A stretch of DNA of 64,000 bases. Source: Stenomitos frigidus ULC18. GTDB taxonomy: Bacteria > Cyanobacteriota > Cyanobacteriia > Leptolyngbyales > Leptolyngbyaceae. The notes under the pieces are model-generated. The model worked only from the letters and a program-made list of their open reading frames with translations, did no database searches and was not told where the DNA came from. This document shows positions 1 to 64,000 of the stretch, piece after piece. How positions within the stretch are numbered: position 1 is the stretch's first letter; the number at the start of each line of letters is the position of its first letter. Made by a program: the position numbers and the translations under genes. The stretch spans positions 1 to 64,000 of the forward strand of contig NZ_PVWK01000008.1 in assembly GCF_003003795.1 (NCBI RefSeq), read 5' to 3'.

Positions 1-132
1 GTGCCGTTACTTTGTCATGAGTATTTGGAGCACAAAAGATTTGCTTCATTCCCCTTGACTTTCAAGACAATCGCTACGTTTGTATGCGAGTTCACATGGA
101 ATTGGTATAAGGTCTTACCAGATGGCAAAGCA

Positions 133-843
133 CTATCCTTTTTTACAGGCTGCTTTGATGAGTGCTTGAAACAAGCGCTGATGCACTGGATCGTCGGGTG
201 ACAGCTCTGGGTGCCACTGAACGGCAAACATCCAGGGATGATGAGTATATTCCAGCGCTTCGGGTAGGCCGTCTGCTGCCTGTGCCACGATCGTCCAGCT
301 GTTGGGTACGGTGTTGATTGCTTGATGATGCCAGGAGACAACCGTGATGTCGTTTTGGCCGAGCATGCTAGCTAAGCGACTGTTGGGCTGAACTTGCACG
401 TCATGAGCGATCGGGCGGCGGGGATGATCGAGCCGATGGGGGATCATGTCGCCATACACATCAGGAACGTGGGTGATTAAGTCAGCTCCACTGGCAACGC
501 TGAGTACCTGCATACCGCGACAGATACCAAGCACAGGGATCTTGGCAGTCAAGGCCACGGTTGCCAGTGCGATCTCAAACTCATCCCGATCTGGGTCGAC
601 TAGATAAATGCTGGGGTGATGCTCCCCACCGTAAAGCTGTGGATCGATATCACCACCGCCAGAGAAGATCAAGCCATCCAAAAGACCCAGAAGCTGAACG
701 GGATCGGGTTGATTGGGCGGTAGCAAAATTGGGATGCCGCCAGCCAGCATAACCGCATCAATGTACGCTCCTGGAAGATAGACTTCTCCCGCTTCATTGC
801 GGCTGTAAGTGGTGATGCCAATGACGGGCAGTGCCTCGCTCAC
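133..843 (-). CDS. gamma-glutamyl-gamma-aminobutyrate hydrolase family protein (peptidase C26)
   Basis: This is a class-I glutamine amidotransferase-like hydrolase of the PuuD/C26 family, which cleaves gamma-glutamyl amide bonds. The N-terminus has the family motif PVIGITTY, followed by GGDIDPQLYGG. The nucleophile lies in GICRGMQ (Cys108 counting from the GTG at 843), and the His/Glu of the triad lie in QWHPE (His211, Glu213). The length of about 236 residues is normal. The frame is open up to a GTG at 867, but the GTG at 843 has a GGGAG upstream and gives the usual short lead into the first strand, so I prefer it. It is a single gene with no operon partner in view. The family call is firm; the substrate is unknown. 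Confidence 0.85.
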   Translation of the reverse strand: MSEALPVIGITTYSRNEAGEVYLPGAYIDAVMLAGGIPILLPPNQPDPVQLLGLLDGLIFSGGGDIDPQLYGGEHHPSIYLVDPDRDEFEIALATVALTAKIPVLGICRGMQVLSVASGADLITHVPDVYGDMIPHRLDHPRRPIAHDVQVQPNSRLASMLGQNDITVVSWHHQAINTVPNSWTIVAQAADGLPEALEYTHHPWMFAVQWHPELSPDDPVHQRLFQALIKAACKKG

Positions 844-996
844 GCGTCGATTGCTCCCAAAACACACTGTGCGCCAACCAGACTACCACTTCAGCAGGCG
901 TAGAGTGTGTAGTGTGGATGTGGTTTTGAGTGGAAGCCGATCGCTGACTGCTGGCCGGTACGAGGAATGATGGATTAAATAAGACCAGAAAGTATA

Positions 997-1280
997 GTGC
1001 TTGTGGCTGTAGTGCCCAATTGCCGTGGGAATGCCGGAAATGTAGCAGTGGACACGCAAAATCTGCGGATTAGCGAGGGGGCAACAATTTCTGCAAGTAC
1101 GTTTAGCAGTGGCAATGCTGGCACCTTAAGTATTAAAGCGACCGATACTGCACTTTTTGGCACGTCGGTGCAGGGCAGCCCCAGTGGTATAACGGCACAC
1201 GTAAAAGCTGGGCAAAGGGCAACGGCGGTAATTTGATGGTTGATGCCGATTGCCCCCGATGCGATCGCGACCACTCATGA
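997..1280 (+). pseudogene. fragment of a two-partner-secretion (filamentous haemagglutinin-like) exoprotein
   Basis: This is a remnant of a large beta-helical exoprotein. The translation from 997 has the repeat style GNAGNVAVDT, SEGATISAST, SSGNAGTLSI, typical of the C-terminal repeats of cyanobacterial haemagglutinin-like exoproteins. The frame stops at 1236. Reading from 1203 in another frame gives AKGNGGNLMVDA, the expected continuation of the repeat, so a frameshift lies near 1203-1215. There is no start, signal peptide or TPS domain. Only about 90 codons survive of a protein that normally exceeds 500 residues, so it is dead. Confidence 0.7.
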
Positions 1281-1317
1281 AACAAATTCCACCCTCATCT
1301 CAGACTCTGCGGCGCCG

Positions 1318-1482
1318 CCTTACTATGAAGTAACGATTCAGCCCGAAACGGTTCAGTTGCAGCGCGGTATGCAAGCTTATCCCATTCAGGCAGGGATGCA
1401 AGTGTTGGCTAACATTGTCTCTAGGGAAGAGACGGTGCTTACCTTCATTCTCCGCAAAGCGAGGCTACTAAACGATTTATAG
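1318..1482 (+). pseudogene. C-terminal fragment of an HlyD-family secretion protein
   Basis: The last 50 or so codons (YEVTIQPETVQLQRG, then IQAGMQVLANIVSREETVL and ILRKARLL) match the C-terminal end of HlyD-type membrane-fusion proteins that work with peptidase-containing ABC exporters in cyanobacteria. The N-terminal lipoyl and coiled-coil parts are absent. The fragment directly follows an exoprotein relic, so this is a junction of two unrelated broken genes. It is not expected to be functional. Confidence 0.65.
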
Positions 1483-1661
1483 GTGTCGCTAGCTGCTTGC
1501 GATGAAGAACCTACGAGTCGCCAAAACTCTTACTAGCATTGGCAACGGTTTCCCACTTGAAAAATTTTACCGCGGCTGTCGAAATGAGGGACGATCGCTC
1601 GTCATAGTAGTAAGCCCGTAACAAACGAGGCCTTCAACTAACTCTCACTGCAGGACAGCCA

Positions 1662-2015
1662 ATGAAATATGCCATTTTGGTCTACGAAACCGAGACTGGG
1701 TTTGACAACCGCACCAACGACCAGCAAGAAGCCTATTGGGGAGCTTATCGCGCCTATTCCCAGGCACTTGCAGAAGCGGGAGTGATTGCGGGGGGTGCAC
1801 CCCTGCATCCCCCCCATGCCGCCACAACGGTGCAGCTACACGAAGGGCAGCGCAAGGTTCAGGATGGACCCTTCGCTGACACAAAAGAACAGCTTGGTGG
1901 CTTCTTTCTGATTGATGTTCCCGATTTAGATTCTGCTTTGGACTGGGCAGCCCGCTGCCCTGCTGCCAGCAGTTGCGGTGTGGAAGTGCGTCCATTACTC
2001 CCTATGAATGAGTAG
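1662..2015 (+). CDS. YCII/DGPF-domain protein
   Basis: A 117-residue single-domain protein of the YCII family. It starts MKYAILVYE, as usual for the family, and carries the diagnostic DGPF motif (VQDGPFADTKEQLGGFFLIDV). The biochemical role of DGPF proteins is not settled. An AGGA lies about 8 bases before the ATG. The next gene encodes an ECF42-type sigma factor, and DGPF proteins are the known genomic partners of that group, so the two are very likely one functional unit. The stop codon is about 90 bases before my preferred start of the sigma gene. Confidence 0.85.
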   Translation: MKYAILVYETETGFDNRTNDQQEAYWGAYRAYSQALAEAGVIAGGAPLHPPHAATTVQLHEGQRKVQDGPFADTKEQLGGFFLIDVPDLDSALDWAARCPAASSCGVEVRPLLPMNE

Positions 2016-2106
2016 GAGAAGACTATCCGTATATCTGCACTTGGTAAGCTCGCATAGAGTCTTTACCGGCCTGGCAGCAAACCGCCCCCAGAGGCTAAGA
2101 GGAACG

Positions 2107-3330
2107 ATGGATGCACGCCGAGCAGCAGAATTGGCAGCCCGCAACTCCTATGGACGGTTAGTTGCTTATTTGGCCGTCCAAACTCAGGATCTAGCGGTTG
2201 CAGAAGATGCACTTGGCGATGCCTTCCTATCAGCGCTTAAAACCTGGCCTGAACGGGGAGCACCTGACAATCCGGAGGCGTGGCTGTTGGTAACGGCTCG
2301 TCGTCGTGTGCTTGATCAGGTGCGACAGACCAAAGTCAAAACAACCGCCATCAACACGCTCAAACTGATTTCAGTGGAGGGTAAAGAAGATCCAGCAATG
2401 GCAGTAGTCTTTCCTGACGAGCGGCTGAAGCTGCTGTTTATCTGTGCTCATCCGGCGATCGATGCTGGCATTCGCACACCGTTAATGTTGCAAACCGTCC
2501 TCGGTCTAAACGCGGCTCAAATTGCTTCTGCGTTTCTCGTGGCACCCGCTACTATGGGCCAACGCCTCGTGCGCGCCAAGAGCAAAATCCGGGATGCGGG
2601 CATCGGCTTTGAGTTGCCGGAAGCCGAAGATTTACCCAATCGCTTAGAGGCCGTCTTGGAAGCCATCTATGCTGCCTACAGTAATGGCTGGGAGAATATC
2701 ACTGGAGCCGACCCACGTCAAAAGGGGCTGACGGAAGAGGCGCTTTGGCTCGCTCGCCTGTGTGTACAGCTGATGCCAAATGAACCAGAGGTGCGGGGGC
2801 TACTTGCCCTAATGCTACATTGTGAAGCCCGTCGCAACGCTCGTCGGAGCATGGACGGTGCTTATGTGCCGCTCTTAGAGCAGGATGTCATACTCTGGTT
2901 AAAACCATTCATACAGGAGGCTGAACAGCAATTGGCTGAGGCCGCAACGTTCAAGCAGTTGGGTCGCTTTCAGCTCGAAGCAGCGATTCAATCAACCCAT
3001 GCCCAACGATCGCTTTCTGGAACGGTTGATTGGGATGCACTGGCGCTGTTGTATGAAGGGCTAATTCAGCTTTGCCCTACGTTGGGAGCATTAGTCGGTC
3101 GAGTTGCCGCGATCGCAGAAGCAAAGGGCGTCGAACAGGGGTGGGCACTGCTAGAACGGCTGCCGCCTGCAGCAGTCACACACTATCAACCTTATTGGGC
3201 ACTGAAGGCTCATTTGCTCAAACGATCGGGTCAAGCCTCTGAAGCCAAAGCAGCGTATGAGCGTGCGATCGGGCTGGTTGAAGATCCGGCTATCCGCCAG
3301 TTTTTGCTTTGCCAGTCGCTTGACTGCTAA
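2107..3330 (+). CDS. ECF42-type RNA polymerase sigma factor with C-terminal TPR-like extension
   Basis: This is an extracytoplasmic-function sigma factor. Region 2 is visible near the N-terminus (EDALGDAFLSALKTWPERGAPDNPEAWLLVTARRR) and region 4 as a helix-turn-helix (LMLQTVLGLNAAQIASAFLV, then GQRLVRAKSKI). It is followed by a helical extension of about 200 residues (LYEGLIQLCP, YERAIGL), as expected for the ECF42 group (about 400 residues in total, DUF6596). The frame is open back to 2008, overlapping the YCII gene. The ATG at 2107 has AGAGGAAC just upstream and matches the family N-terminus, so I chose it (407 residues). No anti-sigma factor is adjacent; in this group the extension is thought to control activity. 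Confidence 0.85.
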   Translation: MDARRAAELAARNSYGRLVAYLAVQTQDLAVAEDALGDAFLSALKTWPERGAPDNPEAWLLVTARRRVLDQVRQTKVKTTAINTLKLISVEGKEDPAMAVVFPDERLKLLFICAHPAIDAGIRTPLMLQTVLGLNAAQIASAFLVAPATMGQRLVRAKSKIRDAGIGFELPEAEDLPNRLEAVLEAIYAAYSNGWENITGADPRQKGLTEEALWLARLCVQLMPNEPEVRGLLALMLHCEARRNARRSMDGAYVPLLEQDVILWLKPFIQEAEQQLAEAATFKQLGRFQLEAAIQSTHAQRSLSGTVDWDALALLYEGLIQLCPTLGALVGRVAAIAEAKGVEQGWALLERLPPAAVTHYQPYWALKAHLLKRSGQASEAKAAYERAIGLVEDPAIRQFLLCQSLDC

Positions 3331-3462
3331 ACATCTTCAGGTGGATCAATACGCTTCCAAGACCCAATAAGTATTCCCGGTCGAGCCTGGGCGAATCGCA
3401 TCACTCTGTTGGAGACGCTTCGCTCTGTGACGATAGCCGCACCACTACCAGGTAAGGATTGG

Positions 3463-4557
3463 TTAGACAGCACCAAAGTGTTGAAAGCCTTGCTCCAGGG
3501 TGAGTTGCTGCTCTGGAACAGTTTGGGTTTTATCCACCAACCAGACCCCGGGTGCCGTGGTCGTGATACCGACGATCGCTGCGCCCTTGCCTAACTGCTG
3601 CACCAATGCTTGCGCCTTTAGCAATGGCAAGCAAAGCACCAACTCAAAATCCTCACCACCATACAGTGCCCAGTCCAGCGCTTGCTCTATTCCCACCCAA
3701 GGCGTTAACGCGGGCGGAAACGGAATCTGGCTGCGTTCCAGCCTGGCTCCGACACCACTAGCACGACAAAGTTGCAGAACGGCATCCGCTAAGCCATCGC
3801 TGCTGTCCATGCTGGCGATCCGGGTGAGGGGTGAGGGGTAAGGGGTGAGGGGTAAGGAAGGGGGCGATTGCGCTTTGCGCACGTCCCCCTTTCTCTGTTG
3901 ATCTATCGCCGTCTCTTGACTCAACTCCCCAAGCAGCTCAACGACATCCAATCGAGGCTGAGGGCGCTGATGTGCCTGAATCAATATGGCACGATCGTCC
4001 GCATTGAGCGATCGTCCCAATTCAGGCTGCAATAGTATTTCCAACCCAGCTTTGGATGCACCATGCACACCAGTCACGACGATCGCATCGCCCGGTCGAG
4101 CAGCCGAGCGGCGCATAATCCGGTTCGGTTCGACTTCTCCAAAGGCAGTGATGGCAACGCTAAGCACAGGCGATCGACAGATATCACCGCCAACGATCGG
4201 GGTCTTGTATGGGCTCAAACAGGCCGTTAGCCCCCGGTATAGTCCTTCAACCCAATCCACGGCTGTGTCTCCAGGCAGACTTAAGCCCACCGTAAGCCCT
4301 AACGGTGTAGCTCCCATAGCGGCTAAATCGGACAAATTCGCTGCTGCTGCTCGCCAGCCTGCATCTTCAGATGAAGTTGTCTGGTTGCTAAAATGAACGC
4401 CATCCACCAAAACATCCGTCGTGACAACGAGCGATCGCCCAGGTTGCGTAGTCAGAACCGCCGCATCGTCGCCCACCAGATCGACTGGGCAAAAGGACTG
4501 TAATCGTTTAAGCAGCCCTTGTTCACCGATGGCTTGAACAGTCAAGAGCTGCCCCAT
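3463..4557 (-). CDS. thiL: thiamine-monophosphate kinase, with an in-frame repeat insertion
   Basis: ThiL phosphorylates thiamine monophosphate to thiamine diphosphate, the last step of cofactor synthesis. Recognisable segments are GEQGLLKRL, GDDAAVL, TTDVLVDGVHF, AAANLSDLAAMGA, GGDICRS and MDSSDGLADAV (AIR-synthase-like fold). The start is the ATG at 4557, overlapping the stop of the upstream gene as TGATG, which suggests translational coupling. The protein is about 364 residues, some 35 longer than usual. The extra part lies between the GELSQ segment and RIASMDSSDG and is encoded by five seven-base repeats plus a hairpin at about 3822-3905. The insert keeps the frame and spares all motifs, so the enzyme is probably active. 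Confidence 0.92.
   Translation of the reverse strand: MGQLLTVQAIGEQGLLKRLQSFCPVDLVGDDAAVLTTQPGRSLVVTTDVLVDGVHFSNQTTSSEDAGWRAAAANLSDLAAMGATPLGLTVGLSLPGDTAVDWVEGLYRGLTACLSPYKTPIVGGDICRSPVLSVAITAFGEVEPNRIMRRSAARPGDAIVVTGVHGASKAGLEILLQPELGRSLNADDRAILIQAHQRPQPRLDVVELLGELSQETAIDQQRKGDVRKAQSPPSLPLTPYPSPLTRIASMDSSDGLADAVLQLCRASGVGARLERSQIPFPPALTPWVGIEQALDWALYGGEDFELVLCLPLLKAQALVQQLGKGAAIVGITTTAPGVWLVDKTQTVPEQQLTLEQGFQHFGAV
3822..3856 (+). repeat. five heptanucleotide repeats (GGGTGAG/GGGTAAG) inside thiL
   Basis: Five consecutive seven-base units read GGGTGAG, GGGTGAG, GGGTAAG, GGGTGAG, GGGTAAG. This is an STRR-type array as known from cyanobacteria. On the minus strand it encodes a Pro/Thr/Ser/Leu stretch in ThiL. 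A GC-rich inverted segment follows at about 3858-3890 (GGGGGCG ... TTGCGC TTT GCGCA ... CCCCC). Confidence 0.9.
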
Positions 4558-5402
4558 CAAGATTGATGCACTTGCAGCCAATAGGTCAGGTCAGATAACG
4601 CTGCAAAATCGAGTAGCGCTTCACTGAGGTCTTCTAGTAGAGGGAGGGATAAGGCAGTAATTTGCGATCGAACGGGTTCATCGATCGTGCCAAAACGTCG
4701 GGTTAGTTGGCGTAGAACCAGCGTCACGCCCTCCTCTTGTCGACCTTCTTGTCGACCTTCTTGTCGACCTTCCTGGAGAATCTCCTGGTAAATTACCGAC
4801 TCTCGCATAATCCCCTCCCGAAAAATTTGCTGCACCAGCGCTTTTTGGAAGCGTAGCCCTGCTAATAGTTGTGTGTAAGCGGAAACTTGCTGTCGTTGTT
4901 ATATTGATTCTATCTTACTGACTTGCTGAGCCACTTGCAGCAGTAGCTGCTCTGGTGTTGGTGTCGCCGCTAATGCTGCCAGGGGTAATAGTGCAACATC
5001 GTTGAGAAGCATGGCTGAATCTTGTTGCCACATGCAAAGCACACTGTACTCATGACGGGTTGACTCTACAGCAAAGACTGTCTCAATCACAGTGCTTTCA
5101 GGTGGCTGAATCAGCAAGACCACCACTTGAGTGATGGGTAAGCGGTAAAGTCGATACAGCCGTGTCCAGTAGTCCAGCATCCGCAGTGGTAAAGGCGGGT
5201 CAGATTCCAGCTTGACCTGAAATTCCAGATGCAAAATGCGCTCTTGGGTTTGCAGAAAGGTAACGGAATCGGCTCGAATGGGTTCGATGCTTAACTCAGT
5301 CTTGAGCACCTTTACCGATCGCTGCGGTTCACCGAGAATCCAGGCAGCAAAGCGATCGGGATGCTTCTGCGACAGCAGCTTGCACAGGTTATCGAAAGAC
5401 AT
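4557..5402 (-). pseudogene. Rpn-family nuclease/transposase-like protein (DUF4351), interrupted by one stop codon
   Basis: The N-terminal part (5402-4899) has the PD-(D/E)XK-like fold of Rpn/DUF4351 proteins: SFDNLCKLLSQKHPDRFAAWIL, then ILHLEFQVKLESD and LRMLDYWTRLYRLY. The C-terminal part (4835-4557) has the EGRQEGRQEGRQEEG repeat and the DUF4351 tail LVLRQLTRRFG. Both are in the same frame. Between them only the TAA at 4899-4901 stops translation, and the codons after it (QRQQVSAYTQLL) are the expected continuation. One base change, such as CAA to TAA, explains it. A restart at the GTG at 4835 could make a tail fragment. The gene overlaps thiL at its end. Confidence 0.8.
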
Positions 5403-5485
5403 GAGAACAGCTATTCAATGGCGACCCTCTAAAGCGCCACTGATGCAGCGTCATGGCAATGTAGTTAGAACAGTGGTGACAGCAA

Positions 5486-5839
5486 TCAGCGTTTACCGAT
5501 AAAGCTGAAGGCGCGGAAGTTGAGGGCTTGTTGCTCAATGCGGTTAGCGAGGCGATCGCACACCAGATTACACAATTCAAAGATCAGATCATCTTCAACG
5601 CTGTAGTACGCCAGCGTGCCTTTGCTACGGCGGTTGAGAATGCCCGCTTGCATCATCACTTTCAAATGCTTAGAAACATTGGCCTGGCTGGTATCGGTTG
5701 CCTCGACCAAATCTTGCACGCATTTCTCACCGTCACGGAGCAGGTTAAGAATCCGCAGGCGCATGGGTTCGCCCAAAATGCTAAAGTACTCTGCGACTTG
5801 TTGAACCACTTCTTGCGAAACAGGCTTTGCAGCTTTCAT
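5486..5839 (-). CDS. ArsR-family transcriptional regulator
   Basis: A 117-residue winged-helix repressor of the ArsR/SmtB type. The N-terminal helix AEYFSILGEPMRLRILNLL is followed by the recognition part TSQANVSKHLKVMMQAGILNRR and the wing GTLAYYSV. Cysteines are at residues 40, 90 and 94. Cys40 sits where the classical ELCVCDL metal box of ArsR proteins begins, but the second cysteine of that motif is missing. A metal or redox signal through Cys40 and Cys90/94 is possible but unproven. The gene stands alone between the Rpn pseudogene and accB, so its target is unclear. Confidence 0.85.
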   Translation of the reverse strand: MKAAKPVSQEVVQQVAEYFSILGEPMRLRILNLLRDGEKCVQDLVEATDTSQANVSKHLKVMMQAGILNRRSKGTLAYYSVEDDLIFELCNLVCDRLANRIEQQALNFRAFSFIGKR

Positions 5840-6058
5840 GCAAATTTAATGTGAGGGGCACTGATCCCCAGATTTTAACCAGTCCACTGCTATATAGCAA
5901 TAGAGTCTTTGATGAGCGTTCAAATTTTGTTTGAAATTTCATCATTGTTCTGGAGCATCTGGTCATCAAATGAGATTATCGCAATGAGTTTACGCACTCT
6001 TTCTTGATCTGGGAAGAGGGGTGTTAACCGAGAGTGACACGTTTCATCGGGTGACTGC

Positions 6059-6604
6059 TTAAGCGGGATTAAGGCGCAGTAGCAGCTGACCGTACTCGAT
6101 CGGTTCGCCATTTTGCACCAAAATCTCGACGATCTCACCGCCAACCTCTGCTTCTAGCTCGTTCATAAGCTTCATCGCTTCAATAATACAAACGGTTTGA
6201 CCTTTACGAATGCGATCGCCGACTTCAACAAAGGGTGGCTCATCAGGGGCGGCAGAACGATAAAAGGTGCCGACCATTGGAGAATTGATCTCAACTAGGC
6301 GGCGATCGGCTTTGCTGTCGCGCAGTACCTCGCTCGCTGTTGGCTGAGTCTGTATCGGTGGAGCGGTGCTTTCCAGTGCATAGCGGTCAGCTGCTTCTGT
6401 ACCGATCTTACCCGCTGCGGGCAAAGAAGCAGAGGTTTCAGCCCTTTGCAAGCGATCGCCCTCACTAACATCAAGCTGGTGATCAAGACGAACGCCCCGA
6501 CGCACCGTTAGTTCAAAATCAGTGCTTTTTAAAATTAGTTCCGCAATATCGGTCTGGTTGATGGCTGCCAGAAGTTCGCGGAGTGCAGGTATATCCAGTG
6601 ACAC
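6059..6604 (-). CDS. accB: acetyl-CoA carboxylase biotin carboxyl carrier protein
   Basis: AccB carries biotin between the carboxylase and transferase parts of acetyl-CoA carboxylase, the first step of fatty-acid synthesis. The 181-residue protein has the N-terminal helix (LRELLAAINQTDIAELIL), a Pro/Ala/Thr-rich linker, and a C-terminal biotinyl domain from about residue 104 with the motif EAMKLMNE (biotinylated Lys145). It lies 106 bases downstream of efp on the same strand; efp-accB is a conserved pair in cyanobacteria. The spacer holds tandem GCTAAA and TTTATCC runs that may form or break a hairpin. Confidence 0.96.
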   Translation of the reverse strand: MSLDIPALRELLAAINQTDIAELILKSTDFELTVRRGVRLDHQLDVSEGDRLQRAETSASLPAAGKIGTEAADRYALESTAPPIQTQPTASEVLRDSKADRRLVEINSPMVGTFYRSAAPDEPPFVEVGDRIRKGQTVCIIEAMKLMNELEAEVGGEIVEILVQNGEPIEYGQLLLRLNPA

Positions 6605-6710
6605 AGTTAATGTAAACCTCAGAAATAGGGAGCAAGAGCAGGAAGAAAGGCTAAAAGCTAAAAGCTAAAGGCTAAACGTTTTTTCATCCTTTATCCTTTA
6701 TCCTTTTGCT

Positions 6711-7271
6711 TTACTGCTCTCTCCCCAAATAAGAATCATTACGGGTGTCGACTTTGATGCGCTCTCCGATCGTAATGAACAGAGGCACCATGATTTGAGC
6801 ACCCGTTTCGACGATCGCAGGCTTTGTGCCGCCGGTCGCTGTATCCCCCTTGAGGCCTGGATCGGTTTGGGTCACTTCCAGCACGACAGAATTGGGCAAT
6901 TCCACTTCCATGACTTGCTCGCCCCAGCGCACCACATTCACTTCCATCCCTTCTTTGAGATACTTCACGCGATCGCCAATTTGTTTCGCGCTCAGACGGG
7001 CTTCATCATACGTCTCCATTTCCATGAAGACGAAGTCATCACCGTCCTTATACGTGTGCTGCATCGTGTTTTTCTCCAGGTTGGCCTGGGGCACGCTTTC
7101 ACCCGCCCGGAACGTACGCTCCATGACGTTTCCAGATTGGACATTTTTGAGCTTCGTTCGCACAAAAGCAGACCCTTTACCGGGCTTTACGTGCAAAAAT
7201 TCAACGACTCGCCAAACGGCTCCGTCTAGCTCAATACTAACGCCGGGTCGAAAGTCATTACTAGAGATCAT
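6711..7271 (-). CDS. efp: translation elongation factor P
   Basis: EF-P relieves ribosome stalling at polyproline stretches. The 186-residue protein covers the whole family: N-terminal KOW-like domain ([14 protein letters not shown]), the tip loop [15 protein letters not shown] with Lys32 at the modifiable position, the two OB domains, and the C-terminal signature [23 protein letters not shown]. No modification genes (epmA, earP) are visible nearby. accB follows in the same orientation. Confidence 0.97.
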
Positions 7272-7620
7272 GAGTGTGTGTATCTGGAGAAAATGTTCGG
7301 CACCTCATTGTACCGCTCTGAGGAGAACCAGCAGAAGAAGGCTTAAAGATAACGGCTAAAACGTTCCTCGCATCTCTCATAGCCTACCTCGTAACAGCAC
7401 GTCATACCTTGCAGCAGCAAGTCACACTTTTGAGACAGATTCTTTTTAGCCATATTCTCTAGCCTTGCTCGTGTCCTCCCTATGGCAAGATAATGAGAGC
7501 GACTCACCCATTGGTTGATCAGTGCGATCAAACCCTGCCTCGCTGGCCTTCGCTTCTGGCTGAGTCTGCCAAATGCATCCAGACTAACGTCCGCTAACTT
7601 TGAGCAAGCTGTACCGAGCC
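7272..7620. other. intergenic region between efp and the cyclophilin gene
   Basis: About 350 bases between two divergent genes, so promoters for both should lie here. I see no convincing ORF, RNA gene or long inverted repeat. The short ORFs in this stretch have no recognisable protein features. Confidence 0.5.
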
Positions 7621-8751
7621 ATGCAATTACAAGGATTTGACCGCTTCAAATTTGACCGCTTTAAGCAGTGGCTAAAAGCGGTGGCAACACTGCTGCTAAT
7701 GGCGACCCTCTCGTTAGGTCTGAGTGCTGCTGCTAGCAGACCTGCCAATATTATGCCAGCTGGTAATGCCATTACCGATGGCAAAGCGTTGTTGCGCTAT
7801 GCCTTACCGATCGACAATACGCCGGTACGCGAACTGCAACGCAGCCTGGAGGATATTGCCACACAACTACGGGCAAATCGTCGCTGGGGTGCGATCGCGG
7901 GTGATGTGAAAAAAGCCAGTTGGGTGTTGCGTGACAAGGAAGCCGCATTGCTTGCCAGCATTCCAGAGGCAAGGCAAGCCCAGGCTCAAGACTTGCTGAC
8001 TCAGCTTAAAGAGGGGCTTGTGCCCTTACAAACTGCTGTGGAAGCCAAAAATAAAGAGCAAACGTTTGCACAGCGATCGCAGCTACTTAATCTGGTGAGT
8101 CAGCTTGAAGAAAGCATGGTAAAAGACTTCCCCTTTGAGGTGCCAACCGCTTATAGCAATCTGCCTCAGCTCAAAGGTCGGGCCACGATCGAATTTACGA
8201 CCAACAAAGGCAAGCTCACGGCGATCGTAGACGGCTACAGCGCTCCAGTTACCGCTGGGAATTTTGTGGATCTAGTGCAGCGCGGTTTCTATAACAATCT
8301 GCCCTTCACTCGCTCCGAAGAGTCCTACGTTTTGCAAATTGGCGACCCACCTGGCGACGACGTTGGGTTCATTGATCCCAAAACGAAAAAGTATCGAGCC
8401 ATTCCTCTGGAAGTGCTGGTACAAGGCGATATTGAGCCGACTTACGAGATCACTCTAGAAGATGCTGGACGCTATAAAGATCAGCCTGTGCTGCCCTTCT
8501 CGTCCTATGGTGCACTGGCAATGGCGCGTCCTGGCGAAGATCCAAACGGTGGTTCCTCTCAGTTTTTCTTCTTCTTGTTTGAGCCAGAGCTAACACCCGC
8601 TGGACGCAACTTACTGGATGGTCGCTACTCGGTGTTTGGCTATGTGATTGAAGGGAAGGATGTGTTAGAGCAACTGAGAGCGGGAGACAAAATTGAGTCT
8701 GCCAAAGTTACACAGGGTCTGAATGCTTTAGTAGAGCCTAAGACTGCGTGA
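7621..8751 (+). CDS. cyclophilin-type peptidyl-prolyl isomerase of the CYP38/TLP40 kind (thylakoid lumen)
   Basis: The protein has an export signal (a basic start, then AVATLLLMATLSLGLSAAAS), a helical N-terminal domain of about 140 residues (REL, LEDIATQLRANRRWGAI, DKEAALLASIPE) and a C-terminal divergent cyclophilin domain (ATIEFTTNKGKLTAIVDGYSAPVTAGNFVDLV, then NGGSSQFFFFLFEP and LDGRYSVFGYVIEG). This architecture is that of CYP38/TLP40, which helps assemble photosystem II from the lumen. The cyclophilin active site is degenerate in this family, so isomerase activity may be weak. The frame is open to a TTG at 7600; I chose the ATG at 7621. Confidence 0.9.
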   Translation: MQLQGFDRFKFDRFKQWLKAVATLLLMATLSLGLSAAASRPANIMPAGNAITDGKALLRYALPIDNTPVRELQRSLEDIATQLRANRRWGAIAGDVKKASWVLRDKEAALLASIPEARQAQAQDLLTQLKEGLVPLQTAVEAKNKEQTFAQRSQLLNLVSQLEESMVKDFPFEVPTAYSNLPQLKGRATIEFTTNKGKLTAIVDGYSAPVTAGNFVDLVQRGFYNNLPFTRSEESYVLQIGDPPGDDVGFIDPKTKKYRAIPLEVLVQGDIEPTYEITLEDAGRYKDQPVLPFSSYGALAMARPGEDPNGGSSQFFFFLFEPELTPAGRNLLDGRYSVFGYVIEGKDVLEQLRAGDKIESAKVTQGLNALVEPKTA

Positions 8752-8826
8752 TTGATGCATTAGAAGTTGGCTGGTTTCAGACAGGATGATGAGGGGCGAT
8801 CGCTGCTAGTCGAATGAATAAACAAA

Positions 8827-9315
8827 ATGAGCATACTCAGATTGTTGCAGTTACTAGCCGTTGTTTTAATGGGTGTACAGTTGGGCATTTCCTATGCGCA
8901 TTTTATGCAAATGCCAGGAAAACTAGCGCTTCCATTAGACTGCTATATTTTGGTGCAAAACCAGGTCATCAGCTATCGCGTCAAGTTAGCATTGATCGAA
9001 ATTCCGTCTATTACTGCTGCCGTAGCGGCAGCAATCCTTATTCGTCAGCATCGCAGGGCATTTTGGCTTACCCTTGGTGGAACCGCTTGCATGGTTTTGA
9101 TGTGGCTAATTTGGGCAGTTTTGATTCAACCGATTAATCAGCAGATTGATGTTTGGACACCAACAGCAGTTCCAAGTAATTGGACTGATCTTCGCTACCA
9201 GTGGCACTTTTATCACTTAATTCGTCTATTTATTGCCGCTGTTGGAATGGTAGCCTTGACGTTACCATTGTTGGTCGAGAAAGGGTTGATTGCGATCGAA
9301 TCCTCTCACAATTAG
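8827..9315 (+). CDS. DUF1772-like integral membrane protein
   Basis: A 162-residue protein with four hydrophobic segments at about residues 4-24, 57-73, 80-102 and 132-150. The segment IQPINQQIDVWTP ... NWTDLRYQWHFYHLIRLF resembles the signature of the DUF1772/anthrone-oxygenase-like family, where an Arg-Trp-His pattern precedes the last membrane helix. Substrate and role are unknown. The next gene starts only 3 bases after the stop, so the two are probably co-transcribed. Confidence 0.6.
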   Translation: MSILRLLQLLAVVLMGVQLGISYAHFMQMPGKLALPLDCYILVQNQVISYRVKLALIEIPSITAAVAAAILIRQHRRAFWLTLGGTACMVLMWLIWAVLIQPINQQIDVWTPTAVPSNWTDLRYQWHFYHLIRLFIAAVGMVALTLPLLVEKGLIAIESSHN

Positions 9316-9318
9316 GTC

Positions 9319-9633
9319 ATGGCAATTTTTGAGTGGATCTTTCTGATTGGGTTTGGCGTGTTGGGTGGTGTTGCCGTCACAAACGTTATTCAAAGCCGAC
9401 AGCAGCAGTCTCGCTTAGAGCAAGCGTTCTATCAACTGCTGGAAGTTGAAAATGGCAACGTGTCGCTGATCCAACTCGCCGCTACAGCACGAGTGAAGGC
9501 CGCATTAGCCAAGAGCTATCTGGATACTCAAGTCAAGTTTTTTGGCGCAGTGCCTGAGGTGGATGACGACGGTGACGAGTTTTACCGTTTCCCAAAGTTG
9601 CGTCGCTGGAGCGAACCGGAAGAGTGGCAGTAA
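9319..9633 (+). CDS. conserved hypothetical membrane-anchored protein
   Basis: 104 residues with one N-terminal membrane segment (FEWIFLIGFGVLGGVAVTNVI) and a soluble helical part (LEQAFYQLLEVENGNVSLIQLAATARVKAALAKSYLDTQVKFFGAVPEVDDDGDEFYRFPKL). The soluble part looks like a small winged-helix: a helix, a short loop and a helix before an acidic hairpin. I do not recognise a function. It is adjacent to the DUF1772-like gene and upstream of dnaE. Confidence 0.6.
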   Translation: MAIFEWIFLIGFGVLGGVAVTNVIQSRQQQSRLEQAFYQLLEVENGNVSLIQLAATARVKAALAKSYLDTQVKFFGAVPEVDDDGDEFYRFPKLRRWSEPEEWQ

Positions 9634-9794
9634 GAGGGGATAGTAAATTTTTTCTTGGCAAGCTTCTAACCAATTCAGAGTGCTTCTGTATTTTCCAGAT
9701 TTAGCGTTGTTTATGCCTAACTTCTCATAAAAATTCTAGTCATAGCGTCTGTGATCGAGTAACCTTATTGGGTTCGCGTGATGTTTGAGTAACT

Positions 9795-12700
9795 ATGTCC
9801 TTCGTTGGTCTGCACATTCACAGTGATTACAGCCTTTTAGACGGTGCCAGTCAGTTGCCGGAACTGGTCGATCGCGCCGTTGAGTTGGGCATGAAAGCGA
9901 TCGCCTTGACCGATCACGGGGTCATGTATGGAGCGATCGAGCTGCTGAAGGTGTGCAAGGGCAAAGGCGTGAAGCCCATCATCGGCAATGAAATGTACAT
10001 CATGAATAGTGATGTCACCAAGCAGGAGCGTCGCCCCAAGTATCACCAGATTGTCTTGGCGAAGAACGATATCGGCTACAAAAATCTGGTCAAGCTGACG
10101 ACGCTATCGCACCTCAAAGGCTTTCAGGGTAAGGGTTTATTTGCCCGTCCCTGCATTAATAAAGAAATGCTGGCGGAGTACCACGAAGGGCTGATTGTCA
10201 CAAGCGCGTGTCTGGGGGGTGAAGTGCCCCAGGCCATTCTTCAGGGCAAGCCGGAGATCGCGCGGCGGGTCGCCAAATGGTACAAAGACCTGCTTGGCGA
10301 TGATTACTACCTGGAAATTCAGGATCACGGGTCGTTAGAAGACCGGATTGTGAATGTCGAGATTCTCAACATTGCCCGTGAACTGGATATCAAAGTCATT
10401 GCGACGAACGATTCGCACTATATCTCTTGCTTTGACGTGGAGGCGCATGACGCACTGCTGTGCATTCAAACGGGCAAGCTCATTTCGGAAGACAAGCGAC
10501 TGCGCTACAGCGGTACAGAATATCTCAAGTCGGCTGAGGAGATGCGAGTTCTCTTTCAAGACCATCTGACACAGGACGTGATTGACTCTGCGATCGCCAC
10601 CACGCTGGAAGTCGCCGACAAAATTGAGGAATATCACATTCTGGGCGAACCCCGAATTGCTGCCTATCCTATTCCTGAGGGCTACGCCACGGCAGACGAA
10701 TATTTTGAACACGTTGCCTGGACCGGCTTACTTGAACGGTTCAAATGCCAGTCACAGGAGGAAATCAAGCCAGTCTACCGCGAGCGGATGGACTACGAAC
10801 TCAAGATGATGCAGACGATGGGGTTTGCCACCTACTTCCTCGTCGTGTGGGACTACATCAAATACGCCAGAGACCATCACATTCCTGTGGGTCCAGGTCG
10901 TGGGTCGGCAGCAGGCTCCCTCGTCGCCTATGCGATGAACATCACCAACATTGACCCGGTACATCACGGCTTGCTGTTCGAGCGCTTCCTGAATCCCGAA
11001 CGGAAGTCCATGCCCGATATTGATACCGACTTCTGCATTGAACGCCGGGAAGAAGTTATCAGATACGTCACCGAAAAGTACGGTGCTGAGCGAGTAGCAC
11101 AGATTATCACTTACAACCGCATGACCTCCAAAGCGGTGCTGAAAGACACGGCGCGGGTGCTCAACATTCCCTACGGGGATGCTGACAAAATGGCAAAAAT
11201 GATCCCTATTGTGCGTGGGAAGCCCACCAAGCTGAAGGTGATGATTTCGGCAGAAACGCCCGCACCGGAGTTCAAAAAGCGGTATGACGACGAGGCGATT
11301 GTGCGTCAGTGGATCGATACCGCCATCCGCATCGAAGGGACAAACAAGAGTGTCGGCATCCACGCGGCTGGGGTCGTCATCGCGGCTGAACCATTGGATG
11401 AAATTGTGCCACTCCAACGCAATGCTGATGGCGACGTTTTCACCCAGTACTACATGGAAGACATTGAATCGCTGGGGCTCCTGAAAATGGACTTCCTGGG
11501 GCTCAAGAACCTGACCATGATTCAGAGAACGGTCGATCTCATTGAGCAAACAAAGCATGAGACGATCGACATGGACGGTCTGCCGTTGGATAACCCCGAA
11601 GTCTATAAACTGTTGGCACGGGGCGAGTTGGAAGGTATATTCCAGCTAGAATCCTCCGGGATGCGCCAGATTGTGCGCGATCTGAAACCCGATAGTCTGG
11701 AAGATATTTCCTCTGTGCTTGCCCTCTACCGTCCTGGCCCACTGGATGCCGGACTGATTCCCAAATTCATCAACCGTAAACACGGACGAGAGCAAATTGA
11801 CTATCCCCACGAAATTCTTACCTCCATCCTGAGCGAAACCTACGGCATCATGGTCTACCAGGAACAGATCATGAAAATTGCGCAGGATATGGGTGGTTAC
11901 TCCCTTGGACAGGCAGACCTGCTGCGTCGGGCAATGGGTAAGAAGAAGAAAGCTGAGATGGAAAAGCACCAGGAGATGTTTGTTGCAGGTGCCGAAAAGA
12001 ATGGCGTGAAGGCAAAAGTTGCGTCGGATCTCTTCGAGCAAATGGTGATGTTTGCCGAATATTGCTTCAACAAAAGCCACTCCACTGCCTATGGGTACGT
12101 CACCTATCAAACCGCGTACCTCAAAGCTAACTATCCCGTCGAATACATGGCGGCGCTGCTGACCACCAACAGCGGCGATCAGGATAAAGTGCAGCGCTAT
12201 ATCGCGTCCTGTATAGCAATGGGCATTAAAGTCGAGCCGCCAGATGTCAACCGATCGGGGGTGGACTTTACGCCACTGGACGATCGCATTCTGTTTGGGT
12301 TGGGCGGCGTGCGAAATGTGGGGATGGGGCCGATCGAGTCTCTTCTCTCGGCTCGTGATCAAGATGGCCCCTTCAAATCTCTGGCAGACTTGTGCGATCG
12401 CGTGGATTCTCGCACTGTTAACCGTCGGGCACTGGAAGCGTTGATCTACTGTGGTGCCTTTGACGCGATCGAACCCAACCGCCAGCAACTTATCAAAGAT
12501 CTGGATTTAGTCATCGATTGGGCACAGTCGCGTGCGAAAGATCGAGCCAGCGGGCAAGGGAATCTGTTCGACTTGTTTGGCGGTAGCACCAGTGTCAAAG
12601 AAGCACCCGCTAGCTTTGAACTGGCACCGAAAGCGCCACTGACACCCGATTTTCCGCAGCAAGAAAAGCTCCGTCTAGAAAAAGAAATCCTCGGCTTTTA

Positions 12701-13298
12701 CATTTCCGATCATCCGCTCAAAGCGCTGCGAGAATCGGCGCGAGTGCTGGCTCCCATCAGTCTGAGCAATTTAGCCGATTATCGAGAAGGCACCAGCATT
12801 AGCGCGATCGTCATGCTCACGAGCGTCAAACCCGTCGTGACCAAGAAAGGCGATCGCATGGCCATCATTCAAATCGAAGATCTGACCGGACACACTGAAG
12901 CCGTCGTGTTCCCCAAATCCTATGAGCGCATTGGGCAATATATTCTGGCGGATGCACGGCTCATGGTGTGGGGCAAAGTCGATCGTCGCGATGATCAAGT
13001 GCAGTTCATCATTGATGATGCCGAGCCGATCGAGTCGGTTCGTATGGTGATGGTGGAACTTGATCCCAGGCTTGCCAGCGACATCGAGCAGCAGCACCGT
13101 TTGCGAAATGTATTGCTGCAACAACGGGGTGAAGACGAAAAAGGAAAGGTGTCCGTGGTGGCGATCGTCAGCGCTCAAGACAAACGCCATTTCGTCCGCT
13201 TTGGCCCCCAATTTCGAGTGCAAGACGATCAAGCCGCGCTCAATGCGCTCATAAAAGCAGGCTTTCAGGCACGCGTTTCTTCATTGGCGAGCGCTTGA
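9795..13298 (+). CDS. dnaE: DNA polymerase III alpha subunit, continuous and intein-free
   Basis: This is the replicative polymerase catalytic subunit, 1167 residues. It starts with a PHP domain ([30 protein letters not shown]). The catalytic aspartates are in MPDIDTDF (Asp408 and Asp410), and [14 protein letters not shown]-type residues ([15 protein letters not shown]) lie before them. Towards the C-terminus come tandem HhH and an OB-fold ([19 protein letters not shown]). In many cyanobacteria the gene is cut in two by a split intein between AEY and CFN. Here that site (Tyr756/Cys757, bases 12062/12063) is intact and the reading frame continuous. The gene stands alone; a palindromic repeat follows it. 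Confidence 0.97.
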
Positions 13299-13310
13299 TC
13301 ACCTGTGTAA

Positions 13311-13396
13311 GGATTGTGGATTCAATAAAATCGATCAATTGCTTACAGGTAGGGGCGCACGATTCGCCCCTACGGGAAATGTGGCAGTAATTCAAT
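13311..13396 (+). repeat. dispersed ~86-bp repeat with palindromic core (copy 1)
   Basis: Begins GGATTGTGGATTCAATAAAA and includes the inverted repeat GTAGGGGCG (13349-13357) / CGCCCCTAC (13365-13373), ending near CAGTAATTCAAT. A second copy of similar length lies at 50932-51016. The core can fold in RNA and could help end dnaE transcription. Confidence 0.75.
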
Positions 13397-13490
13397 GCCT
13401 GTACCCAAAGCAACATCCGATCGCGAAGGGCGATCGGATGACTCATGAAGCAACAGTCATAACGAAGCAGCCGTGACAGAAACTGAATCG

Positions 13491-14048
13491 TTAGCTGAGT
13501 GCTTGAGCTTGAGCAGCCTTACGCTTCTGGCGCAGAGCACCCACGCCCAAACCAATCAGACCAGGCAACAGTGCGGGTGTAGGAACGGCTGTTGCTGTCA
13601 CGCTGCCGCTTGCCACATCACGAGTAACCCCTAGCCCATTTGGAAACCCTAGCTTCTCAAAAGAGAAAGCTGACACCATTGCGATCGTGCCACCAGCATC
13701 GGTCAAAGGCGCATCAAACAACGCTTTGAGAAAGCGATCGGAGTTAATGAGCTCCAATCGAGTCGCGCTTTGCAGACTGCCAGTAGACGATGGAGATGAA
13801 AAGGTAGTGCCTGGGAAAAATAGGTTCGACGGTGAAGATGTCCCAACAAATGTTGTGACATCGAACTGAGAAAGCACGCCAGTGGCCGCATCGTAATTAA
13901 ACGAGCCTTTTGCTGTACCGCCATCAACAAACTGGGCATTGAGGTTCCAGGTCAGTGCAGCAGCCGAGGCTGGAGTTACATGGGTAACAAAGGCAGCGGT
14001 AGTGCCGATAGCAGCTACCGTCATAAGAGCCTTTAGTTTCAGGGTCAT
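13491..14048 (-). CDS. exported PTPA-CTERM (PEP-CTERM-like) protein
   Basis: A 185-residue secreted protein. It has an N-terminal signal peptide (LKALMTVAAIGTTAAFVTHVTPASA), a beta-rich Ser/Thr/Gly body, and a C-terminal sorting tail: VPTPALLPGLIGLGVGALRQKRK, that is a PTPA motif, a hydrophobic segment and a basic cluster. In cyanobacteria this tail marks proteins for exosortase-type processing. The body (NLNAQFVDGGTAKGSFNYDAATG) is a common theme of such surface proteins, with no known activity. No exosortase gene lies in the window. Confidence 0.85.
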   Translation of the reverse strand: MTLKLKALMTVAAIGTTAAFVTHVTPASAAALTWNLNAQFVDGGTAKGSFNYDAATGVLSQFDVTTFVGTSSPSNLFFPGTTFSSPSSTGSLQSATRLELINSDRFLKALFDAPLTDAGGTIAMVSAFSFEKLGFPNGLGVTRDVASGSVTATAVPTPALLPGLIGLGVGALRQKRKAAQAQALS

Positions 14049-14693
14049 CGTTGGTTCTCCAATAAAGTGAAATATTCTTGGAGATGCACTGAAAGCGTTC
14101 CCTTAAAAAATAGCCCCATTCTCAAGCGCCTTCCAGAGCGAAGTCTCCCCTACCTTGAGTGGACTCACGCTGCAAAGAAGGCGAAAACCAGAACGGGCAA
14201 AGTCACACCTGATGACAACTCTTACAGTAAGTTTTCTACAGCAAACACATTGACTGCAGTGGTCAAGCAGCAGATTGGCACAGCGCTGCAAATGGTAGTC
14301 AGAGGGTAAGCTCAAAGCACTCCAAGAGAGCAGCGAGTCTGCGACACTAACACTTGCAAACGAAGCAGTAGAAAATTTACCTGCCGCACAGTCTTGCATA
14401 ACGCCTGTGGGCCAAGTGGAAAATTGCCACACAGTTTAAAACCTTGCTCACTCGCCTATCTCCCCTTATACCGTCCAACGTCTTGAACTACGCGGTTAGC
14501 TGCACCAACGTGGGCTTCTGGCACTACGGCTTCCTTTCGTAGCTGGGGATGCTGCCTGTCGCTGTGGTATACATCGATCTGCGTAGGAGGCAGCGGTCAG
14601 TCGTCAGTGAGGAATCACTCAAAACTCTCTAGCGTCGCGGCGCACTTACGAAGTAGCTCTCAAAGAGCTAGTGCTACTCAAAACGTTTCCTTC
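14049..14693. other. 645-base gene-poor region
   Basis: No reliable gene is seen between the PTPA-CTERM gene and trxA. The ORFs present have no protein-like features. A short hairpin (AGCTCT CAA AGAGCT, 14655-14669) lies about 25 bases beyond the trxA stop and may help end that transcript, though no T-run follows it. Confidence 0.5.
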
Positions 14694-15020
14694 TCACCCC
14701 AAATGCTTATCCAACGTCGCTGCCAGCGTCTTTTTCGGTACCGCACCTACGAGGGTATCGATCGCCTGTCCGGCTTTGAACAGCAACAGCGTCGGAATGC
14801 TGCGAATACTATACTGACTGGCAATACCAGGATTCTCGTCTGTATTGAGCTTGACGACTTTTACCTGACCTGTGTACTGGGCGGCGAGTTCATCCACGAT
14901 CGGAGCCACCATCCGACAAGGGCCACACCACGGAGCCCAAAAATCGACCAGTACGGGTAGATCGCTAGCAAGCACTTCTTGTTGGAAGCTGGAATCGGTA
15001 ACGGTAGTGACAGAAGACAC
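14694..15020 (-). CDS. trxA: thioredoxin
   Basis: A classical 108-residue thioredoxin with the active site WCGPC (Cys32/Cys35) in [17 protein letters not shown], the structural cis-proline in [12 protein letters not shown], and the C-terminal helix. It reduces disulphides of many cytosolic enzymes. It is transcribed away from an ArsR-type gene, and the 70-base gap between them holds two perfect inverted repeats. This arrangement suggests that the ArsR protein controls trxA. Confidence 0.96.
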
Positions 15021-15045
15021 GGCCTCCCTCCTGATATTTCAATAG

Positions 15046-15060
15046 TTCGAGAAACTCGAA
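15046..15060. promoter_or_regulatory. perfect inverted repeat between trxA and the ArsR gene
   Basis: TTCGAG AAA CTCGAA: six-base arms with a three-base centre, 26 bases upstream of the trxA start and 31 bases upstream of the ArsR gene. Its position between two divergent genes makes it a candidate ArsR operator. This is inference from position and symmetry. Confidence 0.5.
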
Positions 15061-15083
15061 TAAGTAAACCATAGCGCGTTTTG

Positions 15084-15096
15084 TGTCATAATGACA
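15084..15096. promoter_or_regulatory. perfect inverted repeat overlapping the ArsR start codon
   Basis: TGTCAT A ATGACA: six-base arms around one base. It covers the ATG at 15091. Binding here would block translation initiation or transcription of the regulator itself, consistent with autoregulation. If translation starts at the next ATG (15100), the repeat lies wholly in the leader. Confidence 0.45.
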
Positions 15097-15417
15097 ACTA
15101 TGAGGCTGTTATATCATCCCGACAAAAAAGAGCTTTCGTTAGCAGGCGTTTTGTATGCGCTGGGCGACCCGGTACGCTTAGAAATTGTGAGACGGCTGGC
15201 TGAAAAGGGCGAACTATCCTGCTGCGAAGCGTTAGAAGCACAGGTTGCCAAGTCTACGCTCTCTCATCATTTCAAGGTGTTACGTGAATCGGGCGTGCTG
15301 TATTGCCGTAAAGAGGGCACACAGCATATGAATTCGTTGCGTCGTGCTGATTTAGACGAGCGTTTTCCCGGTCTCTTGAATACTGTTTTGCAAGCGATCG
15401 AGCCGCTCAAAGCGTAA
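15091..15417 (+). CDS. ArsR-type winged-helix transcriptional regulator
   Basis: A 108-residue HTH protein: LAGVLYALGDPVRLEIVRRLAEKGELSCCEAL, then the recognition helix KSTLSHHFKVLRESGVLYCRKEGTQHMNSLRRADLDERFPG. The Cys-Cys pair (SCCEAL) and the later Cys of LYCRK could sense redox state, which would fit its place back-to-back with thioredoxin. The fold is that of the ArsR/HTH_20 group. The start could be 15091 or 15100. Confidence 0.82.
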   Translation: MTTMRLLYHPDKKELSLAGVLYALGDPVRLEIVRRLAEKGELSCCEALEAQVAKSTLSHHFKVLRESGVLYCRKEGTQHMNSLRRADLDERFPGLLNTVLQAIEPLKA

Positions 15418-15427
15418 GGCAACAGCT

Positions 15428-16666
15428 TCACTCAGTGGCAGCCGTTTGGACGTTCGTCGCATCAACAGTATCAGGCTCCCAACGACTCAAAATAATGGCA
15501 TTGGTTGTATTGCCAACCACATTCAACACCGTTTTGAATCCATCGACCAGACGATCGACCCCTGCCACGATCGCCACGCCTTCTAACGGCAACCCAGCTG
15601 CGGAGAGTACCGTCGTCATGGTGATAATGCCAGAGCCTGGAACGCCAGGAGTGCTAAACGAAACCAGTAAAGAGCTAAGGGCGATCGCCAACACTAACGC
15701 AGGTGTGAGCGGTACCTGATACACCTGAGCGATAAACAGGGCGTTAAAGCCTTGCAGCACCGCAGAGCCATCACGCTTTAACGCAGTGCCTAACGGAATC
15801 GCAAAGCTAGCAATGGCTTCTGGTAGACCATAGGCTTCCTGGACATTCTGCAACGCGACGGGCAGGGCAGCGTTAGAGCTTGCGGTGCCAAAGGCCAGGG
15901 ATAGAGCTGGAAATAAACTGCGGAAATAATGAATGGGCTTTGCTTTTAGCACATACAGAATGAAGGCATACAGAGCAATCATGAGCAAGGAACTAAGCAC
16001 CAAGCCAAACACATAGGCAAACAGCCGCACGATAATGGCTAAGCCTTCGGTGGCAATCACTGCACTAATCAGGGCAAAAACGCCTACCGGAGCTGTATAT
16101 AAAATTAACCCTAAGATTTTTTCGAAAATGGCGTAACAGCTTTCAATGAAAGCAACAAAACTGGCTGCTTTTGCGCCAACTAATTGAATGCCGACGCCAA
16201 TCAAGGCAGCGGACACGATCGTTTGCAGTAAATTACCACTGCTCAAGGCCTCTAACGGATTCACCGGGATTAAGCTCACAAGCCATGCAATCAGCGATTG
16301 GCTTTGCGTTTGCTGAGAAGCATCTGTGATCGTAAACCCAGCAATGCCTGCACCGGGCTGTAAAGCCAGAGCTAGAAGCATGCCCAGACCGACCGCGATC
16401 GCACTCGTAAGGACATAGCTGAAAATCAACTTGACGGCGTAGCGCCCGACCTGAGCTGCATTTTGAATGCGGGTGAGCCCCAAAATCATGGAGGAAAACA
16501 CGATCGGCACGACGACAAACTGAATGAGACGCAAAAACGCTTCACCAACTGGAGCGAGAACATAGAAATTCACTGGCTCGACTGCCGTTGGGAAAGCCCC
16601 ATTCAACACAGCACCAAAAACAATGCCGACTCCCAGCGCCGCCAAAATTAGCGTTGATAAATTCAT
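15428..16666 (-). CDS. dicarboxylate/amino acid:cation symporter (DAACS family)
   Basis: A 412-residue secondary transporter of the GltP/DctA family, taking up glutamate, aspartate or C4-dicarboxylates with Na+ or H+. About eight membrane segments plus the two re-entrant loops are visible. Family signatures include FGTASSNAALPVALQNVQ (the serine-rich hairpin), PLGTALKRDGSAVLQG and the substrate-site region TPGVPGSGIITMTTVL ... GVDRLVDGFKTVLNVVGN. It converges on the ArsR gene; the stop codons are 10 bases apart. Confidence 0.92.
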   Translation of the reverse strand: MNLSTLILAALGVGIVFGAVLNGAFPTAVEPVNFYVLAPVGEAFLRLIQFVVVPIVFSSMILGLTRIQNAAQVGRYAVKLIFSYVLTSAIAVGLGMLLALALQPGAGIAGFTITDASQQTQSQSLIAWLVSLIPVNPLEALSSGNLLQTIVSAALIGVGIQLVGAKAASFVAFIESCYAIFEKILGLILYTAPVGVFALISAVIATEGLAIIVRLFAYVFGLVLSSLLMIALYAFILYVLKAKPIHYFRSLFPALSLAFGTASSNAALPVALQNVQEAYGLPEAIASFAIPLGTALKRDGSAVLQGFNALFIAQVYQVPLTPALVLAIALSSLLVSFSTPGVPGSGIITMTTVLSAAGLPLEGVAIVAGVDRLVDGFKTVLNVVGNTTNAIILSRWEPDTVDATNVQTAATE

Positions 16667-16865
16667 AAAACCGTTCTTGCTGATCTGTTGTGTAGCAGAC
16701 GCTCAATCTATCACTACCTGCTTCCAGCAATCCGATCGCTACTCTACAAACTGATGCTCATTGCTGAGACGTTTTACCAAAGCTTGGGTTGTGGCTAGCG
16801 AAACGACGGTGCTTTTGCCTGCTAAAGATCGTGCATTCAATAACCTGCAAATTTAAGGTTCTGTG

Positions 16866-16888
16866 GGGACATGGCACTGCCATGTCCC
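16866..16888. repeat. palindromic repeat (GGGACATGGCA / TGCCATGTCCC)
   Basis: Perfect 11-base arms with one central base, within a 450-base stretch (16667-17118) that otherwise shows no gene. It belongs to the same style of short G-rich palindromes found at 56042-56073 and 63571-63598. Confidence 0.7.
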
Positions 16889-17118
16889 TACCCAGAAAAT
16901 TGCGCCTTGAAAAATCTCCGACCCTAAGCGCTTCTATGAGAACGGTGCAACATTGCCTATACAGGCTTAGTCACAAAGGCACCTTACCGCTGGGAAAACG
17001 ACTTCGCTGCTGGGAACAGGCTAGCAGCGGTCAGCGATGAGCCATCAGGAAAGTTTTACAGGCTGGTGTTATTGATACAGCAAATGTGGTTCAATCGGGG
17101 GACATTGGTTGCGAGTTC

Positions 17119-17559
17119 ATGTCCATGCCTCCGACTCGAATGAAAACAACAGTCTACCTTGCCGTCAACGGCACTTTAATGCGCGGCCTAGAACTGAACG
17201 CCAATATGGAACTCGTGGAAGCCGAGTTTGTGCGAGAGGCGTTTACAGAATCGACCTACCGTCTCTGGTCCATTAACGATCGCCATCCTGCCATGATGCG
17301 GGTGAGTGCGGGTGGAGCCGCGATCGCCGTTGAAATCTGGGCAGTCCCCGCTAGCAAGATGGCGTTCTTGCTGCTGCTAGAGCCGCCTGGACTGTGCATT
17401 GGCAAAGTGCGGCTGGCAGATGGCGAAGAAGTCCTCGGCGTGATTGGCGAACCAATCCTTTGTGAAGGTAAGCGGGAAATCACGGCATGGGGTGGCTGGC
17501 GGGCGTATATTGCCGATCCTGCCAAACAAAAACAAGCAACACCAACAGAAGTACTGTGA
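17119..17559 (+). CDS. allophanate hydrolase C-terminal domain-like protein
   Basis: A stand-alone domain resembling the C-terminal part of allophanate hydrolase, which decarboxylates N-carboxyurea-type intermediates. Visible family features are YLAVNGTLMRGLELN, GGAAIAVEIWAVPASKMAFLL, GIGKV-like CIGKVRLADGEEVLGVIGEP and TAWGGWRAYIA at the end. The amidase half is encoded separately two genes on. The start is uncertain: GTG 17086, ATG 17119 or ATG 17140. The stop overlaps the GTG of the next gene (GTGA), so the three genes to 19206 form an operon. Confidence 0.8.
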   Translation: MSMPPTRMKTTVYLAVNGTLMRGLELNANMELVEAEFVREAFTESTYRLWSINDRHPAMMRVSAGGAAIAVEIWAVPASKMAFLLLLEPPGLCIGKVRLADGEEVLGVIGEPILCEGKREITAWGGWRAYIADPAKQKQATPTEVL

Positions 17560-17744
17560 CAGAACCGATTCTTGATCCAACCGCGTTAGTCGACCAGCTA
17601 GCCGCGTTAGTGGCGTTGCCACTGCAGCCAGAACACCGACCGGGCGTAGTCGATAATTTTGCCCGGATTGTGGCTGTCGCTCAACTCGTCACCGAGTTTC
17701 CCTTGCCAGATGACATCGAAATTGCGCCTAATTTTGAACCCTAG
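17556..17744 (+). CDS. atzG: AtzG-like small subunit (DUF4089)
   Basis: A 62-residue protein starting at a GTG that overlaps the previous stop. The sequence LVDQLAALVALPLQPEHRPGVVDNFARIVAVAQLVTEFPL, with a short acidic/Pro tail, matches the DUF4089/AtzG family. AtzG wraps round the amidase AtzE in the way GatC holds GatA. Its position directly before atzE is the expected one. Confidence 0.85.
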   Translation: MTEPILDPTALVDQLAALVALPLQPEHRPGVVDNFARIVAVAQLVTEFPLPDDIEIAPNFEP

Positions 17745-17802
17745 TGGTTGAGCCCTTCAAAACTTGCCTTCTCAAAACTTGCCTACTCAAAATTTGAATA
17801 CT

Positions 17803-19206
17803 ATGAGCCAGGACTATCCAGACGCCAGTAGCCTTGCCGCCCGTGTGCGGAATCAGGACGTTTCGGCACGATCAGTCGTCACTGCCGCTTTAGAACGGAT
17901 TGCTGAGCAGAACCCTGTCCTGAATTGCTTTACCAGTGTTCTTAGTGAGCAAGCCCTGAACGATGCAGACGCTGTGGATCGGGCGATCGCGGCTGGCAAC
18001 GATCCTGGTCCTTTAGCAGGCGTGCCCTTTGGTGTGAAAGACCTGTTCGACGTGGCGGATTTGACCACTTTGGCGGGTTCCAAAATCAATGCGGAGCGTC
18101 CGCCTGCAACTCAAGATGCCACGCTGGTGAAACGTTTGAAGCAGGCAGGTGCCATTCTGGTCGGCGCACAGAATATGGACGAGTATGCCTATGGCTTCGT
18201 CACCGAAAATAGTCATTATGGCCCCAGCCGCAATCCTCATGATCTAAAGCGAATGACAGGTGGTTCTTCTGGCGGTTCGGTGGCGTCAGTTGCAAGTGGA
18301 CTGGTACCCCTCAGCCTTGGCTCTGACACCAACGGTTCGATTCGCGTGCCCTCGTCGCTGTGCGGCATTTTTGGGTTGAAGCCTACCTTCGGGCGTTTGT
18401 CGCGTGCCAGAACCTATCCCTTTGTTTACAGCCTGGATCATTTAGGCCCGTTTGCCCGATCGACTCGTGACCTTGCCCTTGCCTTCGATGTGATGCAGGG
18501 AGCCGATGTCGATGACCCCGCCTGTACCAAGCGTCCCGCAGTGCCAACCTTGCCCGAACTCATCAAAGGCATTGATGGACTCCGCATTGCTGTTGCGGAC
18601 GGCTATTTCACTAAAGGGGCAGAACCTGAAGTGCTGACGGCTGTAGAGACGATCGCCACGGTGCTTGGTGCCACACAGCAAATTACCATTCCTGAAGCCC
18701 ACCGTGCCCGTGCGGCTGCCTTCATCATTACAGGCTGTGAGGGCAGTAACTTGCACCTGGATGACTTGCGCACACGCCCTCAAGATTTTGATCCGGCAAC
18801 CCGCGATCGCTTTCTTGCGGGTGCCCTCATTCCAGCCACGTGGTATTTGCAGGCGCAACGCTTTCGCAGTTGGTACCGCGATCGTGTCCGCGACCTGTTC
18901 ACCCAGGTGGATATCATCCTTGCGCCTGCAACGCCTTGCCCCGCTCCGCTCATCGGCCAAACAACGCTGGTGCTAGATGGAGAAGAAGTGCCCTTACGCC
19001 CCAATCTTGGCCTCTACACCCAACCCCTTTCGTTTATTGGCGTGCCGATCGTCGCCGTTCCGGTTCAGCAGTCTGGAGGGTTGCCGATCGGCGTTCAGGT
19101 CATTGCCGCGCCGTACAATGAAGCATTGGCCTTACGAGTTGCCGCTTTTTTAGAGTCCCAAGGCGTTGTGTCTGCACCAGTTCCGACATCGAAGTCCCTC
19201 AGCTAA
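17803..19206 (+). CDS. atzE: AtzE-family amidohydrolase
   Basis: An amidase-signature enzyme of about 467 residues, related to 1-carboxybiuret hydrolase AtzE and to GatA. The catalytic Ser-cisSer-Lys triad lies in GVPFGVKDLFDV (Lys), MTGGSSGGSVASVASG (cis-Ser) and GSDTNGSIRVPSSLCG (nucleophile Ser region). The ATG at 17803 gives the usual start; the frame is open to 17764 over a tandem AAAACTTGCC repeat that is probably untranslated. With AtzG and an allophanate-hydrolase-like domain it should form a small amide-nitrogen recovery operon. The exact substrate in cyanobacteria is unknown to me. Confidence 0.88.
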   Translation: MSQDYPDASSLAARVRNQDVSARSVVTAALERIAEQNPVLNCFTSVLSEQALNDADAVDRAIAAGNDPGPLAGVPFGVKDLFDVADLTTLAGSKINAERPPATQDATLVKRLKQAGAILVGAQNMDEYAYGFVTENSHYGPSRNPHDLKRMTGGSSGGSVASVASGLVPLSLGSDTNGSIRVPSSLCGIFGLKPTFGRLSRARTYPFVYSLDHLGPFARSTRDLALAFDVMQGADVDDPACTKRPAVPTLPELIKGIDGLRIAVADGYFTKGAEPEVLTAVETIATVLGATQQITIPEAHRARAAAFIITGCEGSNLHLDDLRTRPQDFDPATRDRFLAGALIPATWYLQAQRFRSWYRDRVRDLFTQVDIILAPATPCPAPLIGQTTLVLDGEEVPLRPNLGLYTQPLSFIGVPIVAVPVQQSGGLPIGVQVIAAPYNEALALRVAAFLESQGVVSAPVPTSKSLS

Positions 19207-19242
19207 AGCAACTACGTCTATGCAAGTGATAACACTATGGGT

Positions 19243-19278
19243 TTAGCAATCAGCCACTTGTTTTTAGCTGATTGCTAA
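19243..19278 (+). terminator. hairpin after atzE
   Basis: Inverted repeat TTAGCAATCAGC (19243-19254) / GCTGATTGCTAA (19267-19278) with a 12-base loop, 36 bases after the atzE stop. No T-run follows this arm, so it may act together with the stronger hairpin just downstream. Confidence 0.55.
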
Positions 19279-19291
19279 GTCAACGGTCGAG

Positions 19292-19321
19292 CAGGGTAAG
19301 CAATTGCTTGCCCTGTTTTTT
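19292..19321 (+). terminator. rho-independent terminator
   Basis: Stem CAGGG.AAGCAA / TTGCTT.CCCTG (19292-19315) followed by six T. This is the best factor-independent terminator of the 17-19 kb operon. The remaining bases to 19533 hold no gene that I can support. Confidence 0.75.
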
Positions 19322-19533
19322 AATGCTGATGAAGGCACAGGATGACGTAGTGTCAGAACCTTTGAAGCGTTGCTGGAACGCATTTGAAGAGAGCGATGTA
19401 ATTTGTGTCACATGTGGGTGTGGTTTCAATCACGCGATCGCCCCACAAAGATCACTAACCAGCAAGGTTTACAATCACCTGTCTAGTTTCTAAAAAGCCC
19501 GATATTACTCATATCGCAAGCCCCCCGAAAACT

Positions 19534-20103
19534 ATGCCAGCTCAATTCTCCTTGCTATCATCTACTGTTGCTACCACTGCTCATACAACCGCAGCAAATT
19601 GGCTCGAAAAACTGCGGCTAGAGAAGTTACTGACTGGTGTTGCGCTGACGTGCGCGCTCAGTCTGGCGATGCAAGGGCTCGCTCACAGCAGTGAAGCGCC
19701 TGTTGTCCAGAAGCCCATTGCTCAGTCAGGTGCCAGCAGTGTGCTGCCAGACGGAAACTATCTTTACGGTCAGGCTCCTAAAGCGGGACAGCTAGGGGCA
19801 ACCTACCTGGTCTTTGAAGTGAACAAAGGCAAGGTCAACGGTGCGTTTTATATGCCCCAATCATCCTTTGACTGTGTGCATGGTACGCTTCAGACTCAGC
19901 GGCTAGCGTTAACGGTCGTCAACAGCTACGAACAGGCGAGTTATCCTTACGCTGTGGCACTGCAAGCAGGCGGTACATCAGCATCGTCTACCGGTCCTAA
20001 TGTGGCGCCGATCGCCCTGGAAGGGTTTCACCCCATCAAGCACCTGAGTGCGAATGATAGACGGATTTTGTCAACGTGCAAAGCTAGCTATCACGGGATC
20101 TAA
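19534..20103 (+). CDS. conserved exported hypothetical protein
   Basis: A 189-residue protein with a signal-like segment (LLTGVALTCALSLAMQGLAHS, about residues 33-54) after an unusually long N-terminus. The mature part reads LPDGNYLYGQAPKAGQLGATYLVFEVNKGKVNGAFYMPQSSFDCVHGTLQ, suggesting a small beta-barrel-like domain. Two cysteines (in FDCVHG and LSTCKASYHG) could form a disulphide outside the cytoplasm. It looks like a conserved cyanobacterial family, but I know no function. A start further downstream, nearer the signal segment, is possible. Confidence 0.6.
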   Translation: MPAQFSLLSSTVATTAHTTAANWLEKLRLEKLLTGVALTCALSLAMQGLAHSSEAPVVQKPIAQSGASSVLPDGNYLYGQAPKAGQLGATYLVFEVNKGKVNGAFYMPQSSFDCVHGTLQTQRLALTVVNSYEQASYPYAVALQAGGTSASSTGPNVAPIALEGFHPIKHLSANDRRILSTCKASYHGI

Positions 20104-20236
20104 TGCTGTTTAGTCATAGCGCTTAGGACTTGTTAAACAATAACTGCGCATTCTGGCTGAGCGTTCAGCACTGAGAGAAAAGCTGAACGCTGACGGCTGA
20201 ACGCTTAAAACCCTGACGTTATTTCTTTACAGCCCC

Positions 20237-20872
20237 TTAGGGTGATGCTGCGCGTCCAGACGTATGAGCATCCAGGCTTCGCCAGAGATACCAGGATGCG
20301 ATCGTACGGTAGGGTTGCCATGCTTGCCCCAAACGCTCTACGGTTTTCTTGTCAGGCAGTGCTGCTAAACCATAGGCGCGACGAATCCCGGCGCGAATGC
20401 CCAGATCGTCTACAGGCAGTACATCCCATCGCTGGAGACGAAAGATGAGCAACATCTGCACTGTCCAGCGTCCCACCCCTTTGATGGGCAGTAGTGCTTG
20501 CACGATCGCGTCATCGTCCATTGTTTCGAGCTCCGCGATCGTGGGCAGGCCGTCCAGGGTTTTCTGCGCCAGATCTTTCAAATACACAATTTTAGGGCGG
20601 GAGATGCCTGCACTTCGCAAATCGTCATCCGGCGTGTTGAGCAAGTCAGCAGCGCTGGGAAACGCTTGATCGGGATACAGTGCCAAAAACCGACGATGAA
20701 TCGCGGCAGCAGCTTTGCCAGACAATTGTTGGTAGAGAATTGATTCGCATAGGCAAAACAGCAAATCGCCCTGCCGCTCGCCTTGACCCAGCGTACAGTT
20801 ACCCACCTGCTCGATCAACGCTGCCAGGATGGGATCTGCTTGCTTTAAGGTTGTGATCGCGCGATCTAGCAT
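20237..20872 (-). CDS. DNA-3-methyladenine glycosylase II-like (HhH-GPD)
   Basis: A base-excision repair glycosylase of 211 residues. The helix-hairpin-helix is LLPIKGVGRWTVQMLLIF, followed by the catalytic aspartate region DVLPVDDLGIRAGI (Asp156 likely). The N-terminal part (ILYQQLSGKAAAAIHRRF) is typical for the AlkA-like core without its extra N-terminal domain. It should remove alkylated purines such as 3-methyladenine. A hairpin with AGCGTTCAGC / GCTGAACGCT arms lies in the short gap to the preceding convergent gene. Confidence 0.88.
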   Translation of the reverse strand: MLDRAITTLKQADPILAALIEQVGNCTLGQGERQGDLLFCLCESILYQQLSGKAAAAIHRRFLALYPDQAFPSAADLLNTPDDDLRSAGISRPKIVYLKDLAQKTLDGLPTIAELETMDDDAIVQALLPIKGVGRWTVQMLLIFRLQRWDVLPVDDLGIRAGIRRAYGLAALPDKKTVERLGQAWQPYRTIASWYLWRSLDAHTSGRAASP

Positions 20873-21014
20873 AGTGTTGATCCTTACGGAGAAACCGAGT
20901 CTCTATACGAGCATAGGCCGTTTGCGCCTCTAGGTATCGTCCCAAAAACCGGTTTCTCTCATCACTAGCGGCGAGGTTAATGACTACACGCTTGACTCCT
21001 ATCCTCTGCCTCTG

Positions 21015-22952
21015 CTAACCACCCACATGGATGATCGGACGCCGTTCAGGGTCTTTCTCGGCTCGACGCAGCACTTCACGCGTCACTACCGCGATATCCC
21101 CTTCACCAAACAGAATAAACCGCATCAAATATTGGATCGGATTACCCTCTACCCAACCAAAGTAGGCGTGGGGCAGTTTGCCCGTTTGATCGCGAATATG
21201 TAAAAGGATGGCAGCGATCGCATTGGGAACAGCCGCACTTTCAGCCCGCAAGATGCGATATTGACCGACCTGTACACCTTTGATCCGAATGGTATCAGCG
21301 AATTCTGAAGGATCTGAAATCTGCACTTCTAAAAACAGCACAGCATCCCAAGACGGAATATGGTTGTCTTCACGGACTTCCTTTTCCTTCAAAAGGTACT
21401 CTTGCTCGTCACCTGTGTTTAAGCGGTTAGCAATCAACCTCAGTTCAGCTAGGTGCGTCTCCGCGATGAAGTGACGCGCCGTTTCATCCATTTCAACCTG
21501 GTCTACCCGCAGTTCAGTCGATCGCCAAACCCGTGAGACCAACGACGTGACGATGATGGTGCCAATAAAAAAGGCGGCAATGCGGATGCCTTCAGGTCGT
21601 TCAATGATGTTGGTAATCGTGGTGTATAGGAAGACTAGCGTGATCGTGCCGAACGCCACAACTCCTGACTTTGAGCCCCGATGGCGGGCGGCTAACATCA
21701 CCGCAAAGGCAGCCGAACTCATTAACACCAGGACGCCAGTAGCATAAGCCCCACCTTGCGCTTCGACATTGGCTTTGAAGAGGATGGTCACGGTGAAGGC
21801 GATCGCGGTGTAGACCAGCACTAAAGGTCGAGTAGCGCGCGCCCAGTTGGGTGCCATGCCATAGCGTGGCAGATAGCGTGGCACAATGTTTAAGAGCCCT
21901 GCCATCGCAGAGGCCCCAGCGAACCAGAGGATGGAAATAGTGCTGAGGTCATACAGCGTCCCAAAAGCATCGCCCATATAAGAATGCGCTAGGTAGGCAA
22001 GGGCACGACCGTTCGCTTTGCCTCCCGGCTGAAACTCTGGGCTAGGAATGAGTAGCGTCGTGACCAAACTGCTCGTGAGCAAAAAGAAGCTCATGATCAC
22101 CGCTGCAGTAGTGAGCAGCTTGTGGGTTTGCTGAATGCGCCCTTGAGGATTTTCTTCTGTATCACTGCGCTTACCGCGTACCAGCGGCATCACGGCAACA
22201 CCGGTCTCAAAACCCGATAGCCCCAGTGCCAGTTTGGGAAAGAGCAACGCACTGATACCCAACATAATGAGCGGGTTGCCATGACTGTTAAAAAGCCCTG
22301 TGCGCCAGTCACTCACAACCGTTGGTTGATTCAGAATGTGGCTGAAACTAACGCCGATCGTCACTACGTTCAACAGCAAATAGATGCCAACCAAGAAGAC
22401 AGCCAGCCCGATCGCCTCTCGAAAGCCTCGCAAAAATACGGCGCTTAGTAAGGCGATTAACACCAGCGTCAGACCAATGGCCTGACCATGAAAAAACTCT
22501 GGCACCAGGGGATTTTCGACAATGTGGGCTGTCGCATCAGCCGCCGAAAGGGTAATCGTAATAATAAAGTCGGTGGCAACAAAGCCCAGCAGACAAAGGA
22601 CAAACAGCTTGCCCTGCCACCACGGCAGCAGATGTTCAAGCATCGCGATCGACCCCTCTCCATGAGGACTAATAGCCGCCACACGACGATAAATAGGCAA
22701 GGCTCCAAACAAAGTTAGCAGAATCAAAATCAAGGTCGCTAGAGGCGAAAGCGCACCGGCTGCCAAAGCCGCAATGCCAGGTTGGTAGCCCAATGTGGAG
22801 AAGTAATCAACGCCTGTGAGACACATTACTTGCCACCAAGCATGCTGGCGGTGCACGCCTTCTTTACGAGGCGCTCCTTCCTTCGCTGCTTTATCGTCTT
22901 CCAGCAACCAGCGTAGACAGCGTTGGCTGATTGGATCAATGCGTTTAGCCAT
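21015..22952 (-). CDS. APC-superfamily amino acid/cation permease with C-terminal soluble domain
   Basis: A 645-residue transporter. The N-terminus is cytosolic ([27 protein letters not shown] is the first membrane region), and about 12 hydrophobic segments reach to about residue 460 ([43 protein letters not shown]). The last 170 residues are soluble ([43 protein letters not shown]). This layout is that of the large permeases often annotated as amino acid transporters. The substrate is unknown. It lies 197 bases from a CPA2 antiporter in the same orientation. Confidence 0.8.
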
Positions 22953-23149
22953 TCACCCTTACTCCTACTTCACCCGACAGGTTTCGACCAGCTTGGCTTT
23001 GACTGTGGCAGCATGCTTGTGATGACTCAGTTTCAGCATGTAGCCTTTAAAGCCGTGATTGCTCCCGACACACCAACTCAGCAAAAACGACATCAGCGAT
23101 CGGCTCAAGACTGCTCTGCTGCCCTTAACGGGTTTCTACAGCAGACGGG

Positions 23150-25402
23150 TCACGAACTCAAAACGGCAACCGGACAGTTTGCTTGACTCAGAATGGCATT
23201 GACGCCATGACCCAAAAACACACGCCCAGTCACCATTCGAATATTACTGCCCAGAACAATTAAGTCTACCTGTTCAGCGCGAGCAAATTTGAGGATTTCT
23301 CGCTCTGGAGTACTCCCCTTGAGAAGGCGAATCTGAACCTTTGCCCCTAAACTCCGAGCAATGGTTGCCTGATGCTCAACAATCTGCAGTGCGATATCTT
23401 TTACGGGGTCTAAGGTTTGGTGGTTGTAGATATATTCCACCTGCGGCAAATTAATCACATGCACCAGAGTCAATAATGCGTCCATTTGAGCGGCCAAGGT
23501 GCTGGCCACTTCCACGGCTTTGTTGCTGTATTCTGAGCCGATCGTGGGCACCAGAATATGGCGAATGGCTTGCGGTGCCAGAGTACAAGTTTCACCCTGT
23601 TGTAAAGGCAGATGAGATTGCACGACCAGGGTGGCGCAGGGGGCTTCTTGCACGATGCGATCGGCCAATAAATTGAACAAACTTTCGCTCGAACGCTTGC
23701 TTTCACTGGCTCCCAGCACAATCAAGTCATACCCTTTACGGGCTTCTTGCAAAATAACGTCTGCTTTATTGCGTCCAGTTTCTACCTTGGTTTGTAAGGT
23801 ACTGGTTTCAGGTAGCTGCATCGCTTCTACGACGGCCTTCAAGGCAGTATCAGCAGCGAGATCTTTGACGGTGGTGGTGGTCGCAGCGGCCTGTCGTGGT
23901 GGCTTCTTGTTACTTGAGGCAAACAGTGCCGTGATTTCAACCGCATTTTGGTGCGCCAGATTGCTAATCAACTGTGCCGCCATTTGGACGTTGGGGCCAC
24001 CGCTGGTGGGAATCAGAATGCGGTTAATGTTCTTAATAAAGCTCCGGCTGTCTTGTTCTTCTTGCTGTAGGCGATCGGCTTCTGCTTCACCAATCTCCAC
24101 CTTAGACAACGTCCAGCGCAGTAAGGGGGGTGCCATCAAAGAAGTAACGATCGCCACCATGACGATGATGGAATACATCTGCTGATTGAGCACACCCAAC
24201 GAGAGCCCGATCGTGGCAACGATAATTTCCATTGCCCCTCTTGCGTTCATGCCAGAGCCCATCGCCAAACTTTCCCAATGGGATAAACCGCCGACTTTGG
24301 CACCGAGATAGGCTCCGATAAACTTGCCAACGCAGGCAACTGCGAGCACCACCAGGCCAATCACAAACGTCTGTGGTTCCAATAGCTGTAGTAAATTGAC
24401 CTTCAAGCCCGCAGCGGCAAAGAAAATCGGAGCTAAGAAACCAGCCGTGACCATTTCAAGCGTGTGACCCGCTTCACGACTAAAGCGTCGAGACTGCCCT
24501 GCGAGAATGCCAAAAACGAATGCCCCTAACGCCGCTTCAATCCCTAACGCGTGAGTCAGCGCAGCGGCAGAAAGCGCAAGGATGAGGACGATCGACAAGC
24601 TGGCAGTGGCTCCACCAATGTGGTTATCGACCCAGCGCAAAATCTGGTCTACAACGGTGCGCCCGATTGTAAACGCAATCGTGAGAAACAGCACCGCACC
24701 AATGACCGACTTGAATACCGTACTGATATCAAAATGACCGCTACTGGCTAAACCCGCTACCACAGAGAGCAGAATCCAGCCGATCGTGTCATCGGTCATT
24801 CCTGCTGCCAGCGTAATTTGACCAATATCCCGCCGAATCAGATTCAGATCCATCAGCACTTTGGCGATGACTGGCACGGCCGAAATACTCATCGCAGTGG
24901 CAATAAATAAGCTAAAGATCAAGCGCTCATTGGGCTGAGCGAGAAAGCTCTCTGGTAGCAGCTCACCCAACGCAAAGCCAGTGGTAAACGGCACAATGAT
25001 GCCACCTAGCGAAATTAACAGCGCCGTTTTGCCTTTCCGCAAAATAAGGTTGAGGTCGGTCTCTAGCCCCGTGACAATGAGCAAAAACAACACCCCTAAC
25101 CAGGAAACCACAGCGAGTAAATCCGACTGAACCTGACTTTTGGGAAAAATGGCGGTTTGTAGGGCGGGCAGTGTCCAACCCAATAGTGAGGGGCCCAGCA
25201 AAACACCAGCTAAAAGTTCACCCACTACAGGTGGCAAGTCGATGCGGCGCATCAACTCACCTAAACCGCGTGAAACAAGTAGCAGTACGGCTAGTTGCAA
25301 GAGTAGCAGCAACAACTCGTGATGACCTAATGGCTTGATCACACTGTTCGTAGCGGGTTGGCTGGCTAAGAGAGCCTCCAAGCTTAAGGTCGAGACATTC
25401 AT
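23150..25402 (-). CDS. CPA2-family cation/proton antiporter with tandem universal-stress domains
   Basis: A protein of about 750 residues. The membrane part (about residues 25-430, 12 or more segments) has the Na+/H+ exchanger signatures ELMRRIDLPPVVGELLAGVLLGPSLLG, GMTDDTIGWILL and ALGAFVFGILAG. The C-terminal half holds two UspA-like domains: ILIPTSGGPNVQMAAQLISNLA ... DLIVLGASESKRSSESLFNLLADRIVQEAPCATLVV, then ILVPTIGSEYSNKAVEVAS ... DLIVLGSNIRMVTGRVFLGHGVNAILSQANCPVAVL. The second ends in the ATP-binding G-2x-G-9x-G pattern. The ATG at 25402 is preferred over a GTG at 25417. It likely controls Na+ or K+ and pH. Confidence 0.9.
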   Translation of the reverse strand: MNVSTLSLEALLASQPATNSVIKPLGHHELLLLLLQLAVLLLVSRGLGELMRRIDLPPVVGELLAGVLLGPSLLGWTLPALQTAIFPKSQVQSDLLAVVSWLGVLFLLIVTGLETDLNLILRKGKTALLISLGGIIVPFTTGFALGELLPESFLAQPNERLIFSLFIATAMSISAVPVIAKVLMDLNLIRRDIGQITLAAGMTDDTIGWILLSVVAGLASSGHFDISTVFKSVIGAVLFLTIAFTIGRTVVDQILRWVDNHIGGATASLSIVLILALSAAALTHALGIEAALGAFVFGILAGQSRRFSREAGHTLEMVTAGFLAPIFFAAAGLKVNLLQLLEPQTFVIGLVVLAVACVGKFIGAYLGAKVGGLSHWESLAMGSGMNARGAMEIIVATIGLSLGVLNQQMYSIIVMVAIVTSLMAPPLLRWTLSKVEIGEAEADRLQQEEQDSRSFIKNINRILIPTSGGPNVQMAAQLISNLAHQNAVEITALFASSNKKPPRQAAATTTTVKDLAADTALKAVVEAMQLPETSTLQTKVETGRNKADVILQEARKGYDLIVLGASESKRSSESLFNLLADRIVQEAPCATLVVQSHLPLQQGETCTLAPQAIRHILVPTIGSEYSNKAVEVASTLAAQMDALLTLVHVINLPQVEYIYNHQTLDPVKDIALQIVEHQATIARSLGAKVQIRLLKGSTPEREILKFARAEQVDLIVLGSNIRMVTGRVFLGHGVNAILSQANCPVAVLSS

Positions 25403-25513
25403 ACAATCTGTACTCACACGATCGGATTAACAGCAGCGAGACAAGGGCCTATTTCATGAGCGCTTTAACTGTTATTCCTGAATCGTGTATGTTTGACAAC
25501 TACCTTTAGGTAC

Positions 25514-25553
25514 CCTTCCTGACAACCCGGAAGACAAGCCTTTATCAGGAAGG
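25514..25553 (+). repeat. inverted repeat in the antiporter/PadR gap
   Basis: CCTTCCTGA (25514-25522) pairs perfectly with TCAGGAAGG (25545-25553). It lies downstream of the PadR gene stop and upstream of the antiporter start, both on the minus strand, so it could be a weak terminator or attenuator. Confidence 0.4.
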
Positions 25554-25604
25554 TGTAGACGCGCTCTAAGCATTTACTACGGCAAGGGCACCCAGCTTGC
25601 GTCC

Positions 25605-26216
25605 CTACTCCTCTGACAGCAGCGTGTAAATATCCCGTTTCGCGCGCTCGAGCAACTCCCGTACCCGCTGCATGCGATCGGTATTGCCACTGCGAGCCAC
25701 TTGCATGACGGCACCTGCCAACTCAGTTGCAGACTGGCGTAACTGATGGAATGCTTCCGGCTTGCTGTCAGCCGCATTTTTGAACGCATCCCAGGGAGCG
25801 CCAACGGGTGACTGCTGGGCACGTTCCGCCAGAAATTGCCTGCCTTCATCAGTGACAGTATAAACCCGCTTCCCTTCCCTGGTTTCGCTGGTCACGTAGC
25901 CCCCGTCTTCGAGCAGTTGCAGTGTAGGGTAGACCGAACCCGGACTGAGGCGGCGAAAACCACCATAGCGGACTTCCATCTGTTTGATCAGGTCGTAGCC
26001 GTGGCTGGGTTGCTCGGCTAAGAGCTGCAGTAGCAAAAATTTGATGTCTCCCCGGCGAGTACGGGGTTCCTCGTCACCAAAGCCAAACAGCCCTTCTACA
26101 AAGTGCTTGCCGCGATCGTGCCTGCCGTGCTGAAACCAGTGCTGAACAGACGGCTCTCCCAAATTAGCGGAAGCCCATACCGGAGCATGAAAGTGTGAGT
26201 AAAAGCGCCTAAACAT
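25605..26216 (-). CDS. PadR-family transcriptional regulator with His-rich N-terminus
   Basis: A 203-residue winged-helix repressor. The PadR domain (about 60-130) reads GDIKFLLLQLLAEQPSHGYDLIKQMEVRYGGFRRLSPGSVYPTLQLLEDGGYVTSETREGKRVYTVTDEG. A C-terminal dimerisation helix region follows (FHQLRQSATELAGAVMQVA). The N-terminal 55 residues contain several histidines (HFHAP, HWFQHGRHDRGKH), reminiscent of the metal-sensing extension of E. coli YqjI. A perfect 16-base palindrome sits 45 bases upstream of the start, suggesting autoregulation. The next gene downstream is the CPA2 antiporter. Confidence 0.85.
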   Translation of the reverse strand: MFRRFYSHFHAPVWASANLGEPSVQHWFQHGRHDRGKHFVEGLFGFGDEEPRTRRGDIKFLLLQLLAEQPSHGYDLIKQMEVRYGGFRRLSPGSVYPTLQLLEDGGYVTSETREGKRVYTVTDEGRQFLAERAQQSPVGAPWDAFKNAADSKPEAFHQLRQSATELAGAVMQVARSGNTDRMQRVRELLERAKRDIYTLLSEE

Positions 26217-26260
26217 AAGTCAAAACCTGAACAACTTCCTCAACTATACGATACATCAGA

Positions 26261-26276
26261 ATATATCGCGATATAT
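26261..26276. promoter_or_regulatory. perfect 16-base palindrome, probable PadR operator
   Basis: ATATATCGCGATATAT, 45 bases upstream of the PadR start codon. Its symmetry and AT-rich arms fit operators bound by PadR dimers. Binding by this protein is inference from position. Confidence 0.6.
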
Positions 26277-26793
26277 CGGTATGATGATTGCTACAAGCCA
26301 GAACGCTGCTGCCTGTAGAGTATGCTTCGCCCGGTCAATAGCGCCACATTGCCCCGCCATCACAAAGCGTTAGTGCACTCAATAACAGACTCGCCTAGAC
26401 AGCTAGAACACCAACCGCTGCGAAAAAAGCCGCAACAGATGCGATCGCGCGCACCGCTTGACTAACTGGCTGCACTCTTGCAATTCGCCAGCAACCCCTT
26501 TATCAAGCGATCCCTGTCAACACTCCAGATCCCTTTATGAAAACATCATCAAATACTCCCTGATCTAACGGAGAGCACACTCACTTTTCACAGAAAAGTA
26601 TTTGAGCCTTAGGTAAAATCTAACATATTCACCTGAAGGCATAGACAAAAATCACTGATATTCATTGAATCGATTAACGGCTTTTAGTAGTCGAAGCTTC
26701 CTTGCAAGCCAGATCTTTTCAATTAAATCTTTGATCAATTTTGTCTTTATATAGTTTTTAACTTCTAAATATCTGCATAGGAGATCGACTTTC
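26277..26793. other. intergenic region before the PhyH gene
   Basis: About 520 bases between the divergent PadR and PhyH genes. The last 200 are AT-rich. I see no supported gene or RNA. The promoter of the PhyH-AKR pair must lie here; an AGGAG occurs about 13 bases before the PhyH ATG. Confidence 0.5.
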
Positions 26794-27606
26794 ATGGAAG
26801 AAAAAGAATTACGAGAAACGTTTGAAAGGGATGGCTTTGTGATTTGCAAAGGCGTCTTTTCCAAAGAAGAAATGAAAACGCTTCTACAAGATATTGAAGC
26901 GGCTCAGCGGCGATACGATAGTGACAACTTGACTCGTGGTTCGATGACATTCAAAAGCAGTATTTTCTTTAATGAACCTAAACTGCAAGCGTTTGCTAGT
27001 CAGCAAAAAGTGATCGATCTTCTGAAGAACCTGGCAGGGCCTGACATCTGGGTACGGTGGGATCAAGCCGTGGCTAAGGGCCCTGGAGCCGATACATTTC
27101 CCTGGCATCAAGATAATCACTACAGCAAACTGATAGACCCTCACTATCAATTTTGGGTCGCCTTGACCGACTCTCACGAAAATAATGGCGGGTTATGGGT
27201 ACAACCAGGCTCTCACAAAAAGGAGCAGCCTTATCGAAAGGTCGGCTACGAAATGGTGTACGGCGGAAAACCAGAAAGCCCTGTGTTAATTACGGCGGAA
27301 CCAGGAGACGTGGTAATTTTCTCTTCGTTTACGCTGCATAGTACAACTCCAAATACCACCCAAGACACTCGGTGGGCCTATGTGATTGAGTACATGTCGC
27401 TTGAGCATTACGATCCTTACGTTACCCCCCCCTATTTTGTGGTGGCTCGTGATGGCAAATCCTGCCCAGAATTTGTGGAGACCTATCGGGGGCGAGAAAA
27501 TCTCTTGAATCGAGTGAAGTATCGCCTGATCGATTTAACCCCGACGACAAAGATGCCGGGATGGGTTAAACAAGCCCAAAAAGTTTTGACACCAGGAACG
27601 CGATGA
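26794..27606 (+). CDS. phytanoyl-CoA dioxygenase (PhyH) family protein
   Basis: A 270-residue Fe(II)/2-oxoglutarate-dependent oxygenase. The iron ligands are visible as WHQDNHY (His105, Asp107) and LHSTTPN (His182), and Arg193 (DTRWAY) is placed to bind 2-oxoglutarate. The body has the double-stranded beta-helix pattern (NGGLWVQPGSHK, AEPGDVVIFSSFTLHS). Such enzymes hydroxylate small molecules, often in secondary metabolism. The stop is followed one base later by the start of an aldo/keto reductase, so both act in the same pathway. The substrate is unknown. Confidence 0.9.
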   Translation: MEEKELRETFERDGFVICKGVFSKEEMKTLLQDIEAAQRRYDSDNLTRGSMTFKSSIFFNEPKLQAFASQQKVIDLLKNLAGPDIWVRWDQAVAKGPGADTFPWHQDNHYSKLIDPHYQFWVALTDSHENNGGLWVQPGSHKKEQPYRKVGYEMVYGGKPESPVLITAEPGDVVIFSSFTLHSTTPNTTQDTRWAYVIEYMSLEHYDPYVTPPYFVVARDGKSCPEFVETYRGRENLLNRVKYRLIDLTPTTKMPGWVKQAQKVLTPGTR

Positions 27607-27607
27607 A

Positions 27608-28615
27608 ATGGAATACCGCATTCTGGGTGGAACAAACCTGAAGGTTTCTGCGATCGCAGTCGGCACCTGGCAATTAAGCGGCCCCATCAACCTGGACGGG
27701 AAAGCCGATGGCTTTCCCGTCCTTGGTCGGGAACAAGCAATCCGCTTAATCCATGCGTGTGAAGACTTGGGAATTAACCTCATTGATGCGGCCGAAATTT
27801 ATGGTGCGATGGGGGAAGGAGAGTGCCGGGTTGGTGCAGCACTGCAAGACAGACGTGATCGCTGGTTTGTGAGTAGCAAATTTGGGTTGCGCCAAGGCAC
27901 TCAGGGTGAGCGAGTGATTAATTGTCGCCCAGAGACGATTCGTACCAGCCTGGAAGGAAGTTTGCAGCGGTTACAAACAGACTATCTCGACTTTTACCTC
28001 TATCACAGTCCGCCAGAAAGTACATGGATGGATGCAGGCAAGGACGTTTTGGAGACCTTAAAGCAGGAAGGTAAGATTCGTTTCTATGGTATTTCTACCG
28101 ATGATGATCAACTACTAGAGCAATTAGCTCGGCGACACGCCGTTGAGGTGGTGCTTTTCTCCCAGTCCCTGTTAACCCATAATCCAAAGCTGATGGAAGT
28201 AGTTCAGACCTACAACCTGGGTGGCATGGTGCGAGGCGTCTTTGAAGCGGGTTTGCTCTCTGGTAAGTACTTCCATCAGAAACAGCAGGTTTCTCGTGAT
28301 GATATTCGACAATCCTGGTGGGATAGTGTTGCTACAGAGCGCTATGCCGTCTACGAAACATTGATTCCAGAGGGCTTTTCCATGTCAGCCTTTGCCCTGC
28401 GCTATGTGCTGGATTTTGCGACCACTCACACTGTCGTACTGGGTAGCAAAACCATCTCAGAGTATCAGAATGCTCTACGTGCCTTTGACTTACCACCCTT
28501 AGATGCCAACACCCACCAAGCAGTGACACAACTCAGGCAAACTATTCAAAAACAACCGCTCAAACGGAGAGTGATGAATCGATTGAAGCGCCTCTTGCCG
28601 ATGTCGAATCGGTGA
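27608..28615 (+). CDS. aldo/keto reductase
   Basis: A 335-residue NAD(P)H-dependent reductase of the AKR superfamily. The catalytic tetrad is Asp60 (NLIDAAEIYG), Tyr65, Lys91 (FVSSKFGLR) and His133 (YLYHSPPES). The N-terminal beta-hairpin (YRILGGTNLKVSAIAVGTWQLSG) and the late cofactor region (VVLGSKTISEYQNAL) are typical. The basic C-terminus (LKRRVMNRLKRLLPM) is unusual. It is translationally coupled to the upstream PhyH oxygenase. Confidence 0.9.
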   Translation: MEYRILGGTNLKVSAIAVGTWQLSGPINLDGKADGFPVLGREQAIRLIHACEDLGINLIDAAEIYGAMGEGECRVGAALQDRRDRWFVSSKFGLRQGTQGERVINCRPETIRTSLEGSLQRLQTDYLDFYLYHSPPESTWMDAGKDVLETLKQEGKIRFYGISTDDDQLLEQLARRHAVEVVLFSQSLLTHNPKLMEVVQTYNLGGMVRGVFEAGLLSGKYFHQKQQVSRDDIRQSWWDSVATERYAVYETLIPEGFSMSAFALRYVLDFATTHTVVLGSKTISEYQNALRAFDLPPLDANTHQAVTQLRQTIQKQPLKRRVMNRLKRLLPMSNR

Positions 28616-28864
28616 GTTTCGAATTCAATACAGGGTAAAGATCGTACATCTGCTGTTGAAAGTACTTATAGCCTTGAGGTTCAAAGTTGCTTCACGGTTA
28701 GCTTGTCCCTGAAGCATCAAGGCTACTAGACTTGTGTGCTAAACAGGCTAGATGATAGCAGCGATCGCACGAAAACTCTGCCCTTAGCACAATGTGAAAA
28801 CCGACCCAACTTGAGTCAATGCTGTGTCCTTAACTCTCCTTAACGTGGCATCGCTAGACATTAG

Positions 28865-29557
28865 TTATTCGGTCGGAAACCCAAAGCGGTAGCCTCTGCC
28901 ATACACAGTGTTGATCAAAGGCGGCCCACCATCTGCTTCAATTTTGCGTCGCAATAGCCGCACTTGAGCAGCGAGGGCATTGCTAGTGGGTTTTTCAACG
29001 CTGTCACCCCATAAATACTGATGAATTTGCTCGTGAGTGAGAATTTGGTTTGGGTGACGCATCAGGTATTCGAGCAACTGTGTCTCTTTTTCCGACAATT
29101 CGATCGCCCGCCCCTGTCGATAGGCAAGCTGATTACGCAAATCGAGTTCCAGATCATCAACACGCAGGCGTTGAGTTGGCACCATTGGCTCCAGGGCAGT
29201 TGGACGACGCAGCAGTGCACGCACTCTCGCTAACAACTCTCGCAGCTCAAACGGTTTAATGATGTAGTCATCGGCTCCTGCATCTAACCCCTGCACGCGA
29301 TCGTCGATCGTATCCTTAGCCGTGAGAAATAACACTGGTGTGGTGTCGCCACGCGATCGCAACTGCTGGCAAATCTCCAACCCAGAGTGTCGAGGCAGCA
29401 TCCAGTCGAGAATCAACAGGTCGTAATGCTCCTGCTGTGCTAATTGACTGCCGCGATCACCGTCGTAGGCCACATCCACCGCATAGCCTTCGCGCGTCAA
29501 CAGGAGGCCTAACGGATCGGCCATTTCGACTTCGTCATCCACTAACAGAATCCGCAT
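28865..29557 (-). CDS. OmpR-family response regulator (RppA-like)
   Basis: A 230-residue two-component regulator. The receiver domain has the acidic pocket VDDE, the phospho-acceptor Asp51 (LILDWMLPRHSGL), Thr in LFLTAKD and Lys in DYIIKPFEL. The C-terminal winged helix has LSEKETQLLEYLMRHPNQILTHEQIHQYLWGD and ends in the OmpR hallmark TVYGRGYRF. The DWMLP and DDRVQGLDAGADDY wording resembles cyanobacterial RppA. No histidine kinase gene is adjacent, so it is an orphan here. Confidence 0.9.
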   Translation of the reverse strand: MRILLVDDEVEMADPLGLLLTREGYAVDVAYDGDRGSQLAQQEHYDLLILDWMLPRHSGLEICQQLRSRGDTTPVLFLTAKDTIDDRVQGLDAGADDYIIKPFELRELLARVRALLRRPTALEPMVPTQRLRVDDLELDLRNQLAYRQGRAIELSEKETQLLEYLMRHPNQILTHEQIHQYLWGDSVEKPTSNALAAQVRLLRRKIEADGGPPLINTVYGRGYRFGFPTE

Positions 29558-29631
29558 AAGAGCGATTAGCCTTGAGGCATCAGCTTTCAGCTATTATTAT
29601 CGTGCTGTTCGACGACTGCTGAAAGCTTTTT

Positions 29632-30276
29632 ATGATTACCGTTGCACTCCCCAAAGGCGCTCTTCTAGCCGACAGTATCCGACTGCTAAAAGCGGTGGGG
29701 CTAGACTTCAGCGCGTTTCTCGATCCCACCAATCGGCTGTTGCAAATTACAGACCCAACGGGAACAGCAAAGGCATTGCTGGTGAGAAATTACGATGTAC
29801 CGGTCTACGTGGAATATGGTCAGGCGCAGTTAGGCATTATTGGCTACGATGTGTTGCGCGAGAAAACGCCGCCCGTCGCGCATCTGGCAGATTTAGGCTT
29901 TGGCAAATGTCGTATGTCAGTAGCGGTCAAGCAGTCTAGCCCCTATCGATCAGCGCTGGAATTACCGCTCTATGGGCGAGTGGCGTCGAAGTTTGTCCAC
30001 TGTGCCCGTGAGTATTTCGATAGCCTGGATTTGCCCGTAGAAATAGTGCCGCTCTATGGCTCAGTAGAACTGGGCCCGATTACAGGCATGTCAGAGGCGA
30101 TCGTCGATCTGGTCGCTACTGGCACAACGTTGCGTGAAAATGGCTTGATTGAAACCGATATCCTTTTTGAGAGCACAGCCCGCCTGATCGCACATCCACT
30201 CAGCTATCGCTTAAATACAGATCGGCTGCATGAGTGGATTGAGAAGGTGCGATCGCAGGTGGCGATCGCTGCCTAA
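29632..30276 (+). CDS. hisG: ATP phosphoribosyltransferase, short catalytic form
   Basis: HisG condenses ATP with PRPP in the first step of histidine synthesis. The 214-residue length and lack of a C-terminal regulatory domain mark the short form (HisG_S), which needs HisZ. Visible features are the start [31 protein letters not shown] and the PRPP-binding loop with [30 protein letters not shown]. Its partner hisZ lies about 1.5 kb away on the other strand. The gene is divergent from the response regulator. Confidence 0.96.
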
Positions 30277-30382
30277 AGCTGCAATCGGGAGGGACGGCAC
30301 TGTAAAAAGGCTGATGGGCATCGGTGCTTGACGTCGGGACGATCGCGCTGGCGTCAACAGGTTTCTTGATCGCCCCATTCAC

Positions 30383-31114
30383 TTAAGGGGCTGTTGTTGC
30401 GCCCAGATACAGTTCGCCCACTTTAGGATCATTAAGTAAGTCGATGCCGCGTCCCTCAAACCGATCGCGTCCTGCTTCCAATACATAACCCCGATCGGCC
30501 ATTTCTAGCGCTTTGCGGGCGTTTTGCTCCACCAGTACGATCGCCATACCGCTCTGATTAATCCGCTTTACCTGTTCCAGCACAGTGTTCACCAGGATCG
30601 GAGAAAGGGCTGCGGACGGTTCATCCAGCAACAGTAAGGTCGGTTTGAGCATCAGCGCCTTGCCCAGCGCCAGCATTTGTCGCTCACCACCCGAAAGTGT
30701 CCCGGCGCGTTGTTTTCGCCGACTCGCCAGTGCTGGAAACGTGGCAAAAATTTCTTCCTTCAGTGGTTGCAGTGGTACATCACGTACAAAGGCTCCCATC
30801 TCCAGATTTTCTTCCACAGTCAACGATCGAAAGACGTTGGAGATCTGAGGGATGTAACCCATGCCTTGCTGCACAATCTGGTCAGACTTCAGCCCTACAA
30901 TGCTCTTGCCTTTGAAGACGATGCTGCCTGTATGAGGTGTCAAAAGACCAAAGATGGTCTTCGCCAAGGTTGATTTACCAGCACCGTTGGGGCCGATAAC
31001 CGCAACCAGTTCACCCGGATAGAGCTTGAAATTTACCCCTTGAAGAATGTCCAGGTCTTTGATGTAACCGGCGTGGACATTTTGTACTTCGAGCAAGGGA
31101 GAAGAGTCAGTCAT
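30383..31114 (-). CDS. ABC transporter ATP-binding protein, LivF type (branched-chain/neutral amino acid uptake)
   Basis: A 243-residue ATPase. Walker A is GPNGAGKST (41-49), the Q-loop follows in GYIPQISNVF, the signature is LSGGERQM, and Walker B is LLLLDEPSAAL. The start (LEVQNVHAGYIKDLDILQGVNFKLYPGELVAVIG) and the end (GEGIDLL-like FEGRGIDLLNDPKVGELYLG) are those of LivF. In cyanobacteria the Nat/Liv subunit genes are often scattered, which fits the absence of partners here (NatE is the likely equivalent). A run of GGCTAAA repeats lies just upstream. Confidence 0.9.
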   Translation of the reverse strand: MTDSSPLLEVQNVHAGYIKDLDILQGVNFKLYPGELVAVIGPNGAGKSTLAKTIFGLLTPHTGSIVFKGKSIVGLKSDQIVQQGMGYIPQISNVFRSLTVEENLEMGAFVRDVPLQPLKEEIFATFPALASRRKQRAGTLSGGERQMLALGKALMLKPTLLLLDEPSAALSPILVNTVLEQVKRINQSGMAIVLVEQNARKALEMADRGYVLEAGRDRFEGRGIDLLNDPKVGELYLGATTAP

Positions 31115-31503
31115 AGGAGTGAGTGAGGGGAAAAGAGACAGAGGGCTAAAGGCTAAAGGTTCGACTCAAAACTTACAGCAAGTTTCGTTTGAATCAGCTA
31201 TGTCAACTTAGGAATGAGAATTTAATCAAACCGACAATTTTGTAGGGGCTTAGCATTCGGGTAAAAGCGCTTGCCGTAGCCGAAGGCAACCCTGCCGAAG
31301 GCTAAGCCCTTACCGTGAGGATGACCGATGTTATTTAATCCACGCTCCTTAGTCTCGCTCACGTCTGCGAGCAAGATGTAAGTGCAAAGCACTCGCTCCG
31401 CGTTTCTTGTATGCCGCAAGGCTTTACGCACTTGACCCATTTGCAAACGGCTAAAACTCAAAACGTTCTTGTCACACCTCACGCCTCTCTTTCAACTCAC
31501 CAC
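31115..31503. other. intergenic stretch with REP-like direct repeats
   Basis: About 390 bases with no supported gene. It contains GGCTAAA tandem repeats near 31146 and two GCCGAAGGC units at about 31282 and 31299, a repeat style common in cyanobacteria. The ORFs in it lack protein features. Confidence 0.5.
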
Positions 31504-31731
31504 TCACTTTGGTGTTTCTTGTAGTTCCGGGCGTTCTTCAGGCACGATCGCACCTTCAACGGGACATACTTGCAAACAAATACCACAGTCAATACAGGTG
31601 GCGAAGTCAATCCAGTACCAATCGGTACCTTTTGTATTTTTGCTAGGGCCAGGATGAATACAGGCGACAGGGCAGGCATCAACGCAGTCGGCAACGCCTT
31701 CGCAGGTATTTGTAACGATCGTATGCGACAC
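31504..31731 (-). CDS. bacterial-type ferredoxin with two iron-sulphur clusters
   Basis: A 75-residue ferredoxin. The first motif has Cys10, Cys16, Cys20-Pro and Cys24; the second is a full CxxCxxCxxxCP (Cys46, 49, 52, 56). The spacing of the first set is like that of 7Fe ferredoxins, so a 3Fe-4S or 4Fe-4S centre plus one 4Fe-4S cluster is expected. The segment KGTDWYWIDFATCIDCGICLQVCPVEGAI is strongly conserved in cyanobacteria. It lies 88 bases after hisZ on the same strand. It is a soluble electron carrier. Confidence 0.92.
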   Translation of the reverse strand: MSHTIVTNTCEGVADCVDACPVACIHPGPSKNTKGTDWYWIDFATCIDCGICLQVCPVEGAIVPEERPELQETPK

Positions 31732-31819
31732 AGTGTTTCTCTAAGGGTTTTTGGTTTTTAGTGTTTAGTTGTTGGTAAGGCTGCTTCTAACAACTAAACA
31801 CCAACAACTAACTACTTTA

Positions 31820-33076
31820 TTATTGCTGGCTCACGGCTTCAATCACCGCTTTGCCATCTGGCTTTACCCAGGCGATTTGGGCAATACGGCGACCATACGC
31901 ATAGGCATGCGTTTCGGCGGGTGTGCGTGTGCCCAGGTCTAGTTCAACTCTAGCTGTGGTGTCATGGCGTAGCGTTTGGGCATAAGCAAGAGCAGCCGTG
32001 TATGCTTGTGGGCTTTCGGGCACAACCAGCCAATGGCTACCGGGAGTTTGGTGGGGTAGTTGGCCCGTTGGCAGCAAGACTTGATGGAGAGGCTCGATCT
32101 GAAGGGCAAAACCAATGCCAGGATACGTTTGCCTTTCAGGATGGTACAACCCTAAAAGCTGGTCGTAGCGTCCACCTTGACCGAGCACATACTGTCCCGC
32201 CTCGCTAGTGTTGACCACTTCAAAGACCACGCCTGTGTAGTAGTCGAGTGTACGGATCAGGCTGAGGTCGAGGATGAGAGGGTGGGGCGTGGGGCATGGG
32301 GCGTGGGGCGTGGGCTGGGAGGTCGGAGGATCGCTCTCTTGCAGCAGGTCGATGAGCGATTTCAAGTTATTCACAGCGTCCTGTTGAGAGGCATCTAGCT
32401 TCAGGGTTGCAAGGCGCTGCAAGACATCGGCGGGACGACCACGCAGGTCCAGCAGCAAGAGTGCGCGTTCGCGTAACTCTGCAGACATGGGGAGCGCTTC
32501 TAGCGTCATCCGATCGAGTCTCGCCAGCGCTTGTCGTACTTTGTCTCGCAAGGGCAGGGGGAAGACCGAAAGGAGCGATCGCGTGAGTCCTGCTTCACCA
32601 AGAACGACTGACCACTGATGTAAGCCCAGACTGCGCAGGCAATCGAGCAAGAGCAGCAACACTTCAGCATCGGCTAGCAGACCACCTGCACCAACCAGCT
32701 CCACGCCTGCTTGATAAAACTCTTGCTGGCGACTGTAACTGCCTTCCTGCGCTCGTTGAAACACATTGGCGTTGTAATACAGGCGCAATGGATGGGTCGC
32801 ACCGGCCATACGAGTCACAGCCGTGCGCGCGATCGAAGCCGTCAGCTCAGGACGCAACCCCAACTGCTCATCGTCTGAATCATGAAGCTGGATAACGGTC
32901 GATCGCTGAATCGCCCCGCCTGCCATCAGCGTCTCTAGCCGCTCCAGCGTTGAGGTAATGATTCGGTGATAGCCCCAACGATGAAACATTTGCTGAAGGC
33001 GATCTTCGATCCAGCGCTTTTGAGCCACATCCAGGGGCAGCAAATCTCTGGCTCCCGCTGGTGGTTGATACACCAT
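31820..33076 (-). CDS. hisZ: ATP phosphoribosyltransferase regulatory subunit, with a repeat insertion
   Basis: HisZ is a catalytically inactive histidyl-tRNA-synthetase-like protein that activates short HisG. Family features: PPAGARDLLPLDVAQKRWIEDRLQQMFHRWGY, RPELTASIARTAVTRM, FYQAGVELVG and the HisRS-like TLDYYTGVVFEVV ... GGRYDQLLG. Between about residues 245 and 270 is a Pro/Thr/His-rich insert (PTSQPTPHAPCPTPHP) encoded by five GTGGGGC heptamers at 32282-32316. The ATG overlaps the stop of the DnaJ-TPR gene by one base (TAATG), showing translational coupling. Confidence 0.93.
   Translation of the reverse strand: MVYQPPAGARDLLPLDVAQKRWIEDRLQQMFHRWGYHRIITSTLERLETLMAGGAIQRSTVIQLHDSDDEQLGLRPELTASIARTAVTRMAGATHPLRLYYNANVFQRAQEGSYSRQQEFYQAGVELVGAGGLLADAEVLLLLLDCLRSLGLHQWSVVLGEAGLTRSLLSVFPLPLRDKVRQALARLDRMTLEALPMSAELRERALLLLDLRGRPADVLQRLATLKLDASQQDAVNNLKSLIDLLQESDPPTSQPTPHAPCPTPHPLILDLSLIRTLDYYTGVVFEVVNTSEAGQYVLGQGGRYDQLLGLYHPERQTYPGIGFALQIEPLHQVLLPTGQLPHQTPGSHWLVVPESPQAYTAALAYAQTLRHDTTARVELDLGTRTPAETHAYAYGRRIAQIAWVKPDGKAVIEAVSQQ
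32282..32316 (+). repeat. five heptanucleotide repeats (GTGGGGC/ATGGGGC) inside hisZ
   Basis: Five consecutive seven-base units, GTGGGGC, GTGGGGC, ATGGGGC, GTGGGGC and GTGGGCT. It is the same type of array as in thiL but with a different unit. It encodes a Pro/Thr/His-rich loop of HisZ on the minus strand. Confidence 0.9.
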
Positions 33077-34026
33077 TATTTTTTCTTCCCGCCAAACAAA
33101 CCGAATAAACCACCACCCGCTTTATCGTCTGGTTTCTTTTCGGAAGTGCCTTTGGACGGTGCGGGCTTCCCTCCCCCCCCGGAAATCTTGTTAGCAACCT
33201 TTTGCACTTGCTCCAGGCGTTGTCTACCTTCGTGCGCCATAGTGTCTTGTGGGTTAAGCTGCAACGCTTTGTTAAAGTGAATTTTTGCCATTGTCCCCTG
33301 ATTTTGCTTCAGGTAGATCATACCCATCAAACTGTGGCAACGACTGTTGCTGGGATCAGCCTGTAGCCCTTCGCGTAGCTCCAAGGTTGCCTGGGCAAAA
33401 TTATTTTTCGCAATGTAGGCCTCGGCGCGACGGTAATATTGGTCCGCTGGCGATTCACGCGGTGGCGGTGGATTGGGCGCATTAATCGGTACTTCACGCG
33501 ATGGTGTGGTTGGAGTCGGCGTCTTTTTCTCAAGGGGCTTGAATTCACCCTTGGCCTCTTTCCGCATCAGGTAAACCAGATTAAGTTCGCTCAGTTGAGC
33601 CGTTAATTCGAGCATCTGGTCTAACTGCTCGTACTGTTTTGTCGCCAAATCTTTGAGCGCTGTGGTGTAGAAATGGTCAGGATTAGCCGCCGCCGCAAGC
33701 TGTTTTGCCAGATTGCTGAGCACGAGATCGCCCTGTTGCCGCAGTCCTTGCTGACCTTTCAGTTTCAGCACAATCATATACTCACTGCGATCGCGCTCCT
33801 GCGATAACCGTTCCCAAGCCGGATTCACCAGCTTTGACAACAGGTCACTGGCACGTTGTCGAGCCTCTTCCGTTTCTGAGGCACCGCTATCGGGGTGGAG
33901 TAGACGAGCAATTTTAAGGTACCGCTTACGGATGTCCTTAATTTCGGCATCCACTGGTACTCCCAAGATGGCGTGATGATCGGTGAAATCTAAAAGAAAC
34001 AGTCCGCGCTCGATTTGGAAAGACAT
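33076..34026 (-). CDS. J-domain and TPR protein
   Basis: A 316-residue co-chaperone-like protein. The N-terminal J domain starts LFLLDFTDHHAILGVPVDAEIKDIRKRYLKIARLLHPDSG; the HPD is present (LHPDSG), so it can stimulate DnaK. A helical middle follows, then a Pro-rich linker and two to three TPR units (ADQYYRRAEAYIAKNNFAQATLELREGLQADPSNSRCHSLMGMIYLKQNQGTMAKIHFNKALQLNPQDTMAHEG). A Gly/Lys-rich tail ends the protein. The frame is open to 34083, but the MSFQIERG start at 34026 fits the family. It is coupled to hisZ. Confidence 0.85.
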   Translation of the reverse strand: MSFQIERGLFLLDFTDHHAILGVPVDAEIKDIRKRYLKIARLLHPDSGASETEEARQRASDLLSKLVNPAWERLSQERDRSEYMIVLKLKGQQGLRQQGDLVLSNLAKQLAAAANPDHFYTTALKDLATKQYEQLDQMLELTAQLSELNLVYLMRKEAKGEFKPLEKKTPTPTTPSREVPINAPNPPPPRESPADQYYRRAEAYIAKNNFAQATLELREGLQADPSNSRCHSLMGMIYLKQNQGTMAKIHFNKALQLNPQDTMAHEGRQRLEQVQKVANKISGGGGKPAPSKGTSEKKPDDKAGGGLFGLFGGKKK

Positions 34027-34180
34027 GGTGCAATCCGTTTGTCTACCGTGGAAATTCCTTCTAGTGTAATACCGACTGAGCAAGCTGCACGCTAGCGTAG
34101 TCTACCAAACTTTCAGAAAATAAATGCTTTTTGCCCTTTGAACGCCTCAAAAAAGCGATCGGCCATAGGCAGGGATAGCC

Positions 34181-34212
34181 CTACTCCCTACTCCCTACTC
34201 TCCACTCCCCAC
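34181..34212 (+). repeat. heptanucleotide repeats (CTACTCC) at the end of the inositol-phosphatase gene
   Basis: Four seven-base units (CTACTCC, CTACTCC, CTACTCT, CCACTCC). The stop codon of the gene on the minus strand (34188-34190) lies inside the array, and the last codons (GVESRE) are written by it. Confidence 0.85.
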
Positions 34213-35024
34213 GTCCCTAACGGCGGTACCTCTTGCAACGCCTGACTTAAGCTAGGGTGCAGTTGACCGTTCGTTGCCAAAATCCGCCCAGTGTTAATGT
34301 CCATTGGGCTCCGATCGTAAGCCGTCACCAGCCCTCCCGCTTCCTCAACCAGCACAATACCAGCAGCAATATCCCAGGGCGATAGTCCTCGCTCCCAATA
34401 GCCATCCAGGCGACCAGAAGCAACATAGGCCAGATCTAAGGCAGCAGAACCACCACGCCGTACACCCTGAGTCAGATGGGTGAGGTAACAGAACTCGGCA
34501 TAGTTGTTGTCTGTTGTTTGGCGACGATCGTACGCGAAACCGGTGACCAGTAGACTCTTTTCCAGAGCGGCTGTCTTAGAAACCCGAATCGGACGGCGAT
34601 TGCACGTTGCACCTAAGCCCTTAGCCGCACGGAACAATTCCTGCCGAGAGGGATCAAAGATTGCGCCCACTTGAGGCACTCCATTGATTAGCAAACCGAC
34701 TGAAACGGCTGAGACGGGATATTGGTGTGCATAGTTGGTTGTTCCATCCAGCGGGTCGATCGCCCATAGATAAGCGCTTTCCTGATTGCCTAACTTGCCG
34801 GATTCTTCAGCCAGAATGCTGTGCTCTGGCACATGACGGCGCAAAACCTCTAGGATCGCTGCCTCTGCGGCCTTATCTGCCTCTGTCACCAGATCGCCGG
34901 GGCGTCCCTTTTCTTCGATCGCGTGCAGGTTTCCCCAGTAAGCCTGCAAAAGAGCACCCGCGGCCATTGCCGCTTCTGTAGCCACGTCAAGAAAAATTTG
35001 GAGTTGATTCACGTCAGAAATCAT
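34188..35024 (-). CDS. suhB: inositol monophosphatase family protein
   Basis: A 278-residue Mg2+-dependent phosphatase. Metal-binding motifs are present: ILAEESG, WAIDPLDGTTNYAHQYP (the DPLDGT signature) and LSPWDIAAGIVLVEEAGGLVT (the WDxAAG signature). The N-terminal helix region ATEAAMAAGALLQAYWG and GDLVTEADKAAE are typical. It likely dephosphorylates inositol-1-phosphate or a related sugar phosphate. The C-terminal tail GTWGVESRE is encoded by a heptamer repeat array that also provides the stop codon. Confidence 0.92.
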   Translation of the reverse strand: MISDVNQLQIFLDVATEAAMAAGALLQAYWGNLHAIEEKGRPGDLVTEADKAAEAAILEVLRRHVPEHSILAEESGKLGNQESAYLWAIDPLDGTTNYAHQYPVSAVSVGLLINGVPQVGAIFDPSRQELFRAAKGLGATCNRRPIRVSKTAALEKSLLVTGFAYDRRQTTDNNYAEFCYLTHLTQGVRRGGSAALDLAYVASGRLDGYWERGLSPWDIAAGIVLVEEAGGLVTAYDRSPMDINTGRILATNGQLHPSLSQALQEVPPLGTWGVESRE

Positions 35025-35196
35025 AAGATTAAAGATGAGGAATGGAGCCTTCTAGCGAACGCCCCGTAGGGACAGGTCCAACAACAAGATTAACGGCTAG
35101 ATGTAAAGACTCTGGTAAAGTCTGCCCCAACCAACGACTTTTTTTAAGGGAAAATCCTCAAGCTCCAGCTAGAGGGTAATGATTGGGCGTCAGCGA

Positions 35197-35766
35197 CTAC
35201 TCCCCACGCCCCACTCTCTCCTGCCGCCGCTGACTACGAAACTCTGCCGGACTTACCCGCAGTGGTTGAGCAGGGTTCCAAACCCCTAGCCCTAAGACTC
35301 TTGCGTACTCTTGGGCGTGGAGTAGCCGTTGATCATACTTGCTATTGGGCAGATGGGGGGTGACGATCGCGTAGCCTTTGGCAACCATCATTTCATTCAG
35401 CAGGACGCCATTCTGCCAGACGTAAGCCAGCCGCCGCCCGATCGCATCTCGTGGTTCTGCATCCGTTTCTAGCAGCACCGTCTGGTTGCGAAGCTGCTGC
35501 TCTAACTGTGCTTTTGCGGCTTCACCCCAGGGTTGCTGCCTAACATCGGGTACATCGATCCCTTCTAGCCTGATACGCTCGGTCACGTCTGGCGCTGCCG
35601 TAGTACCTTCCACTTCAAACTCACGCCCACTCATAATGCCCTTGACTGCAACTGTGAGCCCTTGAGACGGCACCATAGACTGGCAGGCTGTGAGCAACAT
35701 AAAGAGAGCCACGCTGAGTAAGAACAGTTTCAGCGGCTTCCCTGCAATCCAGTTTGAATGTTTCAT
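35197..35766 (-). CDS. thermonuclease (SNase)-like lipoprotein
   Basis: A 189-residue exported protein. The signal ends in a lipobox (LLTAC, Cys28), so it is likely lipid-anchored. The SNase-like barrel is visible: VKGIMSGREFEVEG, RIRLEGIDVPDVRQQPWGEAAKAQLEQQL, DAIGRRLAYVWQNGVLLNEMMVAKGYAIV, and YDQRLLHAQEYARVLGLGVWNP. The catalytic Arg/Asp/Glu set of staphylococcal nuclease looks only partly kept, so nuclease activity is uncertain. The last codons (RVGRGE) and the stop are written by GTGGGGC/A heptamers. It lies 16 bases after the ferredoxin gene. Confidence 0.85.
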   Translation of the reverse strand: MKHSNWIAGKPLKLFLLSVALFMLLTACQSMVPSQGLTVAVKGIMSGREFEVEGTTAAPDVTERIRLEGIDVPDVRQQPWGEAAKAQLEQQLRNQTVLLETDAEPRDAIGRRLAYVWQNGVLLNEMMVAKGYAIVTPHLPNSKYDQRLLHAQEYARVLGLGVWNPAQPLRVSPAEFRSQRRQERVGRGE

Positions 35767-35782
35767 TTTGAGCAGCGATGTC

Positions 35783-36151
35783 CTAATCTTCGTCGAGTGG
35801 CAAGCCTGCTTTTATTTTGCCCTTGCCGAAGTAGCGACCAAACTGCAGCTCGTAGACTTCATCTTCATCCTGGGTTTCCACTTCCAGATCAGACCGGGCA
35901 TAGCTAACGCACAGCAGTGCGTACCCTTGTTCCTGCAATTTGGGTGACAAGCCCATTGCTTCGGGCTGAAAGAGCTCTCCTGAAAGAACGCGAACAGCAC
36001 AGGTCGTACAGGCTCCGTTGCGACAGGCGAAGGGTAACGCAACCCCCTGGGCTTCAGCTGTATGTAAGATGTAGCGATCGTCGGGAACTTCGACCGTGTA
36101 ACGTTGGTTGGTGCGGCGATCGTGAATGCGAACAGTGTAAAAATGCGGCAT
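35783..36151 (-). CDS. fed2: plant-type [2Fe-2S] ferredoxin with C-terminal extension (Fed2/FdC2-like)
   Basis: A 122-residue ferredoxin. The cluster ligands are Cys43, Cys48, Cys51 and Cys81 in CRNGACTTCAVRV and ALLCVSY (C-x4-C-x2-C-x29-C). It has the extension EDEVYELQFGRYFGKGKI ... GLPLDED, which marks the essential FdC2/Fed2 type of cyanobacteria and plants, reported to act in the low-iron response rather than in bulk photosynthetic electron flow. The frame is open to 36226, but MPHFYTVRIHD at 36151 is the family start. The SNase-like gene follows 16 bases on. Confidence 0.9.
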   Translation of the reverse strand: MPHFYTVRIHDRRTNQRYTVEVPDDRYILHTAEAQGVALPFACRNGACTTCAVRVLSGELFQPEAMGLSPKLQEQGYALLCVSYARSDLEVETQDEDEVYELQFGRYFGKGKIKAGLPLDED

Positions 36152-36330
36152 GAATTCAGAGTAGGCTTTATGAGCAAACGGACAGTGTAGACATGAGATT
36201 CTAACCCTGAGCTTAGCTAAGACCATTCACTCGTGATGCGAATGATTGGTTGCTGAGAGTCTTTGGTCTAAAGTCTACCTGTTTCTGCTAGGATAATTAT
36301 CCTGTGACTGTTAACGCAGCACGGTCTTGT

Positions 36331-36417
36331 GGAGAGATGGCCGAGTGGTTGAAGGCGCAGCACTGGAAATGCTGTTTAGGGGTAACTTTAACGAGGGTTC
36401 GAATCCCTCTCTCTCCG
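36331..36417 (+). tRNA. tRNA-Ser (anticodon GGA)
   Basis: An 87-base cloverleaf. The acceptor stem GGAGAGA (36331-36337) pairs with TCTCTCC (36410-36416), followed by discriminator G. The anticodon arm is CAGCA CTGGAAA TGCTG with anticodon GGA, and the T arm GAGGG TTCGAAT CCCTC. A long variable arm, as expected for serine, lies between. CCA is not encoded. The gene borders the accessory region and is the natural candidate for the landing site of the transposon whose right end lies at 45181. Confidence 0.95.
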
Positions 36418-36450
36418 TTTAAGGCGATTTTCGGCAAAGATTTTACCCTT

Positions 36451-36488
36451 CGACTCCGCTCAGGGTGCAAGCTGGCTGAGCGGAGTCG
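36451..36488 (+). repeat. perfect hairpin downstream of tRNA-Ser
   Basis: CGACTCCGCTCAG (36451-36463) and CTGAGCGGAGTCG (36476-36488) are perfect 13-base inverted arms with a 12-base loop. This is a widely scattered cyanobacterial repeat type and may also end the tRNA transcript. The rest of 36489-36906 holds no gene; I searched it for a transposon left end and found none. Confidence 0.7.
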
Positions 36489-36906
36489 TTGGCGTAGCCT
36501 GCCCGTAGGGCATAGACAGCGGGTAGTTTGTTTACTAGAAATCTTCTTAAAGCCTTGCCAATGATCCAGCGTTACTCGCTTCTGGGAAAGCAATACTGAG
36601 TTTTGCTTAAGCGTTACAGGCGTTTGCTCAACTATCACTCGTGTTTAAGCAAGTACGCTTCGATCGCCTCCCAGTACTCGTTGCTTTGTGCGCGGGTTAC
36701 AGCGGTTTGCAGCTAAATGAAGTATATACCCAAACCTGAAAGCCTTATTCATAATCCTCTTAACATCTGCCTTCTGCCTTCTGCTCCTGCATTTAGAACG
36801 GGGAACAGCCAGGAATAACCAAGTTTTGTTGCAGTTCTTTCTCACTACAGAGGAAATCTCTTAGTAATGAGAGTAGTCCTCCTTTGCCCCTGAGGGCGTC
36901 TGAACC

Positions 36907-39056
36907 ATGCCTGTACCGCTGAAGTCTGTTGGTCTGGCGCTGAGTTGGTTACTTACCCTTGGTGTGCCGTTCGCCCTTCCGCTTGTCGGCTCCAGCATTG
37001 CTGTTGCCCAGGCACCCACAAACCAGGAGCGGAAAGCAGAAGCAGATCGACTGTTGAAACTGGGAACTGAGCAATTCAACACCAGTCAATTTGAAACGGC
37101 GTTGCAGACCTGGCAACAAGCCCTCAAACTCTATCAAGAACTCAAAGACCGCCGCGGGGAAGGAAATGCACTGGGAAATCTGGGCAATGCTTACTATTCT
37201 CTCGGCAACTATCCCAAAGCAATCGAGTACCAAGAACAAAGTTTGGCGATCGCCCGTGCAATCAAAGACCGACTTGGGGAAGGACAATCGCTGGGGAGTC
37301 TGGGCAGTGCTTACTACTCTCTCAGCAACGATGCCAAAGCAATCGCGTACTATCAGCAGTGGTTAGCGATCGCCCGGGAAATCAAAGACCGTAAGGGTGA
37401 AGGCAGCGCTCTCAACAATATTGGCAGCACGTTAGCCAAACAGCAGCAGCCAGAGTTAGCCATTGTCTTTTATAAACAATCCGTCAACGTCCGTGAGGGC
37501 ATCCGGCAGGACATTCGCACGCTCGATCGCAGCCTCCAGGAGTCCTACACCCAATCCGTTGCAGGCACCTATCGCCAACTCGCCGATTTGCTGATCGCCC
37601 AGGGTCGCATTGGTGAGGCGCAGCAAGTGCTGGAACGGTTAAAGCTCCAGGAACTGAACGACTTCACCAAAGGCACCCGTTCCTCCACAACGATCCCCGA
37701 CGTTAGCTTTAACGCCGCTGAGACTCAGATCAAAGGCAAGCACACTAGCCTGATTGCCTTTGGCGGCAAGTTCTACGACTGCGAACAACAACGCTGCCCG
37801 CAATACAGCGAACTCAAAACTCAATACCAGGGCTTATCCAAAGAATTCCAGGCTTTTGTCGAACAAATCAAACAACAACTGCGCGACGGCAGACTGACGC
37901 AAGTCGATCAATCCACTCAGGACTTTCAAGCCAGCGCCGAGCGCGTCGTCACCGCTCACCCCCATTCCATCCTGATTTATCCCCTCGTTCTCGACGATAA
38001 AGCCCGCCTTCTCTGGGATCCAAAGGCGGCGTGCTCAGCAAAGCCGCTGTTTGCGCTTTGGGTGCGAAAGCCCTCTATAACAAAGTCTCTCAATTCCAAG
38101 CCCTCGTCAGCAAACGGGGCGACGAAACCCAACTCAAAGCAGTCGGCAAAGACCTCTACGACTGTCTGATCAAACCTCTGGAAAGCGAACTCAGCGCCAA
38201 CCAGATCAAGCACCTGATCTTTGTGCCCGATCGCGCCACCAATTACATTCCCATGGGTGCCTTATTCGATGGCAAGCAATACCTGATCCAACGGTTCGCG
38301 GTTTCCAACATCCTCTCTGCTGGCTTGACCGACACCGACGATCGGCTGCAATCCCCACAGAACACGCCTATCCTCGCCCTGGGTCTAACTCAGGCTAAGG
38401 GAAATTTTGGTGCCCTGCCCAACGTCAAAGCAGAATTGGCTGCGATCGTGAAACAAGCGAAGGGTACTGGCATCTATCCCGGCGATGAGTACCTCGACCA
38501 GGCGTTCACGAAAGCAGCTCTGGAAGACAACATTCGCGGTCACAGCATTATCCACATTGCTACCCACGGCGAATTCAAACCCGCCAATCCCCGCGACTCC
38601 TACTTTCTGTTGGGCACAGGCATCCCTTATCTGATTAAGGATGTGCAAACCCTCCGCGACCTCAAAACCGTCCATCTCGTGGTGCTCTCCGCCTGCGAAA
38701 CGGGTTTGGGCGGTGCCGATGGCTTAGGGCTAGAAGTGTCGGGCATCAGCTCGTTTTTTATGGGCGATCGCGATCGGGCAAAAGCCGTGCTGGCATCCCT
38801 CTGGCAGGTCAACGACAACAGCACGGCTCAATTGATGCAGCAGTTCTATCAAAACCTGGCAAAAGGCACCATGACCAAAGCCGAAGCCCTGCGGCAGGCG
38901 CAACTGAGCCTGATGGGAGGCAGCGGTGCAACAGCCTCAACGCGCGGTGACAGCTTCAAATTGCCTTCTACCGCTGGATCGAAACCCGCGATCGTCCACA
39001 ACTACAGCCATCCCTACTACTGGGCACCCTTTATTCTCATTGGCAATGGCTTGTAG
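36907..39056 (+). pseudogene. exported TPR-CHAT (caspase-like) protein, broken by a one-base deletion
   Basis: One gene read in two frames. From 36907 it has a Sec signal (LALSWLLTLGVPFALPLVGSSIAVAQA) and about four TPRs (AEADRLLKLGTEQFNTSQFETALQTW, GNALGNLGNAYYSLGNYPKAIEY). A helical linker and the start of the CHAT domain follow (LIYPLVLDDKARLLW). The frame then runs off to a stop at 38169. The frame starting near 38020 continues exactly (KGGVLSKAAVC ... IHIATHGEF with the catalytic His, VLSACETGLG with the catalytic Cys, and YYWAPFILIGNG at the end). Inserting one C after 38017 (TGGGATCC to TGGGCATCC) restores LLWASKGGVLS. It is either a recent mutation or a sequencing error. Confidence 0.85.
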
Positions 39057-39104
39057 CAGGCAATCACTCACCCGCGTCAGCATGGCATCAACCCGGAGAC
39101 TGGT

Positions 39105-41270
39105 ATGAAACGACGACAGTGGTTGCAGATGAGTGGCGGGGCGATCGCGACGCTGGGGATGAACCAGCTTGATCTAGAGCACAAAGCCCTCCGCTATGCC
39201 GGGGTACTGGCTCAGGGCACTGGTCGTAAACGCGCTTTGCTGGTGGGCATCAACAAATACACAGGCACCAGTAAGGGCGAGTGGCTCCCGCTGCAAGGGG
39301 CGGTGAACGATGTGGAGCTGCAACGCGAGTTGTTGTCGCTGCGCTTCGGGTTTAAGGACATTCAAGTGCTGACGGATGAAAAGGTAACCCGTGCAAATAT
39401 TGTGGACACCTTTAACCACTTTTTGATTCAGGGCGCAAAGCCCGGAGATGTGGTGGTCTTTCACTTCTCCGGGCATGGCTCCAATGTGAATGATCCGGAC
39501 AAGGTGCATGACGACGGATTGACAGGCACGATCGTGCCCTATGACCACGAACTCCCCTTTGGCTATCCTAATACTGGTGGCGTTGTCAATGACATTACTG
39601 CTGGGACGCTCTTTTTGTTAATGGCTGCCCTGAAGCAAAAAGATGTGACCAACGTAACGGTGGTACTGGATAGCTGCTATGCCGGGGCAGGGGTGCGAGG
39701 GAATTTGATTGTGCGATCGCGTCCCGGTGAATTTGAACTACGTGGGAATGGACGGACTTCTAAGCTAGAAATGAATCCGCGCGAACGGGACGAGCAGCAA
39801 CGCTGGTTGAAAGCACTCAATCTGCCTAAGGACGACTGGATCAAGCTCCGTCGTGGCCAAATTGCTAACGGGGTTGCCTTACTGGCGGCAGCGCGCAATC
39901 AACAGGCGGTGGATGCGGTTTTTGCCAAAGACATCCATGCAGGCGTGTTTACTCAGGCACTGACCCGCTATCTCTGGCAGCAGACCGAAGCCCAGACGTT
40001 GAATATTGTGATGACTGCGGCACAGTCGAAAACAGAGAAGTTTTTGAAAACAGTGCCCAATGCCCGCACCCAAACGCCTTTTTCGGAAGTGGCACCCGGA
40101 ACCAGGAACGACCAGAAAAGCATCTATTTCTCGCCCTTTCAAACTAACGGGTCAGCGGATGCTGTCATTAAACAGGTAAGGGGGAATCAGGTCAAAGTTC
40201 TGCTGACCGTTGATCCAGGCAGCGTAGAAGCATTGGGTCGGGGTGCCCAGTTAAAGCTGGTCGATGACACGGGAGCCGAGACTGGGATTCTGCACATTGA
40301 GTCGCGCAACCAACTGGAGGCACAAGGGACGCTGCAACGCACGGGCAACGCGAAGCTTCACCCCGGCGCGGACTTGCAGGAGCAGATTCGCGCCATTCCC
40401 AAAGACATCACGTTGCGGATTGGACTCGATCGCTCCCTGGCACCCGATATCGAGACGGCTAAACAACTGCTACAAGCGATGCCCCGTATCGAAGCCCTTC
40501 CGCTGTTGCAGCAAGAAGTGCACTATATCCTGGGACGCAAGGATGGTCAGGTCGGATTGTTTTCGCCTGGTTTCGATCCGTTACCAGACTCGCCTGGGGA
40601 GGTTGGAGAGACTGTAACAGCCGCCATCAAGCGACTGCAAGCCCAGTTCAGTTTGCTTCTTGCGGCACGCATCCTGAAGCTGATGCTAAATACCCAGTCT
40701 TCGCGCTTGAAGGTGAGTGCAGCAATGCGTGTGGCAAACTCCAAGGAAATCCTGGCGCAATCCTTCACGGTGCGGGGCGGTGGCAAACCAATGCAAACCA
40801 TCCAAAGTCTACCAGCAACGCCTGTGCAACCCCTCTCGCGGCTGAAGGTGGGACAGACGTTTCAGTTGGTGGTGCAAAACCAGGAAGCACAGCTGCTCTA
40901 TATCGGGGTGGTGTTTGTCAATCCTGATGGCACGGTGCTGCTCTATCCCACCGAGCAACAATTAGCCGCCAATCAAGAAATGGTCATTCCTGCTCAAGAT
41001 GGGATTGAGCTACAGCCGCCGTTGGGCGTGGCAGAGGTGCTGATCATTGCCAGTGCGGTGTCGCTGGAGAGGGCGTTGAGTGCGCTGAGTGCTATTCGCC
41101 AACAGCAGCAGGCGACACAGCGAGGACAGGCCACGATCGACGCTGTAGGGCAATTGCTGGATGACCTGGATGCAGGCACTCGCGGCAGTAAGCGACCCGC
41201 TTCCGATGTGCGGTTAGTGGATACCCGCCAAATGGCAGCACTGTCGATCGCCTTTGAGATTGTGGCTTGA
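39105..41270 (+). CDS. caspase-family protease (orthocaspase) with Tat signal and DUF4384 domain
   Basis: A 721-residue protein. The N-terminus KRRQWLQMSGGAIATLG looks like a twin-arginine signal. The peptidase C14 domain (about 41-340) has the catalytic dyad His124 (FHFSGHGSN) and Cys191 (VVLDSCYAG), with RALLVGINKY at its first strand. The middle is a duplicated beta/helix region, and DUF4384 is at about residues 575-650 (LKVGQTFQLVVQNQEAQLLYIGVVFVNPDGTVLLYP). Both catalytic residues are kept, so it should be an active Arg/Lys-specific protease outside the cytoplasm. It follows the TPR-CHAT gene by 48 bases and is probably in its operon. Confidence 0.93.
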   Translation: MKRRQWLQMSGGAIATLGMNQLDLEHKALRYAGVLAQGTGRKRALLVGINKYTGTSKGEWLPLQGAVNDVELQRELLSLRFGFKDIQVLTDEKVTRANIVDTFNHFLIQGAKPGDVVVFHFSGHGSNVNDPDKVHDDGLTGTIVPYDHELPFGYPNTGGVVNDITAGTLFLLMAALKQKDVTNVTVVLDSCYAGAGVRGNLIVRSRPGEFELRGNGRTSKLEMNPRERDEQQRWLKALNLPKDDWIKLRRGQIANGVALLAAARNQQAVDAVFAKDIHAGVFTQALTRYLWQQTEAQTLNIVMTAAQSKTEKFLKTVPNARTQTPFSEVAPGTRNDQKSIYFSPFQTNGSADAVIKQVRGNQVKVLLTVDPGSVEALGRGAQLKLVDDTGAETGILHIESRNQLEAQGTLQRTGNAKLHPGADLQEQIRAIPKDITLRIGLDRSLAPDIETAKQLLQAMPRIEALPLLQQEVHYILGRKDGQVGLFSPGFDPLPDSPGEVGETVTAAIKRLQAQFSLLLAARILKLMLNTQSSRLKVSAAMRVANSKEILAQSFTVRGGGKPMQTIQSLPATPVQPLSRLKVGQTFQLVVQNQEAQLLYIGVVFVNPDGTVLLYPTEQQLAANQEMVIPAQDGIELQPPLGVAEVLIIASAVSLERALSALSAIRQQQQATQRGQATIDAVGQLLDDLDAGTRGSKRPASDVRLVDTRQMAALSIAFEIVA

Positions 41271-41279
41271 AATTGTGAC

Positions 41280-41852
41280 CTAACGACCTGCACCCAAAAT
41301 CTGCTCTGCGGTTAGCTCTAAGTCTGAAAAAGCAGAGGACACGACGACTTCGCTGACCTGATAGGCACGGTCTTCGTATAAGCCATCAACCCATTCCAGT
41401 ACGGTGACTTTTTGCGCGATCGGGTCTACGATCCAATACTCTGGAATGTGCCGTCCAGCGTATTCGGTGCGTTTGTAGCGATAGTCGCGGTTCTCTTGTT
41501 GCGGACTTACCACTTCCACCACCAGCAAGGGTGGTGGCATCTCGTGGGTAATTAAGGATTGCTTCGCTCCGTCTAAAGCAATGGCAGCTTCTTCTGATAG
41601 CACCATGAAGTCGGGTTCGCGAGCCGTTGCTCGTTTCCCACCCACCGCAATTTGGGCACCGATTCTCAAATGGTAGTAGGGAATGCCTAGCTGCAGGAAC
41701 GTGGCAAACAGAAAGGATGCGATCTGGTTGTTCAGGTCACTTTCAGGAGGCATAGCAATCAGAATTCCATCATCTAGCTCGTAGCGGGTGTCGGTGCCAT
41801 CGTCGTAGTTGAGGTAGTCTTCAAAGGTCATGGGTTTGGTGGCGATCGCCAT
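41280..41852 (-). CDS. Uma2-family endonuclease (DUF820)
   Basis: A 190-residue protein of the PD-(D/E)XK superfamily common in cyanobacteria. Visible motifs are MTFEDYLNYDDGTDTRYELDDGILIAM, the acid pair REPDFMVLSEE and LLVVEVVSP, and the lysine of YRYKRTEYAG followed by IPEYWIVDP. The ATG at 41852 is preceded by a strong AGGAGG. The frame remains open to 42023, but that part is a PIN-toxin remnant plus leader and should not be translated as part of this gene. It converges on the caspase gene. Its function is unproven; many copies per genome are usual. Confidence 0.88.
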   Translation of the reverse strand: MAIATKPMTFEDYLNYDDGTDTRYELDDGILIAMPPESDLNNQIASFLFATFLQLGIPYYHLRIGAQIAVGGKRATAREPDFMVLSEEAAIALDGAKQSLITHEMPPPLLVVEVVSPQQENRDYRYKRTEYAGRHIPEYWIVDPIAQKVTVLEWVDGLYEDRAYQVSEVVVSSAFSDLELTAEQILGAGR

Positions 41853-41917
41853 TGCGTTCCCCTCCTGCTGGATGCTTGACTCTCTCATGATATTGCCTCC
41901 AGGATGGGTGGTGCGAT
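41844..41917. repeat. 74-bp direct repeat, copy A (5' end and leader of the Uma2 gene)
   Basis: Covers the Uma2 ribosome-binding site, start codon and leader. It matches 42355-42428 over 74 bases with six mismatches and no gaps. Confidence 0.9.
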
Positions 41918-41963
41918 GATTGGCAAGCGTGATCGCGGTTGAGCGTGTAGAGAAAGCTTCACA

Positions 41964-42023
41964 GCGAACCATGAGAGTGCCAAGGATGGCATAGCTACAT
42001 TGCTTGGTGTCGAGGAGCATCAT
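41964..42023 (-). pseudogene. truncated PIN-domain (VapC-like) toxin, N-terminal remnant
   Basis: About 20 codons, MMLLDTKQCSYAILGTLMVR, look like the first strand and helix of a PIN ribonuclease (MLLDTNxCS). The start ATG overlaps the stop of the antitoxin-like gene just as in intact toxin-antitoxin pairs. After these codons the sequence turns into the leader of the Uma2 gene, so the rest of the toxin (over 100 residues) was lost in a recombination. Confidence 0.55.
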
Positions 42024-42289
42024 GACTCAAACGGATTCGGTTCGGAGTCAAAGTGAGCCTCGCCACGTGAGTTTTGGACAGCCTCCAAACAATCTTGGAG
42101 ATCGTTACCTGACCAGGTGCCAATTGTTTTCAGATGGGACAGGAAGGCTTGAGCCGATGGGATGGAGGAATCTGTGTGCAACGATCGCACAAAGTCCAGC
42201 ACTGCGCCCAGTCGATCGCTGGGTAAGGCGGCAATTTCGGCAAGCAGTTGGGCTTTGAGTTGCAGCGGGTCTGCTTGGGTCTGGCTCAT
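42020..42289 (-). CDS. type II antitoxin-like protein, orphaned
   Basis: An 89-residue acidic protein: LQLKAQLLAEIAALPSDRLGAVLDFVRSL, then FLSHLKTIGTWSGNDLQDCLEAVQNSRGEAHFD. The helical N-terminal part with LPSDRLGAVLDFV and the GTW-GNDL-CL tail resemble small antitoxins that precede PIN toxins in cyanobacteria. It overlaps the truncated toxin. With the toxin broken it would have no known target unless another copy exists elsewhere. Confidence 0.65.
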   Translation of the reverse strand: MSQTQADPLQLKAQLLAEIAALPSDRLGAVLDFVRSLHTDSSIPSAQAFLSHLKTIGTWSGNDLQDCLEAVQNSRGEAHFDSEPNPFES

Positions 42290-42354
42290 GGGATTTCCGC
42301 TCAGAGAGTATGACTGGTGTAAGACGCTCAGCCTGGAGTCTCGCAGCAGCCGTC

Positions 42355-42428
42355 GATCGCCATTGCGTTCCCCTCCTGCTGGATGCGTTTCTCTCTCATG
42401 ATATGGCTTCCAGGATGGGCGGTGCGAT
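42355..42428. repeat. 74-bp direct repeat, copy B
   Basis: A second copy of the Uma2 leader, ribosome-binding site and first codons, on the same strand as copy A. No Uma2 coding sequence follows it on the minus strand, so it is the stump of a deleted gene. The TPR membrane-protein ORF on the plus strand starts within this copy. Confidence 0.9.
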
Positions 42429-43575
42429 CGCCCGCGATGGCGTACAGGTAGCGCTGGCAGACACCCCAGAAGCAGACGGAGCCATGCTGCAAACCATCAG
42501 CGAACTGGATCAACAGTTGAGAGCACAGGCAAGCGCGATCGCCCCCTTCACCCAGTCAACCGATTGGCGCTCCAGTTTCAGCCCCAAGGAAACCGCCTGG
42601 TGGTGGTTTTTGGCAGCACCTAAAACAGGATGGGCAACAATGGACTGGCTCTGGAGCGTGGCTGCCATCACCTTTCTCACCATTTCTCTGGGACTGGTGG
42701 GTGACATTTCTACTCGTTTCCTCAAAGGCGGCCCCGATACCGCAGGCGCGATCGCCGTCAGTGTGCAAAGCATCTTGACGCTCTTAACAGCGGGTGGCGC
42801 ACTCACCAAGGCTGGACAGACCGCAGGCAAGCAAACGCTCAAAGCCGTCAAAGTGCCAGAGCCTTACTGGCAGGAGTTAGGCGCTGGGTTTGCCTTTCTG
42901 TTGCTCTTAGGGCTATTTGGTCTGCGACAGTCCTTGCCTCAGATCTCCATCTGGTACACCGATCGGGGACTGGAAAACTACCACAAAGGCGATTGGGGCA
43001 GTGCCGAAGCCCACTTGAAACGGGCACTCGAACTGAATGCTGACAACACCACGGCTCACTTCTGGCTAGGCCGACTCTACGAAGACCTGCAAAGGCCCGA
43101 TGAGGCCCGCAAGCAGTATCAGTATGCGATCGCTGCTAAGCCCGATGCCGTCAATAACCTGGCACGGCTCAGTATCCTCAAACAGGACTACTCAACCGCC
43201 ATTTCACTCCTGCAAAAAACCCTCTCTGATGAGCAAACGTCACTAACCCCCGAAACAAAATTTGCCTTGATGAAAAACATGGGCTGGGCACGGTTGAAGC
43301 AGAAAAATTTCATCGATGCCGAAACCTGGTTAGGGGATGCGCTGCAACTGGGGCAAGCCAGCAAACTACCCAACGAAAAAATCGCTGCTGCTCATTGTCT
43401 AAGGGCACAAGTGATCGAAGCGGAGGGCAATTCCAAAAAGCCATTACCCGCTCAGAAAAAAGCCCTGCCTGATTGGAAATTCTGCGCCCAGTACGGCACT
43501 GCCACTGTCCCCGAAGAAGACGAGTGGATGACCACTGCCCAACAACGCCTGACCAGGCTGGAGGCTCCCCGGTGA
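42403..43575 (+). CDS. TPR membrane protein, probably truncated at the N-terminus
   Basis: About 390 residues. A short cytosolic part (DGVQVALADTPEADGAMLQTISELDQQLRAQ) is followed by membrane segments near WWWFLAAPKTG ... WSVAAITFLTISLGLV, TAGAIAVSVQSILTLLTAGG and LGAGFAFLLLLGLFGL. A C-terminal TPR domain follows (GLENYHKGDWGSAEAHLKRALELNADNTTAHFWLGRLYEDLQRPDEARKQYQYAIAAKPDAVNNLARL). The only ATG codons (42403, 42415) lie inside the 74-bp repeat copied from a Uma2 leader, so the natural start was probably lost there. The stop overlaps the GTG of the next gene. Confidence 0.7.
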   Translation: MASRMGGAIARDGVQVALADTPEADGAMLQTISELDQQLRAQASAIAPFTQSTDWRSSFSPKETAWWWFLAAPKTGWATMDWLWSVAAITFLTISLGLVGDISTRFLKGGPDTAGAIAVSVQSILTLLTAGGALTKAGQTAGKQTLKAVKVPEPYWQELGAGFAFLLLLGLFGLRQSLPQISIWYTDRGLENYHKGDWGSAEAHLKRALELNADNTTAHFWLGRLYEDLQRPDEARKQYQYAIAAKPDAVNNLARLSILKQDYSTAISLLQKTLSDEQTSLTPETKFALMKNMGWARLKQKNFIDAETWLGDALQLGQASKLPNEKIAAAHCLRAQVIEAEGNSKKPLPAQKKALPDWKFCAQYGTATVPEEDEWMTTAQQRLTRLEAPR

Positions 43576-44792
43576 AACTCAATCGGTTTCAACAGAGCCG
43601 TCGATCGCTCACCATCCTGAGTCTGATGGTCATGGTGATGGCGATCGTCCTCCTGATCGTGCCGCTCACCCTCGCCCAATCTGCCCCAGCCAATCTCCCT
43701 CGTTCTGCCAGGATTCAACTCATTACTGGACAAGGCAAAGTGCGCGTTCAACGGGTCAATCCTCCCCAGACTCTGTTCGCTCGTCAGGGCACCGAAATCA
43801 ATCGAGGCGATTTGATTTCCCCAGACAGCGGTGTGCAGGTCAGCATTCTTTGTCCCAACGGATTGCAGCGATCGGTGAAAGGAGTCACTGGCTTGGGTAA
43901 AGTTTGCCCCGTCTGGAAAACCGACGCGTCCAGAGGAAACCAGGATGCCGATACAGCTGGTGGACTGGATCACTCGATTCCCTATCTGATCACACCACGG
44001 CATACTCTGTTACTCAGCGCCAAGCCCCGATTGCAATGGAACCCGGTTCCCGGTGCCAGCCAGTATACGGTTGAGGTTATCGGTCCCAACGGCACACAAT
44101 GGGCAACGCAAACAAAAGACACTCAAATCACCTATGCGGGCAAACCGCTCGAACCTGGTGTTGCCTACTCGCTGGTAGTCACAAGCGACAGTGGACGTTC
44201 GTCTCAGGCAGACAAAACACCCGACGGCACCCCGGTCAAAGCGCTCGACTTTAGACTGTTGCGTCCAGCCGAAGCCACTGCTGTCCAGGCAATCACGTCC
44301 AAACTGCTGCAACCTAACCCCAACGATGAGGCAACTGTCCTCATGCTGGCTTCCTACTACGGAGACTACAGTTTGCCCTCAGAAGCGATCGCGGCTTATG
44401 GCTTGTCCCAGGACACCGATCAAACCTATAGCCTCAGCGCTGACGCGATCGAAACGCTACAGGCTCAGCTTAAGCAAGGCAAGCAGTCTCCCCTTTTGTC
44501 TCGCACTCTGGGAGACCTTTACTGGCAAACAGGCTTGCTGCGGTTGGCAGGGGAAGCTTATACAAAGGCGATCGCTCAGGTACAAACGCCAGAGGATCTC
44601 GAAGAGTGGACGCTGGCTTACTATGGCTTAGGCAAAGTCTCCGTAACGCTTGGCGAACCACAGCAGACGCTGCAATGCCTCACTCAAGCCAGAATGGGTT
44701 TCCTCTTCCTGGGAAACCCGGCGAAAGCGAAGGCATTACAGCGTCAGATCGAGCAACTGAAGCCAGCAGCAGGTCATTCACTCAACCGATAA
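43572..44792 (+). CDS. exported FecR-like/TPR protein
   Basis: 406 residues starting at a GTG that overlaps the previous stop (GTGA). The signal segment is LSLMVMVMAIVLLIVPLTLAQS. A FecR-like domain follows (LITGQGKVRVQRVNPPQTLFARQGTEINRGDLISPDSGVQVSILCPNG ... CP), then a fibronectin-like strand set (RLQWNPVPGASQYTVEVIGPNGTQWATQTKDTQITYAG) and C-terminal TPR-like helices (LASYYGDYSLPSEAIAAYGLSQ, LGDLYWQTGLLRLAGEAYTKAIAQV). Such proteins accompany CHAT/caspase genes in cyanobacteria. It may anchor or gate the exported proteases; that is inference. Confidence 0.82.
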   Translation: MKLNRFQQSRRSLTILSLMVMVMAIVLLIVPLTLAQSAPANLPRSARIQLITGQGKVRVQRVNPPQTLFARQGTEINRGDLISPDSGVQVSILCPNGLQRSVKGVTGLGKVCPVWKTDASRGNQDADTAGGLDHSIPYLITPRHTLLLSAKPRLQWNPVPGASQYTVEVIGPNGTQWATQTKDTQITYAGKPLEPGVAYSLVVTSDSGRSSQADKTPDGTPVKALDFRLLRPAEATAVQAITSKLLQPNPNDEATVLMLASYYGDYSLPSEAIAAYGLSQDTDQTYSLSADAIETLQAQLKQGKQSPLLSRTLGDLYWQTGLLRLAGEAYTKAIAQVQTPEDLEEWTLAYYGLGKVSVTLGEPQQTLQCLTQARMGFLFLGNPAKAKALQRQIEQLKPAAGHSLNR

Positions 44793-44966
44793 AAGCTCAC
44801 AGCAATTGAAAATCACTGACAGTCCGTGAAAGCTGCGATCGTGAGATCGAACCGATTAAGGTCACTCCAACCACTCTCTTTGTTTATAGAACGTTTCAAA
44901 GGCTTGCCATGAAAGCTTTCACCCTCTTTCAGCTTGATCTTACCCGCGCCTGGTAAGCAGCGGAAA
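44793..44966. other. non-coding stretch inside the transposon end
   Basis: No ORF with protein features. In V-K elements this zone near the right end can hold tracrRNA or CRISPR remnants. I see a weak GGGTGAAAG on the minus strand near 44918-44926 that resembles the end of a V-K direct repeat, but not a full repeat. The stretch 45182-45355 beyond the end is also gene-free. Confidence 0.35.
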
Positions 44967-45181
44967 GACGACATTTAATCTGTCTTACCCCGATCTCCAA
45001 GCCTTTCAGAAAGCGACACTTAATCCGTCACTTTTTCAAAAGACGACATCTAATCTGTCATTTTTGCCGACTGTCTTACAGCCTCTTTTAGCCCTCACAA
45101 TCTCTCGAACGCCCTGATATAACGAGAGAATAGCTTGATGACAACAATTTGTCTCGACGACATTTAATTAGTCACTTTACA
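44967..45181 (+). mobile_element. orphan right end of a type V-K CRISPR-associated (Tn7-like) transposon
   Basis: Five repeats of the form GACGACATTTAATCTGTCAC occur at 44967-44984, 45013-45031, 45042-45060, 45137-45153 (variant GATGACAACAATTTGTC) and 45156-45175. The element ends TTTACA at 45181, the ACA being the complement of the usual TGT terminus. Repeat sequence, order and spacing agree with what I remember of the right end of the Scytonema hofmannii CAST, whose last two repeats likewise read GATGACA.TAATTTGTC then CGACAT.TAATTAGTCACT. These are TnsB-binding sites. The element therefore lay to the left. No tnsB, tnsC, tniQ, cas12k, CRISPR array or left end is visible. Confidence 0.8.
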
Positions 45182-45355
45182 TGTATCTTTAGACAGGCTG
45201 TTGATCACTTGAGTGAGCTTTCCCCTAACCCTGTGACGGCGGCTTTCAAAGGCACAACTGCATCAAAAGTGAGCTCCCTGAGAGCAAGTACTGGCAGGCT
45301 CCATCCAGAAAGATTCCAGAAAGTCCCTAGAAGCAACCGTTTTTTGAGTCTAGCG

Positions 45356-46810
45356 CTAGCGCAAATGTTCGCGCCAGCAGTGCAGGTGAGGGTAGAGAGA
45401 CTGGTAGCGTTCCCAAGCGTCTGAGAGCCTGACATCCAGCGATCGAGGTGAGGTGGGGTGAGCCGCGATCGCGACTGGAGGCACATCATTGGCATCAGCG
45501 TAAACGCCGCTACCAATCCCAGCGAGAAGAGCAGCACCCCGCGCCGATGCTGCTGCTACCGTGACGCTGTAGAGTGGCAACTGCAGTACATCAGCCAGCA
45601 ATTGTCTCCAGGCGGGTTCTAACGTGCCACCCCCTGCTAACTGTAAGGTTGTCGCATTAACGCCTGTGGCCGCGATCGCAGCCAGCCCCTGCTTCAGCGA
45701 AAACGCAACCCCTTCCAGGGCTGACCGCATGAGGTGTGATCGTCCGTGATGCAAGCCCAAACCTACCCAGGCACCCCGCGCAATCGGGTCAAGGTGGGGC
45801 GTTCGTTCGCCTGTAAGATAAGGCAAAAAGGTGAGTCCCTCGCAGCCTGGAGCAACGCTGAAAGCGTCGGCATACACCTGCTGCCAGCTAAAGCCAAAAA
45901 GGTTGCGAACCCAATCCAAAGCCAGTCCAGCATTTTGCATGGCGGCAAGGGTGTACCACTGGTTTGGCAGCGCAGCGTGATAGAGATGTGTGCGACGGTG
46001 CGGATCGGCGATCGGCTGCGATCGTGGCGTAACAATTTGAGCTCCAGAGCCAACCGTTAGCTGCATCGTTCCAGGTGACAGCAAGCCACTGCCCAACATT
46101 GCGGCTGCGGTATCAGCAGCACCTGTGATGACAGGCAGACCAGGTGGCAAACCCAGATTTTTAGCCGCCGCGACGGTTAAAGCGCCTGCAATGCTGGTGG
46201 ATGGCACAAGAGTTGGTAGCCAATCAGCACGAAGATGTAGTGCGTCTAAAACCTCGATCGCCCACTCATCCGCGAGCAGATCGTACAGCAAGGTTCCTGA
46301 TGCATCCGAGGGCTCAGTGGCGACCGTTCCAGTGAGCCGAAAACGTAACCAGTCTTTGGGTTGCAGGGCCCAACGAGCGGTGGTGTAAACGGCTGGTTCA
46401 TGCAACTGTAACCAGAGCAACGTTGCACCTGCCATCCCTGTTGTGATTGGGTTCGCAAGCAGTTGTAGCAAGTTAGGAGCCAGCGTCCGATACCGCTCTA
46501 AGACCTGGCTCGATCGCGTATCCGCCCAGAGGATGGCAGGACGCAACGGTTCACCCTTCGCGTCGGCTAGCACCACGCCATGCATTTGACCCGATAGCCC
46601 GATCGCCTGCACATGATCGCCCTGACCCTGCATGACGGTTCTGACAACGATCGCCACTGCTTCCCACCACTCAGCTGGGTGAATCTCTGCCCATCCTGGT
46701 TGTGGCGATCGCACGGTGTAGGCATGGGATGCTTCCGCAATCACGGTGCCATCGATCGCCAGCAGCAGCGCTTTCACCGACCCCGTCCCTAGATCAATAC
46801 CAAGCAACAT
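45356..46810 (-). CDS. xylB: xylulokinase-like FGGY carbohydrate kinase
   Basis: A 484-residue sugar kinase. It begins MLLGIDLGTGSVKALLLAIDGTV (ATP/phosphate loop 1), has the sugar-site region GLSGQMHGVVLAD with LRPAILWADTRS, and then the second actin-like half (GLPVITGAADTAAAMLGSGLLSPG, AGGGTLEPAWRQLLADVLQLPL, ARGAALLAG). The GQMHG motif is typical of D-xylulose kinases. It probably makes xylulose-5-phosphate, the substrate of the phosphoketolase encoded 10 kb away. Its 3' end lies 174 bases from the transposon end. Confidence 0.9.
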   Translation of the reverse strand: MLLGIDLGTGSVKALLLAIDGTVIAEASHAYTVRSPQPGWAEIHPAEWWEAVAIVVRTVMQGQGDHVQAIGLSGQMHGVVLADAKGEPLRPAILWADTRSSQVLERYRTLAPNLLQLLANPITTGMAGATLLWLQLHEPAVYTTARWALQPKDWLRFRLTGTVATEPSDASGTLLYDLLADEWAIEVLDALHLRADWLPTLVPSTSIAGALTVAAAKNLGLPPGLPVITGAADTAAAMLGSGLLSPGTMQLTVGSGAQIVTPRSQPIADPHRRTHLYHAALPNQWYTLAAMQNAGLALDWVRNLFGFSWQQVYADAFSVAPGCEGLTFLPYLTGERTPHLDPIARGAWVGLGLHHGRSHLMRSALEGVAFSLKQGLAAIAATGVNATTLQLAGGGTLEPAWRQLLADVLQLPLYSVTVAAASARGAALLAGIGSGVYADANDVPPVAIAAHPTSPRSLDVRLSDAWERYQSLYPHLHCWREHLR

Positions 46811-46941
46811 AGACAGGCACTAAGTGCTTAGTAAAAATAACTGCATACTTCTGGCTCACCCATCAACGATCAGCTTTTCGCTGACCGCTGACTGCTGACC
46901 ACTACAGCCATCGCATCATTTCCTTTACATCTTTACAGCCG

Positions 46942-48024
46942 CTAAGCACTTTGAAACACTTCATTCGAGAACATTTCTGTGAGGGCACCTAAATAGGGTA
47001 AAAAGATTGCCACATCATTGGGCGAAAGCCGATCGTGCATTTCCCAGCCGATCGCTTGAAGCATCTCCTGTACTAGCCGCCAGCTGACTTTCAAACGAGG
47101 ATACAGCATGGCGCAGAGGGGAAATAACTCACGCTGCACAGATTCGATGCTATCTTCCAACACACACAGACAGAGATACACCTGAAACATCTCTACATCA
47201 CGAATGCTAGAGGTTCTCACTTGTGGAGCGCTAAGCGAACCGCTGTAGGTCTCGTAGCTGGGAGATTGACGACAAATTTGCTTACAAACTTCCTGAGCAA
47301 TCCGGGTGCTAATGGGTAACAAGTGCTGCACTCCCCGTAAAGCTGGAGACGTTTGTGAATGATTGCCTGCGGCTTCATAGGCAGCTCGAAGCGGCATGTA
47401 CAGGTGGTCATCCATGACTTTGAAGTAGGGCTCCAACAGCAAGCGTTCGGCTGATGAAAGGCTCTCGAGTAGCGTCTGTCCCGTGTAGTGAAACTGCATA
47501 CTTACGAAGCCGATCGCCCGTGGATCGTCTGCCGTATACTTTTGCCGAACTCGCCCAAACTCATTACCGACCAGCACCGAGAGGCGACGAGGCGTGACGC
47601 GATCGCCATAAGCAGCCAGCGCTTTCTCAAACAACGCATGTGAGTCAGCAGCAATTTGCCAGGGATTAATCACGTTCAAATCAATCCCGTGACGACGAAC
47701 TTCTTCAGCCAGGAGATTTTCAGTCAAGGACCACGCCTGGGCACTGGCCAACTTGAGACTTTGCTTGAGGTGCTTGGCTGTACGAAGGCGCCCTTCTTGG
47801 GATGTAATCTCTGCTAAGTCAGCACTTTTCCGTAGTCTTTCTGCCGCATCACGGGTTGTCACAGAGATAATGTAGTTCTTGGCCCAAAGAGCTGCCAAAG
47901 ACGAAATTTTCGTTGAAGAAATCTTTCCAATTTTTGATTCTGTAATGGAGCTTTTAAGATCAATAGGGTGAGCTTGCGCCGAAGTCGATGCAACCGGAGA
48001 AGCCATTTTTTTATCTAAACTCAT
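46942..48024 (-). CDS. conserved hypothetical protein, mostly helical
   Basis: A 360-residue soluble protein. I do not recognise the family. The N-terminal 45 residues are Ser/Thr/Lys-rich and probably disordered (SSITESKIGKISSTKISS). The rest is predicted helical, with RLRTAKHLKQSLKLASAQAWSLTENLLAEEVRRHGIDL, NPWQIAADSHALFEKALAAYGDRVTPRRLSVLVGNEFGRVRQKYTADDPRAIGFVSMQFHYTGQ, and a final GALTEMFSNEVF. No signal peptide, membrane segment or catalytic motif is evident. The ATG at 48024 follows an in-frame GTG. It is divergent from the ChaN-like gene. Confidence 0.7.
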   Translation of the reverse strand: MSLDKKMASPVASTSAQAHPIDLKSSITESKIGKISSTKISSLAALWAKNYIISVTTRDAAERLRKSADLAEITSQEGRLRTAKHLKQSLKLASAQAWSLTENLLAEEVRRHGIDLNVINPWQIAADSHALFEKALAAYGDRVTPRRLSVLVGNEFGRVRQKYTADDPRAIGFVSMQFHYTGQTLLESLSSAERLLLEPYFKVMDDHLYMPLRAAYEAAGNHSQTSPALRGVQHLLPISTRIAQEVCKQICRQSPSYETYSGSLSAPQVRTSSIRDVEMFQVYLCLCVLEDSIESVQRELFPLCAMLYPRLKVSWRLVQEMLQAIGWEMHDRLSPNDVAIFLPYLGALTEMFSNEVFQSA

Positions 48025-48027
48025 CAC

Positions 48028-48348
48028 TTTAAATCAGCCAATCAGGACAGAGAGGACACACCGATCGGACTCTACTCTGGGGCTTAGTCGAGTCCTGCTT
48101 GAAATTGGGATTAGTATGATGTAGATAGCTATCAGAAAACAACAGCTTAGTTACGATTGTTTACTTCTACTTAATGACTAATTAATTTTACTTGCGTAGA
48201 AATACTTGAGCACTTGCTACGAATAGTTGCATCTGTACTTAAAAGCAGCGATCCTCTTACACAAGTTGCTACAAAAGTATTGTTTGGAAGGAACATGGAA
48301 TTCTTTAATCACTAAATTTCAAGCTTAAATTTCGATGAAAGCCTGACC
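48028..48348. other. divergent promoter region
   Basis: About 320 AT-rich bases between divergent genes. Promoters for both must lie here; I see no RNA gene or clear inverted repeat. Confidence 0.45.
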
Positions 48349-49302
48349 ATGCCAACTAATCAAAGAGCTCAATTTTTAGCATGGCTAGGCTTCTTTGTGA
48401 TATTCGTTTTGTCAATGGGCGCTTTGTCAATCGGCATTTTGTCAACAGTGGCTGTGGCTGTGCCTCTTGACGCTAGTAGAGACGTTGCAGCTGTCGCGTT
48501 CAATCTGCGGCTGCAGCAGCGAGAAGCCTCTGCATTCGTGCTCCGCAAGCTGGCGCAAGCAGATGTCGTTTATTTGGGTGAGACCCACGATCGCCCTGCC
48601 GATCATCAGGCTCAGCTTGAAATTATCCAGGCCTTGCAGCAACTGCGACCAGAACTGGCAATCGGCATGGAAATGTTTCAGCGCCCTTACCAGTCGGTCT
48701 TGAATCGCTATTTGGCAGGTGCATTAACGGAAGCGGAACTGCAGACCCAGAGTCAATACCAGAACCGCTGGGGCTACCCCTGGGACTTTTACGCCCCCAT
48801 TCTCCGCTTCGCCCAAAGCCATCAGCTGCCCGTAATAGCGCTCAACACGCCTACAGAAATTACTCGTAAAACCGCTCGCACGGGGCTAAAGAGTCTGACG
48901 CTGACCGAACGGCGTTTTATTCCGCCCCCATCAGCAGTTGTGCTCGGCCCACAGGTTTACCGCGATCGCCTCCAAAAAATCTATGGTGCTCATGATGGAA
49001 GCGCTAGTTTGGAACAGTTCTTTCAGGCACAGGTGCTTTGGGATGAGACGATGGCCGAACGCATTGCTCAAACGCTGCAACAACAGCCGAAAAGACTCGT
49101 GGTTGTTCTGGTAGGGCAGGGGCATCTTCTTTACGGAGACGGGATTCCCGCACGAGTGGCTCGACGAGTGCAAGCAACGCGATCGCGAGCACCGTTCACC
49201 CAAATCTCGCTCCTGTTCAATGTAGAGGCACCAGAGATTCGGCGCGATCGTCAGATCGCTGATTACATTTGGTCGTCGCAGGCAATTCCTGCAGCACCAT
49301 AA
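48349..49302 (+). CDS. ChaN-family (haem-binding, DUF399) exported protein
   Basis: 317 residues with an N-terminal signal/membrane segment (FLAWLGFFVIFVLSMGALSIGILSTVAVAV). The ChaN signature VVYLGETHDRPADHQAQLEIIQAL is followed by LAIGMEMFQRPYQSVLNRYL, WDFYAPILRFAQSHQLPVIALN, DETMAERIAQTL and VVVLVGQGHLLYGDGIPARV. In Campylobacter ChaN binds haem and is iron-regulated; here the role is not known. The Glu/His cluster (ETHD, GQGH) suggests a metal or haem site. No lipobox cysteine is visible. Confidence 0.85.
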   Translation: MPTNQRAQFLAWLGFFVIFVLSMGALSIGILSTVAVAVPLDASRDVAAVAFNLRLQQREASAFVLRKLAQADVVYLGETHDRPADHQAQLEIIQALQQLRPELAIGMEMFQRPYQSVLNRYLAGALTEAELQTQSQYQNRWGYPWDFYAPILRFAQSHQLPVIALNTPTEITRKTARTGLKSLTLTERRFIPPPSAVVLGPQVYRDRLQKIYGAHDGSASLEQFFQAQVLWDETMAERIAQTLQQQPKRLVVVLVGQGHLLYGDGIPARVARRVQATRSRAPFTQISLLFNVEAPEIRRDRQIADYIWSSQAIPAAP

Positions 49303-49455
49303 TTACAGTAGCTATAGCCCACGCGCAGCCCCAGACGATGCTAACCAAAGCCCTTGAGCCAGCTTTCACACACTGCCGAAATCGCATCTACAATAGACTT
49401 GCACTTCCCGGCCTCATGGTAGTACGATGGGAGACTGTGTTAATTAAACCGACCG

Positions 49456-49653
49456 ATGCCAAAGCTAAAAACTCGTAAAGCCGCCGCAAAACGCCTGAGA
49501 GCCAGCGGCACTGGGAAGGTCATGCGCCGCAAATCGTTCAGAAGTCACCTTCTTGAGCACAAGAGCGCTTCTCGTAAGCGACGGCTTGCAGGGGTGGCAG
49601 TTGTGAATGAACGCGATGAGGCGAATGTTCGCCTGATGCTTCCATATCTATAA
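49456..49653 (+). CDS. rpmI: ribosomal protein bL35
   Basis: A 65-residue basic protein of the large ribosomal subunit: [45 protein letters not shown]. Length and sequence are typical. It precedes rplT with a 103-base gap. infC, often in the same operon in other bacteria, is absent here, as usual in cyanobacteria. Confidence 0.97.
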
Positions 49654-49658
49654 AGTTA

Positions 49659-49721
49659 TGAGTTCAAAACTTTGAGTGTTGAGTGATTCATTCAACCCAA
49701 AACTCAAAATTCAAAACTCAC
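49659..49721 (+). repeat. imperfect inverted repeat between rpmI and rplT
   Basis: A run of GAGTT/TTGAGT units (TGAGTTCAAAACTTTGAGT ...) faces its approximate complement (AAAACTCAAAATTCAAAACTCA). An RNA hairpin of about 25 imperfect pairs could form in the rpmI-rplT mRNA and tune the relative output. It may be only a repetitive insertion. Confidence 0.5.
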
Positions 49722-49756
49722 CAAGCAGTGTTTAGAACTTCAAGGAATTTGTAACG

Positions 49757-50122
49757 ATGACACGGGTAAAGCGCGGCAATGTCGCTCGCAAGCGCCGCAA
49801 AAAGATTCTGAAGCTGGCGAAAGGGTTCCGGGGGTCTCACTCTCGCCTTTTCCGCACAGCCAACCAGCAGGTCATGAAGGCATTGCGGAATGCCTATCGC
49901 GATCGTCGCAAACGGAAGCGTGATTTCCGTCGCCTTTGGATTACGCGCATTAACGCGGCTGCGCGTCAGCATGGTCTGAGCTACAGCCAGTTTATGGGCA
50001 GCTTGAAAAAGGCTGACATTCAGATCAATCGCAAAATGCTGTCACAAATGGCGATTCTTGACCCGGCTGGCTTCAGCAAGGTCTTAGAAGTGATGAGCCA
50101 AACAGTGAAAAAAGCAGCTTGA
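49757..50122 (+). CDS. rplT: ribosomal protein bL20
   Basis: 121 residues, an RNA-binding large-subunit assembly protein: [79 protein letters not shown]. It is full length with the usual short C-terminal extension. L20 represses its own operon in other bacteria by binding the leader; no clear L20 leader structure was found here. Confidence 0.97.
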
Positions 50123-50143
50123 TGCTAAGTTTTGCCGCTTGGT

Positions 50144-50932
50144 ATGGCAATGAAGCTGTCTGCGCTAATTAGTGGTGTTTTAGGGTTTAGCTTTGTGGGG
50201 GCACTTTTTCCAGTGCTCTCATTTTGTGCTGCAGCGGATCTGCAGACGATTCAACAGCGTGGGCGCCTCATTGTTGCCGTCAAGGCCGATCTTCGTCCGC
50301 TCGGTTTTCGGGAAAACAACAGTCAACTTAAAGGGCTAGAAATTGACATTGCGCAACGGCTGGCGCAGGATTTGCTGGGGCGCAAGGATGCTCTTGAACT
50401 GCAGGCTGTCAACAATTCCGATCGCCTTGCTGCTGTGTTAGAAGGTAAAGCAGATATTGCGATCGCCCATGTTACTGGCACGTCCGTGCGATCGCGCCTG
50501 GTGAGCTTCAGCGTCCCCTATTACCTGGATGGCACTGCCCTGGTGACTCGTGACTCTTCTGTGCAGCGCATGGCTGATGTGGGTAAACGGACGATCGCGG
50601 TGCTAGATGGTTCTAGCACCATTGCGACTCTGCGCTATCGATTGCCCGAAGCCAACCTCATCAGCGTGCCCTCTTACCAGGCGGCCCATGCTTTGCTGGA
50701 GAAAAATGAAGTGATTGCCTTTGCTGCGGATGCTAGTGTCCTAACTGGATGGGTGCAGGAGTTTCCGTCTTACCGCTTGCTGACCCCCACTCTCTCCGCA
50801 GAACCGCTTTGTATTGTCATGCCAAAAGGTCTCCAGTACGAGGACCTCCGCTCACAAATCAACCAAATCATTTCCCGCTGGATCGCCGAAGGTTGGCTGC
50901 AAGAGCGGGCCAAGTACTGGGGGTTGCCTTAG
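50144..50932 (+). CDS. extracellular solute-binding protein, family 3
   Basis: An exported binding protein of about 262 residues for an amino-acid-type ABC transporter. The signal peptide (LSALISGVLGFSFVGALFPVLSFCAAA) is followed by the two-lobed fold: IQQRGRLIVAVKADLRPLGFRENNSQLKGLEIDIAQRLAQDLLG, ADIAIAHVTGTSVRSRLVSFSVPYYLDGTALVT and MPKGLQYEDLRSQINQIISRWIAEGWLQERAKYWG. No permease or ATPase gene is adjacent. Starts at 50144 or 50150 are both possible. It closely follows rplT. Confidence 0.88.
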   Translation: MAMKLSALISGVLGFSFVGALFPVLSFCAAADLQTIQQRGRLIVAVKADLRPLGFRENNSQLKGLEIDIAQRLAQDLLGRKDALELQAVNNSDRLAAVLEGKADIAIAHVTGTSVRSRLVSFSVPYYLDGTALVTRDSSVQRMADVGKRTIAVLDGSSTIATLRYRLPEANLISVPSYQAAHALLEKNEVIAFAADASVLTGWVQEFPSYRLLTPTLSAEPLCIVMPKGLQYEDLRSQINQIISRWIAEGWLQERAKYWGLP

Positions 50933-51016
50933 GATCGTGGATCAAATAAAATCGACACATTGTTTGCAGGTAGGGGCGCACGGCCGCCCCTGCGGGAAAT
51001 GCCGGAGTGATTAAAT
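50932..51016 (+). repeat. dispersed ~86-bp repeat with palindromic core (copy 2)
   Basis: Matches the copy at 13311-13396 along its length, starting GGATCGTGGATCAAATAAAA. The core is GTAGGGGCG ... CGCCCC. It begins at the stop of the binding-protein gene. The remaining bases to 51305 show no gene. Confidence 0.75.
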
Positions 51017-51305
51017 TCGTGTTCCTTAATGAAGAAGAGGCTATAAGGATAAGGGTTAAGGGGTATCGCGCTGCTGATCTGTAAGGTCAGCCATAGCCAC
51101 TGTTTTGTAGCCTTTCTTTTCTCCCACCTTTTTACGGTAAAGTTGACGTGACGGCAATTTCGACAGTTACTACGAACGAACGCGTAGCTGGATGAAATTG
51201 CGCTAAAGATAATTTTGGGAGCTGAGAAAGTGGAACCGCCTGCTTGGGGAACGTTCCTTTCTACCTTCTTACAATGAATTGGAGCTACCTACTTAACATC
51301 TGAAT

Positions 51306-51833
51306 ATGGACACATCATTCCCGATCGTTTACGTTTCCTTATTACTGGTGCTGCTGTCACTGGCTAGTTGGGCAGTTTTGCGCCAAATTTTAAAGACGCG
51401 TAAGGTAGAACTCGCGCTTGCTAAACTGCAGTCGAAGCTTTCTAAAGAAGCAGGAATCGCTCAAGAATATTACGAACTCGGCAGCATCTATTTGGATAAG
51501 AAAATTTATTCTCAAGCCATCATGCTGTTTCAGAAGGCGTTGAAAGCAGACAATCTAGAAGAAACAGAAAGTCCACCCATTTACAACGCTTTGGGTTTTG
51601 CCTACTTTTCCCAAGAACAGTATGACCTGGCGATCCGTCAGTACAAAGACGCACTCAAAATTGAGCCGAACTATGTCACAGCGCTCAACAATCTGGGTCA
51701 CGCTTACGAGCGCAAGCAGTTAGCCGCTCAAGCATTAGAGGCGTATGAACAGGTTCTGGACGTTGAACCGAAAAACGCTACTGCCAGCCGTCGGGCCGAA
51801 TCGCTACGCAAGCGTTTTGTGCCATCTACCTAG
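51306..51833 (+). CDS. membrane-anchored TPR protein
   Basis: 175 residues with an N-terminal membrane segment (FPIVYVSLLLVLLSLASWAVLRQIL) and three TPR units: EYYELGSIYLDKKIYSQAIMLFQKALKA, PIYNALGFAYFSQEQYDLAIRQYKDALKIEPN and TALNNLGHAYERKQLAAQALEAYEQVLDVEPKN. Proteins of this form act as assembly scaffolds at the thylakoid membrane in cyanobacteria, but the partner here is unknown. It is a single gene. Confidence 0.82.
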   Translation: MDTSFPIVYVSLLLVLLSLASWAVLRQILKTRKVELALAKLQSKLSKEAGIAQEYYELGSIYLDKKIYSQAIMLFQKALKADNLEETESPPIYNALGFAYFSQEQYDLAIRQYKDALKIEPNYVTALNNLGHAYERKQLAAQALEAYEQVLDVEPKNATASRRAESLRKRFVPST

Positions 51834-51841
51834 ACAGCATC

Positions 51842-51910
51842 AGAAACCGGGTTTCTTTACGAGCAAGAGGCTGCTAATCATGCTGATTGACGTCCAGAAA
51901 CCAGGTTTCT
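51842..51910 (+). repeat. paired AGAAACC/GGTTTCT palindromes
   Basis: CAGAAACCGGGTTTCT (51841-51856) and CAGAAACCAGGTTTCT (about 51895-51910) lie about 54 bases apart just after the TPR gene. A related pair of motifs (GAGAAACC ... CCGGTTTCTC) lies near 20890-20960. It is a common cyanobacterial palindromic repeat. Confidence 0.65.
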
Positions 51911-52054
51911 CTAGAGGTTTTAAGCCCTCGTGCAATCTGTAAACACCAGATTCTTTTATGGGCTGTTAGCTGAGAATTTCCGTCGTCTACAGTTCCCGTA
52001 CTTTGGATGTTCTAGACTGAGAGATGGTTACTGAATCGGAAAAGGAACTGGGCA

Positions 52055-53887
52055 ATGCGACTGTCTCAAATGCTGTTTGTGACGCTTCGAGAAGATCCGG
52101 CAGAGGCGGAAATTCCCAGCCATAAGCTGCTGTTGCGGGCGGGCTACATTCGGCGGATTGCGGGTGGTGTGTACGCTTACTTGCCCTTGATGTGGCGGGT
52201 TTTGCAGAAAGTATCGCAGATTGTACGCGAAGAAATGGCGGCGGCAGGGGCGCAAGAATGCCTGTTGCCTCAGCTCCAGCCTGCCGAACTATGGCGCGAA
52301 TCAGGACGCTGGGATACCTACACGAAAGCTGAAGGCATCATGTTTTCGCTCGTCGATCGCCAGCAGCGCGAGATGGGCTTAGGGCCTACGCACGAAGAAG
52401 TGATTACCGCGATCGCTCGTGACATGGTGCGCTCCTACCGTCAGTTGCCTGTTACCCTTTACCAGATTCAGACGAAGTTTCGTGACGAAATCCGTCCCCG
52501 TTTTGGTCTGATGCGCGGGCGAGAATTCATCATGAAAGATGCCTATTCGTTTGACGCCGACGAAGCGGGACTCAAGCAGAACTACGCCAAAATGCACACG
52601 GCCTATTGCAATATCCTGAACCGCTGCGGGTTGGCGTTTCGGGCAGTGGATGCTGATTCGGGCGCGATCGGCGGTTCTGGCTCCCAGGAATTTATGGTGC
52701 TGGCCGACGCTGGCGAAGATGAAGTACTCTACACCGAGGATGGTAAGTACTCTGCCAACGTGGAAAAAGCGGTTTCGCTTCCCCCTGCTGCAGAGGCTTC
52801 TCCTTTCAAGACTTACGAGAAGCTAGAAACTCCTGGTACAGAGACGATCGCCAGACTTAGTCAGTTGCTCAAGTGCTCTCCCACTGCGATCGTTAAAAAC
52901 GTCCTTTATCAGGCAGTGTTTGACAGCGGCAGAGTGGTGCTCGTGCTTATTAGCCTTCGAGGCGACCAGGAAGTCAACGATGTGAAGCTGCAAAACGAAT
53001 TGACCAAGCTAGCAGACCAATACGGTGGTAAGACCGTTCTATCGCTGACCGTGCCGGATGCAGAGGCGCAGGCAAAGTGGGCAACGAAGCCGCTACCGTT
53101 GGGTTACATCGCTCCTAATTTGGACGATGCTTATATCAAAGCGCCCAAGCCGATGCCTGCTGGTCAAGTAGCCGTTAACCCTGTCACTCCAAAATTCTTG
53201 CGCTTAGTGGATCAGACGGTTGTTGACCTGGCGCACTTTATTACAGGCTCCAATGAATCTGGCTATCACGTCGTAGGTGCCAACTGGGGCAAAGAGTTTG
53301 AGTTGCCCAAGCTTGTGGTAGATGTGCGGAAGGCGATCGCGGGCGATCGGGCGCTCCACGATGCCACCCAAACGCTGCAAACCGCCAGAGGCATTGAGAT
53401 TGGGCACATCTTCCAGTTGGGTACGAAGTATTCTGAAGCGCTGGGAGCCACCTATACCAATGAACAGGGTGAAGAAAAGCCTCTGGTGATGGGCTGCTAC
53501 GGCGTTGGGGTCTCCCGTTTGGCGCAAGCTGCGGTCGAGCAATCCTACGACAAAGATGGCATTGTGTGGACAACCGCGATCGCCCCCTATCAGGCAATTG
53601 TCGTCATTCCTGATATTGCGAAAGCGGATCAGGTAAAGGCAGCCGAGGCACTTTACGACGAGCTTAGTCAGGCAGGGATTGAAACCTTGCTGGACGATCG
53701 CAACGAGCGGGCAGGCGTGAAGTTTAAAGACGCTGATCTGATTGGCATCCCCTACCGCATTGTGACCGGACGATCGCTCCAGCAAGGTAAGGTTGAAGTC
53801 GTCAAGCGTGCTACCAAAGAGGCTCAGGAAGTGCTGGTTGAAGACGTTGTGCCAATGTTGAAACAGTGGCTTGCGGAGAAGGATTAA
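52055..53887 (+). CDS. proS: prolyl-tRNA synthetase (bacterial type, with editing domain)
   Basis: 610 residues. Class II motifs are visible: motif 1 around [29 protein letters not shown], motif 2 [25 protein letters not shown], and motif 3 [17 protein letters not shown]. The inserted editing domain (about 230-390) includes [17 protein letters not shown] and [24 protein letters not shown]. The C-terminal anticodon domain has [16 protein letters not shown] and [26 protein letters not shown]. It charges tRNA-Pro. A DUF2993 gene follows after three bases. Confidence 0.97.
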
Positions 53888-53890
53888 GTC

Positions 53891-54682
53891 TTGGAATTTC
53901 TCACAATCTTTCTTTCTAGCTTGATCACGCTGATTGCTCCAGCAGGTTTTGTAGTCGATCGCGTGGCCCAAGATACAATTCGCAAGCAATTCAAATCCGT
54001 CGAACAACTGGAAGTCCGCATCGATAATGCACCCAGCTACCAGATTGTGCAGGGTAAAGCCGATCGAGTACGCATTGCCGGCCGCGGACTGTTTCTTGCT
54101 GAAGACATTCGACTGGATACGCTGGAGCTAGAAACTGATCCCATTCAACTGGATGCCCGCCGCCTGCAACGTGGGAAAACACGCCTGGAAAAACCGCTCC
54201 GAGCCGGAGTGCGGTTAGTCATTACCCAAGCGGATATGAATCGAGCCTTGCGATCGCCCACTGTGCTCAAACGCCTTACCTCCCTGGGCTTCAGCGCAGT
54301 GGGGAAACGAGACACAAACCGACGTGCGCAGCAGTATACCGTACTCAATCCTCGGATTGTCTTGCTCGCCAATCAGCGTCTTCAGATGCAGGCTGAGCTG
54401 CAGGAGACGGGTGATCCCGCTACGCTCAAAATTTTGGCGGAGTCAGGCATCGAAGTCATCGCAGGGCGGCAGCTGAGGCTTGTCAACCCGTTGGTGAGAT
54501 TGGATGATGAAGCCGTGCCAGAGCAGGTGGTGCGATCGATCGCTCAGGGTATCAGCGAACAGTCCGACTTGCGGCAGCTAGAGAAAACTGGAACAACGGC
54601 AAGGATTTTGCAATTGCAGTTAACGCCCAAGCAAATTAATGTCGCCGCGTTCGTCGAGATCAGTCCAAAACAGCCGCGTTAG
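53891..54682 (+). CDS. DUF2993 (LmeA-family) protein
   Basis: 263 residues. An N-terminal hydrophobic segment (FLTIFLSSLITLIAPAGFVVDRVAQDTI) precedes a DUF2993 domain: VEQLEVRIDNAPSYQIVQGKADRVRIAGRGLFLAEDIRLDTLELETDPI, then RLVITQADMNRALRSPTVLKRL. Family members are lipid-binding proteins of the cell envelope. The TTG start at 53891 lies 5-6 bases after an AAGGA-type site in the end of proS; it is the first codon that keeps the hydrophobic segment. It is likely co-transcribed with proS. Confidence 0.82.
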   Translation: MEFLTIFLSSLITLIAPAGFVVDRVAQDTIRKQFKSVEQLEVRIDNAPSYQIVQGKADRVRIAGRGLFLAEDIRLDTLELETDPIQLDARRLQRGKTRLEKPLRAGVRLVITQADMNRALRSPTVLKRLTSLGFSAVGKRDTNRRAQQYTVLNPRIVLLANQRLQMQAELQETGDPATLKILAESGIEVIAGRQLRLVNPLVRLDDEAVPEQVVRSIAQGISEQSDLRQLEKTGTTARILQLQLTPKQINVAAFVEISPKQPR

Positions 54683-54840
54683 CGTGCAGATGCCATTCAC
54701 AGGTAACTTTTATTTGCTTTATCCTGACTCCCAACCCGTTACTTTAAAGCAATATTCCCGTGTTTCTGGAGTAGCGCTGAGTAGACTGTAGTTACTTAGG
54801 AAGCCTCCACATAGCTTGCTACTTGCAAGGAGAAGAGATT

Positions 54841-55503
54841 ATGGAAGACCAACGATCGCGCCGTCAGATCCCGCTAGGGATCATGGCAGGGTTGTCAGCT
54901 CTAGTGCTTGCTACAGGCAGCGCTGTAGGCTGGTGGAGTTGGCAAGCTTCACATAAAACTCCCAGCGCAGTAGAGCATTCTCAAGGCTCGTCAGAACAGC
55001 AAAAAGTGCCGCCGATCGCCTCTGCTCCAACGGCTACGCAAAAACCACCGACCAGCGCCGCTCCAGCATCACAGTCCAAAACGCTTCAGGTCTACTGGCT
55101 TAAGGCGTCGGGTAGCGCGATCGCTCTTAGCCCTAGTCCCGCAACAATCAGCACCAAGGATCAACAAACCCCAACGGTGTCAGCCGCGATCGAGGCATTG
55201 CTTGCAGGTCCCAGCAACACTGCCGTGACGACTACGATCCCTAGTGACACAAAGCTGCGCAGCCTCACCGTTAAGGACGATGGCATCTATATTGACCTAT
55301 CGCAAGTCTTCACACAGGGCGGCGGCAGCACCTCCATGACTGCCAGATTGGGACAAGTGCTTTACACTGCGACCAGCCTGAACCCAACCGCGAAGGTTTG
55401 GCTATCGGTTGAAGGTAAACCGCTGGAAACCTTGGGCGGTGAAGGGTTAATGGTTGACCAACCGCTCACTCGTGAGGGCTTTAAGCGCGATTTTCCACTT
55501 TGA
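54841..55503 (+). CDS. GerMN-domain exported protein
   Basis: About 220 residues. One membrane/signal segment (IPLGIMAGLSALVLATGSAVGWWSW) is followed by a Ser/Pro/Ala/Gln-rich linker and a GerMN domain: LQVYWLKASGSAIALSPSPATI, AAIEALLAGPSN, TKLRSLTVKDDGIYIDLSQVF and QVLYTATSLNPTAKVWLSVEGKPLETLGGEGLMVDQPLTR. In spore formers such domains occur in GerM; in cyanobacteria they are envelope proteins of unknown role. The ATG at 54841 has AAGGAGA 12 bases upstream. A strong terminator follows at 55576. Confidence 0.87.
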   Translation: MEDQRSRRQIPLGIMAGLSALVLATGSAVGWWSWQASHKTPSAVEHSQGSSEQQKVPPIASAPTATQKPPTSAAPASQSKTLQVYWLKASGSAIALSPSPATISTKDQQTPTVSAAIEALLAGPSNTAVTTTIPSDTKLRSLTVKDDGIYIDLSQVFTQGGGSTSMTARLGQVLYTATSLNPTAKVWLSVEGKPLETLGGEGLMVDQPLTREGFKRDFPL

Positions 55504-55575
55504 GAAGAAGCGTGCAGCTGGGTTAACTCGACAAGCGTCATGCTAATGATTGAGAGCGTAAGCAACCCCAAAATT

Positions 55576-55611
55576 AAGGCCGGCATACCTAGCGTATACC
55601 GGCCTTGCTTT
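55576..55611 (+). terminator. rho-independent terminator
   Basis: Stem AAGGCCGG.ATAC / GTAT.CCGGCCTT (55576-55606) with a five-base loop and one mismatch, then GCTTT. It ends the GerMN transcript. Confidence 0.75.
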
Positions 55612-55712
55612 ATGAAAAAGATCACCTAATAAAAGCGGGTGATTTATTAAAAAGAGTAAATGGTTCTCATCTGTAGCACGTTAACCGTTCTCACAGCAGC
55701 GATCGCTACTGG

Positions 55713-55811
55713 TTAGAACATTGCTGCCAGACCAACCACTCCTAAACCTGCTAAGACCGCGACAGCAGCCATTGCAAAGGATTGACCTAAATGCTTTTTG
55801 GGAGGTTGCAT
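55713..55811 (-). CDS. small single-span membrane protein (32 residues)
   Basis: The ORF is MQPPKKHLGQSF, then AMAAVAVLAGLGVVGLAAMF and a TAA stop. It has a short basic start and one clean 20-residue membrane helix rich in Ala, Val and Gly, of the size and style of small thylakoid subunits. I do not recognise it as a named photosystem or NDH subunit. It lies alone on the minus strand between the GerMN gene and phosphoketolase. The ribosome-binding site is weak. The protein-like composition supports a real gene, but comparison with relatives is needed to prove it. Confidence 0.5.
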   Translation of the reverse strand: MQPPKKHLGQSFAMAAVAVLAGLGVVGLAAMF

Positions 55812-55947
55812 GGTTAAAATCCGGTTAATTTGAATGCTTTAGAGCATATCAGTCGGACTTGCAGAACCAGGAGAAACCTCATCAAACTTAAATGAGCGTT
55901 ACTTAACTTAAGAGTAGGCTCATGAATGGGACTGACGCATCGTGTCA

Positions 55948-56014
55948 AAACCTCGGAGGTTTACGCACGGGATTGGTCAAGCATTTTAATGCTTGGCTTA
56001 AACCTCGGAGGTTT
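55948..56014. repeat. two 15-base palindromes flanking a hairpin
   Basis: AAACCTC G GAGGTTT occurs at 55948-55962 and again at 56000-56014. Between them CAAGCATT TT AATGCTTG (55978-55995) forms a perfect stem. The array is symmetrical as a whole. It lies downstream of phosphoketolase and upstream of the small membrane ORF. Confidence 0.7.
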
Positions 56015-56041
56015 GCATCGGTTCAGAGGGAAAAAATGCTG

Positions 56042-56073
56042 CTGTAGGGACGTTACAGGCAACGTCCCTACAG
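56042..56073. repeat. palindromic repeat (CTGTAGGGACGTT / AACGTCCCTACAG)
   Basis: Perfect 13-base arms with a six-base loop, 41 bases after the phosphoketolase stop. A close relative lies at 63571-63598. It can form a terminator-like hairpin for xfp. Confidence 0.8.
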
Positions 56074-56113
56074 ATGTCCAGCACGATAGCGCCTTCAAGC
56101 CTATGGCAATGGG

Positions 56114-58600
56114 CTACGCGCGTGAGTGTGCTGTTCCTTCCGCCCCTTCCTGGGAGGGATTGTCACTACTGGAGTCGATGCTTCTGGCTGAAGCAGCGTC
56201 GATTTTGGCTGCACCTCGATACGCTTGCCACGTCCAATTCTCCACTTCTGGCATATCTTTGCCGTAGGTAGTGATGTAATGCTGATGCTCAATCAGCTTG
56301 TCGCGAATGTTCTGTTTGACGTAAGCACCAATTTTGCTGAGTTTAGGGACGCGATCGATCACATCCTGTGCGAGATGAAAGCGATCGAGATCATTCAAAA
56401 CAACCATATCGAATGGCGTGGTGGTCGTCCCTTCTTCTTTGTAGCCCCGCACATGCAAATTATTGTGGTTGGTGCGGCGGTAAAGCAGGCGATGGATCAG
56501 CCAGGGATAGCCGTGAAACGCAAAAATGATGGGTTTGTCTGAGGTGAAGATGGAATCGAAATCCGAATCGGAGATGCCGTGTGGGTGTTCGCTCGGCGGC
56601 TGAAGGGTCATTAAATCGACCACGTTCACCACGCGGATTTTGAGGTCGTGAAACTGCGATCGCAGAAAATCAACGGCAGCAAGGGTTTCCAACGTAGGAA
56701 CATCACCAGCACACGCCATGACCACATCCGGTTCACCCCCATGATCATTGCTGGCCCACTCCCAAATCCCCAGTCCTGCCGTGCAGTGTTTAACGGCCGC
56801 ATCCATATTCAGCCACTGCAATTCGGGCTGCTTACCCGCGACGATGACGTTGACATATTGGCGGCTCCGGAGGCAGTGATCCGCCACAGACAGCAGCGTA
56901 TTGGCATCCGGTGGCAAATAGACCCGCACAACCTTGGCTTTCTTGTTCGTCACGACATCAATAAAGCCAGGATCTTGATGGCTAAACCCATTGTGATCTT
57001 GTCGCCAAACGTGGGAAGTCAACAGATAGTTGAGAGAGGCGATCGGTCTGCGCCAGGGGATATCCATGCAGCTTTCTAACCACTTGGCATGTTGGTTAAA
57101 CATGGAATCGACAATGTGGATAAAGGCTTCGTAGCACGAGAAAAAGCCGTGCCGTCCTGTGAGCAGATAGCCTTCGAGCCAGCCCTGACACATGTGCTCA
57201 CTCAACACTTCCATCACCCGCCCTGATGGATCGATGTGGTCATCGGTCAGCAAGATTTCGGCAGTGGAGACGCGATCGGTGACCTCCAGCACTGCGCCTA
57301 AACGATTGGAGTTGTTTTCGTCGGGGCTCATCATCCGAAAGTTGCGGCTATCGGCATTCGACTGCATCACATCGCGAAGAAACTCTCCCAAAATGCGAGT
57401 CGATTCTGCCATTTCGGTGCCAGGGTTTTCGACGGCAACCGCATAGCGGCGGAAGTCGGGTAGCTTCAAGTCTCTCAGCAGCACCCCACCGTTGGCATGT
57501 GGATTGGCACCCATCCGCCGATCGCCCGCTGGTGCCAACGCTGCCAACTCCGGCATGAGTCGTCCCTGATCATCAAAGAGTTCTTCCGGTTTGTAGCTCT
57601 TCATCCATGTTTCCAACAGCTGCACATGTTCTGGATGACTGGCCATTTCTGCGAGGGGCACCTGATGCGATCGCCAGGAACCTTCCATTTGTTTGCCGTC
57701 CACGACCTTTGGACCTGTCCAACCTTTGGGCGATCGCAGAATGATCATGGGGAAGGGCGATCGCTGCTGATAGCCATGCACCCGTGCCTCTCGCTGGATG
57801 CTTTTGATTTCAGCAATGATGGTATCGAGCGTGCTTGCCATTAGCTGATGCATGGTCTCGGGGTCAGACCCTTCCACAAAATAGGGCTTGTAACCATACC
57901 CAACAAACAAGCTTTCCAATTCGTGCTGCGGTATTCGAGCCAGTACTGTTGGGTTGGCAATCTTATAACCATTGAGATGCAGAATCGGTATAACAGCTCC
58001 ATCGCGCGCCGGATTGAGGAATTTATTGGAATGCCAACTGGTTGCCAGTGGCCCCGTTTCAGCTTCGCCATCGCCAACCACACAAGCCACAATCAGATCA
58101 GGATTGTCAAAAGCAGCCCCATACGCATGCACCAATGCATATCCTAACTCCCCCCCTTCATGAATCGAGCCGGGCGTTTCGGGAGCCGCATGGCTGGGAA
58201 TACCACCTGGAAACGAGAACTGTTTGAATAGTTTCTGGATGCCATCTGCATCTTGAGAAATATTGGGATACAGTTCGCTGTATGTGCCTTCCAAATAGGT
58301 GTTTGCCACCATCCCAGGACCGCCATGCCCTGGACCCGCGATATAGAGCACGCTCAAGTCCTGGGCTTTGATGATGCGGTTGAAATGGGCGTAGATGAAA
58401 TTCAGTCCTGGCGTTGTGCCCCAATGTCCCAACAGCCTTGGCTTGATGTGCTCCAGTTTGAGCGGTTCCTGTAGCAATGGATTGTCTAATAGATAGATCT
58501 GACCAACCGAAAGATAGTTTGCAGCCCGCCAATAGGCATGAATGGTTCGGAGTTCGTTGCTACTGAGAGGCTGTGGCTGTACTGAAGTTGCGACAGTCAT
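56114..58600 (-). CDS. xfp: phosphoketolase (xylulose-5-phosphate/fructose-6-phosphate)
   Basis: 828 residues, a thiamine-diphosphate enzyme that splits xylulose-5-P or fructose-6-P into acetyl-P and a triose or tetrose phosphate. Family segments: [82 protein letters not shown], the TDP-binding [40 protein letters not shown], and [26 protein letters not shown]. The ATG at 58600 has AGAGG nine bases upstream; an earlier ATG at 58609 is too close to it. It gives a carbon-saving route to acetyl-CoA together with the xylB product. Confidence 0.95.
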
Positions 58601-58858
58601 AAATTCCATCCTCTAAACTTGAATGCTTGAACACTGCTGTCAAACGCTGAGACACTCTCTTGTCTGTCGTGAAGGCTCTCGCGATCGCCAAAGCGCCAGA
58701 TTTTGCTCTGGCAAAACGGTACTATTGGTAACTTTCGCATGTTGAACCAGAGGCAGACGTTTTGCGTCAGCCATCAGGGGGAGATTCAATCTAGAAGGCG
58801 GGTTTTTGCCTAGCAAGCACCGAGCTGTCGTTGGTTCAACTGGTTTCTGAACCACGCG

Positions 58859-61057
58859 CTATTCGTCTTCGTTGGACGCCACACCTTCGATGCGCAACAT
58901 GCGATGCTCGATCGCGCCCCAGGTTTGTGGTGATACTCTCACAGCGGCTTGCTTACAGCGCACCATCAACCAGTTGGCATACAGGTAGTTTTCTAGCGCT
59001 TGCAGTTCCGCTTCGGTAAGATTCACTAAATCAGCGTCCAGTTGAAGGGCATGGAGCCAGAGGTGAGAGAGTCGATCGCTGTAGGCTTGCTGAGCATCGG
59101 GCTGGCTGGCAGTGGGTTCTCGCAGCTTCAGGGCTTCCAGGCGGGCGACCACGGCTTTGAAGTTGACATTCTTAAAGACTTTGGATTGATGAAACTCTTG
59201 TGCGAGGGCTTTAGTGAGTGCCTGCGCGATCGTGCGCGAGGTACGGGCAACAGTGCGATTGCGTGCCTTGGCACGGGCAGGCACACAGTTCAAATCCAGG
59301 GCGTGGGCAAGGTTCACCGCACGAGAGAGGTCAATGGCAGACACTGACGCTGGCGATCGCACCAGATCCAGAGTTTGCACTAAATCCAGCACTCGCGCCA
59401 AATCTGCGTGTAGGATACGCACCAGATCCTGCGCACGATCGCGCACCAAGGCCAGAAACAGGGCAGCGGCTCGTTTCGCGGCTGGCTTAATGGCACCATC
59501 TGTATCCGCTGTCATCTGGTCAGCCCATTGCAGTAAGGCTTCCAGTCGCGGTGTGTTGATGTACTTGCGGGCTTTGCGCTCCATCCGCAGCAGCAGTTCA
59601 TCCGCTCCATGTCGCATCAGCCCGGAAACGAGCAAAAAGACTTCCTGCCAGCGATCGTCCGTCAGGTGACGAGCAACTAGCGCCGCAATCTGGTTATGGT
59701 CGTCGATGAACTGGGCGGCCAGATATTCCTGTAGGGTCAGGTGAGAAAAAGAGAACACATCTTCCGCACGTTCAACCAGAATGCCCTGCTGGATGGCGAT
59801 TGCGTGCAAAATGGCTTCCCCATCGAGATGCTTCGGCGCGTTCAGGTTGGAAGTGAGAAAGGTCTTAATCTGGCTGACGATTTCGCGCTGGGAAAAGAAC
59901 AGGCGATCGGCTTCAAAGCCATAGTAGGCCAGCTCCGACAGCAGAATTTCTTCCAGTTCGGTGTTCAAACCTTGATAAATCTGTTCCCGCATGATGCGCT
60001 TTTCCGCGGCCCATTCTTCGAGCAGCACGCGCAGCGCTTTGCAGTAGAGTCCGCTGCGGTTGTTAGGAAAGTTTTGGGAGCGATCGTAGACTAGACACAG
60101 CAAGGTGAGCAGCAGGGGCGTTTGTCCCAGCTCCTTCGCCGCGGCATGTTCTGGCTTTTGCAGCAGTTCCCAGCAGCGTTGAGCCGTCCCTGCGGTTTGA
60201 TCAGCAGTAGAGCCAAACCAGTTGTGAATAAACTGCTGCATTTGTGCCTGGTCAAACTCTGCCATTGCTACATCGTTGAAGCGGCGGAAGTTGTGACGAT
60301 ACGCAGCCACACGACAGGACGCAATAAAACGGTTTTTGTCGTGCTGATCCACAAAATTTTGGATCTGACAAATGGCCTCGTCGGTATTTTTGGTAGGCAC
60401 TTCGTCCAGCCCATCCAGCAGAATGAGCAGTTTGCCTTGCTCCAGCAGTTTGGTGGTGATTTCATCCGGCGACGGGAAGCCGCAAATGCGAAACTCCTGC
60501 GCGATCGCCCGTTCGATATCAATCTCGCTCGCGGTGAAGTTCTTTAGCTCAATCAGGACGGGAATACACTCATGCTCATAGCCACCAACCTTGCCCTTGA
60601 GTGCTTCCAAACCCATCTTGCGAAGGAATGTAGACTTGCCTGCGCCAGGCCCACCCAACACCATCAGGTATTGCTTTTCGTTGGCAACTTGCAGCCCATC
60701 TTGCTTCACCGCGTTGTCCGGCTGAAAGCCACGTCTACCCGATCGTCGATACGCTTTTTCCAGCGCTTCGATCGATTCAAACCAGTGGACATCTGCCTTG
60801 TGTAAAAACTGGACATTAGTATAAACCGACTCCAGTGCGACGGGTTCTCGCATACCCAGCACCTTAAGGATGCCGTGGCGATCGCCGTAGTTCTGGACAT
60901 ACTGCACGGCCGCTCTGGCGATGAGTTGCTCAGTCTTCTCGTCCAGGCTCTTGCCCATCCAGCCCAACACCCGACTGCCACCATCACACAGCACACGGCT
61001 GAAAATGGTCGCTAAAGTCAAACTCGCTGCCTGAATCGCGATCCGCTCAAAAGTCAT
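58859..61057 (-). CDS. NACHT-domain NTPase (bacterial NLR-like)
   Basis: 732 residues. A short N-terminal helical part (EKTEQLIARAAVQYVQNYGDRHG) is followed by a NACHT domain: Walker A GGPGAGKST (135-143), Walker B LLILLDGLDEV (210-220) with the extra acidic residues typical of NACHT, sensor CRVAAYR, and the helical NACHT tail (LGQTPLLLTLLCLVYDRS ... FSFSHLTLQEYLAAQFI). The part after WQEVFLLVSGLM includes an irregular Ala/Arg/Leu/Asp repeat at about 535-590 and a helical end. Bacterial NACHT proteins include antiphage sensors; the absence of a clear N-terminal effector leaves the role open. It is a single gene. Confidence 0.88.
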   Translation of the reverse strand: MTFERIAIQAASLTLATIFSRVLCDGGSRVLGWMGKSLDEKTEQLIARAAVQYVQNYGDRHGILKVLGMREPVALESVYTNVQFLHKADVHWFESIEALEKAYRRSGRRGFQPDNAVKQDGLQVANEKQYLMVLGGPGAGKSTFLRKMGLEALKGKVGGYEHECIPVLIELKNFTASEIDIERAIAQEFRICGFPSPDEITTKLLEQGKLLILLDGLDEVPTKNTDEAICQIQNFVDQHDKNRFIASCRVAAYRHNFRRFNDVAMAEFDQAQMQQFIHNWFGSTADQTAGTAQRCWELLQKPEHAAAKELGQTPLLLTLLCLVYDRSQNFPNNRSGLYCKALRVLLEEWAAEKRIMREQIYQGLNTELEEILLSELAYYGFEADRLFFSQREIVSQIKTFLTSNLNAPKHLDGEAILHAIAIQQGILVERAEDVFSFSHLTLQEYLAAQFIDDHNQIAALVARHLTDDRWQEVFLLVSGLMRHGADELLLRMERKARKYINTPRLEALLQWADQMTADTDGAIKPAAKRAAALFLALVRDRAQDLVRILHADLARVLDLVQTLDLVRSPASVSAIDLSRAVNLAHALDLNCVPARAKARNRTVARTSRTIAQALTKALAQEFHQSKVFKNVNFKAVVARLEALKLREPTASQPDAQQAYSDRLSHLWLHALQLDADLVNLTEAELQALENYLYANWLMVRCKQAAVRVSPQTWGAIEHRMLRIEGVASNEDE

Positions 61058-61158
61058 AGAGTGTCGCTCGAAACACCTCTAGTCCACTGTAAGCGGATCT
61101 GATCCATTGGCTACACGCATTTGAGTGAGTTGTTCTCTACGGTGTCTACAGAAGCCAA

Positions 61159-63207
61159 TTACCAGACCGTCCAGTCTTCCCATTTCTCGTTAAAGATGGA
61201 TGTGTTTGGAAAGGCGGTTGGATTGCCGTTTTGGTTGAGTTGCTTTTGCAACTTTTGGAGTTTAGGCGTAGTGCCGGATAAATCGTCAACCAACTGATAG
61301 GGCAGGATGTCTTCTGACAGCACGAAATCGGCTGTGGTTCCGGCTGCGGCACCCACTGACCACTCAAAGGAATGGACGCGATAATCAGCCGCGACAATAA
61401 AACTGGTGGCAATGCTTTTGCTGGCGACTAGGAGATTATCGATCTTTTGCGGAATCATCGATCGCAGCGGAATCTGCCCCGGATAAGACTGTCCATGTGC
61501 CTGTCGTACACCCGGACGCTCGATGTTACCTGGCTTTTCGGGTGGCGGGTCTTGCATGCAAGGATGGAAGTCGATCGCGTACTGCGCAATGCCAACGGAA
61601 TCGGGATAAATGGTGGAGCGCGATCGTCGAGTCACTTTTTCAGGTGGAATGTCGTTCACAATGACGTTGCCGGTTTCCAGTCCAGCCAGCGCAACCCAGA
61701 GCGATCGATACAGTGACGCCGGTAAGTTGCGATAGTACTCCTGACGATAATCCGCCCGTGACACATTGATTTCATTCACGCTGAAACCGTTGGGATAGCC
61801 AGTAGAAGGACGTCCCAACAATCGTCGCCCTTCCCGCATGTAGGGGTATTTGGACAATCCATGTGCGGTTCCCATCGGTGCATTGAACCCAGTCAACAGA
61901 CGGTGATTGGGCGCTGGTTTCTTGAATCCTGGTCCTAACTGAGAATCGGTGGTGCCTTCTACTAGCCAGTAATAAAAGCCTAGTGCCAGTTCCTCGCCTT
62001 TGCGGAGCGCGTCGGTGCGCAAGCCACCCATCCAGTTGCCCGAAGTGAGTTGTCCCGTTTGCTGAAGCTGCGATCGGTCATACACCAGGTTGTCGGCGGC
62101 AGTACCGGGACGGTAATCGTTGCCCCACACCCAGTTCTGCATGGAAATATCACCGGGCGTCGGCGCTGTCACTGTAAGCGGGCCCGCTTTGATACGCGGC
62201 CCCGTTTTGGGACTCCAGATGCGACGGTAGGTAAAAACAAAGTTGAAATCGGCTTTGCGGTAGTCAGCATCGTAACCGTAGTACGGTTCATACTGCTCGT
62301 AAAACGGCGGCTTTTGCTGCGGTTGGTCGCCTTCCATCTGCTCCATCGCAAACGTATAGGTAAACCCTTGAAGACAGTAGGGGTCGCCTGTGTCAGTAGG
62401 GGACGACGGATTAAGGTAGGTACGCGGATCAAGCCCGATCCGATACGGCACATCTGCCAGCGCGATCAATTCACCTGTTTCGGTGGAGTCAACCACAATC
62501 CAACGCCGTCCACGCGGCACAAAGCGAACGATTTGCTTGGTCAATCGAGAAGAATTTTCGTAACGATAGGCATCTTCGATCGTCTGTGAAAGCGGTTCCG
62601 TATTTAGCGGTGGCATGCCGGGTGCAGGACTGTGTTGGATGGCGATCGCCGAATTAATCAGCTTTCCATCAGCGCTGATATCCAGGTTTTTAATCACAGT
62701 CGATGGAAACCACTGAAGCGTGCCTTTGCCCTTCTTCGCCGCTTCCTGCAGCATAGCCATCAAAATCTGTTCGGCATCGTTGGGCAAAAAGCAGGACACA
62801 CTCACCCAACATTCGCCAGGATTGAGCCTGCCATATTTGCGTTCAATTCGCTGACGCAGTTCGTTATAACCCCGCGCATAAAAGAGCAGCGCCCGTTGCT
62901 TTTTCGCTTCATCCAGTGCCGAAGTACCTTGCGAGGTCAACTGTCCACCGACCCAATCGGTAATATCTGTCAGGCAAACGGTACGTCCAGCCAGCAGCGC
63001 TTCGTACGTCGTGGCAACGCCTGCAATCCCACCACCCGCGACAAGCAGCTCACAATTGACGACGCGATCGGGCACACGCGGTAGATTGGTTGGCACAACG
63101 ATGTCGCCTTGAGCAGGGGTGCGAAGCGCCACACTGACGACGCTCACTACCACCAGGAAGATAACGGCAAACCGGACTGAACCACGCCAGCGAAAACGTT
63201 TAAACAT
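61159..63207 (-). CDS. exported FAD-dependent oxidoreductase
   Basis: 682 residues with an N-terminal signal (RFAVIFLVVVSVVSVALRTPAQG). The Rossmann dinucleotide site is CELLVAGGGIAGVATTYEALLAGRTVCLTDITDWVGGQLTSQG, typical of the FAD_oxidored family. The C-terminal FAD site is DNLLVASKSIATSFIVAADYRVHSFEWSVGAAAGTTADFVL. The middle is substrate-specific and rich in Tyr/Trp/Pro. The substrate is unknown; the exported location is unusual for an FAD enzyme and could mean Tat or Sec export before cofactor loading. It ends 101 bases upstream of the NACHT start, on the same strand. Confidence 0.82.
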   Translation of the reverse strand: MFKRFRWRGSVRFAVIFLVVVSVVSVALRTPAQGDIVVPTNLPRVPDRVVNCELLVAGGGIAGVATTYEALLAGRTVCLTDITDWVGGQLTSQGTSALDEAKKQRALLFYARGYNELRQRIERKYGRLNPGECWVSVSCFLPNDAEQILMAMLQEAAKKGKGTLQWFPSTVIKNLDISADGKLINSAIAIQHSPAPGMPPLNTEPLSQTIEDAYRYENSSRLTKQIVRFVPRGRRWIVVDSTETGELIALADVPYRIGLDPRTYLNPSSPTDTGDPYCLQGFTYTFAMEQMEGDQPQQKPPFYEQYEPYYGYDADYRKADFNFVFTYRRIWSPKTGPRIKAGPLTVTAPTPGDISMQNWVWGNDYRPGTAADNLVYDRSQLQQTGQLTSGNWMGGLRTDALRKGEELALGFYYWLVEGTTDSQLGPGFKKPAPNHRLLTGFNAPMGTAHGLSKYPYMREGRRLLGRPSTGYPNGFSVNEINVSRADYRQEYYRNLPASLYRSLWVALAGLETGNVIVNDIPPEKVTRRSRSTIYPDSVGIAQYAIDFHPCMQDPPPEKPGNIERPGVRQAHGQSYPGQIPLRSMIPQKIDNLLVASKSIATSFIVAADYRVHSFEWSVGAAAGTTADFVLSEDILPYQLVDDLSGTTPKLQKLQKQLNQNGNPTAFPNTSIFNEKWEDWTVW

Positions 63208-63305
63208 GCAATATTCGAGAATGTGACGGAGGGTAAGACTGCCAATTGTGGACTATAGCCCACGTCTGCAAGCGAGTCGCGACAATTGTTTGCCCACCTC
63301 TGGGA

Positions 63306-63530
63306 CTACTTGCCCGATGTCTTCGTTTCCCGATAATCGGCATCAATCCAACAGCGTGGCAGGCTTTCTCCCGACGGAAAAACGAGAGTGGCTTTGGCGA
63401 TCGGCTCTTTGTCTTGCTCTTCTTCACCCGACTGCACGCGCCCTGAAATCTTATCTTTCGCTGGATTAATCAGATCAACAATTTCGACCACCTCAATCAA
63501 TGAACCTGTCCGCTTATCTTGTAGCAACAT
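63306..63530 (-). CDS. small conserved cyanobacterial protein
   Basis: 74 residues: MLLQDKRTGSLIEVVEIVDLINPAKDKISGRVQSGEEEQDKEPIAKATLVFPSGESLPRCWIDADYR. This wording (MLLQDK.TG.LIE and FPSGE.LPRCW) is one I associate with a cyanobacteria-wide family of unknown function. The frame is open to 63689, but the upstream part is written by a palindromic repeat, so the ATG at 63530 is preferred. Whether it binds a partner is unknown. Confidence 0.65.
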   Translation of the reverse strand: MLLQDKRTGSLIEVVEIVDLINPAKDKISGRVQSGEEEQDKEPIAKATLVFPSGESLPRCWIDADYRETKTSGK

Positions 63531-63570
63531 CCATGTTTCCTCAATGCGATCGATGGGGCATGTTTCGTTT

Positions 63571-63598
63571 GTCGGGACGTTACGTGTAACGTCCCGAC
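63571..63598. repeat. palindromic repeat (GTCGGGACGTTAC / GTAACGTCCCGAC)
   Basis: Perfect 13-base arms with a two-base loop, upstream of the small conserved gene. It is a relative of the repeat at 56042-56073. Confidence 0.85.
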
Positions 63599-63770
63599 GG
63601 CAGACATCCCATCCTTTAACACATCTCATTAAAGGTGAAGACATCGATTTTTGCGCCATCCTGCGGGAAGAGACAAGAGAAGACCTCAATTATTTGTAAG
63701 CTATCAGCTATCAGCTATCAGCCTTAAAAGCTGACGTTGACTACTGACCGCTAACTCCTAACCGCCAACT

Positions 63771-64000
63771 TCAACGTCCTCTTTCTGACAGCCAATAACC
63801 CAATGTGATGCCACAAAAGCTGGCGATCAGGTCTATGGCATCCAGCGTGCGATTGGGTGAGAAGGTCTGTAGCAGTTCTTCGGTCACTGTCCCGATCGCA
63901 AAGAGCAAGGGAAACAGTGGCACTGCGATCGTCAACAGGTTGACTCGGCGATACCCCAACACTCGATGACCCAAATACGCAGCAACGCCATAGAGGACAA
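63771..64000 (-). CDS. VanZ-like membrane protein, C-terminal part (runs off the window)
   Basis: The visible 75 or so codons read LYGVAAYLGHRVLGYRRVNLLTIAVPLFPLLFAIGTVTEELLQTFSPNRTLDAIDLIASFCGITLGYWLSERGR. The segment EELLQTFSPNRTLDAIDLIASFCGITLGY is characteristic of the VanZ fold: a membrane helix, the E.xQ....R..d..D...N..G pattern and a last helix. The frame is open to the window edge, so the true start lies beyond 64000. The function is unknown in cyanobacteria. Confidence 0.8.
   Translation of the reverse strand, partial: VLYGVAAYLGHRVLGYRRVNLLTIAVPLFPLLFAIGTVTEELLQTFSPNRTLDAIDLIASFCGITLGYWLSERGR

Follow-up and report, generated by a model that had tools for sequence, protein, structure and literature searches.

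We are fairly confident that the gap between the divergent genes trxA and rexT of Stenomitos frigidus ULC18 regulates a RexT-TrxA2 redox switch. It holds a predicted RexT operator (15046-15060), and RexT most likely also controls, in trans, an unlinked gene for an Old Yellow Enzyme (OYE). The gap lies in a 64,000-nucleotide stretch of contig NZ_PVWK01000008.1, which we call the window; its features are listed in Table 1. The evidence observed here comprises the orthology of the regulator, the conservation of the operator, the promoter layout, a second operator, and the gene associations across relatives.

Table 1. Features of the trxA-rexT region, in window coordinates
Feature	Position	Strand	Description	Basis
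trxA	14694..15020	-	TrxA2-like thioredoxin, 108 aa, GTG start	ORF; TIGR01068, 135.9 bits
Ribosome-binding site of trxA	15027..15032	-	AGGAGG	sequence; SD-like in relatives
Outer TTC	15038..15040	+	additional half-site, conserved in part, lying 8 bases beyond the core	conservation profile
First palindrome	15046..15060	.	TTCGAGAAACTCGAA (TTCGAG-AAA-CTCGAA); very probable RexT operator, TTCGA-N5-TCGAA	spans about +1 to +15 of the trxA transcript (predicted start)
trxA -10 box	15068..15073	-	TATGGT (TATAGT or TATATT in most relatives)	inferred from sequence
Second palindrome	15084..15096	.	TGTCAT-A-ATGACA	overlap of the rexT -10 and trxA -35 boxes
rexT -10 box	15087..15092	+	CATAAT, 7 bases before ATG 15100
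trxA -35 box	15091..15096	-	TGTCAT (most relatives: TTGCAT); 17-base spacing to the -10 box	inferred
rexT	15100..15417	+	105 aa from ATG 15100 (frame also open from ATG 15091)
Cys41-Cys42 codons	15220..15225	+		sequence, alignments
Cys69 codon	15304..15306	+	RexT position 68	sequence, alignments

The gene pair

An ArsR-type gene on the + strand and a thioredoxin gene on the - strand are separated by 70 bases, counting to the first in-frame ATG (15091). A sequence-only reading of the window had described this divergent gap and two perfect palindromes within it, and both palindromes are indeed exact. Finding two in one gap by chance is unusual but not extreme on its own: the window contains 58 perfect inverted repeats (arms of at least 6 bases, loops of 0-3), or 0.06 per 70 bases, and two or more occur together in 0.42% of its 76-base stretches. 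Composition cannot settle the matter by itself; conservation tells the two palindromes apart.

The trxA product has a thioredoxin domain with a CGPC active site. Another TrxA, 74% identical to it, is encoded elsewhere in the genome, which would be as expected for a TrxA1/TrxA2 pair. The gene next downstream of trxA (13491-14048, - strand) encodes a secreted-looking protein with the C-terminal tail VPTPALLPGLIGLGVGALRQKRK. We take this tail to resemble the PEP-CTERM/PTPA sorting tails. This gene is unrelated to the detoxification genes that are found after trxA in relatives.

The ArsR-type protein is a RexT ortholog

By sequence and by its modeled fold, the ArsR-type protein is an ortholog of RexT. 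Its best match in the PDB (phmmer) is RexT of Nostoc PCC 7120 (7txm, E = 1.7e-41), and the next is far weaker (2.8e-5). An AlphaFold2 model, built from the window protein and 13 relatives, had a mean pLDDT of 86. When the fold was compared to known structures, the six RexT chains had TM scores of 0.88-0.92 (per query length) at 65-66% identity, while the next among the chains listed scored 0.66. Thus, this is an ArsR winged helix-turn-helix protein that is nearest to RexT by both measures, and a thioredoxin gene adjoins it. The closest named RexT among the matches listed is from Tildeniella nuda (order Oculatellales; 90%). The window protein has the peroxidatic Cys41 along with Arg61 and Asn77. 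Across 159 distinct homologs, Arg26, Lys/Arg50, Cys41, and Arg61 are present in all, and Asn77 is present in 158.

In Nostoc PCC 7120, RexT represses trxA2. H2O2 oxidizes RexT, with formation of a Cys40-Cys41 disulfide, and RexT then leaves the DNA; TrxA2 reduces it again (PMC8960804; PMC13421787, PMC9025218, and PMC5923263 also cover this background). The sequence-only reading, which proposed a redox-sensing loop with thioredoxin, had the outline right, as a RexT ortholog does lie beside trxA; the loop was already known from PCC 7120, and the interpretation as a whole is partly supported. The RexT-TrxA2 system of Nostoc (Anabaena) sp. PCC 7120 (alr1867/all1866; PDB 7txm, 7txn, 7txo) is likewise a divergent pair with an operator in the gap, and the two RexT proteins have in common their fold and the equivalents of Cys41, Arg26, Lys50, Arg61, and Asn77. 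The window protein differs in having Ser40, Cys42, a cysteine at position 68, and a one-residue insertion after Cys42. Also, the OYE gene of the window's genome is unlinked, yet it has the operator.

Could the protein instead be a metal or arsenite sensor that lies beside trxA by chance? NCBIfam's broad model for the metalloregulator ArsR/SmtB subfamily just passes its cut-off (58.7 versus 55 bits). But the nearest structure is RexT, by sequence and by fold. Furthermore, As(III), Cd, and Zn were tried in a gel-shift assay of RexT, and RexT is described as lacking metal-binding motifs (PMC8960804). On reading the 105-aa window protein, we did not find the metal-ligand motifs as that source defines them (ELCVCD or CXCXXC in alpha3; DXHX10HXXE in alpha5). 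We rejected the metal sensor, which is almost certainly wrong given the best match to RexT and the lack of these motifs.

The first palindrome is very probably the RexT operator

We collected RexT homologs from 388 cyanobacterial genomes, of which 109 have a match at E = 1e-20 or better, and further loci from a smaller search of 58 relatives and from a set of at least 80 named loci. All sources together gave 195 loci. Of these, 159 are distinct, as judged by identity of a 180-base stretch (near-identical species were kept), and 113 of the distinct loci have a divergent trxA. Duplicates (L039, L055, L082, L085), the window's own copy, L001, L019, and L118-L122 were removed before counting. No start codon was found for L020, L038, or L183.

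The best match to TTCGA-N5-TCGAA is perfect (10/10) in 92 of the 113 trxA-rexT gaps, 9/10 in 17, and 8/10 in 4. A score of 9/10 or above was thus reached in 109/113 distinct gaps but in only 6 of 2,260 base-shuffled gaps (never 10/10), although the relatives are not independent, so these counts overstate the evidence. The distance from the end of the operator to the ATG of rexT is also conserved, at 38 or 39 bases in 96/113. The profile of the operator over the gaps is ttaaTTCnaTaa[TTCGAtAataTCGAA]tAAttAAAaTATAg. Given this conservation, RexT very probably docks on the first palindrome.

The operator previously cited for RexT is ATTCG-N15-CGAAT (PMC8960804 and PMC13421787). This sequence is not in the window's gap, which has the core TTCG-N7-CGAA. 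TTCG-N7-CGAA is present in 100/113 gaps, as compared to 22/113 for TTCG-N15-CGAA (PCC 7120 is not among the named loci), and we rejected N15 as the conserved spacing. Most of the N15 cases arise from an additional TTCG that lies 8 bases beyond the core; for instance, the loci from Nostoc parmelioides (L192) and Anabaena subtropica (L198) have both spacings. By these counts, the conserved spacing of the core is N7 and not the cited N15, which goes beyond the accessible literature. Contacts with an outer half may still occur, given the partial conservation of the outer TTC. In the window's own genome, the 15-base core by itself shows no enrichment (6 sites; the reversed pattern gives 21). What marks the real operators is their position together with the -10 block.

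The palindrome also sits at the inferred start of the trxA transcript, where it might fold into a 5'-terminal stem-loop of the mRNA that affects stability or translation, instead of serving as a DNA operator. The arms can pair: the outer three pairs are complementary in 113/113 gaps, and the next two are complementary in 101 and 104. But the arms are nearly invariant, which leaves no covariation to back an RNA stem, and the innermost pair is complementary in just 74/113. Moreover, the same core lies at the same distance from a -10 box before the unlinked OYE gene, and it tracks the presence of rexT. We consider the hairpin to be very unlikely, and we favor the DNA operator.

Predicted overlapping promoters account for the second palindrome

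In 85/113 gaps, the trxA strand carries TTGCAT-17-TATNNT (readings with a 19-base spacing are also available in 55). The window's boxes are weaker than those of its relatives. These boxes would place the start of the trxA transcript at about 15061, with the operator at about +1 to +15.

For rexT, 99/113 gaps have a NATANT box 6-8 bases upstream of the ATG. A Shine-Dalgarno-like sequence precedes rexT in 0/113 cases, as compared to 96/101 for trxA. In the 12 bases that precede RexT residue 1, the nearest ATG is out of frame in 82/113, absent in 19, and in frame in 12. Together, the lack of a Shine-Dalgarno sequence and the mostly out-of-frame upstream ATGs suggest that RexT most likely starts at ATG 15100 and that its mRNA is leaderless. 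A -10 box 7 bases before the start codon also implies that the mRNA is probably leaderless. There is a precedent in CvkR of Anabaena, whose gene is leaderless and divergent from its target (PMC9938897).

The second palindrome was said to cover the regulator's start codon. It does cover ATG 15091, but the likely start, ATG 15100, lies outside it. The sequence-only reading had proposed to check whether the palindromes are conserved in relatives; the first one is, as described above, but the second is exact in just 3 of 159 distinct relatives, and single changes break it within the genus. Might both palindromes nonetheless be operators, with RexT or another protein on the second one for autoregulation over the start of rexT? 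The palindrome is exact, and its pattern arose in none of 100 shuffles of the window. Against this, besides the poor conservation, its sequence is unlike the RexT half-site, and two overlapping promoter boxes account for it. We rejected a second operator in this gap on the basis of conservation, and we consider it very unlikely. As judged across the gaps of relatives, the second palindrome is the overlap of the promoter boxes, and it is not conserved as a palindrome.

A RexT with an altered cysteine set

The protein was also described as Cys-rich. Numbered from ATG 15100, it has three cysteines, Cys41, Cys42, and Cys69 (RexT position 68), which is not a notably high number, and their positions do not coincide with those of the published Cys40-Cys41 switch. 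The vicinal pair Cys40-Cys41 is absent: multiple alignments show Ser40-Cys41-Cys42. (phmmer pairs CC with CC by means of a gap, and a one-residue insertion makes the multiple alignments differ. We preferred the multiple alignments because the flanking E38-L39-x-C41 matches across relatives.) Thr68, from the proposed catalytic tetrad, is also absent, and the window has Cys at the equivalent position. According to PMC8960804, some thioredoxin-adjacent homologs have Ser or Cys at position 68, and 85 of 105 thioredoxin-adjacent homologs have Cys40. Given the latter, we classify the window protein as a RexT variant and not as the published switch protein.

Among our 113 thioredoxin-linked homologs, Cys40 is present in 61, Cys68 in 37, and Cys42 in 13 (these sets overlap). 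Cys40 and Cys41 are also found together in Aphanocapsa sp. GSE-SYN-MK-11-07L (L022), Leptolyngbya sp. PCC 6406 (L035), Synechococcales CRU_2_2 (L044), and four members of the genus group that includes Nodosilinea nodulosa PCC 7104 (g92; L057, L059, L062, and L067). Presumably, none of these seven hosts belong to the Nostocales. According to PMC8960804, the dual-Cys motif is not observed in Synechococcales or Oscillatoriales. The homologs from those orders, which are described there by sequence, have Cys41 and Cys68 and lie beside a thioredoxin gene, as in the window; the window protein adds Cys42, so that its vicinal pair is shifted by one from Cys40-Cys41. A RexT with Cys41, Cys42, and Cys69, and without the Cys40 of the described switch, is by sequence an addition to the accessible literature.

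A second predicted operator before an Old Yellow Enzyme gene

Three of the six TTCGA-N5-TCGAA sites in the window's genome are inside open frames of 191, 384, and 583 codons. Another (G000:C77:16083-16097, L120) is 64 bases upstream of a gene for an Nramp-type transporter, and it has no -10 block. The full layout is present at two sites, before trxA and at G000:C41:26351-26365. The latter is 157 bases before a gene for a 368-aa protein of the OYE family (PF00724, 8.3e-80), which scores 391.9 bits against the N-ethylmaleimide reductase model, below the cut-off of 403. In this 7-Mb genome, the only exact matches to the extended operator are those before trxA and before the OYE gene, and the sole match with one mismatch is the trxA operator read on the other strand. 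With up to two mismatches, there are 16 matches, versus 10 for the reversed pattern.

Across the 388 genomes, the exact extended pattern gave 30 rows, versus 6 for the reversed-pattern control. Of the 30, 25 are beside rexT (three on the opposite strand from rexT) and two are before OYE genes (in the window's genome and in G005). At the remaining three (G004:C591:9236-9263, or L242; G254:C440:5580-5607; G187:C31:63809-63836), neither rexT nor an OYE gene was found beside the site. L242 ends about 290 bases past the site and may be the cut-off upstream end of the OYE gene of G004. Since the exact pattern is found in 26 genomes and RexT in 109, the exact pattern misses many true sites.

We also found 49 OYE matches in 40 of the 58 relatives, and we examined 30 of these loci. 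Three had rexT beside or near the OYE gene (L251, L259, and L266), and we scored the other 27. The operator, at 9/10 or better, is within 400 bases upstream of the OYE gene in 7/9 loci from genomes with rexT, versus 0/18 from genomes without it (Fisher p = 4e-5, which is not corrected for kinship; seven of the nine are from one genus). The two misses are L249 (G002), which scores 8/10 and keeps the layout, and L245 (G004), where the contig is cut off 194 bases before the gene. Among the 18 loci from rexT-less genomes, two score 8/10. In five genomes without RexT (loci L255, L256, L257, L258, and L262), the OYE gene is preceded, at a distance of 250-840 bases, by the gene for a distant ArsR protein (37-41% identity), and there is no RexT operator. 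The pairing of ArsR and OYE may be older than the link to thioredoxin.

The second copy of the operator suggests that RexT also controls a detoxifying enzyme. It is doubtful, though we leave it a modest chance, that RexT serves only trxA here and that the operator before the OYE gene is a vestige, or the site of a different regulator. The OYE gene is unlinked in this genome, and the OYE genes of rexT-less relatives do without the operator, both of which would fit. On the other hand, the OYE operator and its spacing from the -10 box persist across most of the genus as well as in G009 and G025, and adjacency of rexT and OYE genes is widespread. These argue for control of the OYE gene by RexT.

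Genes associated with rexT across relatives

Besides the 113 distinct loci with a divergent trxA, 33 have a divergent OYE gene and no trxA, and 13 have neither. In other words, of the 46 distinct loci that lack trxA, 33 have OYE in the divergent position. At 69 of the 113 trxA-divergent loci, an OYE match lies further out on the same strand; most flanks extend for 1-2.5 kb, so OYE is undercounted. In the 13 loci with neither, the divergent strand encodes a nitroreductase (L012, L094), a zinc-type dehydrogenase (L113), a glutathione S-transferase (GST; L117), or a short-chain dehydrogenase/reductase (SDR; L151). On reading, the divergent genes of L010, L011, L013, L088, and L099 look unrelated, and the flanking stretches covered for L020, L038, and L115 contain no gene.

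Among the 72 named loci with a divergent trxA (out of at least 80), the roughly 2.1 kb downstream of trxA contains an OYE gene in 47, SDR in 27, nitroreductase in 8, and GST in 7. At least one of these four is present in 53/72, versus 0/72 for a control stretch with the same nominal length downstream of rexT. (The trxA-side stretch is at least 2,000 bases in 61/72 and under 300 in one; the control stretch is at least 2,000 bases in 68/72.) The 19 loci with none of these genes after trxA include the window's nearest relatives, L123-L125.

OYE-linked loci often have TTCG-N8-CGAA. A perfect core with N7 or N8 is present in 24 of the 33 OYE-divergent loci, versus 0.8% of shuffles; the other nine score 7/8, which 19% of shuffles reach. 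Of the 13 loci with neither gene, three score 8/8, eight score 7/8, one scores 6/8, and one is too short. In one genus group (g41; L018, L087, L091, L098, L100, L102, L107, and L109), long palindromes surround TTCG-N8-CGAA between the OYE gene and rexT. Compared to L018, the changes in L100, L102, and L109 are matched on both arms, suggesting that selection maintains the dyad. At one locus, L130, a contig filed under a metagenome-assembled genome of Candidatus Gracilibacteria carries a cyanobacterial rexT-trxA-OYE locus; this contig is probably mis-binned.

Proposed mechanism and regulon

We propose that a reduced RexT dimer would sit on TTCGA-N5-TCGAA, at about +1 to +15, and block initiation at trxA. 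Oxidation at Cys41, with Cys42 or Cys69 as the likely resolving partner in this lineage, would release RexT. With RexT off the DNA, trxA would be expressed, and thioredoxin would then reduce RexT and close the loop. rexT would be read the other way from the overlapping promoter, whose -10 box is 7 bases before the start codon. Finally, RexT most likely also represses, in trans, the unlinked OYE gene with the same promoter-operator layout. We took repression, release by H2O2, and re-reduction by TrxA2 from the literature on PCC 7120; RexT binding in this organism, the disulfide partner, the leaderless start, and control of the OYE gene are predictions. As far as sequence can tell, the window encodes a RexT-TrxA2 switch with a changed set of cysteines, and the OYE gene, which is elsewhere often beside rexT, is unlinked and has the operator.

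The gene associations suggest that RexT probably runs a detoxification regulon. A broader proposal, to which we give slightly less than even chances, is that RexT acts as master repressor of an electrophile-detoxification regulon in cyanobacteria (OYE, SDR, nitroreductase, GST, and zinc-type dehydrogenase), with TrxA2 as the thiol-repair arm. Cys41 would sense reactive electrophiles or quinones besides H2O2, the second cysteine would be free to move (40, 42, 44-46, or 68), and the regulon in the window's genome would span two loci that are joined by the same operator. Such a response would be of the NemR-nemA type, in which a thiol-based repressor controls an OYE that is similar to N-ethylmaleimide reductase. 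NemR is a TetR-family protein, so it has only the logic in common with RexT.

A nearer parallel is CyeR-Cye1 of Corynebacterium glutamicum. CyeR is a redox-sensing ArsR protein in the same similarity cluster as RexT, it controls an Old Yellow Enzyme, and its key cysteine, as described, is equivalent to Cys41 of RexT; it differs in that its second cysteine is seven residues away and it is proposed to be a monomer (PMC8960804). The accessible literature gives RexT a single target, trxA2. In the open-access literature, which does not include the primary papers on RexT and CyeR, we identified no paper that links RexT to a cyanobacterial OYE, which is weak evidence of novelty.

If it holds, the link to OYE and other reductases would widen the presumed signal of RexT from peroxide to electrophile stress. 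The shifting second cysteine would offer a natural series for studying how a conserved peroxidatic Cys41 recruits differing resolving partners. And the sharper definition of the operator would make the RexT regulon predictable from sequence.
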